Assembly: GCF_030730205.1 (NCBI RefSeq)
Contig: NZ_JANQVQ010000260.1
Span: 1-35,085, forward strand
Length of the DNA stretch: 35,085 nucleotides
Direction of reading: 5' to 3'
From: Paraglaciecola sp.
Lineage (GTDB): Bacteria > Pseudomonadota > Gammaproteobacteria > Enterobacterales > Alteromonadaceae
How positions within the stretch are numbered: position 1 is the first letter of the stretch; each line of letters begins with the position of its first letter. Positions 1-35,085 of the stretch are shown piece by piece. The notes beneath the pieces are model-generated. The model did no database searches, was not told the DNA's origin, and saw only the letters and a list, made by a program, of their open reading frames with translations. A program made the position numbers and the translations under genes.

Positions 1-3
1 AAA

Positions 4-2916
4 TTACTCTTCGCGATATGACTCTATCGACGGACAAGAACACTGTAAATTTCTGTCCCCCCACACATCATCAATACGGTTTACCGACGGCCAGAACTTA
101 TTTCTAGCGACTGCGGCGACTGGGTATGCGGCGAGTTTGCGATCGTAACTGCGGTTCCAGTTGCTGTCACAGATATCTTCTAGGGTATGCGGTGCATTGT
201 GCAGTGGGTTGTCGATTGCGTCCCATTCGCCTGATTCTACTTTTGCGATCTCAGCGTGAATGCTGAGCATGGCCTCAATAAAACGGTCAAGTTCGGCCTT
301 GGCTTCTGATTCAGTGGGCTCAATCATTAAGGTGCCCGCGACCGGAAAGCTCATGGTGGGCGCATGGAAACCGTAGTCGTTTAAGCGTTTGGCTACGTCC
401 ATTTCTGTTACACCTGATGATTCTTTAAGTGGGCGTAAGTCAATAATACATTCGTGGGCAACCCGGTCGTTACGACCACGGTATAACACTGGGAAGTGGC
501 CGCTAAGCTTTTTAGCAACGTAGTTGGCGTTTAAAATAGCGACTTCTGTGGCTTTTCTTAGGCCTTCACTGCCCATCATTTTGATGTACATGTAACTGAT
601 CGGCAGAATAGAGGCACTGCCCCAAGGCGCTGCTGATACCGCACCATTGCTGCGTACTTCACCGTCACCCACGTTTTCAACACCAATGATTTTATGGTTA
701 GGTAAAAACGGCGCTAAATGCGCTTTTACACCGATTGGGCCCATGCCTGGTCCACCACCACCGTGCGGAATACAAAAGGTTTTGTGTAAGTTTAAGTGTG
801 AGACATCTGAGCCAATTAAGCCCGGTGAAGTAATACCCACTTGCGCGTTCATGTTGGCACCGTCCATGTATACTTGGCCGCCAAATTCATGCACGATATT
901 ACAAATCTCTTTAATGGTTTCTTCGTATACACCATGAGTAGATGGGTAAGTGATCATGGCACACGCTAGTTTATCGGCGACTTCAGCGGCTTTTTTGCGT
1001 AAATCGGCTACGTCGATGTTACCGTTTTTATCACAGTTAACCACCACTACTTTATAGCTCACCATTTGTGCTGTAGCGGGGTTAGTACCGTGTGCAGAGC
1101 TTGGGATCAAACAAATATTTCGATGTCCTTCGCCACGACTCTGATGGTATTTTTGGATGGTTACCAAACCAGCATATTCACCTTGTGCGCCTGAGTTTGG
1201 TTGCATCGATAAGGCATCGTAACCAGTAATGTCAATAAGCCATTCACTTAGCTCATCCATCATTTGCTTGTAGCCTTGGGCTTGGTCGATAGGGGCAAAG
1301 GGGTGCAACTTACCAAACTCTGGCCACGTGACGGGGATCATTTCAGCCGTCGCGTTGAGCTTCATGGTACATGAGCCCAATGAGATCATTGAATGGTTAA
1401 GTGCCAAGTCTTTATCTTCTAATGACTTAATGTAACGCAGCATTTCAGTTTCTGACTGATAGCTGTTGAAAACAGGGTGAGTCAGTACTTTTGATTCACG
1501 CATTAAGTTGGCAGGAATTGACTGACTGCCCAAGGCGATAATTTCTTTATCAAAAGCCTGAATATCCAGTTCTACATTTGCGCCAGTAAACACGCTGTAC
1601 ACAGCCTGTAAATCAGCGCGTGTGGTGGCTTCATCTAAACTGATAGCCAATACGCCGTCAATGTCAGTGCGTAAGTTGATGCCAGAAGTTAAGGCTTTGG
1701 CTACGATGGCGTCTTTATTGTTGCCTACTTTCACGGCAAGGGTATCAAACCACGTTGAGTTAACTAATTCGAAACCCGCTTTGTGTAAACCGGCGGCAAG
1801 AATGTCTGCAAACCGGTGGATACGTGATGCAATAGTACGCAGGCCCTCAGGACCATGATAGACCGCATAAAATGAGGCCATATTGGCCAACAATACCTGA
1901 GCTGTACAGATGTTTGAGTTGGCTTTTTCGCGACGAATATGTTGCTCGCGAGTTTGTAAGGCCATGCGCAAGGCTGGGCGACCGCGGGTATCTTTTGATA
2001 CACCGATAATACGGCCAGGTAATGAGCGTTTATAATCGTCACGGGTCGCAAAAAATGCCGCGTGTGGGCCACCATAGCCCATAGGTACACCAAAACGCTG
2101 GGCTGAACCAAGTACGACATCAGCGCCCATTTCAGCCGGTGGCTTGAGTAACATTAAACTGAGTAGGTCAGCGGCGACGGCAACAATGCCTTTTTTGGCA
2201 TGCACGGCGTCAATGATCTCGGTTAAATCAACGACGGCACCACTGGTGCCTGGATACTGTAAAAGTGCGCCAAATATATCGTGTTGGCTGGCCTCTTCGG
2301 CTTTGCCCACAATAATATCAAAACCGAACATGGCGGCACGAGTTGATACCACATCTAAGGTTTGTGGGTGCACATCATCAGCCACAAAGAAGGCATTGGC
2401 TTTACTGTTTTTAGACACACGCTTGGCCAAGCCCATGGCTTCAGCTGCTGCGGTTGCTTCGTCTAATAACGAGGCAGAAGCGAGCTCCATACCGGTTAAG
2501 TCAATAGTGGCTTGTTGAAAATTCAATAAGGCTTCAAGGCGACCTTGAGCTATCTCTGGCTGGTAAGGCGTGTAAGCAGTATACCAACCCGGGTTTTCAA
2601 GTACGTTACGTAAAATAACATTGGGCGTGAGGGTGTCATAATAGCCCATCCCAATAAATGATTTATTTAGCTTATTTTTACTTGCCACACTTTTTAAGTA
2701 AGCCAGCGCTTGCACTTCAGTTTGCGCTTCACCTACCTTGAGGGGGGATGGAGACAAGATACTACTTGGCACAGTTTGCTGAATTAGGTCGTCGAGGCTT
2801 TTGGCGCCCACTGTGTCTAACATAGAGGCAATTTCTGACTCGCTAGGACCAATATGGCGGCGAATAAAGTCTTTGCTTTGCTCAAGTTGTGATAGTGAAA
2901 AATTTGCTAATGACAT
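4..2916 (-). CDS. gcvP: Glycine dehydrogenase (decarboxylating), P-protein
   Basis: P-protein of the glycine cleavage system. It is a PLP enzyme that decarboxylates glycine and passes the aminomethyl group to the lipoyl arm of GcvH. The protein is 970 residues, the normal length of the fused single-chain bacterial form, with two tandem PLP-transferase-like halves. The second half carries the glycine-rich region [10 protein letters not shown] just after LNLHK, whose lysine (about residue 712) is the expected PLP Schiff-base lysine. The stop codon is three bases from the window edge, so the gene is complete. The ATG start is preceded by AGGAAA, but at a long distance, so the ribosome site is weak. 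It is the last gene of gcvT-gcvH-gcvP, 119 bases after gcvH. That gap contains two hairpins that may tune gcvP expression relative to gcvTH. Confidence 0.98.
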
Positions 2917-2943
2917 AACGGACTACAATTTCCTAATAAGATG

Positions 2944-2975
2944 CTTTGTAGATAAACTGACATTTATCTACAAAG
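2944..2975 (-). other. Perfect 13-bp hairpin in the gcvH-gcvP gap
   Basis: The arms CTTTGTAGATAAA and TTTATCTACAAAG are exact reverse complements around a six-base loop. It lies in the transcribed gap about 28 bases upstream of the gcvP start. No U-run follows on the minus strand, so it does not look like a simple intrinsic terminator. It may be an RNA processing or stability element, or may affect gcvP translation. The structure is seen directly; the function is inferred. Confidence 0.7.
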
Positions 2976-2999
2976 TAATTGAATTAAAAACCCGGCACG

Positions 3000-3025
3000 A
3001 AACGAAACCAATAATGGTCTCGTTT
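3000..3025 (-). other. Hairpin just after gcvH stop
   Basis: In the minus-strand transcript AAACGAGACCA and TGGTTTCGTTT can form 11 base pairs (one G-U wobble) around a four-base loop, starting 10 bases after the gcvH stop codon. A short T-run (GGGTTTTT) follows about 8 bases later. It could be a leaky terminator/attenuator or a 3' stabilising structure reducing flow into gcvP. Confidence 0.6.
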
Positions 3026-3035
3026 TGTCTGCTAC

Positions 3036-3425
3036 TTACTCTTCGTCGATGCTATTTTCGTAACCTTCAGCGTCGAATAAGCCTTCAACTTCTTCTGGAT
3101 CTTCTGCTTTAATCTTAAACATCCAACCTTCACCATAAGGATCGCTGTTAACTAGCTCTGGTGAATGCTCAAGCTCTTCGTTGATTTCCAAGATTTCGCC
3201 GCCAATAGGCGCATACACGTCAGATGCTGCTTTTACTGATTCGGCAACAGCAACATCGTCACCAGCACCAACAACGGCACCTACGTCAGGTAATTCAACA
3301 AACACCATGTCGCCCAACAATTCTTGAGCGTGGTCACTGATGCCCACTGTATAAATATTGCCACCTTCGTGGCGTACCCATTCGTGAGTTGAAGCAAAGC
3401 GTAAATCGGTTGGTATATTGCTCAT
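3036..3425 (-). CDS. gcvH: Glycine cleavage system H protein
   Basis: Lipoyl carrier protein of the glycine cleavage system, which shuttles the aminomethyl intermediate between GcvP, GcvT and the L protein. It has 129 residues, the usual size. The lipoylation motif ESVKAASD is intact, with the acceptor lysine at about residue 65, and the N-terminal strand with HEWV is typical. The ATG start has AGGA at a good distance. It lies 48 bases downstream of gcvT in the same orientation, and no promoter is evident between them, so it is part of the gcvT-led operon. The C-terminal tail is acidic. Confidence 0.98.
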
Positions 3426-3473
3426 AACGTTTCCTAAATATGTTTATGCGAAGTTGTTTGATTAGTTTGTTGT

Positions 3474-4553
3474 TTATAAGGTGCTTTTGCCATTTCTGAC
3501 AAAACTGGGTTTAACCACGTTTACTGTAACCCACTTTTTGCGCATTTCCACCTCAACAGTTGCACCGACCGCAGCAGGTACTCTGGCCAGGGCAATACTG
3601 TGTCCAAGAGTTGGAGAAAACGTACCTGAGGTAATGACGCCCTCTGCCCCATCAGCCATGACTTTTAAGCCAGAGCGCAATACGCCTTTTTCAGTCATGA
3701 CTAAACCAACCAACTTGTCTGTGCCGGCTGCTTTTTGCTGTTCCAGGGCATGGCGGCCAATAAAGTTACGTTCTTGTGGCTCCCACGTAATTGTCCAGCC
3801 CATATTGGCTGCAAGGGGCGATATCGTTTCGTCCATATCTAGACCGTACAAGTTCATACCGGCTTCTAAACGCAAGGTATCACGGGCGCCTAAACCACAT
3901 GGTGTAACACCAGCGTCAAGCAGCTTTTGCCATAATGCAGGGGCTTCGTCATTGGGTACGATGATTTCGTAGCCTGCCTCACCTGTATACCCGGTAGTAG
4001 CAATAAACAAGTCTTCAGCTTGCACACCATAAAAGACTTTCATGCCGTTAACAGCTTCAATTTGCGCCGCTGAAAACACACTATGGGCTTTTTGTTTGGC
4101 ATTAGGGCCTTGTACGGCAATCATGGCAAACTCAGGGCGTTCGATGATGTCTACTGCAAAACCTTCAGCATTAGAGGTCAGCCAAGCCATGTCTTTTTCA
4201 CGGGTTGCTGAGTTAACCACTAAGCGGTAATTGGTCACGTCAAAATAGTAAACGATAAGGTCGTCTACCACACCGCCAGTTTCATTTAACATGCCGCTAT
4301 ATAAGGCTTTACCTTTGTCTTGTAATTTTTCAACGTCATTGGCTAATAAGTAACGCAAGTAGTCCTTCGCTTGAGCGCCAACCACATCAACAATAGTCAT
4401 GTGAGACACATCAAACATGCCTGCGTCTTTACGCACAGCATGGTGCTCTTCAATTTGAGAGCCGTAATTGATGGGCATTTCCCAACCGTGAAAGTCAACC
4501 ATTTTGGCGCCAGATTCGATATGTTTTGCAAAGAGAACGGTTTTATTAGACAT
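3474..4553 (-). CDS. gcvT: Aminomethyltransferase, T-protein
   Basis: T-protein of the glycine cleavage system. It transfers the methylene group from aminomethylated GcvH to tetrahydrofolate and releases ammonia. The 359-residue length and the N-terminal signature ([12 protein letters not shown] followed by DVSHM) are those of GcvT, as is the conserved stretch [13 protein letters not shown] in the second half. It is the first gene of the gcvT-gcvH-gcvP operon. A TTGTTG/TATACT promoter lies close upstream, leaving a leader of only about 30 bases. That is too short for a glycine riboswitch, which precedes gcvT in some relatives. A LysR gene is divergent and may regulate the operon. Confidence 0.98.
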
Positions 4554-4588
4554 GATAATTGCGACTGTTAAGTGAATTAAGTGCCTCG

Positions 4589-4617
4589 AGTATAGGCAGC
4601 ACTTCTGTGCACAACAA
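4589..4617 (-). promoter_or_regulatory. Predicted sigma70 promoter of gcvTHP
   Basis: On the minus strand TTGTTG (4612-4617) and TATACT (4589-4594) are separated by exactly 17 bases. This puts the start point about 30 bases before gcvT. The upstream side abuts the inverted repeats near the divergent lysR gene, an arrangement that suits activation by a LysR protein. Confidence 0.6.
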
Positions 4618-4623
4618 ATTGAT

Positions 4624-4689
4624 AATATTAATATTTACATTTACAAAACTTATGTATCTATCAATAATGATTAACTAACCTTATTGATA
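4624..4689. promoter_or_regulatory. Candidate LysR operator region between lysR and gcvT
   Basis: Two symmetric elements are present. A 12-base self-complementary run AATATTAATATT lies at 4624-4635. A perfect 9-bp inverted repeat TATCAATAA (4659-4667) / TTATTGATA (4681-4689) has a 13-base spacer. They lie upstream of the gcvT -35 box. The left arm of the repeat overlaps a possible lysR promoter (TTTACA at 4640-4645, AATAAT at 4663-4668, spacer 17), so one protein could control both directions. Binding is inferred. Confidence 0.5.
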
Positions 4690-4708
4690 AATAGTCGCTA
4701 TTTTAGTT

Positions 4709-5554
4709 ATGAAACAGCTTTCATTGGACAATTTACGTACGTTTGTAACGGTCATCGATTTAGGGGGATATGCCAAAGCGGGTGAAAAACTTGGGCGTTC
4801 ACAACCTGCCATCAGTTTGCAAATAAAAAAACTTGAGGAGCAGCTTGATGTTCGGCTCTTTGATAAAGTCGGGCAACGTCATTTAGTAAATCACGATGGC
4901 TTAAAATTATATAAAAGTGCTCAGCAACTTTTAGCTCTCAACGATGAGGTGTTCAACCAGTTTCAACCTGTGTCGTTAAAAGGGCGTTTACGCCTTGGTA
5001 TACCAAGCGAATTTGCCACCACTTTACTGCCAAATATTATCGGCGAGTTTAGTCAGCTCTATCCCAATGTCTCCTTAGAGGTCACGTCAGCATTAAGCAA
5101 ATCCTTATTAAGCAAAGATAATCTCGGCTTTGATTTAGTTATGGCTCTGATAGATCCCGATACGAATACCGATGGGCAATTGATACTCAACGACGATTTA
5201 GTGTGGGTGGGTGATAAAAACCGGCCGATGGCGCAAGACAGTTTATCGTTGGTGCTGGCCCCTGATGGTTGCGTTTACCGCAGCCGCGTGATCAGTAAGT
5301 TAAAAATGCAAACCCTATCATGGCGCATTAGCTATACCAATGCTGACTTAACGGGCATTACCGCAGCCATAAAACAAGGACTAGGCATTAGTGCGCTGGC
5401 CAGAAGCAGCGTGCCAGCACAATTAGATATTATTGAGCACGCTAATTTGCCGCAACTGGGTAGAATTAAAATATGCTTGTTTCATAAAGACTCTGAACAT
5501 CCCCAAGCCAGCGCTAAACTAGCAGAGTTCATTCAATCTCGATTGGCAGGATAA
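4709..5554 (+). CDS. LysR-family transcriptional regulator, divergent from gcvTHP
   Basis: A 281-residue LysR-type regulator. The N-terminal winged helix-turn-helix is clear (LRTFVTVIDLGGYAKAGEKL, then SQPAISLQIKKLEEQL at about residues 32-47), with the usual linker helix and a periplasmic-binding-protein-like effector domain from about residue 90. The ligand cannot be read from sequence. Because it is divergent from the glycine cleavage operon and inverted repeats lie in the shared gap, glycine or one-carbon control is a reasonable guess, as with GcvA in enterobacteria. It is not clearly GcvA itself. The Shine-Dalgarno is weak. No terminator was found on its own strand; the hairpin downstream has its T-tract on the opposite strand. 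Confidence 0.9.
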   Translation: MKQLSLDNLRTFVTVIDLGGYAKAGEKLGRSQPAISLQIKKLEEQLDVRLFDKVGQRHLVNHDGLKLYKSAQQLLALNDEVFNQFQPVSLKGRLRLGIPSEFATTLLPNIIGEFSQLYPNVSLEVTSALSKSLLSKDNLGFDLVMALIDPDTNTDGQLILNDDLVWVGDKNRPMAQDSLSLVLAPDGCVYRSRVISKLKMQTLSWRISYTNADLTGITAAIKQGLGISALARSSVPAQLDIIEHANLPQLGRIKICLFHKDSEHPQASAKLAEFIQSRLAG

Positions 5555-5579
5555 ACCAAGAAATGACTACAGGAGAGAC

Positions 5580-5619
5580 AAAAAACCACCTGGGCTTAGA
5601 ATAAGTCTCACAGGTGGTT
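5580..5619 (-). terminator. Intrinsic terminator of the small membrane protein gene
   Basis: AACCACCTG (5584-5592) and CAGGTGGTT (5611-5619) form a 9-bp stem, with a further small CTTA/TAAG hairpin inside. On the minus strand the stem is followed at once by a run of T. No T-run exists on the plus strand, so it terminates leftward transcription and supports the small gene at 5647-5814. Confidence 0.8.
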
Positions 5620-5646
5620 GGTGTCTGAAAAGGACAAAAACGCTAA

Positions 5647-5814
5647 CTAGGCACCTTGGCGTAGCATAAACATTGCTACACCTGCGGCAACAACTACAAT
5701 TGAAAAAATTTCTTTATTATATTTGCCATGATAATACGCTTTACGACGATCCTTCATTGCATGAAAATCTACTACATCCCCGTAACTTGTTTTATCAAAC
5801 CTCGACCGTTTCAT
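5647..5814 (-). CDS. Small single-pass membrane protein, 55 residues (unrecognised)
   Basis: A short open frame missed by length-limited gene finding. The ATG at 5812-5814 is preceded by a very strong Shine-Dalgarno, GGAGGGGG, immediately upstream. The frame ends in TAG, and an intrinsic terminator follows about 30 bases later on the same strand. The product starts MKRSRFDKTSYGDVVDF and is basic through residue 34 (DRRKAYYHGKYNK). It then has one hydrophobic segment of about 16 residues (IFSIVVVAAGVAMFML, about 36-51) and ends RQGA. It is therefore probably an inner-membrane protein with a basic cytoplasmic N-terminus. It lies 155 bases downstream of the AAA ATPase gene on the same strand, with a 9-bp inverted repeat between them, so it may be transcribed alone. 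I do not recognise a family and assign no function. Confidence 0.75.
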   Translation of the reverse strand: MKRSRFDKTSYGDVVDFHAMKDRRKAYYHGKYNKEIFSIVVVAAGVAMFMLRQGA

Positions 5815-5866
5815 AACCCCCTCCAAATAATTGATTGCTAAATTAAGTATTGCACAGATTGGATAA

Positions 5867-5897
5867 GATACTAACCTATTAGTTCAATGTTAGTATC
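5867..5897. promoter_or_regulatory. Inverted repeat between the AAA ATPase and small membrane protein genes
   Basis: GATACTAAC (5867-5875) and GTTAGTATC (5889-5897) are perfect 9-bp arms with a 13-base spacer, about 55 bases upstream of the small gene's start. There is no T-run after it on either strand. It is either an operator for the small gene or an RNA structure after the ATPase stop. Function unknown. Confidence 0.45.
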
Positions 5898-5969
5898 GAC
5901 AATTTGTAACAAATACTTAACCTTTTAACTACTTGGCGTTTATATGAACAATTTTGCTAAACAGATCGC

Positions 5970-7004
5970 TTAATCGTCAGATTTTAATCGGATATACGTT
6001 TTATATTTCTTTTTTAGTAGGCGATCGATGTAGCGTGTTAGCTTAATTTTTTGACTGATGGCATTATCAAGTGCTTCAACTAATTCAGCTAACATGGTTT
6101 TATAATATTCAACATCTTTTACCTGCCCTTCTTCTACAGGAGCATCCAAAATGCTAGCTGGCTCGGCAGAACTTTGAGCTTTTTTCTCCGGTAAAAACAT
6201 TTCTTCAGTCACTTCTTTGATCACGTTTTCTACCGCGTTTTCATCAAGTGTTTCTAATTCTTCTAAAAATCCGTACAACAATATTCGATCCATCAGGGTA
6301 TTGATTTTTCGCGGTACGCCGTGGGTGAACTGAAAAATTCTGTCGTAAGCGCCTTCTGAAAATAGCTTACCACCCGCCCAACCTGCATGTTGCATGCGGT
6401 ATTCGATATAACCCTGACACTCGCTATCAGTAAGGGGGGCCAAATGGCAAGATGCCACAATACGTTGCCTGAATTGTTCCATATTGGGTGCGCGTAAAAT
6501 GGGTTGCAACTCTTCTTGCCCCAGCAAAAAGCTTTGCAAAAGCGGCTTTCCCGCGGCCTGAAAGTTAGACAACATACGGAGCTCTTCAATGGTTTCTAGC
6601 GGTAAGTTTTGTGCTTCGTCAACTAGCAATAAAGCGCGCTTACCTTGCTTGTGTAAACTCATTAAAAAGGCTTCTAAATCATTCAAAATATCGGCTTTTG
6701 TGCTGCCTTGTACATTAATATGAAATTTACTTGCCACCATTTTTACCAGTTCATCTGGTGTTAGTTTTGGCGTCACTATCTGCGCCGCCACAATATCGGC
6801 TTGCATTTGATCAAGTAAACTATTGGCAATAGTGGTTTTACCGGTACCAATATCACCAGTAATAACAATAAATCCCTCTGCCTGAGATAAGCCATATTGT
6901 AGATAAGACATGGCCCGTTTATGCCATTTGCTGCCGAAGAAAAAGCTGGGGTCGGGCGTTAGTTGAAATGGCTTAGAAGTTAGTCCGTAATAATTCTCAT
7001 ACAT
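5970..7004 (-). CDS. GspA/ExeA-like AAA ATPase resembling the XrtA-associated ATPase
   Basis: A 344-residue P-loop ATPase of the ExeA/GspA type. The N-terminal signature (YYGLTSKPFQLTPDP, then YLQYGLSQAEGFIVITG) is the one shared by GspA and the ATPase found in exosortase (PEP-CTERM) loci. Walker A is GDIGTGKTT (residues 50-58) and Walker B is ALLLVDEAQ (D129, E130). The AAA domain ends near residue 250. The C-terminal 90 residues are charged and probably helical. There is no membrane segment and no peptidoglycan-binding domain, both of which occur in full GspA. No exosortase, chain-length or secretion gene is nearby, so the partner is unknown. A GGAG lies upstream of the ATG but rather far away. 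Confidence 0.85.
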   Translation of the reverse strand: MYENYYGLTSKPFQLTPDPSFFFGSKWHKRAMSYLQYGLSQAEGFIVITGDIGTGKTTIANSLLDQMQADIVAAQIVTPKLTPDELVKMVASKFHINVQGSTKADILNDLEAFLMSLHKQGKRALLLVDEAQNLPLETIEELRMLSNFQAAGKPLLQSFLLGQEELQPILRAPNMEQFRQRIVASCHLAPLTDSECQGYIEYRMQHAGWAGGKLFSEGAYDRIFQFTHGVPRKINTLMDRILLYGFLEELETLDENAVENVIKEVTEEMFLPEKKAQSSAEPASILDAPVEEGQVKDVEYYKTMLAELVEALDNAISQKIKLTRYIDRLLKKKYKTYIRLKSDD

Positions 7005-7168
7005 AATTAATGATCACTTGCTCCAAATAACTGGCTAAAAATAAAGCTAGCTTAAGCCATTTGGCAAAAACTAGGCAATATATTACGACTCATGCTTAAT
7101 GGTTTGAGCACTAAGTTGAGTTCACTGACTCCCTTTATACCATAGCTTTGTAGTCTGATTATGCAGCT

Positions 7169-7807
7169 TTATAAAACATAATAATAAATTGCGAAAAAAT
7201 GGCACATGCATCCGGCCACAACAAAGCCGTGCCATATAGCGTGAGTGTATTGCACTTTTTTAGCAACATAGAACAATACCCCAATGGTGTAGCTGAGTCC
7301 GCCACATACTAACAACCATAAACCACCGCTAGGTAGGGCTTGATATAGGGGATAGATAAAGAAAAGCGCTAACCAACCCATGACCACATACAGGGCTACC
7401 GATAGTTTTTGAAACCTGCCTTTTACAAAACATTTAAACACAATACCGCTTAAGGCTATCACCCAAATCATGATAGTGGCACCTAAGCCAATCCCACCAC
7501 CAACACTGAGTAGCATGAAAGGAGTGTAAGTACCTGCTATCAACAGATATATAGCGCTATGGTCTATGACCTTTAATATTAACTTTAAATTAGGTTGAGA
7601 GACCGAGTGATAAAGGGTTGAAGATAAAAACATCAGCAGCATCGAAAGGGCATAAACCGTCACGACCACCTGCGCATATAAATCTTGTGCCTTCACCAAC
7701 AGGGCGACTAAAGCGGCGATGGCAGCAAAAAATCCTAAGGCGTGGGTGCTAGCATTTAACCATTCTTCAATCACAGAATAGGGTCTGTTACTGTTACTTT
7801 GGTTCAT
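7169..7807 (-). CDS. Hemolysin III / PAQR-family membrane protein (YqfA-like)
   Basis: A polytopic inner-membrane protein of the HlyIII/PAQR family, about 212 residues with roughly seven hydrophobic segments. The family histidines and motifs are visible: SSTLYHSV, DHSAIYLLIAGTYTPF and, near the C-terminus, HAIWHGF followed by CHFFA. These conserved His/Asp/Ser residues form the metal site in PAQR proteins. Despite the historic name, hemolytic activity is not implied; bacterial members are linked to membrane-lipid or fatty-acid homeostasis. The start used is the ATG giving MNQSNSNRPYS. An in-frame TTG ten codons earlier would add a poorly conserved extension. It is divergent from the GIY-YIG gene. 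Confidence 0.88.
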   Translation of the reverse strand: MNQSNSNRPYSVIEEWLNASTHALGFFAAIAALVALLVKAQDLYAQVVVTVYALSMLLMFLSSTLYHSVSQPNLKLILKVIDHSAIYLLIAGTYTPFMLLSVGGGIGLGATIMIWVIALSGIVFKCFVKGRFQKLSVALYVVMGWLALFFIYPLYQALPSGGLWLLVCGGLSYTIGVLFYVAKKVQYTHAIWHGFVVAGCMCHFFAIYYYVL

Positions 7808-8001
7808 AAAAAATTCTTGAATGAAGGAGAATAACAATCATATATTTTGAGCGTACACATGTATACTGAAGTATGACAGAGTGCTTCATGTTGTTGCTCT
7901 TAACCAGTCCTTGTATTCACCAACAATTGTTATCATTTACACTTAACATCTGTAGGCAATCTGGTAACTTACCGGTTTTAGCTAACTAAGCTGTTAATGC
8001 A

Positions 8002-8307
8002 ATGTGGTTTGTTTACATTATAGAAAATAAATTTGGCCACTTTTATACTGGGATCTGCAAAGACATGGCTCGGCGTTTTAACGAGCACAACTCCAGCGGA
8101 CCAAAATGCGCAAAAGCCTTAAAAGGTAAAGGCCCATTAACCTTACGTTATTGTTGTCGAATGAGTGATCACTCTGCTGCCTTAAAAATGGAAATATGGA
8201 TAAAAAAACTAACCAAAGCAGACAAACTACATTTAGTCGCCGACATGCTCGTTTATCCAAACGCTCACGAACGCCAACCGCCCTCTTTTATTGCTGACTT
8301 ATGTTAA
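8002..8307 (+). CDS. UPF0213 / YhbQ-like GIY-YIG domain protein
   Basis: A 101-residue single-domain GIY-YIG protein. The N-terminus reads VYIIENKFGHFYTGICKDMARRFNEH, which supplies the GIY (VYI) and YIG (YTG) elements, the arginine and the following helix, as in the UPF0213 (YhbQ) family. A later helix carries a glutamate (KMEIWIKKL) where the catalytic metal-binding acid is expected. It is a predicted small nuclease whose cellular target is not established. It ends 10 bases before the preferred glnE start, so the two are probably cotranscribed. The Shine-Dalgarno is weak. Confidence 0.88.
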   Translation: MWFVYIIENKFGHFYTGICKDMARRFNEHNSSGPKCAKALKGKGPLTLRYCCRMSDHSAALKMEIWIKKLTKADKLHLVADMLVYPNAHERQPPSFIADLC

Positions 8308-8317
8308 GGAATCTATC

Positions 8318-11188
8318 ATGCCATCGTCATTCGTTCTTGCTATCTCTCTTGATGCTTTGGGTCAAAAACGCTGGGACGAATTAAGCCAATTAGCAGAATT
8401 TAACCCCGCATGGCATGCACATCAATCCACGATAAAACACGGTTTTGCCCTCAGTGATTTTATTTACCAGCAAGTTTTGAAATACCCTACGCTAGTCGAT
8501 AATTTAATAAACGATCACAACTCAGCCAACGTCGATTACTGCCGCTTACTCACAGATGAGATAAGCGCCGTAACAAGTGAAGTAGAGTTAAATCGCTGTT
8601 TGCGCCAGTTTCGTAACAAACAAATGGCCATTATCGCATGGCGAGACTTGCTTAATTTGCAGCAGGTCGAGCAGTCATTGTTGCAGGTTTCTGAGTTAGC
8701 TAATCAGCTTATCGTGCAAGCAAATGATTGGCTCTACAAAAAGTTAACCGAGCGATACGGCGTGCCGCAAGGTGAATTTGGCCCTCAACCTCTTCTTATC
8801 ATTGGCATGGGTAAGTTAGGTGGACGCGAACTTAACTTTTCATCCGATATCGACCTTATTTTTACGTATCCTGAGCAAGGCGAAACCTCAGGCGGGCGCC
8901 AAAGCATTGAGCATCAGCAGTTTTTTACAAAGCTAGCGCAAAGCTTAATAAACTCCTTACATAACATTACTGCCGATGGCCAAGTGTATCGCGTTGATAT
9001 GCGTTTGCGTCCGCTGGGCGATAGCGGTCCTTTGGTCATGCAATTTGGCGCGTTTGAAGATTATTACCAAGAGCAAGGCCGAGACTGGGAACGTTATGCC
9101 TTATTAAAAGGCCGCATACTCAATCCACCTTGCGCTTATAGCGATGAACTGCAACACATCCTAAAACCCTTTATTTATCGCCGCTATCTTGACTTCAGCG
9201 CAATTGAATCGCTACGCAACATGAAGGCCCTAATTCAACAAGAGGTGAGGCGCCGTGGCTTAGTAGACAACATTAAGCTGGGGCAAGGGGGTATTCGTGA
9301 AGCAGAATTCATTGTGCAAAGTTTGCAACTCATCCGCGGAGGGCGAGAACTCAGCTTGCAACTCTACAGTTTGTTGGCAGCGGTCAAACAGCTTATTAGC
9401 CTAGAGATATTGCCCGAAAATGAGGGAAATAAACTGATAGTGAATTATTTATGGCTGCGTAAAGTCGAACATTGCTTGCAACAATTTGCTGACAAACAAA
9501 CGCAAGTCTTGCCCGACAACGATCAAGATAAATTGCGCTTACAATACGTCATGGGCTTTAACACTTACTCAGAGTTTTTAGCTGAACTGCAAAATTGTTG
9601 TGATTTTATTCATAGCCAGTTTTTACTGCTTATCGGTGACGACAGCGCAAAAGAAGACGAACCCATTAGCGCTACCGAGCAAGCTGCGATTGACTTATGG
9701 CAACTTGATTTAGATGAACCAGAGTGCCAAAACCTGTTGGCTCAATGGCTGGCACCTGCAGATGCGAGTAAGTTTCGTGAGCAGCTCATTGATTTTAGTA
9801 AAAGCCTAAAAACCAGCAGAATCGGCCAACGGGGTTATAACACCCTAAATAGCCTAATGCCCCTGCTAATTGTTAATGTGTTGAATTGCACCGAACTCCC
9901 CGCTTTAGAGCGTTTGCAACGGGTATTACAGGTGTTCAAAGCTATATTGGGACGTACGGCTTACTTAGAATTATTATTGGCGAATCAGGGCGCGCTAAAA
10001 CAGCTAGTGAATCTGTGTAGTGCGAGTCCGTGGGTTACTGAACAGCTATCTCGTTTTCCGCTGCTACTCGACGAGCTGATTAATCCCGCAACCTTGTATA
10101 ATCCCACTGAACTGCGCGAGTACCCTAGTGAGCTGCGCCGTGCCTTGTTGCGGGTAGAAGCCGATGATCTTGAATTACAAATGGAAACCTTACGCCAATT
10201 TAAATTGAGTCAGCAACTTAAAATCGCCGCTGCCGATATTGCCGGCGCCTTACCCATCATGAAAATCAGCGATCATCTCACATTTTTGGCAGAGGCTATC
10301 GTTGCCCATGTCATCGACATCGCTTGGCAACAGCTGGCCGAAAAACACGGAGAGCCTAACTGTGAAAACGCAGGACCACGAGACTTACAAAACAAAAGTT
10401 TTGCGGTTTTAGGTTTTGGTAAATTAGGTGGCTGGGAGCTAGGTTATGGTTCGGACTTGGATTTGGTTTTTATTCATAACTGTGAAGGAAATCAACTGAC
10501 CAGCGGAGTTAAACCGATTGAAAGTAGTCAATTTTATTTTAAATTAGCGCAACGCATCTTACATATTTTTACCACTAAAACAGGCCTAGGTATGTTGTAT
10601 GACATTGATATGCGATTGCGCCCTGCGGGTCAATCAGGTTTATTAGTGTGTCATTTCAATGGCTTTGTTACCTATCAAGAAACAGAAGCGTGGACTTGGG
10701 AACATCAGGCACTGTGTCGCGCACGGTTTATTTACGGTGATAAACAATTATTCAGCGACTTTAACAAACTACGTTTAAGCATACTCTCACGTCAGCGCGA
10801 ACCGTCAGAGTTACGTACACAAGTGGTCGAGATGCGCGAAAAAATGCGCCAACACTTAGCCAAAGGAACAGCAGAGCTATTTGATCTGAAACAAGACAGT
10901 GGTGGTATCGCTGACATTGAATTTATAGTGCAATATTTAACCTTAGCGTATTGTCATGAAGCCCATTCAATTGCTACGTGGACGGATAATGTTCGGGTGT
11001 TGGAGTCATTAGTAGAAACGGGCTCGATTAGCTCGGATGATGCTCAACAATTAAAAAATGCCTATTTAAGCTATCGTAACCAAAATCATCGTTTAAGCCT
11101 ACAAAATAGAAGTTACGCATCTTACACAGCAGAGTTACAGCAACATAAATCACAGGTAAGCGAAATTTGGCGGCGCATTATGTCTTAA
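8318..11188 (+). CDS. glnE: Bifunctional glutamine synthetase adenylyltransferase/adenylyl-removing enzyme
   Basis: GlnE adenylylates and deadenylylates glutamine synthetase in response to P-II protein and glutamine. The protein is 956 residues, close to the family norm. Both nucleotidyltransferase domains have intact motifs: GMGKLGGRELNFSSDIDL (about residues 163-180, the N-terminal adenylyl-removing half) and GFGKLGGWELGYGSDLDL in the C-terminal adenylylating half. Each keeps the paired metal-binding aspartates. The start chosen is the ATG at 8318 with AAGGA seven bases upstream. An ATG at 8291 would overlap the GIY-YIG gene without a good ribosome site. It converges on the TcpQ-domain gene with only four bases between stops and no terminator in that gap. 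Confidence 0.97.
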   Translation: MPSSFVLAISLDALGQKRWDELSQLAEFNPAWHAHQSTIKHGFALSDFIYQQVLKYPTLVDNLINDHNSANVDYCRLLTDEISAVTSEVELNRCLRQFRNKQMAIIAWRDLLNLQQVEQSLLQVSELANQLIVQANDWLYKKLTERYGVPQGEFGPQPLLIIGMGKLGGRELNFSSDIDLIFTYPEQGETSGGRQSIEHQQFFTKLAQSLINSLHNITADGQVYRVDMRLRPLGDSGPLVMQFGAFEDYYQEQGRDWERYALLKGRILNPPCAYSDELQHILKPFIYRRYLDFSAIESLRNMKALIQQEVRRRGLVDNIKLGQGGIREAEFIVQSLQLIRGGRELSLQLYSLLAAVKQLISLEILPENEGNKLIVNYLWLRKVEHCLQQFADKQTQVLPDNDQDKLRLQYVMGFNTYSEFLAELQNCCDFIHSQFLLLIGDDSAKEDEPISATEQAAIDLWQLDLDEPECQNLLAQWLAPADASKFREQLIDFSKSLKTSRIGQRGYNTLNSLMPLLIVNVLNCTELPALERLQRVLQVFKAILGRTAYLELLLANQGALKQLVNLCSASPWVTEQLSRFPLLLDELINPATLYNPTELREYPSELRRALLRVEADDLELQMETLRQFKLSQQLKIAAADIAGALPIMKISDHLTFLAEAIVAHVIDIAWQQLAEKHGEPNCENAGPRDLQNKSFAVLGFGKLGGWELGYGSDLDLVFIHNCEGNQLTSGVKPIESSQFYFKLAQRILHIFTTKTGLGMLYDIDMRLRPAGQSGLLVCHFNGFVTYQETEAWTWEHQALCRARFIYGDKQLFSDFNKLRLSILSRQREPSELRTQVVEMREKMRQHLAKGTAELFDLKQDSGGIADIEFIVQYLTLAYCHEAHSIATWTDNVRVLESLVETGSISSDDAQQLKNAYLSYRNQNHRLSLQNRSYASYTAELQQHKSQVSEIWRRIMS

Positions 11189-11192
11189 CCCC

Positions 11193-11882
11193 CTACATTC
11201 TAGCTTCAACGCATTCTTGGTTTAGATATTCTGATTTTTTTTGGGTAATCACTAAGGAGCGCTGTTTGGGGCACACGTAGGCTTTTACCTTGCCATCAAA
11301 GTTTGAATCAATGGCGTTTGATATACTCTGCAAGCTGCCTAAGATGGTGTCTTCCATTTGAAACTGGTGTTTTACGATGAAATCTTGATCTAGCTCCCAG
11401 ATAACCTGCATACCTTCTGCTTGCGCGTAATTCGTAATAGCACTTCGCAAAGTGGTACCGGCCTTAAAGGTCCGATGTTTATACTCACCCACCCAACGCC
11501 CGGATATCGGCTTTTGAATACTTTCCATTTTTTGCAGACGTTCGTTCAATGGCACATCAGATTCTTTTACTTCTAAGACAAAATCACCTAAACCATCTTC
11601 TCGAGGATGGCGCGAAGACAACCGATATTCAGAATAAAATTTGCTCATATTGTCTGAGATAGACTTTGATTTAACCTCACCCTCAGGCGTGGGTTTGGAT
11701 TCATTGCGTTGTTGCAAGAAAATCACAATACCACCGACAACAATGATTAATAGCGCTAAAGCCACATGTTTGGCCCAAAAGACGGATTCAGAATGATTGG
11801 GCACACCCAAGCCTGAATTGCCCATCTTGGCCATTTTTTTTCTGTTGGCCGCAACCTTTTTTTGTTGATTAGCGCTAGCCAT
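11193..11882 (-). CDS. TcpQ-domain single-pass membrane protein
   Basis: A 229-residue protein with three parts. The cytoplasmic N-terminus is lysine-rich (about residues 1-35). One transmembrane segment follows (about 38-58). The periplasmic remainder ends in a domain resembling the C-terminal domain of toxin co-regulated pilus protein TcpQ (about residues 138-215, from FKAGTTLRSAITNYA through VIWELDQDF to RSLVITQ). This fold occurs in secretin-associated and cell-envelope proteins. No pilus or secretin gene is present here. Its start overlaps the stop of the acyltransferase gene by eight bases (ATGGCTAG), so the two are translationally coupled and may act together at the envelope. Function unknown. 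Confidence 0.8.
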   Translation of the reverse strand: MASANQQKKVAANRKKMAKMGNSGLGVPNHSESVFWAKHVALALLIIVVGGIVIFLQQRNESKPTPEGEVKSKSISDNMSKFYSEYRLSSRHPREDGLGDFVLEVKESDVPLNERLQKMESIQKPISGRWVGEYKHRTFKAGTTLRSAITNYAQAEGMQVIWELDQDFIVKHQFQMEDTILGSLQSISNAIDSNFDGKVKAYVCPKQRSLVITQKKSEYLNQECVEARM

Positions 11883-12807
11883 ACAAAGAAGGGCCGTTTG
11901 GATCAGGGCGCGTTTTGAAGCGTTTATGCATCCACAGGTATTGTTCTGGCGCGATCAGTATCATTTCTTCAATCTTTTTATTCATTCTGGCTACATCATA
12001 GTTATCGTCTCCACTGGGGAAATTCTCAAGTCCAGGAACGATTTTAATTTTGTACCCTGTTTTGGTGCGTACTGACGCTAAAAATAGAGTTTCACAATTA
12101 GCCTGCTTGGCAAACAACAACGAACCGGTAGTAGTGGCAACTTCTGGCACAGCAAAAAACGGGGTAAATTCACATTTATTCCGTCCATAATCCTGGTCGG
12201 GCAAATAGAAACACACCTCTTTATCATTTAAGGCAGATATCAAACCCCGAACGTCTTTTTTATTCACCATGTATTTGTTAGAACGATTACGCCCATGGTA
12301 TTGCATGTAATCCATGAGCTTATTGTTGTGCTTGCGATAAAAGGCCACTGAGGGTTTTTTTAAACCCGCAACACGCACAGAAAACTCAAGATTCATATTA
12401 TGAATGGCGTACACCAATGCCCCTTTGCCTTTAGCAAGTATGGCCTCAACATGTTCATAACCTTCAAATTCGGCTTTTCTGGCCACCCGCCACGTTGGCC
12501 ACCACCAGCCCATGCTGGTTTCAAGCACCGCCATACCTGCATTATCAACGTTGGCGGCTAACAGGGCTTCACGTTGCGCGTCGGTGTAGTCAGGAAAACA
12601 TAGCTCAAGGTTTCGTTTAGCGATTTGGTAACGTTTGGGCGCCAATAATTTTATTAACTTACCGAGCCCCTTACCCAGCCACAACTGCAAGCGATAAGGT
12701 AGCCATGATATGGTGTACAGCAGTGCAACACTTATCCACGTCAACCAATAATTAGGTAATAAAAAAGACCAACTAAATTTAGGTGCCTTCACCTTTTTAT
12801 CTCGCAA
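11875..12807 (-). CDS. LpxL/HtrB-family lipid A acyltransferase-like protein
   Basis: A 310-residue member of the lysophospholipid/lipid A late acyltransferase family, which adds secondary acyl chains to Kdo2-lipid A at the inner face of the inner membrane. There is one N-terminal hydrophobic anchor (about residues 20-38). The catalytic HX4E motif is present as HNMNLE (H136, E141), and YLPDQDYGR matches a second conserved block. It differs enough from canonical LpxL that the acyl donor or acceptor position cannot be assigned. The start is TTG with GAGG seven bases upstream; a downstream in-frame GTG is an alternative. The downstream TcpQ-domain gene overlaps it by eight bases. Confidence 0.85.
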   Translation of the reverse strand: MRDKKVKAPKFSWSFLLPNYWLTWISVALLYTISWLPYRLQLWLGKGLGKLIKLLAPKRYQIAKRNLELCFPDYTDAQREALLAANVDNAGMAVLETSMGWWWPTWRVARKAEFEGYEHVEAILAKGKGALVYAIHNMNLEFSVRVAGLKKPSVAFYRKHNNKLMDYMQYHGRNRSNKYMVNKKDVRGLISALNDKEVCFYLPDQDYGRNKCEFTPFFAVPEVATTTGSLLFAKQANCETLFLASVRTKTGYKIKIVPGLENFPSGDDNYDVARMNKKIEEMILIAPEQYLWMHKRFKTRPDPNGPSLYG

Positions 12808-12894
12808 ACCTTATCCTCACAATTAAAATTTTGGCTATTCTAATCTAATGGATTTATAAAACCACCCTGACCAGCCGCACATTTGGCGATTCGG

Positions 12895-13149
12895 CTACAG
12901 GGCTGCAATGGCTTGTAACTTGCGAATGAACTGCTCTGCGTGCTCTTCTTTTTCGTAATTAAAATGGTACTGGTTGTGAAAGCCAAAACTTAACTCAACC
13001 AAGGCATCTTTCATAAATAAGGTGTAGCCGTCAAAATCAGTACTTGCCTCTACGCCCTCAAGAAAATAGGCCTCATCTTTCTTTTTACCTTTTAAACGAA
13101 TCGTTTCGAACACTTTGAGAATAAATTTACTGTCTATTTCGTTTTTCAT
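12895..13149 (-). CDS. Small DUF3081-like protein
   Basis: An 84-residue soluble protein starting MKNEIDSKFILKVFETI. The central pattern (GVEASTDFDGYTLFMKDALVELSFGFHNQYHF) resembles DUF3081, a small gammaproteobacterial family of unknown function; this family call is from memory. The start chosen is the ATG at 13149 because it has a clear GAGG eight bases upstream. A longer frame from 13185 lacks one. It is divergent from the photolyase operon, with about 130 bases between starts, so the two may share a control region. No signal peptide or membrane segment. Function unknown. Confidence 0.75.
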   Translation of the reverse strand: MKNEIDSKFILKVFETIRLKGKKKDEAYFLEGVEASTDFDGYTLFMKDALVELSFGFHNQYHFNYEKEEHAEQFIRKLQAIAAL

Positions 13150-13281
13150 TGATTGAACCTCAAGGTTATTTTCACAGGCTGACATCGATTTGTATGACAG
13201 AAGTTTTTACCTGCAGGGTGATCCAATTCAGCCTGATAGCAGAATATTACCCATGCATTTAAATAAAACTGTTATCACCTT

Positions 13282-14814
13282 ATGACAAAACTCTGCCTGA
13301 TATTGGGCGACCAATTAAGTCTTTCTTTGGATGCCTTGCAGGCGTTAGATAAGCACAGCGATCATATCATGCTGGCAGAACTCTACACAGAAACCCACTA
13401 CGTAAAACATAACAAACTGAAAATAGCCTTACTGTTTTCGGCGATGCGCCATTTTGCCAAGCAACTACGAGACGAGGGTTTCCATGTAGACTACTACGAC
13501 TTCACCGCCACGAAAGACCACCATCAAAGTTTTACTGATGTACTCAGAGCTCAACTCAGTCAACACAGCTACCAACAAGTGATTTGCACGGAACCTGGGG
13601 AATATAGGGTACTGAACGAAATGAAACGTTGGCAACAAGAATTGGCTGTTGATGTCATCATCAAATCAGACAATCGCTTTTATTTTACTCTTGCGCAAAT
13701 GCACGATTGGTTTAGTGAACGCAAAGAGCCGCGAATGGAGCATTTTTACCAGTTTGCCAGAAAGCAGACAGGCCTGTTAATGGAAACCGGCAAGCCCATT
13801 GGCGGTCGATTTAATTTTGATAAAGAAAACCGTAACGCGTGGCAATCTGACACCCCTTTACCGCCCATGTTGAAACATGAGCAAGATGACATTACTGAGC
13901 AAGTGTTGACCTTAGTCGAACAAGAGTTTACTGACTTTCCCGGTAAACTAGTGCACTTTAATTTTGCAGTAAATCGAGAGCAAGCGCTTGCGGCCTTACG
14001 CCATTTTATCAAACACAAACTTGCAGATTTTGGCCGTTTTCAAGACGCCTTAGCAGACAATAACAACACCCTTTTTCATAGTTTACTCGCCAGCTATATT
14101 AATATTGGACTGCTGCTACCACAGGAAGTGTGTGAAGCTGCCATAGAGGCTTATCAAGCACAGAACGCACCGCTGAATGCGGTCGAAGGTTTTGTTAGGC
14201 AAATTTTAGGGTGGCGTGAATATGTACGAGGTTTGTATTGGTATGAAGGAGAGTCGTACAAAAAGCACAATGCCCTAAACGCACAAACCCCGCTACCCAA
14301 TTGGTTTTGGGATGGCAAAACCAACATGCGCTGCATGCAAAAAGCCATTGGCCACTCCTTAGATGATGCTTACGCCCACCATATTCAGCGCCTGATGATC
14401 ATCGGTAATTTTTCATTAATAGCAGGTTTGAATGTCACTGAGGTCTGTGATTGGTACCTAGCAGTCTATATCGATGCCTTTGAGTGGGTTGAACTTCCTA
14501 ATACATTGGGCATGGCGTTATATGCAGACAATGGCAAGCTAGCCAGCAAGCCTTACGCTGCCAGTGCCAATTACATCAACAAAATGGGGAATCATTGCAG
14601 CTCTTGTCGCTATAACCCCAAGTTGGTCACTGGTGTTAAAGCGTGTCCTTTTAACGCTTTGTACTGGGACTTTATTCAGCGCCACCAAGAGCGCTTTGCG
14701 AAAAATCCGCGAATGGCGCTAATGGTGAAACAGTGGCAAAAGAAAAGCAGCGCTGACCAACATGCCATCACGCAATGGGCCGCCACCTTGATAGAGAAAT
14801 TGGACAAAGCGTGA
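13282..14814 (+). CDS. FeS-BCP / (6-4) photolyase-like protein (PhrB type)
   Basis: A 510-residue deoxyribodipyrimidine photolyase-related protein of the iron-sulfur bacterial cryptochrome/photolyase group. The prototype is the Agrobacterium (6-4) photolyase PhrB. Four cysteines expected to hold a 4Fe-4S cluster are at 351, 439, 442 and 455, keeping the spacing of the prototype's known ligands. A His-His pair near the active site (residues 366-367, in YAHHIQRLM) is also kept. The N-terminus (LILGDQLS) is typical. It probably repairs UV (6-4) photoproducts with FAD and a lumazine-type antenna. It is first in a three-gene photolyase operon. No Shine-Dalgarno precedes the ATG; a 10-codon frame upstream ends on it. 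Confidence 0.9.
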   Translation: MTKLCLILGDQLSLSLDALQALDKHSDHIMLAELYTETHYVKHNKLKIALLFSAMRHFAKQLRDEGFHVDYYDFTATKDHHQSFTDVLRAQLSQHSYQQVICTEPGEYRVLNEMKRWQQELAVDVIIKSDNRFYFTLAQMHDWFSERKEPRMEHFYQFARKQTGLLMETGKPIGGRFNFDKENRNAWQSDTPLPPMLKHEQDDITEQVLTLVEQEFTDFPGKLVHFNFAVNREQALAALRHFIKHKLADFGRFQDALADNNNTLFHSLLASYINIGLLLPQEVCEAAIEAYQAQNAPLNAVEGFVRQILGWREYVRGLYWYEGESYKKHNALNAQTPLPNWFWDGKTNMRCMQKAIGHSLDDAYAHHIQRLMIIGNFSLIAGLNVTEVCDWYLAVYIDAFEWVELPNTLGMALYADNGKLASKPYAASANYINKMGNHCSSCRYNPKLVTGVKACPFNALYWDFIQRHQERFAKNPRMALMVKQWQKKSSADQHAITQWAATLIEKLDKA

Positions 14815-16346
14815 TTAATGTCGTGTGGTTAAAACGAGATTTGAGGCTCACTGACCATCAACCTTTGTGGCAAGCCGTGCAGCATGAGCTGCCCTTTGCC
14901 ATTGTTTATGTAATCGAATCCAGTTATTGGCACTTGCCTGACACCAGCGCCAGACAGTGGCAGTTTGTGCATCAAAGTCTGCTGGAACTCAAAGCTCACG
15001 CCCAACGCTTAGGTGGTGATGTATGGATAATGCTAGGAGAGGTTGAGCACTGTTTTAGCCAAATCCACCAGCGCTTTACCATCAAACATATTTTCAGCCA
15101 CCAAGAAACGGGCAATGATTGGACTTATCACAGAGACAAAAGATTTTTGCAGTGGTGCGCCGCACAGGAGATAAAATGGCAAGAATGGCCACAATTTGCG
15201 GTGAAACGAGGCAAGCTCAACCGCGATAACTGGGATAATTTGTGGCAGCAATTTATGTCGCAGCCTACCTTAGCTCTGCCTGATTTGCATCGTGCTTTGC
15301 CCCAGCCAGCGACTCAGTTTTCAAGGACTGAGTTAGCGGTAAATGAACTGCCAACAATGGTGCTCGAACCGGAAAAAATACGCTATCCGGGTAACGACAC
15401 CTTAAGTTGCATACAACCCCAACGAGCGGGCAGTTTGGCTGCAAATCGGGTGCTGAACAGTTTTATTGAAGAGCGCCACAAAGCCTACCTGATGTCAGTA
15501 TCAAGCCCCATAAAGGGCCAACAAAATAGCAGTCGCTTAAGCTGCTATCTGGCTTATGGCAACCTCAGTCTGCGTGAAGTGATCCACACCACTATTGCTG
15601 CATTGCCGACTACAAGTCACAAGCGTGCGTTAACGGCATTTAAATCACGTCTGCACTGGCATTGCCATTTTATTCAAAAAATGGAAACCGAACCGCAACT
15701 TGAAAAACACGCTTTGCACAGTAGTTTGCGTAGTTTACGGTCGGAGAGTTTTGAGCAAGCCACTTTTGATGCCTACAAAGCAGGGCTGACTGGGGTACCC
15801 TTTGTTGATGCGTGTATGCGAATGTTACAGCACTATGGCTGGATAAACTTTCGTATGCGCGCCATGTTAATTTCATTTTCTAGCTACCAGCTTTGGTTGC
15901 CTTGGCAACAACCAGCACAACATCTTGCTCAATTATTTACCGACTATGAGCCAGGCATTCATTACCCACAAATCCAGATGCAATCGGGTACTACGGGTAT
16001 CAACCCTTTTCGTATTTACAACCCCGTAAAACAAGGTGAACGTTTTGATCCTAAGGGAGAATTTATCCGGCGCTGGGTACCAGAGTTGGCGCAAATAAGT
16101 GATGCCTATATTCATCAACCTTGGCTGACCACGCAAACAAAGCGCGCTAACTATCCCGTGCCGAAACTGGAGCCCATGCAGGCGGCTCGTTTGGCCCGCA
16201 ACACCTTGTTTGAATATTATAAAAATCACGTTGAAAAAACTGAAACAGCCCGCGTTGTTCAAGTACATGCCAGTCGGGCAACTCGAAAGCGGACACCGGC
16301 TCAACGTAAACCTGCTATTAACCACAAACAAATGAGTTTATTTTGA
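14811..16346 (+). CDS. FAD-binding deoxyribodipyrimidine photolyase/cryptochrome with C-terminal clamp-type motif
   Basis: A photolyase/cryptochrome superfamily protein of about 511 residues. It has the N-terminal antenna domain (VVWLKRDLRLTDH) and a C-terminal FAD-binding domain (HWHCHFIQKMETEP, GVPFVDACMRMLQHYGWINFRMRAM, then GINPFRIYNPVKQG). It is neither the FeS nor the DASH type and probably repairs CPD lesions, though the exact substrate class is uncertain. The start chosen is GTG overlapping the upstream stop (GTGA), which begins the protein right at the conserved fold. An ATG at 14775 would overlap the previous gene by 40 bases. The last 30 residues are basic and look flexible, ending KQMSLF. 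QMSLF matches the beta-clamp binding motif, unusual for a photolyase. Confidence 0.9.
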   Translation: MINVVWLKRDLRLTDHQPLWQAVQHELPFAIVYVIESSYWHLPDTSARQWQFVHQSLLELKAHAQRLGGDVWIMLGEVEHCFSQIHQRFTIKHIFSHQETGNDWTYHRDKRFLQWCAAQEIKWQEWPQFAVKRGKLNRDNWDNLWQQFMSQPTLALPDLHRALPQPATQFSRTELAVNELPTMVLEPEKIRYPGNDTLSCIQPQRAGSLAANRVLNSFIEERHKAYLMSVSSPIKGQQNSSRLSCYLAYGNLSLREVIHTTIAALPTTSHKRALTAFKSRLHWHCHFIQKMETEPQLEKHALHSSLRSLRSESFEQATFDAYKAGLTGVPFVDACMRMLQHYGWINFRMRAMLISFSSYQLWLPWQQPAQHLAQLFTDYEPGIHYPQIQMQSGTTGINPFRIYNPVKQGERFDPKGEFIRRWVPELAQISDAYIHQPWLTTQTKRANYPVPKLEPMQAARLARNTLFEYYKNHVEKTETARVVQVHASRATRKRTPAQRKPAINHKQMSLF

Positions 16347-17617
16347 ACACTGAGATAACTACGAATTCAAGCGCTGTTGTACTGTTTCAACATAATTTGC
16401 GCCTGCATGACAATCCAGCTCTTGTTGCAGCAGCCAAACATGAAACGTTAATCTGCCTATATTGTTATGATGATTGGCAATTTGACACATCTTTTGGACT
16501 GAATCAGTGCGGGCCATTTCGAGCCGAGTTTTTGTGGCAAAGTTTGCAAGACCTGCAAGCCACTTTACAGACTTTAGGGCAGACCCTTTATATCGTAAAA
16601 GGCGAACTGTGCTCGGTTATCACGCAGATTCAGCAACAGCTCCCTGAGCTGTATCTTTATGCGCAAACGCCCAGCGACAGCAGAGAATATCAGCAGTTAA
16701 ATAGACTGTCCGCTCAAATACCTTGTCAATTATTGCCCGGCAGTACCCTACTCGCCCCAAGCGATTTGCCTTTTGCTCTTGCTGCACTACCCAAGGTATT
16801 TACCCACTTTAGAAACAAAGTAGAAAAACACTGGCCACACATTAGCCCCCTGAGTAACCCGTTAATATTACCGCCAAAACCTCACATGACACTTAACACG
16901 TTACAGAGCAGTCCATTGCCAGAAGCGTATTCATCTGAAGTAAGGCCGGCGATAAATTTTATCGGTGGCGAATCGCAAGCAAAAAAGCGACTCGAACATT
17001 ACATCTGGCAGACCAAAGCCATTTGCTCGTATAAACAAACTCGTAATCAGTTGCTCGGCGAAGACTACTCAAGCAAGTTTTCACCTTGGTTGGCGACAGG
17101 CTGTTTATCAGCAAAATACATTTATACTCAGGTTAAACTGTTCGAAGACCAGCACGGCGCAAATGACTCCACGTACTGGTTGATTTTTGAATTGTTGTGG
17201 CGCGATTATTTTGCCTTTACCGCACAGCGTGACGAAACAAACTTGGGCGTTGCTGAAACGTCAGCGCAGCCCCTACAGCCTCATCAACAGCAGACATTCA
17301 ACAGTTGGTGCATCGGCCGAACAGGTAATCGCTTTATTGACGCAAACATGCGTGAGTTGTTACTGACTGGTTTTATGAGCAACCGAGGAAGGCAAAATGT
17401 GGCTTCCTATTTAATTAATGAGCTCAATATTGATTGGCGTTTTGGCGCTGCTTGGTTTGAACAACAGCTTATCGATTTTGATTTCGCCAGCAACGTAGGC
17501 AATTGGCAGTACATTGCAGGCATAAAATCTCCGAATGGTCCTAGACATTTCAATGTGGTCTCGCAAGCAGAACGCTATGATGCCCAGGGTGAGTTTTGTC
17601 GTCATTGGTTGGATTAG
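16343..17617 (+). CDS. Cryptochrome DASH family protein
   Basis: A 424-residue DASH-type cryptochrome, a flavoprotein of a class known to repair CPDs in single-stranded or looped DNA and proposed to signal light. Hallmarks seen are VVLFQHNLRLHDNPAL at the N-terminus, YKQTRNQLLGEDYSSKFSPWLATGCLS, FELLWRDYF, GFMSNRGRQNVASYL and DFDFASNVGNWQYIAG. The start is TTG overlapping the stop of the preceding gene (TTGA), so translation is probably coupled. It ends soon after the YDAQGEFCRHWL block, so the C-terminus is short and has none of the long extensions seen in some DASH proteins. It is third in the photolyase operon. No clear terminator follows. Confidence 0.92.
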   Translation: MNTEITTNSSAVVLFQHNLRLHDNPALVAAAKHETLICLYCYDDWQFDTSFGLNQCGPFRAEFLWQSLQDLQATLQTLGQTLYIVKGELCSVITQIQQQLPELYLYAQTPSDSREYQQLNRLSAQIPCQLLPGSTLLAPSDLPFALAALPKVFTHFRNKVEKHWPHISPLSNPLILPPKPHMTLNTLQSSPLPEAYSSEVRPAINFIGGESQAKKRLEHYIWQTKAICSYKQTRNQLLGEDYSSKFSPWLATGCLSAKYIYTQVKLFEDQHGANDSTYWLIFELLWRDYFAFTAQRDETNLGVAETSAQPLQPHQQQTFNSWCIGRTGNRFIDANMRELLLTGFMSNRGRQNVASYLINELNIDWRFGAAWFEQQLIDFDFASNVGNWQYIAGIKSPNGPRHFNVVSQAERYDAQGEFCRHWLD

Positions 17618-17943
17618 ACCAGCGTCAGACATCAATCTTTAATAAGCAATGTAAAAGCCTGTTAAAAGCTAGGTAGTTTTGGGCTAACAGCAATTTCGCT
17701 ATATCATACTAAGCGTAACAGGCTATCCACCAACGTGGACTGCTTAACTAAAACTGCTAGCTTAATTGATAAATTTGGTTACAATTTGAGTCACAACGGA
17801 GCTAAAAGTTACACCCTCCGCCATCTCATAATGTTGTAGACCCTGTTAAGTTAAGGTAGTGAGAGATCAAAACCGAACATAATCTCAATCAATTACTCTA
17901 CATAGATTCAGCCAAGCTGTTATACAGCAATGGCATCTCGGGT
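17618..17943. other. 326-base gap with interleaved inverted repeats
   Basis: I see no convincing gene here. AGCCTGTTA (17656-17664) pairs perfectly with TAACAGGCT (17716-17724). AAGCTAGgtAGTTTT (17666-17680) pairs with AAAACTgCTAGCTT (17750-17763). The two pairings cross, so they would form a pseudoknot or alternative folds. A TCCAC/GTGGA hairpin (17726-17739) lies between, and a CGGAG/CTCCG pair follows (17797-17820). It may hold a structured leader or small RNA before the GGDEF-EAL gene. It does not match the c-di-GMP riboswitch core as I know it. Confidence 0.5.
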
Positions 17944-19887
17944 ATGTTGACTAATATCCTCACCATTTCGGTTCTCGCTTTTGGCTTTATCACTGACGTG
18001 TCGGCTGATAAGAAAGTCATTTGGTGGGCCGTGATGTTTTTTATCATTTTAGTGCGCTCTTTTGACATATTTTTATGGTATCGCCAGTGTGAAAAAGCAC
18101 CAGAGGTGGATGGCCTTGCAGGTATTTGGCGGTTTTCTATCGGTTGTGTGCTGACCGCATTAGGCTGGTGTAGCTATGTCATTCTGTTTAACCAGCAAAT
18201 GGACGTCATTGAATTTTCAACCACTGTTATCATCATTGCAGCTATGGCCGGGGGCGGCTCTTCAGTGCTGGCAGGAGGCCGTTATTTAGCACTTGTTTAT
18301 TCGGTTATTTTACTTTTGCCCTTTTCCATCATAGGCGTGTTAGACGACGAGGAATATCGAAATCTACTCGGTTTTTTGGGGCTGGTTTTTTGCGTAATTA
18401 TGTCAATCACCGGTTTAAAAACGGCGCGTTTTACGCGCGAGGCCATACGCACTAAAAATCAAAATTTAGCACTTCGTGACGAAGTCACCAGTAAAGGCAA
18501 TCAATTTTCTAATGTGAATACTGAGTTAAAGCAGGCAACGAAGCAGCTTAACGAAATCAATCACAACTTAGAATTGGAAGTGCAAAAACGTACCGAAAAG
18601 ATATTCCAACTGAGCAATTTAGACAGCTTAACCGGCCTAAAAAACCGCAAAGCGTTCACATTGCAACTGGATAATTTAATCGAAAAAGCCGTTGCCAGCG
18701 GCAATCCCGTCGCGCTGTTATTCATTGACTTAGATGGCTTTAAAAAGATTAACGACACCATGGGGCATCGGGTCGGAGACCACACGCTTATAGAAGTAGC
18801 CAATCGTCTGTCGGCTTTTTCTGATCGAGAGCGCACAGGACGTTGGGGCGGCGACGAATTTTTAGTCGCCCTACCCTACAGTGACCAAGGCACTGCCATG
18901 TCTATTGCGAGCGCCATGATGACCAGTATCGCTCAACCTATCATTGTCAGCGGTAGTGAGCTCTATCTTACCGCATCAATCGGAATTGCTCTTGCGCCAG
19001 TGCATAGTTTAAGTGCGGAAGATTTAATCCAATTAGCCGACCTGACCATGTGTGAACAAAAGCAATCTGGGCAGCGTAAACCGCGCGTTTTTTCGACCGA
19101 ATTAAAAGGTAAAATTGAAGCCTCGCAACTGATCCTTGAAGGCCTACAACACGCCTTAGAGAAAAAAGAATTGTACTTGTGTTACCAACCTATTCAGTGT
19201 GCCAAAGAAAATACCTCATGGTCATTTGAAGCGCTCTTACGCTGGAATTTCAATGGCAAATTTATTGGCCCTGATATTTTTATTCCTTTAGCTGAAAAAT
19301 CTGGCTTAATAAAAGAGATAGGTGCTTGGGTATTGAATAGAGCCTGTATGGATGCTAAACACTGGCAGTTTAACCAAACCGCTGCAGTATCGGTAAATGT
19401 ATCAGTGATACAACTGATGGATGATGGTTTTATCCGCTTGTTAGATAATATTCTACGCAGTAGTGGTCTGCCGCCCGAACGTTTACATTTAGAAATCACA
19501 GAGTCAACTTTTGTTGATAACGAAAAGAAAATACGCACGCAGTTAGAACAGATTCAATCGCGCAATATTCATGTTTCTATCGATGACTTTGGTACAGGTT
19601 ATTCGTCGTTGTCACAGTTACAAACGTTGCCTGTTAACTACGTCAAAATTGATAAAGCTTTTGTAGATAATATCGAAGGTAAAGGCGATGCGATTATTCG
19701 CGCAACCTTATTTATTGCTCGCGAGCTAAACTGCCTTACCGTCGCCGAAGGTGTTGAAACCAAAGAGCAAGCCATCGCACTTGCGGCCATGGGCGTTGAC
19801 TTTTTACAAGGTTACTATTTTGCCAAGCCCATGAAAAATGAAGATTTAATTGTGTGGCAAAACCCCATTTCGAGCTTTTTAAACTAA
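17944..19887 (+). CDS. Membrane GGDEF-EAL cyclic-di-GMP protein
   Basis: A 647-residue inner-membrane protein with about five or six N-terminal hydrophobic segments (residues 1-160), a coiled-coil linker (about 165-225), a GGDEF domain and an EAL domain. GGDEF is intact (302-306), but there is no RxxD inhibitory site before it, and the usual late AMY motif reads TMC. The EAL side looks active: EALLRW at 429, an asparagine in VNVS, EITES, DDFGTGYSS, the lysine in VKIDK, AEGVE and LQGYYF. It may make or degrade c-di-GMP, or both. The ATG used lacks a Shine-Dalgarno. The frame stays open to 17863 and encodes a family-like segment (HNLNQLLY, then AKLLYSN), but no ATG, GTG or TTG is available there, so the true N-terminus is in doubt. 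Confidence 0.88.
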   Translation: MLTNILTISVLAFGFITDVSADKKVIWWAVMFFIILVRSFDIFLWYRQCEKAPEVDGLAGIWRFSIGCVLTALGWCSYVILFNQQMDVIEFSTTVIIIAAMAGGGSSVLAGGRYLALVYSVILLLPFSIIGVLDDEEYRNLLGFLGLVFCVIMSITGLKTARFTREAIRTKNQNLALRDEVTSKGNQFSNVNTELKQATKQLNEINHNLELEVQKRTEKIFQLSNLDSLTGLKNRKAFTLQLDNLIEKAVASGNPVALLFIDLDGFKKINDTMGHRVGDHTLIEVANRLSAFSDRERTGRWGGDEFLVALPYSDQGTAMSIASAMMTSIAQPIIVSGSELYLTASIGIALAPVHSLSAEDLIQLADLTMCEQKQSGQRKPRVFSTELKGKIEASQLILEGLQHALEKKELYLCYQPIQCAKENTSWSFEALLRWNFNGKFIGPDIFIPLAEKSGLIKEIGAWVLNRACMDAKHWQFNQTAAVSVNVSVIQLMDDGFIRLLDNILRSSGLPPERLHLEITESTFVDNEKKIRTQLEQIQSRNIHVSIDDFGTGYSSLSQLQTLPVNYVKIDKAFVDNIEGKGDAIIRATLFIARELNCLTVAEGVETKEQAIALAAMGVDFLQGYYFAKPMKNEDLIVWQNPISSFLN

Positions 19888-19918
19888 TAAAACAATCCCG
19901 CTTAGACTGATTACCAAA

Positions 19919-19930
19919 CCTGCTAGCAGG
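19919..19930. promoter_or_regulatory. Perfect 12-bp palindrome upstream of tdk
   Basis: CCTGCTAGCAGG is fully self-complementary and lies 25 bases before the tdk start, in the 68-base gap after the GGDEF-EAL gene. It has no T-run, so it is not a terminator. It could be a repressor site or a chance palindrome. Confidence 0.35.
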
Positions 19931-19955
19931 CTAACGTTTACACTTTGGATACCTT

Positions 19956-20534
19956 ATGGCACAACTCTACTTTTATTATTCAGCAATGAATGCGGGCAAA
20001 TCGACATCACTGCTGCAATCTGCCTATAACTATGCCGAAAGAGGTATGAACGCTGAAATTTATACGGCAGCCCTTGATAACCGCTTTGGTGAAGGTCAAG
20101 TGGCCTCACGTATTGGTTTAAAAGCCACCGCCCATTTGTTTAACTCGCAGACCCAACTGTGGGATGAAATACAACAACTACACAATCAAAATCCCATTCA
20201 TTGTCTATTTATCGACGAAGCGCAATTTCTTAATAAACAACAAGTTCAGCAGTTGATTGCCGTGGTTGACGAGCTGGATATTCCGGTGCTTGCCTATGGC
20301 CTTCGCACTGACTTTTTAGGTGAAACATTTGAAGGTAGCCGTTATCTGTTAGCCTGGGCAGATAAGTTAATTGAGCTTAAAACAGTTTGCCACTGCGGAC
20401 GAAAAGCCAATTTTGTGGTGCGTATTGATGAAAATGGCCAAGCCGCCAAAGAAGGCGAACAAGTTGAAGTGGGTGGAAATGACCGCTATGAATCAATGTG
20501 CCGCAAGCACTTTAGAGAGCTTGTGTGGTCGTAA
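19956..20534 (+). CDS. tdk: Thymidine kinase
   Basis: A type II thymidine kinase of 192 residues that phosphorylates thymidine with ATP in the pyrimidine salvage pathway. The P-loop SAMNAGKST is at residues 9-17, the catalytic glutamate is in FIDEAQF (E88), and the zinc-binding lid cysteines are in CHCGRKA and near the C-terminus in CRKHF. It is the standard cytosolic enzyme of enteric type. It lies 68 bases after the GGDEF-EAL gene and ends at a strong bidirectional terminator facing ilvH. Confidence 0.97.
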
Positions 20535-20546
20535 AAATACCATAGC

Positions 20547-20574
20547 AAAAAGGCGCCAACTTTGGCGCCTTTTT
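20547..20574. terminator. Bidirectional intrinsic terminator between tdk and ilvH
   Basis: A GC-rich stem GGCGCCA / TGGCGCC is flanked by AAAAA on the left and TTTTT on the right, so it can terminate transcription from both sides. It lies 12 bases after the tdk stop and 23 bases after the ilvH stop. Confidence 0.92.
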
Positions 20575-20597
20575 AGTTTGGTGCTTTAGCTTCCAAT

Positions 20598-21095
20598 TTA
20601 AGGACGCAAGGCCTTGTCACCGCGAGCTAAGCCACAAATACCGGTACGGGACGCTTCGATAATTTCAGTGCTTTGACCTAAAGTATGGGCAAAAGCGTCA
20701 AGCTTATCACTCGTTCCCGTCACTTGAATGGTGTAATTATTGCTATCTACATCAACGATCTGAGCGCGAAAAATATCCACATTACGATGTATTTCAGAGC
20801 GCACAACCTCACTACGAGTTGCCACTTTGATCAACATTAATTCACGTTCAACATGGGTACCATCTGTTAATTCAACCACTTTGAGTACATCGATGAGCTT
20901 GTTAACTTGTTTGGTAATTTGCTCAATCACTTTATCGTCGGCCTGTGTGGTAATCGTCAATCGTGACAAACTTTTATCATCGGTTGGCGCGACGCACAAA
21001 GAGTCAACGTTATAGCCACGCTGCGAGAATACCCCAACGATACGTGATAAAGCCCCGGGAGCATTCTCCATCAAAACTGATAAAATACGTTTCAT
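20598..21095 (-). CDS. ilvH: Acetolactate synthase small (regulatory) subunit
   Basis: The 165-residue regulatory subunit of acetohydroxyacid synthase III type. It activates IlvI and confers valine feedback control in branched-chain amino acid synthesis. An N-terminal ACT domain is clear ([21 protein letters not shown], then FSQRGYNVDSL), followed by the IlvN/IlvH C-terminal domain. Its ATG overlaps the ilvI stop by one base (TAATG), so translation is coupled and the subunits are made together. It ends at the terminator shared with tdk. Confidence 0.97.
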   Translation of the reverse strand: MKRILSVLMENAPGALSRIVGVFSQRGYNVDSLCVAPTDDKSLSRLTITTQADDKVIEQITKQVNKLIDVLKVVELTDGTHVERELMLIKVATRSEVVRSEIHRNVDIFRAQIVDVDSNNYTIQVTGTSDKLDAFAHTLGQSTEIIEASRTGICGLARGDKALRP

Positions 21096-22813
21096 TAGGT
21101 ACGCTCCGTTTTGCTAAGTCTCATATCATCCATTGCACCATATTTAATTTGCATGGGGTAAACGTGTTCGTTTTGATCCACTTCGATATCCATAAATACC
21201 AAACGATCTTTCATGGCAAAACAACGTGCCATGGCATCATCTAAGTCAGCCGGATCAGTGACCCGAATTCCGACATGACCATAGGCCTCAGCTAACTTAA
21301 TAAAGTCAGGCATCGAGTCCATGTAAGAATGAGAATGCCGACCTTTGTAGATCATATCTTGCCATTGTCTAACCATACCGAGTGCACGGTTATTCAAAGA
21401 AATAATTTTGATAGGCAAGTTGTATTGCAAACACGTGGCTAATTCTTGAATATTCATTTGAATACTGCCATCACCAGTCACTACCACAGAGGTAGATTCT
21501 GGATGCGCCATTTGCACGCCCATAGCAGCAGGTAAACCGAATCCCATGGTGCCCAGACCGCCTGAATTTATCCAGCGACGAGGTTTAGCAAAAGGATAAT
21601 ACAAGGCTGCAAACATTTGGTGTTGACCCACATCAGAGCTGACATAAGCATCGCCATTGGTATGTTTGTACAACGCTTCAATTACTTCTTGCGGTTTGAT
21701 CAGTTTGTCATCTTTTTTATAGGCCAAACATTCACGGCTGCGCCATTGTTCAATTTGTTCCCACCAATCAGCTAACTTAGCTTTTTGTGCTTTGCTGTCG
21801 ACTTTACCCATATTTTCAAGTAATTGTTCTGCGACTTTGTCGACACTGCCGACCACGGGAATATGCACCGCTACCGTTTTCGAAATAGAAGCAGGATCAA
21901 TGTCTACATGAATGATGGTGGCATATGGACAGAATTTTTCGACATTGTTGGTCACACGGTCATCAAAACGTGCACCTAGGGCAAGAATACAATCGGCGTT
22001 GTGCATGACCTTGTTCGCTTCTAAGCGTCCGTGCATACCAAGCATACCAACAAATTGCTCGTGAACACTGGAGAAGGCTCCTAGGCCCATCAACGTAGAG
22101 GTTACAGGTGCCTGTAGCTTTTCAGCGATTTTAGTCACAAGATCACAGGCTTCAGCAATGATCGTACCGCCACCTACATAGATGACCGGGCGCTTCGCTT
22201 CAAGCAAAGTACTCACGGCTTTCTTAATTTGTTTGTTATGCCCTTTAAGCGTTGGGTTATACGAACGCATCGTCACATCAGTAGGAAACACGTAAGGATG
22301 TGAATCTTGAACGTTAACAATATCTTTGGGTAAGTCGACTACCACAGGACCGGGACGTCCCGTGCTCGCGATGTAATAGGCCTTAGCAATTGCTTCTGGA
22401 ATATCCACTGCGCGCTTAACTAAAAAACTGTGTTTCACAATGGGGCGCGAGCATCCCACCATGTCGGTCTCTTGGAACGCATCTTCACCAATATGCATTG
22501 AAGGTACTTGCCCCGACAGAATAACCATAGGAATGGAATCCATGTACGCGGTTGCAATGCCCGTCAAAGTGTTTGTTGCGCCTGGGCCTGAAGTAACTAA
22601 GACCGTACCAACCTGACCGGTTGAACGTGCATAGCCATCAGCCATATGTGCCGCAGCTTGTTCATGACGGACGAGTACATGTTCGACATCTGTTTGAGCA
22701 TATAAGGCATCATAGATATCTAATACGGCACCACCTGGGTAACCGAAAACATGTTTAACTCCTATATCTTTTAGCGTCCGCACAACCATGGCGGCGCCTG
22801 ACATCATTTCCAT
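21095..22813 (-). CDS. ilvI: Acetolactate synthase large (catalytic) subunit
   Basis: The 572-residue catalytic subunit of acetohydroxyacid synthase. It is a thiamine-diphosphate enzyme that joins pyruvate to pyruvate or 2-oxobutyrate as the first common step of valine, leucine and isoleucine synthesis. The N-terminal block ([16 protein letters not shown], then [16 protein letters not shown]) contains the catalytic glutamate at residue 51. The ThDP motif starts at GDGSIQMN and ends in the SLNN pair. The start ATG has GGGAGAG at good spacing. It is first in ilvI-ilvH. The name ilvI is preferred over ilvB or ilvG because of the pairing with an ilvH-length subunit. Confidence 0.95.
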
Positions 22814-22917
22814 CAGAAACTCTCCCGAATTTAAAAACTAATAACAATCTAACTCAACGAGGGAAAACTATACTTGAGTGAGGAGGAAGATAAAACAGTA
22901 AAAAGGCGAAAAGTGAG

Positions 22918-22976
22918 ATATATATCCCAATATAGCAATATATTAGGATATATATTCTAAAAAGAAGGCAATTCAA
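22918..22976 (-). promoter_or_regulatory. Predicted ilvIH promoter with AT-rich inverted repeat
   Basis: On the minus strand TTGAAT (22971-22976) and TATATA (22949-22954) are 16 bases apart. The -10 box falls inside one arm of a perfect inverted repeat, ATATATATCC (22918-22927) / GGATATATAT (22946-22955), with an 18-base spacer. The resulting leader of about 130 bases has no ATG and no attenuator-like leader peptide. Control by a DNA-binding protein such as Lrp, known for ilvIH in E. coli, is therefore more likely than attenuation. Confidence 0.4.
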
Positions 22977-23017
22977 TCAACAAATAGGATGAAATAACAG
23001 GTTTTGCTAAACCAGAC

Positions 23018-23389
23018 TTAGTCATCCATTTCGATTTCTAAATCACTGTCTTCAACTACCGAATCTTCATCATCACCTAAGGAGGTGCGATGAGAACCAT
23101 AAATACTACCCATCTTGGGACGGTTTATCCGCTTCTGATATTTCACCCATGCTTTTTCAGCCAAGGTTTCAGGCGCTTTTTGACCGTGGATCGCGGCTAC
23201 AAACCCTTCATCTTCTGTTGTAGAAGGAGCGATTTGACCGTCAGCCAAGGCTGCTATCAGGCAGCCGTATTGGCTTAACGCTTTACTTTCACTGATTGAA
23301 AAATCACCAGAACGAGAAAAACCGTATGGATAATTTTTAGCGTCACTGAAAGCACGAGTAAGCAAAGTTTCTCTAGTAAGTTTTGTCAT
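23018..23389 (-). CDS. maoP: Macrodomain Ori protein MaoP (DUF413/YifE family)
   Basis: A 123-residue protein matching MaoP (YifE, DUF413) along its core: YPYGFSRSGDFSISES, FVAAIHGQ, then WVKYQKRINRPK. In E. coli MaoP with its DNA site maoS keeps the Ori macrodomain from being confined and allows long-range contacts. The C-terminal tail here is strongly acidic. The start used is the ATG; an in-frame GTG lies four codons earlier. It lies upstream of ilvI on the same strand with 204 bases between, and that gap has its own predicted promoter. In E. coli maoP also neighbours an ilv operon. Confidence 0.9.
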   Translation of the reverse strand: MTKLTRETLLTRAFSDAKNYPYGFSRSGDFSISESKALSQYGCLIAALADGQIAPSTTEDEGFVAAIHGQKAPETLAEKAWVKYQKRINRPKMGSIYGSHRTSLGDDEDSVVEDSDLEIEMDD

Positions 23390-23427
23390 CACAACACCCA
23401 CAAAATAAAGTTAAAAACACAAGGTTG

Positions 23428-23442
23428 AAGATCATTGATCTT
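23428..23442. promoter_or_regulatory. Palindrome with two GATC sites upstream of maoP
   Basis: AAGATC and GATCTT are perfect arms around ATT, about 40 bases before the maoP ATG, in an AT-rich promoter-like gap. In E. coli the maoS site lies in the maoP promoter region, so this is a candidate equivalent. I cannot compare it with the actual maoS sequence from memory. The two GATC tetramers might also be methylation-sensitive. Confidence 0.35.
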
Positions 23443-23538
23443 TGGTTTGCTTTATAATTTAAAACGAGATTCTGTCAACGTTTAATTCAGTTTATTTAGT
23501 CATAAAAAAGTATTTTTTTAAAATAACGCACCTAAGAC

Positions 23539-24933
23539 TCACACCTTAGGCGAATCCAGCAATAAACCACCACCGAAAACGCGATAAATTGCCACTAAAC
23601 TCGCAAAACTTTGCAGTTGAATTTGTGCTTGTTGATCGCGACTGCGCAACCATTCGCGTTCAGCATCCAGCAACTCGTAAAATTCCCCATTGCCTGCTTC
23701 ATAACGAACCCGTGCAATGATCATCGCTTGCATGCTGGATTTATGTTGCTGATTGGTGAATAACTGCTTTTCGCGGCTCAAATTATACGTATCAACAGAA
23801 AGCTGTATTTCGTTCACCGCTTGAAGAACCGCTTGCTCGAAATCAGCCAAGGCCATTTGAGTGCTGGCATTTGCCGCTTTAATTTGCGCCTTAACAGAGC
23901 CTATATCAGAGCCAACCCACGACACAGTTGGCGCAAAAGACCAGGCTTTTGAGCCGCTATTGAGGGCTAAATTTGGACTTGATATGAATCCTAAGAAACC
24001 TGAAAACGATAAATTAGGATACAAGTCAGCCGTCACAACTCCGATATTGGCGGTTTGTGCAGCCAATGTTCGCTCTGCGCTTGCCACATCAGCTCGATAG
24101 CGCAGATAATGCTGACTGCTATCAACAGCAACAGGTTGACTGAGTTCAGGCAAGGCTGTTTGTTCACTTAAGTGTAACTGACCAGGACCATACCCCAATA
24201 GAGCAGACAAGGTTGCTTCTGCCTCACGTAGAGCCTGGCGAAACTGAGGCACCGTGCCTTTAACTTCATAATACTGGCTATCAAAACGCGCTAAATCAAA
24301 GTTTGAGGCCGTACCAGCCTTTAATCTTACATTGAGGATATTCCGGGTTTGCTGCAAGTTTTCAAGGTTTTGCTGTGCAATCAACAGGCGTTTCTGTGCA
24401 CTGCGGTATTCACCATAAGACAAGGCGACTTGACTAATAATATCAACTTGCGCGTCGTGCCATAACAGGGCGGCATTGTCTGCTTCTGCAGCAGCAGCTT
24501 GAGTGGCGCGCTCAATTTTTCCAAATAAATCCACATCCCAAGATACTTTGCCACCTAAGGCCCAACTTCGGCTGATGGTATTATCATCGAAAGTGGACAC
24601 CGTAGCATTTTTACTGGTTTGATAAGACGCTTCTGCTCCGACGACCGGTAAACTTTTATTTTGCGCATCGTTAAATAGAGCACGTGCTTTGTACACATTC
24701 GCACTCGCCTTGAGCAAACTGCGATTTTGCTCGAGAGCCAATGCCACTAAGCGGTTTAACTCAGTATCGTCAAAGGCTTGCCACCACGTAGTGGCTTGTG
24801 CAGCTTGCTGATAGGGCGCGTCTAATTCGATATTTGCCACTTGCTGAGGCGCTATGTACTCAGGACCCACTGTACAACCTAGCAGGGTAACCATCGCTAA
24901 ACTTACGAGGCTTAATCGATAGGCCTTAAACAT
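23539..24933 (-). CDS. Outer-membrane efflux lipoprotein (NodT/OprN-like)
   Basis: Outer-membrane channel of the tripartite RND pump, 464 residues. The N-terminus is a lipoprotein signal peptide with lipobox LLGC (Cys 20), followed by TVGPEY, typical of NodT/OprM/OprN factors. The body has two repeats of the outer-membrane efflux protein domain. The ATG chosen has AGGAGGG six bases upstream and overlaps the pump gene stop by eight bases (ATGTTTAA); the longer frame to 24996 would run into the pump gene with no ribosome site. It is third in the adaptor-pump-channel operon and forms the exit duct for the pump. Confidence 0.93.
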   Translation of the reverse strand: MFKAYRLSLVSLAMVTLLGCTVGPEYIAPQQVANIELDAPYQQAAQATTWWQAFDDTELNRLVALALEQNRSLLKASANVYKARALFNDAQNKSLPVVGAEASYQTSKNATVSTFDDNTISRSWALGGKVSWDVDLFGKIERATQAAAAEADNAALLWHDAQVDIISQVALSYGEYRSAQKRLLIAQQNLENLQQTRNILNVRLKAGTASNFDLARFDSQYYEVKGTVPQFRQALREAEATLSALLGYGPGQLHLSEQTALPELSQPVAVDSSQHYLRYRADVASAERTLAAQTANIGVVTADLYPNLSFSGFLGFISSPNLALNSGSKAWSFAPTVSWVGSDIGSVKAQIKAANASTQMALADFEQAVLQAVNEIQLSVDTYNLSREKQLFTNQQHKSSMQAMIIARVRYEAGNGEFYELLDAEREWLRSRDQQAQIQLQSFASLVAIYRVFGGGLLLDSPKV

Positions 24934-27900
24934 GATTACCCTCCTGAGTAGGCGAATTGGTTGTTGAGGAGTGAGACCCTCGCTTGGCCAACACATAATA
25001 AAACAATGGGGTTAACACAAGTCCAAACAATGTAACGCCAATCATGCCTGAAAACACCGCAACGCCCATGGCTTGACGCATCTCAGCTCCTGCCCCACTT
25101 GAGAAAACCATGGGGACAACCCCCATAATAAAGGCAATAGAAGTCATTAAAATTGGGCGTAAACGTAAACGCCCTGCTTCTAAAATAGCTTGCTTGGCGT
25201 GCATACCGTGATCCTGCAGTTCTTTGGCAAACTCCACGATTAATATGGCATTTTTGGTAGCGAGCCCCACCAGTACAATAAGCCCTATTTGCGTAAAAAT
25301 ATTATTGTCGCCACCGTAAATCAGTACGCCACTGAGGGCCGACAACAAGGTCATAGGAATGATCAAAATGATTGCCAGCGGGAGGCTCAAGCTTTCGTAT
25401 TGGGCGGCGAGCACCATAAATACTAATAAGATAACCAAGGGATAAATAAACATGCCCGCATTACCCGCTAAAATCTGCTGATAGGTTAACTCTGTCCACT
25501 CGTAAGTCATGCCATTGGGTAGGGTTTCAGCCAATATTTGTTCAATCGCAGCCTGGGCTTCGCCACTACTAAAACCCGGAGCGGGACCACCATTGAGCTC
25601 TGCGGTGGTAAACCCGTTATAATGCATCACTCGATCGGGCCCTGCGCTATCAGTCACGTTGATAAAAGAGCCAAGTGGGATCATTTTCCCCTCAAGGCTA
25701 CGCACTTTCAACTGGCTGATTTGCTCTGCGCTTTGCCTAAATTGCTCATCGGCTTGCATGTTCACCTGATAGGTACGACCAAACTGATTAAAATCGTTTA
25801 CATACACGGAGCCCATATAGGCTTGTAATGTCTGAAAAACCTCGTCTAGCGATACTGACTGTTGTTTGGCTTTGGTCCGATCAATATCCAGATCCAACTG
25901 CGGAACGTTGACTTGATAGCTTGAAAAAACACCGGCTAATGCAGGGTTTGCCCACGCTTTTTGCATGACTTGCATGGTGACCTGGTAAAGCTCTTCATAA
26001 CCGTAGTTTGCCCGATCTTGAATTTGCAATCTAAAGCCACCTATGGTGCCCAATCCTTGTACCGGCGGTGGTGGAAAAATAGCAATGAAAGCGCCTTCGA
26101 TAGCAGCAAATTTTTGATTCAAGGACGCCGCAATCGCAGTGGCTGATAGCGACGGATCTTGTCTAGCGCTAAAGTCATCTAAGGGGGTAAATACTATGCC
26201 GCTGTTGGGGCTATTGGTAAATCCATTGATACTCAAACCAGGAAAAGCGACCGAGTGCGCGACACCGGGCTGAGCTAAGGCGATATCAGACATTTGCTTG
26301 ATAACCGCTTCAGTACGTTCTAATGAAGAAGCATCAGGCAATTGGGCAAAAGCAACAAGGTATTGCTTGTCCTGACCAGGCACATAACCGGTGGGTGTTG
26401 TTGCAAATTGCAGCCCTGTTAGGGCCAATAATGCCACATAGACTAAGCCAACAATTGCACCAAACCGAATAATTTTACGCACTAACCAGCCGTAACCATC
26501 AGATAAGCGAGTAAAGAAGCGATTAAAGGGAGCGAACACCCAACGACCAAACAGGGTATCCATAATGCGGGTCAATCGATCTTTCTTCTCGTCATGGCCT
26601 TTCAATAACAACGCTGACAAAGCAGGACTCAGCGTAAGAGAGTTTAAGGCTGAGATAAACGTAGAGATAGTGATTGTTAAAGCGAATTGTTTATAGAATT
26701 GACCGGTTAAACCCGACATAAAAGCCGTAGGTATAAACACAGCAGCCAGCACCAATGTAGTTGCTACGATTGGACCGGTAACTTCTTTCATGGCTTTTTG
26801 TGTTGCCGCAACAGGGCTCAAACCATCAGCAATGTTACGTTCAACATTTTCAACCACCACGATGGCATCATCCACAACAATGCCAATGGCCAAAACCAAA
26901 CCAAAAAGTGATAGTGCGTTCAAGGAAAAACCGAGTAAATGCATAAACGCAAAAGTGCCTACCAATGAAACAGGTACCGCCACTAATGGAATTATCGAAG
27001 CGCGCCAGGTTTGTAAAAACAGCACAACAACCAATACCACCAGCAAAATAGCTTCAAATAAGGTTTTAATCACCGCATCAATAGAGCCGCGTACAAATAC
27101 GGTAGGGTCGTAAACGATGTCATACGCTAAGCCATCAGGAAAAGAGGTGGCAAGTTCAGCCATTTTAGCTCTGACATCGTCAGATATTTGAATGGCGTTT
27201 GAGCCAGACGCTTGAAAAACCGGTAAAGCCACGGCGTATTTGTTATCTAACATGGAACGTAAGGCGTATGTTGATGCGCCTAATTCAACACGAGCAACAT
27301 CTTTTAAACGAGTGACTTCGCCGCGCTCTCCCACTTTAATGATGATATTTTCAAATTCTTCTACACGACTAAGTCGCCCTTTCACATTAATGAGCAATTG
27401 AAAATCCGCTTCGCCACTGGGTTGGGCACCTAAACTCCCAGCCGCGGCTTGTTGATTTTGCTCTCGAATTGCGGCAGTAATTTGGCTTGGCGATAGGCCC
27501 AATGCTGATACTTTATTGGGATCGAGCCACACACGCATACTGTATTCGCCGGCACCAAATAAACGTACCGCACCTACCCCTTCGATTCGAGCCAATTCGT
27601 CTTTGACATTCAGGGCAGCATAATTAGACAGATATAGCCTGTCGTAGCGCTCATCGGGAGAGGTTAAATGCACCACCATAGTTAAATCCGGTGATGACTT
27701 TTCTGTGACGACGCCTAAGCGCTGAACTTCTTGTGGTAAACGAGGTTTAGCGCGATCGACCCGACTTTGCACCTGAGATTGTGCGCGGTTGACATCGGTG
27801 CCGATGGCAAAGGTAACCGTTAAGGTCATACGCCCATCTGAGGTCGCTTGAGACGACATATACAGCATGTCTTCTACACCATTGATTTCTTGCTCTAAGG

Positions 27901-28093
27901 GCGAAGCAACTGTTTCAGCAATAACCTTAGGGTTAGCGCCGGGATAATTGGCGGTTACCACCACCGTAGGCGGCACGACTTCTGGATATTCAGTAATCGG
28001 TAATTGCCATACAGCAATAGCACCTGCAATAAAAAACAGCAAGGAGAGGACAGCCGCAAAGATTGGCCGCCTTATAAAAAATTGAGATAACAT
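24926..28093 (-). CDS. RND multidrug efflux pump, HAE1 family, MexF-like
   Basis: The 1055-residue inner-membrane proton/drug antiporter of an RND system. The N-terminus (FFIRRPIFAAVLSLLF, then LPITEYPEVVPPTVVV) and much of the sequence resemble MexF more than AcrB. The proton-relay aspartates are at 408-409 in GIVVDDAIVVVENVERN. The second transmembrane half keeps the lysine-containing GLATKNAILIVEFAKEL. The two large periplasmic porter loops have normal length. It starts 11 bases after the adaptor gene stop, with AGGAAA before the ATG, and overlaps the channel gene by eight bases. Substrates are not readable; MexEF-OprN exports chloramphenicol, quinolones and quorum-signal precursors. Confidence 0.95.
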   Translation of the reverse strand: MLSQFFIRRPIFAAVLSLLFFIAGAIAVWQLPITEYPEVVPPTVVVTANYPGANPKVIAETVASPLEQEINGVEDMLYMSSQATSDGRMTLTVTFAIGTDVNRAQSQVQSRVDRAKPRLPQEVQRLGVVTEKSSPDLTMVVHLTSPDERYDRLYLSNYAALNVKDELARIEGVGAVRLFGAGEYSMRVWLDPNKVSALGLSPSQITAAIREQNQQAAAGSLGAQPSGEADFQLLINVKGRLSRVEEFENIIIKVGERGEVTRLKDVARVELGASTYALRSMLDNKYAVALPVFQASGSNAIQISDDVRAKMAELATSFPDGLAYDIVYDPTVFVRGSIDAVIKTLFEAILLVVLVVVLFLQTWRASIIPLVAVPVSLVGTFAFMHLLGFSLNALSLFGLVLAIGIVVDDAIVVVENVERNIADGLSPVAATQKAMKEVTGPIVATTLVLAAVFIPTAFMSGLTGQFYKQFALTITISTFISALNSLTLSPALSALLLKGHDEKKDRLTRIMDTLFGRWVFAPFNRFFTRLSDGYGWLVRKIIRFGAIVGLVYVALLALTGLQFATTPTGYVPGQDKQYLVAFAQLPDASSLERTEAVIKQMSDIALAQPGVAHSVAFPGLSINGFTNSPNSGIVFTPLDDFSARQDPSLSATAIAASLNQKFAAIEGAFIAIFPPPPVQGLGTIGGFRLQIQDRANYGYEELYQVTMQVMQKAWANPALAGVFSSYQVNVPQLDLDIDRTKAKQQSVSLDEVFQTLQAYMGSVYVNDFNQFGRTYQVNMQADEQFRQSAEQISQLKVRSLEGKMIPLGSFINVTDSAGPDRVMHYNGFTTAELNGGPAPGFSSGEAQAAIEQILAETLPNGMTYEWTELTYQQILAGNAGMFIYPLVILLVFMVLAAQYESLSLPLAIILIIPMTLLSALSGVLIYGGDNNIFTQIGLIVLVGLATKNAILIVEFAKELQDHGMHAKQAILEAGRLRLRPILMTSIAFIMGVVPMVFSSGAGAEMRQAMGVAVFSGMIGVTLFGLVLTPLFYYVLAKRGSHSSTTNSPTQEGNHV

Positions 28094-28104
28094 GGGTTTT
28101 CCTA

Positions 28105-29346
28105 TTAGCTTCGTGTCACTGAATCATCTGCGTTAGCCGCAAGCTCGGTTTGAGTTTGGTCTAGCAGCAGTTGTGCATTACGAATGTCGTTTAAGATTTC
28201 GGGGTTGCTCATCTCAACCAGTTTGGGTTCAATTTGCATATTAGGACGAACTCGTTGCAGGCCATTGACTACAATTTTATCATCTGCAGACAGCCCACCC
28301 GTTACGATACGCAATCCATTAAGCTTGTCGCCAAGGGTAACGGGACGGTATTCCAAGGTATTTTCATTCAGCACAAGTACAAACTTGTTGTTTAAATCAG
28401 TTCCTATGGCTTTTTCATCAATCAAAATACCGTGGTAAGACTTACTACCAACCAGTTTTAAATGAGCAAACAAACCCGGAATTAATTGGTGGTCTGTATT
28501 AGGAAAGCTCGCTCTGACTCGAATAGTGCCCGTTTGTTGATTCACTCGGTTATCGACAAAATCTACTTGGCCAATGTGGCTATAATCTGTTTCGTTAGCG
28601 AGTGCCATATAAACGGGATTCGCTTTTTCGTCCCGCGCATCAGCACGCTGTCCGCTATTGGTCAGTTGGGCGTATTTCAAATACGTTTGTTCATCAATGT
28701 CAAAATAAGCGTGCATGTGCTCAGTAGACACAATATGCGTTAACTGACTCACTCCTGCAGTGACAAAATTGCCCGCTGTGATATTTGCATAAGAGACCCG
28801 ACCACTGATTGGTGCGGTGATTTTGCTGTAAGACAAGTCTAGTTCGGCGCGAGTTAACGCCGCTTGTACCGAGGCTACTGTAGCTTGTGCCTGTTGTTGT
28901 GCCGCGCGGCGACTGTCTAATAGCTCCGCCGACATGGCTTTTTGAGCTGACAACTGCTGGCCACGAATAAAATTAGACTTGGCCAATTCTGCGGCGGTTG
29001 TCGCACTGCTTAATTCCGCTTTTAAACGTGCAACCTCGGCTTTAAAAGCGCGATCATCAATAATAAACAGCAATTGCCCTGCTTTAACTAAGGCCCCTTC
29101 GTTAAATACCACAGAATCAATATAGCCCGAGACCCTTGGGATCAGTTCCACGGTCTGTGGAGCCTGCAAGCGCCCAGTAAATTCATCCCACTCAGTAATC
29201 CGTTCATTTATCACCTTAGCAACAGTAACCTGAGGAAGACCTTGCCCTTGACTTTGTGCCTGACGTTGGTCTTCGTCACACGCCATTAAGACTACTGACG
29301 CAACAGCCCCTAAAGCGAGTGCCTTGAATATTTGTGTAATCCTCAT
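28105..29346 (-). CDS. RND efflux periplasmic adaptor lipoprotein (MexE-like)
   Basis: Membrane-fusion protein linking the RND pump to the outer-membrane channel, 413 residues. The lipoprotein signal ends in the lipobox LMAC (Cys 23). Domains follow the family order: beta-barrel/lipoyl half (LIPRVSGYIDSVVFNEGALVKAGQ), an alpha-helical hairpin (about residues 100-165), the second lipoyl half (KITAPISGRVSYANI), then barrel and membrane-proximal parts. The start is the ATG with GGAG nine bases upstream; an in-frame GTG lies eight codons earlier. It is the first gene of the pump operon, transcribed from a predicted promoter carrying an operator for the divergent TetR regulator. Confidence 0.94.
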   Translation of the reverse strand: MRITQIFKALALGAVASVVLMACDEDQRQAQSQGQGLPQVTVAKVINERITEWDEFTGRLQAPQTVELIPRVSGYIDSVVFNEGALVKAGQLLFIIDDRAFKAEVARLKAELSSATTAAELAKSNFIRGQQLSAQKAMSAELLDSRRAAQQQAQATVASVQAALTRAELDLSYSKITAPISGRVSYANITAGNFVTAGVSQLTHIVSTEHMHAYFDIDEQTYLKYAQLTNSGQRADARDEKANPVYMALANETDYSHIGQVDFVDNRVNQQTGTIRVRASFPNTDHQLIPGLFAHLKLVGSKSYHGILIDEKAIGTDLNNKFVLVLNENTLEYRPVTLGDKLNGLRIVTGGLSADDKIVVNGLQRVRPNMQIEPKLVEMSNPEILNDIRNAQLLLDQTQTELAANADDSVTRS

Positions 29347-29406
29347 TGTCTTTTTCTCCGCTATCCGCACTTTTATATTTGATTAAAACTTTAGTAGCAC
29401 AACTTA

Positions 29407-29422
29407 TGTACCATGCGGTACA
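29407..29422. promoter_or_regulatory. TetR operator copy 1 (perfect) at pump promoter start
   Basis: TGTACC and GGTACA are perfect 6-bp arms around ATGC. The site begins immediately downstream of the predicted -10 box of the pump operon, covering the transcription start, the classic position for repression. Confidence 0.7.
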
Positions 29423-29449
29423 ATATATATCGAAACGCAAAACAGTCAA
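29422..29449 (-). promoter_or_regulatory. Predicted promoter of the efflux operon
   Basis: On the minus strand TTGACT (29444-29449) and TATATT (29422-29427) are separated by 16 bases, about 76 bases before the adaptor ATG. It is flanked on both sides by operator-like repeats. Confidence 0.65.
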
Positions 29450-29457
29450 CTTAATTT

Positions 29458-29473
29458 TGTACTGACTGGTAAA
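29458..29473. promoter_or_regulatory. TetR operator-like copy 2
   Basis: TGTACTGACTGGTAAA aligns with the perfect copy at TGTAC and GGTA with identical spacing. It lies just upstream of the pump operon -35 box. The arms are imperfect. Confidence 0.45.
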
Positions 29474-29564
29474 TAAATCTATTCCTATGGTAGATGTGAA
29501 ATAAAGCGGTCAGAAGCGAGTAGAAATCGAATTGAACTTATGACCTATTTGATAGACCAATTAT

Positions 29565-29582
29565 TGTACTAATCAGTATAAT
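29565..29582. promoter_or_regulatory. TetR operator-like copy 3 over the tetR -10 box
   Basis: TGTACTAATCAGTATA (29565-29580) has near-perfect 6-bp arms and overlaps TATAAT (29577-29582), a likely -10 box for the rightward tetR gene 70 bases downstream. This suggests autoregulation. No good -35 was seen. Confidence 0.5.
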
Positions 29583-29651
29583 AGTCTTACTAGACAAGTA
29601 CTGAAGCTATATTTACAATGCGTTAACAAAAACAAGTGAGGTAAGCGGAGC

Positions 29652-30284
29652 ATGGCAAGTTCGTGTGCGAATTCGGTAGGAAGACCCAAGGCCTTCGACA
29701 GTGAGGTAGCCTTAGAAAAGGCACTAAATGTGTTTTGGCGCAAAGGCTATGACGGTACTTCTTTATCTGATTTAACGGAAGCGATGGGGATTAACAAACC
29801 TAGCTTGTATGCGACTTATGGTAATAAGGAACAACTTTTTTTAAAAGCGATAGAGTTTTACGAAAATCGTCCCTGCTCGTTTTTCTTACCTGCCTTAGAA
29901 AAACCCACCGCTTACGAAGTGGCCGAATATATGTTACTCAGCGCGGCTGACAGTTTAGCCGATGACAGCCACCCACAAGGGTGTGTTATTGTGCAAGGAG
30001 CCTTGTCTTGTAGTGAGGCAGCTGAGTCAATCAAAGAAGCCTTGATTGCAAAACGCCTAGACAGTGAAGCCAAAATTACCGCACGGTTTGTAAAAGCACA
30101 GAGAGCCGGTGATCTGCCTTATGATGCAGACCCAGCAGCGCTTTCCCGCTATTTAGGCACCGTGATGCAAGGTATGACTATTCAAGCAACTAACGGCTCT
30201 TGTGCGCAACGATTACGTGAGGTTGCCGAGCTAGCCTTGTTAGCGTTTCCCAAGCAAGCTACCGCAGTAAGTAAAGCCAGTTAA
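29652..30284 (+). CDS. TetR-family repressor of the efflux operon
   Basis: A 210-residue TetR/AcrR-type regulator. The N-terminal DNA-binding domain starts GRPKAFDSEVALEKALNVFW and has the helix-turn-helix TSLSDLTEAMGINKPSLYATYGNKEQLF (about residues 36-63). The C-terminal ligand domain is typical of the GRPxxFD subgroup. Cysteines occur in the ligand half (HPQGCVIVQGALSCSE), which could be effector or redox sensing, but this is speculation. It is divergent from the RND operon, and three operator-like repeats lie between them, so it very probably represses the pump and itself. GGAG lies right against the ATG, with GAGG a little further up. Confidence 0.93.
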   Translation: MASSCANSVGRPKAFDSEVALEKALNVFWRKGYDGTSLSDLTEAMGINKPSLYATYGNKEQLFLKAIEFYENRPCSFFLPALEKPTAYEVAEYMLLSAADSLADDSHPQGCVIVQGALSCSEAAESIKEALIAKRLDSEAKITARFVKAQRAGDLPYDADPAALSRYLGTVMQGMTIQATNGSCAQRLREVAELALLAFPKQATAVSKAS

Positions 30285-30322
30285 CTACACATTTCCTTCA
30301 ACAATAGGGAGTGACATGCCGC

Positions 30323-30829
30323 TTACTCACTTGGTCTTCTTGCTTTTTTAGGTACCCATGCCCAGATCATTTCACATAGTAAAGGCTCGATGCCTGTTGC
30401 ATCGGTGACCACTACCTGAACATTGATTTCGCCTTTTTCAGTAGTTTGCATCAATTGAATTTGCTCATCCGTTAAGGTGGCTACCGCAGTCATATCGCCT
30501 GTGGCTCTTTTAACATAATTCAAATTCATGCTTTTAATTAGCGGCAATTTATCACCCGGTAAATTGATGCCGACAATAAAACCCGTACACGACTCAGCCA
30601 ACAAGGCCATAGCTGCAGCATGCACACTGCCTATGTGGTTTTGCGCCTTTCGATAATTTTTTTGTCGATAAGTTGCTGTTTTTCCGTCGGTGTAAATCAC
30701 TTCGATACCAGTAGTCCCTGCAAGTTTTACTTTATAGCGAAAAACTTTCGTCATCAAAAAAGCGCTTAGCCAGCGCGGGTACTGATTTACTTTATTCACA
30801 AACGCGCGCAACGGGTTTCTTATATTCAT
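30323..30829 (-). CDS. DUF4442 hot-dog-fold protein (thioesterase-like)
   Basis: A 168-residue protein resembling DUF4442, a hot-dog-fold family related to acyl-CoA thioesterases. Features seen are the motif YRKAQNHIGSVHAAAMALLAESCTGF, with the conserved Asn-His and the helix that cradles the substrate in hot-dog enzymes, followed by SMNLNYVKRATGDMTA. Substrate unknown. The start is the ATG with AGGTGG eight bases upstream. An earlier in-frame TTG lies inside the hairpin that contains this ribosome site. The gene converges on tetR with 38 bases between. Its Shine-Dalgarno is predicted to be buried in RNA structure, so translation may be controlled. Confidence 0.82.
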   Translation of the reverse strand: MNIRNPLRAFVNKVNQYPRWLSAFLMTKVFRYKVKLAGTTGIEVIYTDGKTATYRQKNYRKAQNHIGSVHAAAMALLAESCTGFIVGINLPGDKLPLIKSMNLNYVKRATGDMTAVATLTDEQIQLMQTTEKGEINVQVVVTDATGIEPLLCEMIWAWVPKKARRPSE

Positions 30830-30833
30830 TAAA

Positions 30834-30859
30834 TTGCCACCTGGTTTGACCAGTGGCAA
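30834..30859 (-). promoter_or_regulatory. Hairpin enclosing the DUF4442 ribosome-binding site
   Basis: In the minus-strand RNA, TTGCCA-CTGGT pairs with ACCAG-G-TGGCAA: 11 base pairs with one bulged G and a three-base loop. The 3' arm contains the Shine-Dalgarno AGGTGG and ends five bases before the AUG. Folding would block ribosome entry, so melting by heat, a small RNA or a protein could switch translation on. Confidence 0.65.
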
Positions 30860-31039
30860 GTTTGCCTCTTCCTGCCTTACTAAGCAATATTTGTGTTTAA
30901 ACTCATCTTGTTTTTAATACAATGGTGCCTAGCAAACTTAATCATTTAGACTTCTCCTTTCGGTTGAGCAGCAAAATGGCTACTAATGACCAAATCGTAT
31001 TCCTATTGAAATTGGCTATTCAGCAGAAAAATTCAAATA

Positions 31040-31068
31040 TTACGGTAAGAGTAATTAACTTTTATATG
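31040..31068 (+). promoter_or_regulatory. Possible promoter of the TPR-sulfotransferase gene
   Basis: TTACGG (31040-31045) and TATATG (31063-31068) are 17 bases apart, with transcription expected to start very near the ribosome site GAGG. The match is weak and the leader would be unusually short. Confidence 0.3.
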
Positions 31069-31085
31069 CTTTCACGAGGCTAATA

Positions 31086-32666
31086 TTGACATCACTAGAA
31101 TTAAATAAGCTGCACGTAAATGCGCAAAAATTGATAAACCAGGGGCAGTTTAAACAAGCTCACGAGACATGTTTAGCGATTTTAAAGTTGGCGCCGAGAC
31201 ATGCTGACTGTCACTTTTTATTAGGTATAATTGCAGCCAATTTGGGCCAAATGACTAAAGCTATTGGTTTAATCGACCTAGCCACTAAACTGAATAATAA
31301 CAACGCAGAATACTTTTGTTTTTTGGCAAAGTGCCAGTCATCCGTCAATCGCTCTCAAGAGGCCCATTCTGCGATGACGCGTGCTATACAAATATCTTCT
31401 GGTGATGCGTTAGTAAACGATACATTAGGTGTAGTGGCAAGCCGTTTAGGCGACCACAAATTGGCGATAACTTTGTTCAAAAAAGCTATTTCAATCAGAC
31501 CTGATAATGCAAGCTTTTACTATAATCTTGCGGCATCACAGAAATTTTTGGGGGATTTTCAACAAGCTGAAGCTTCATATGAAAAAGCAATCAGCTTACA
31601 AGCGGACTATTTTCAAGCCCATTCAGCGCTCGCAGAACTCATGCAAGTTACAAAGGAAAATAATCATATCGAGCGTTTGCTTGCACTCAAAAAGCGTTGC
31701 CAAAATAATGTTAATGCTCAATTGCATATATGCCATGCATTAGCAAAAGAATGGGAGTGTTTAGGGCAGTACATACCAGCACTTGAGACTCTACAGCAAT
31801 GTAATGCCGCTAAAAAACAACAACTTAAATATTCAATAGATACTGACCAACGTTTATTTTCAACCTTGAAATCGTGTTTTGAATCTTGGCCAAACTTAAC
31901 TCAATTAACAGGCAGTTCCTCAAAAAAACCGATATTTATAGTTGGAATGCCGCGCTCAGGCACCACATTAGTAGATAGAATTATCTCCAGTCATAGTGAT
32001 GTAATTTCCGCTGGAGAATTACAAAATTTCGGTGTTGAACTAAAAAAATTAACGTTAACTCGCTCTAGGCAAGTATTGGACGAAGAAACAATTTTGGCTG
32101 CTAAAAAGATAGACTTTCAGCAATTAGCACAACGCTATCTCGAGAGTACAAAGCCTTTAAGCGAACAAAGCCCGTATTTTATCGACAAAATGCCACTCAA
32201 TTTTTTATATATTGGCTTTATTAAAAAAGCATTTCCCCAAGCAAAAATCATCATTATGCGCAGAAATGCTATGGATACTTGTCTGAGCAATTTTCGTACA
32301 TTATTTGCGGTAAACTTTTCTTACTACAATTATTCGTATGATCTGATGGATACAGCCCGTTACTTTGGCCTTTTTTCTGAGCTTATGGACTACTGGAAAT
32401 CTTTGTTTAAAGAACAGTTATTGGAAGTGGTCTATGAGGACTTAGTAGAAAAACCAGAGGAGCAAATACGTAGGATCTTAGATTACTGTGAACTATCGTG
32501 GCAACCAGCCTGTCTAAATTTTCAAGACAATGAACAAGCCGTGTCTACAGCTAGCTCAGTGCAGGTAAGAAAACCAATGAATACAGATTCAATAGATAGG
32601 TGGAAACGCTATGGTAACAAACTAGATGAACTCAGAGACTATCTCGACTCTAAACATCTCCTTTAA
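31086..32666 (+). CDS. TPR-repeat sulfotransferase family protein
   Basis: A 526-residue two-domain protein. The N-terminal half (about residues 8-260) consists of tetratricopeptide repeats (for example GDHKLAITLFKKAISIRPDNA and GDFQQAEASYEKAISLQADY). The C-terminal half is a sulfotransferase. Its 5'-phosphosulfate loop is VGMPRSGTTLVDRII (from about residue 286), and the 3'-phosphate site is RRNAMDTCLSNFR (about 392-404). It should transfer sulfate from PAPS to an unknown acceptor, perhaps a protein or peptide held by the repeats. The start is TTG with GAGG seven bases upstream. The gene looks more AT-rich than its neighbours. It converges on the TonB-dependent receptor, a pairing I have the impression recurs in marine gammaproteobacteria. 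Confidence 0.88.
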   Translation: MTSLELNKLHVNAQKLINQGQFKQAHETCLAILKLAPRHADCHFLLGIIAANLGQMTKAIGLIDLATKLNNNNAEYFCFLAKCQSSVNRSQEAHSAMTRAIQISSGDALVNDTLGVVASRLGDHKLAITLFKKAISIRPDNASFYYNLAASQKFLGDFQQAEASYEKAISLQADYFQAHSALAELMQVTKENNHIERLLALKKRCQNNVNAQLHICHALAKEWECLGQYIPALETLQQCNAAKKQQLKYSIDTDQRLFSTLKSCFESWPNLTQLTGSSSKKPIFIVGMPRSGTTLVDRIISSHSDVISAGELQNFGVELKKLTLTRSRQVLDEETILAAKKIDFQQLAQRYLESTKPLSEQSPYFIDKMPLNFLYIGFIKKAFPQAKIIIMRRNAMDTCLSNFRTLFAVNFSYYNYSYDLMDTARYFGLFSELMDYWKSLFKEQLLEVVYEDLVEKPEEQIRRILDYCELSWQPACLNFQDNEQAVSTASSVQVRKPMNTDSIDRWKRYGNKLDELRDYLDSKHLL

Positions 32667-32691
32667 AACCACACTAAATCATTCTCCAAAG

Positions 32692-32716
32692 TAAAAGGGA
32701 GAGCTAAGCTCTCCCT
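32692..32716 (-). terminator. Intrinsic terminator of the TonB receptor gene
   Basis: AGGGAGAGCT and AGCTCTCCCT are perfect 10-base arms around one base; as RNA this gives about 8 pairs and a five-base loop. On the minus strand it is followed by TTTTAC. It lies 15 bases after the receptor stop codon and between the two convergent genes. Confidence 0.8.
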
Positions 32717-32731
32717 GTAAACCACGTTAAT

Positions 32732-35085
32732 TTAGTCTCCGAAATAGTAGGAGAACTGCACGCCTACTGTTCTAGGATGAGTAATGAAACGTCCATAAGA
32801 ACGAAGATCAAAACCATTTACTTCTCTAATATCTTCGCGTCCAGCACGGGTTGATGTCACAGCATATTTATCAAACAAGTTCTTAGCATATAGCGTCAAA
32901 TCCCACTGTTCTCCATTCAATGTCATCGATAAGTTATGTAAGGTATAAGCTGGTAACGTTTCACCAAAATCACGCAATCCAACGCGAGTAATCACGTCAC
33001 CTGTGTAAACCAGACCATAGTTTATCGATAAAGGCATACCATTAAAAATTTCAGTTTCATAGTTAAGTCCTAATGACAATGAATGCTTAGGAGAGCCAGG
33101 GAGTCTGTCGCCATCAAAAGCGTCATCACCATCCACAAACTCTGCAGCATCTGCTGCTAATTGCGCGTCTGTGTATGCATATGTTCCCTGTGCTGACCAA
33201 CCTTCACCTAACAAAGCTCGCATTGACAACTCAACACCTTGCGAACGCGCTTTGCTGCCATTAACCGTGATAGGTAGGCCACCGTTTGCCGTCACATCTG
33301 AAATCTGAATATCTTCCCAATCAATATAGAATAATGAGCCATTCAAAATTAGGGTGTTTTTCAACCAAGTACTGTGTATTCCAATTTCATAGTTGGTAGT
33401 AAGGTCGGGTAAAATTAGCACCTCATCTGGTAAGGCACACAAGGCTTGACCCTGGCCATTTAGATCTTCTTCAGTACAAGGAGGAACAGAGTTAACACCG
33501 CCGATACGATAACCTTCACTAACAGTGAAAAAAATCAGCGCATCTTCGCTCATGTTATAGCCCACATTTAGCTTAAAAAGGCTGCCATTATCATCCGCAG
33601 TATTGGTTTGTAAATCTGGTGCTATTTGGTCAGAGGGCGCGCCATATAGTGTATTTAACAAAGGTAAATCAAATCCTTGAGTTACTTCAGTTTCGTACTT
33701 ATAAAATCTAGCTCCCAAAGTTATATTTAAGTTTTCAGTCACTTCATAACCAAGCTCACCGAAAATTGCAGATTCTTTCTGTGAAACATCACCTAACGAA
33801 TAGTATTCCAAGTTATCAGGGCGCTCAACTCCATAAAACTCAGGTATTCCTGGGGTAAATTCTTCACTGGTAGCAAAGGAATCAAACTTATTATAAAAAG
33901 CACCCACTATCCAAGACAGCGGCCCCTGTGACTTAGAAACTAAACGCACTTCCTGTGTAAAGGTCTCGTCTTCCTGTATTTCACGGGTAAAAGCCGTAAA
34001 TGATGGGAATGACTCGTAACCATATTCAAAATCCAGTAGTAAGTCAGTCTGATCACGCTGACCTTGTTCGTCGTAATTTGAGTATCCAGTTGCGGATACT
34101 AATTCGGCAAATCCAAGGTCGTAAGACATCTCAAGGGCATATAACTCATTTTTAATATGGTTAGGTTCTAACACTCGTAGTGCGGAATCATAAGGACCTG
34201 AACCAAACGATTCTTGGTGAACCAATGAACGACCTTCTACCTTTTGATCTTGATAGTAATAAGTCAGGTTAGCTTCGAAGTCATCAGTAGGCGTCCACCT
34301 AAGTGAAAGTCGAGCGGTATCGGTTTTCTCACCGTTAGCGTCTTTTATACGTTTTAAGTTGTTATCATAATCAGCATTAGTTGGTTGTGGATTAGATACG
34401 CCAATTTCCTTGACTACATATGCGTAATCAATAAAACCTGGATCGTAGTAATGTTGAAAGCTACCTCTGATGGCCAAGGTATCTTTGATAATTGGTGTAT
34501 TGAATATAATGCCTGATGTTGAGCCCAAACTGTCACTTTCGTTAACGCTGTATAGATCACCATAAATTTTAGCTGAAGAAATATCCATTTCAGCTTTTTT
34601 GGGAATGTAGCGAATGGCCCCACCTAAGGTTCCCGCACCGTATAATGTGCCCTGTGGACCAATTAATACTTCAACTCGTTCGATGTCGGTTAACTTAAGG
34701 TCCAGATACAACGGGATATCGCCAAAGTAGGTCGCGACTGTTCCACCACCACTGTTCGAACCTGTTGGCCCTAAAGAGTCAGTGTTTAAACCTCGAACGA
34801 TAATCTGATTACTGGTGCGCCCGCCTTGATCAATAACCGTCAATCCTGGAACCCATTTGGCTATATCGACCAAATCTTCAACTCGGTTGGCCTCTAATTG
34901 CTTAGTACTTAAGGCCGTAATGTTGATAGGAATTTCCTGCACATCATTAACTCTTCGTGTACCGGTTACTACCACTTTTTCGATTTCTTGGTCTGCAACC
35001 TCACCATGGGCAGAGCCCAATGGCAACAGTGTTGTTGAAACCGCCAAGGCAATCGCCGAATAATTGAAAAGCAATTTATTGTTAA
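32732..35085 (-). CDS. TonB-dependent receptor (5' end beyond window)
   Basis: Outer-membrane TonB-dependent receptor, at least 784 residues visible. The frame is still open at the window edge. The first in-frame start codon visible is a TTG at 35074 inside what looks like a signal peptide (LLFNYSAIALAVSTTLLPLGSAHG), so the true start is probably just outside. The plug domain follows: EKVVVTGTRR, IPINITALS, then ERVEVLIGPQGTLYGAGTLGGAIRYIPK. After it comes the beta-barrel, ending with repeated aromatic strands and VGVQFSYYFGD. The TonB box may be the EKVVVTG region. The class is the iron-complex/outer-membrane receptor type widespread in Alteromonadales; the ligand cannot be assigned. A terminator lies right after it. 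Confidence 0.93.
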   Translation of the reverse strand, partial: NNKLLFNYSAIALAVSTTLLPLGSAHGEVADQEIEKVVVTGTRRVNDVQEIPINITALSTKQLEANRVEDLVDIAKWVPGLTVIDQGGRTSNQIIVRGLNTDSLGPTGSNSGGGTVATYFGDIPLYLDLKLTDIERVEVLIGPQGTLYGAGTLGGAIRYIPKKAEMDISSAKIYGDLYSVNESDSLGSTSGIIFNTPIIKDTLAIRGSFQHYYDPGFIDYAYVVKEIGVSNPQPTNADYDNNLKRIKDANGEKTDTARLSLRWTPTDDFEANLTYYYQDQKVEGRSLVHQESFGSGPYDSALRVLEPNHIKNELYALEMSYDLGFAELVSATGYSNYDEQGQRDQTDLLLDFEYGYESFPSFTAFTREIQEDETFTQEVRLVSKSQGPLSWIVGAFYNKFDSFATSEEFTPGIPEFYGVERPDNLEYYSLGDVSQKESAIFGELGYEVTENLNITLGARFYKYETEVTQGFDLPLLNTLYGAPSDQIAPDLQTNTADDNGSLFKLNVGYNMSEDALIFFTVSEGYRIGGVNSVPPCTEEDLNGQGQALCALPDEVLILPDLTTNYEIGIHSTWLKNTLILNGSLFYIDWEDIQISDVTANGGLPITVNGSKARSQGVELSMRALLGEGWSAQGTYAYTDAQLAADAAEFVDGDDAFDGDRLPGSPKHSLSLGLNYETEIFNGMPLSINYGLVYTGDVITRVGLRDFGETLPAYTLHNLSMTLNGEQWDLTLYAKNLFDKYAVTSTRAGREDIREVNGFDLRSYGRFITHPRTVGVQFSYYFGD

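Follow-up and report, generated by a model that had tools for sequence, protein, structure and literature searches.

The middle one of three overlapping photolyase-family genes in a 35,085-nucleotide stretch of Paraglaciecola sp. DNA (contig NZ_JANQVQ010000260.1, analysed whole and referred to below as the window) encodes a protein whose C-terminus, QMSLF, belongs to a motif kept across a large clade of relatives, and we consider this motif, on comparative grounds, to be probably a working binding site for the DNA sliding clamp DnaN (a probability of roughly 0.85). Somewhat less firmly, we favour the view that the protein is a clamp-tethered, photolyase-family flavoprotein that would bring light-dependent repair to clamp-marked DNA. 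This reading is drawn from four observations: the motif itself, the fact that the clade has kept it, the preceding linker and the peptide pocket of the host DnaN protein.

All three genes lie on the forward strand. The upstream gene (13282..14814) is of the DPRP or FeS-BCP type, scoring 240 bits against a cut-off of 22.1 for PF04244, and the downstream gene (16343..17617) is a DASH-type cryptochrome/photolyase with 452.8 bits against a cut-off of 317 for TIGR02765. The middle gene, encoding a photolyase/cryptochrome-family flavoprotein with a putative clamp-binding tail, occupies 14811..16346. Its open frame begins with an ATG at 14775, but the GTG at 14811, giving a product of 511 amino acids, is the more likely start. 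This GTG overlaps the upstream stop codon, a TGA; a homologue (P0001) begins with MINLVW at the matching position. Residue numbers below nevertheless count from the ATG. At its other end the gene closes with NHKQMSLF and a TGA stop (motif plus stop, 16329–16346), and the TTG start of the DASH-type gene lies inside this stop, overlapping it at 16343–16346. From these end-to-start overlaps we presume an operon in which the translation of the three genes is coupled. A scan for LexA boxes in connection with SOS control gave nine matches with at most one mismatch against 12.5 expected, none of them just upstream of 13282, and matches in a promoter and terminator scan were no more numerous than in shuffled sequence. 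Similar neighbours occur elsewhere: among 70 named loci of the motif clade, taken from the best 80 of at least 582 confirmed, 16 have an FeS-BCP-type gene within approximately 4 kb and ten have a DASH-like or related match nearby, some of them weak, so that clustering of photolyase-family genes recurs. In two Thalassospira loci (L078 and L084) the FeS-BCP-type neighbour itself ends in EQGSLF, possibly a weak clamp motif on a second type of photolyase.

The middle protein matches PF00875 and PF03441 above their cut-offs, the latter as an FAD-binding domain at residues 290–474 (15642..16196, forward strand), and together with the photolyase fold of its AlphaFold model these matches assign it to the cryptochrome/photolyase family. 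It reaches no NCBIfam cut-off, falling short of that for the class I CPD photolyases of the E. coli PhrB type (157.5 against 506 bits) and of the DASH cut-off TIGR02765 (143.6 against 317 bits). The nearest solved structures among the Foldseek matches listed were photolyases and cryptochromes at 17–24% identity; the class III structure 4u63 came first, at 23% identity, and was level with other classes in a second comparison. The sequence-only reading had treated the protein as an established photolyase, a description that the active site does not support; a profile alignment with E. coli PhrB shows six positions replaced: E274, N341, M345, N378, W382 and W384, which we take to be lesion- or flavin-side active-site residues, correspond to R292, F359, A363, H396, I400 and M402 respectively. 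Retained in the same alignment are PhrB W277, W359, D372 and the SRLS loop. Two alignments, of 81 and 79 rows with or without the motif, show no variation at R292, F359, H396 and M402, and the family as a whole has, as far as alignments can tell, an unusual and distinctive photolyase-family active site. As most of the PhrB residues that handle the lesion are replaced, the word photolyase denotes homology only and light-driven repair is not assured; the middle protein may act on a different lesion, reverse CPDs by another route or sense light.

The C-terminal motif QMSLF (residues 519–523; 16329..16343, forward strand) is followed directly by the TGA, as the sequence-only reading had noted, although the pattern proved broader than was claimed there, extending to a clade of 101 members. 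A basic, apparently unfolded tail had also been proposed, and both properties are borne out. The linker between the HASR element and the motif (residues 498–518; 16266..16328, forward strand) is rich in basic residues, and in an AlphaFold model made with 79 family members (mean pLDDT 92.5) residues 499–523 are coil with neither helix nor strand, blocks within 501–523 having pLDDT values of 65–76. Measured from the HxSR element, the linker of 87 motif-bearing clade members has a mean length of 22 residues, with 30% lysine or arginine and 6% hydrophobic residues, and its sequence is scrambled between homologues. Eight close homologues, 47–56% identical to the window protein, end in QLSLF (twice), QMRLF, QLDLF, QLNLF, QLKLF, QLGLF and QFSLF, so that Gln-519 and Leu-522 are invariant in all nine rows and the preceding tail varies, just as had been anticipated for a Qx(S/D)LF ending. 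The sequence-only interpretation stands in part. QMSLF does have the clamp-binding form Q-φ-x-[LM]-(x)-[FL]; its methionine lies outside the Leu, Ile, Val or Ala allowed at position 2 in the consensus quoted in the available part of PMC13254535, and within the range seen in the clade.

Relatives were collected from genomes of the same genus (22), order (394) and family (395), and also from plasmid records and named genome contigs. The loci retained from the genome searches were those most similar to the window protein, and the named loci, the best 80 of at least 582 confirmed, were found with a query built from motif-bearing proteins alone, so the proportions given below are not natural frequencies. 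The counts exclude L002–L004 and L016, which are other members of the family, repeats or a broken copy; L155, which is DnaN; three rows identical to others; and L088, L128, L138 and L140, which are cut. This leaves 143 distinct full-length relatives. A quick-search tree built from these without their tails separated a group of 101 members with an SH-aLRT value of 99, and for the reasons of sampling just given the split of 101 to 42 is not a natural ratio. The named loci of this clade comprise 29 from Alpha-, 28 from Gamma- and eight from Betaproteobacteria, four from Cyanobacteria and one from a Chloroflexota assembly, again among the best 80 of at least 582, and the clade appears to be a widespread and apparently uncharacterized set of photolyase/cryptochrome-family flavoproteins.

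The motif was counted in the last 30 residues in three ways: by the published consensus, by that consensus with methionine also allowed at position 2, and by an extended form, broader than the published one, which adds methionine or phenylalanine at position 2, phenylalanine at position 4 and tryptophan at the end. The extended form was counted beside the strict ones because the Pol II and Pol IV proteins of the host match it alone. These measures found the motif in 59, 65 and 87 of the 101 clade members respectively, and by each of them in a single one (L015) of the 42 rows outside the clade. Of the 14 clade members without the extended form, ten keep a weaker Q-x-x-[L/W] and four have nothing similar. 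A very loose labelling pattern, which was not used for counts, matched 96 of the 101 clade members and also produced three false matches in 41 sister rows. In the subclade to which the window protein belongs, the motif is present in 14 of 14 rows.

Several controls indicate how far these counts exceed background. With the tails of all 143 rows shuffled 500 times, the published-plus-methionine form, observed 66 times, had a mean of 0.77 and a maximum of 4, and the extended form, observed 88 times, a mean of 1.12 and a maximum of 8. When the clade was reduced to 54 representatives below 65% core identity, 44 carried the extended form within their final 30 residues, whereas 1000 shuffles of these tails gave 0.47 on average and never more than 3. 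Outside the clade one of 23 representatives chosen at the same identity had it, and among 848 stretches of 30 residues from the interior of the same proteins there were 13. Among other open reading frames of at least 150 amino acids in the named loci (best 80 of at least 582), the published-plus-methionine form stood near the end in one of 433. Thirty same-genus loci with a PF03441 match, among which the window copy is not included, yielded no motif; they include ten sister-clade copies and one class-I-like copy of the host, and one of them (L164) was scored on a neighbouring FeS-BCP-type frame. In 313 pairs of clade members at 60–97% core identity, which are not independent of each other, the motif was present in both partners in 275, in one in 34 and in neither in four. 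In 291 pairs of motif-bearing rows, likewise not independent, 81% of linker codons differ in the amino acid encoded and the codon of the motif glutamine differs silently in 129; that this glutamine never changes among them follows by construction, the rows having been chosen for the motif.

Relatives without the motif form a separate sister clade, approximately 40% identical, with members from Vibrio, the same genus and other relatives, and none was found in the subclade of the window protein, as the sequence-only reading would require. Ten of the 12 other same-genus relatives fall in this sister clade, which implies that the family can function without the tail; the remaining two are L016, which is broken, and L015 (also L190; G008:C1:592557-594131), a divergent protein 33% identical to the window protein that ends in QLKLF. 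L015 sits on a long branch between both clades in the tree and was considered as an independent gain; a search of 390 family genomes for its close kin at an E value of 1e-110 returned only itself. A same-genus relative at G014:C1:4846855-4848251 is split over two frames and looks broken. When the tree was rooted with other photolyases, the motif clade needed two changes (one in 59% of bootstrap trees), with outgroup rows that are long-branched, two of them with lengths near 8 and probably in the wrong frame, and that lie on no single side of any branch. Phage copies (eight records, 24–31% identical) were judged to lie outside the motif clade by identity alone.

The clamp of the host is encoded in the same genome (L155:766-1869) and aligns with the E. 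coli β protein over its whole length. Ten β residues that the available part of PMC3716654 assigns to the peptide site or its surroundings, namely Arg-152, Gly-174, His-175, Leu-177, Pro-242, Arg-246, Val-247, Val-360, Met-362 and Pro-363, are all identical in the host protein when the alignment is read by eye, and the peptide pocket of the host DnaN is, by this comparison, intact. Other candidate partners in the genome carry motifs of the same kind: Pol II ends in QFDLF plus three residues, Pol IV in QLTFDF plus six, both missed by the strict patterns, and a UmuC-like frame contains QVDLF (these names rest on Pfam matches and inference). A third IMS-family frame of the host genome (L188) gave no strict motif match. 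For comparison, the known motifs given in the accessible parts of PMC3716654 and PMC13254535 are QLGLF in Pol II, QLNLF in UmuC, QVELEF in Pol III and QVEMEF in RecB.

Other explanations of the conserved C-terminus fare less well. It is very improbable that the motif arose by chance or merely follows from the way the gene overlaps the next start: stop and start do overlap in the window at 16343–16346, but in Pseudoalteromonas sp. THAF3, where the protein ends in QLGLF, the next annotated gene starts 200 bases further on, and shuffled tails and neighbouring frames in the named loci (best 80 of at least 582) yield almost no motifs. On the THAF3 spacing and the shuffles we reject the overlap as the cause of conservation. 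The C-terminus might instead be conserved for another purpose, as a degradation tag, a contact with some other protein or part of the fold, its likeness to a clamp motif being incidental. This we regard as unlikely. Such a role would suit the motifs that are exactly terminal (40 of 87), but in 20 of the 87 the motif lies 4–14 residues inside the end, which makes a pure C-terminal tag less likely; the pattern Q-hydrophobic-x-L-(x)-F moreover fits the clamp consensus as quoted in the part of PMC13254535 available, and the end of the protein is coil in the model.

A different use of the same docking site deserves rather more weight, though it too is doubtful. The protein could be a light-gated regulator of the clamp, cryptochrome-like and bound to DnaN by its tail. 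Illumination or contact with a lesion would uncover or mask this tail, so that translesion polymerases and other partners gain or lose their place on the clamp. The replacement of the equivalents of PhrB Glu-274, Asn-341, Met-345, Asn-378, Trp-382 and Trp-384, with Arg-292, Phe-359, His-396 and Met-402 invariant, would suit such a role, and host Pol II and Pol IV, having the same kind of motif, would compete for the clamp. Against it, the photolyase-family neighbours in the window and the FeS-BCP-type gene near 16 of the 70 named clade loci (from the best 80 of at least 582) suggest repair, and no regulatory domain was seen. We also entertain, as a speculative proposal with odds well below even, that the clade as a whole, made up of light-absorbing flavoproteins from three classes of Proteobacteria and from Cyanobacteria, works permanently with the replication clamp and has a non-canonical active site, light both acting on lesions at the fork and shifting which translesion polymerase or repair protein occupies the clamp.

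In the clamp-tethered reading that we prefer, a photolyase fold would be joined by a basic, flexible linker of approximately 20 residues to a motif of the QLSLF or QLSLDL type that docks in the DnaN peptide pocket. Binding to DnaN would concentrate the enzyme at replication forks and on the clamps left behind them, and the linker would allow the catalytic domain to search the surrounding DNA. The flavoprotein would then act in the light at forks, gaps or newly replicated DNA, where UV lesions might be reversed. Photolyases are usually described as finding their lesions unaided. If the binding is true, light-driven repair would be physically coupled to DNA replication. Sister-clade members of the same genus, which lack the motif, are a natural control. 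We found no report of a clamp-bound photolyase among the titles and abstract openings listed from the open-access literature, most subscription papers being outside the scope of that search, and the partner table of a clamp review, in the portion available, names no photolyase. The fold and the docking motif are thus each familiar, and the literature searched yielded no record of the two together.

Set beside known systems, the window protein differs from the class I CPD photolyase of E. coli (PhrB, 1dnp) at the six active-site positions given above, and with the class III CPD photolyase PhrA of Agrobacterium (4u63) it was compared at 23% identity; the tails of class I/III CPD photolyases lack the motif in so far as the same-genus PF03441 loci (0 of 30) represent them. 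The sister clade shares the fold family and the unusual active site of the motif clade, but its tail stops shortly after an HV/HT element, without the clamp motif. Overlapping photolyase-family genes are likewise known from Synechococcus sp. PCC 7335, in which two such genes form one transcript that is induced by UV-B (PMC9649867, consulted in part); there are two genes there against three in the window, and the part of that paper available makes no mention of a clamp. With the β-clamp-binding proteins Pol II, UmuC, Pol III and RecB, as described in the accessible parts of the sources, the window protein shares the same motif, mostly C-terminal and on a flexible stretch; those known binders are polymerases, a nuclease-helicase and mismatch-repair proteins, whereas here a photolyase fold carries the motif and the binding is predicted.
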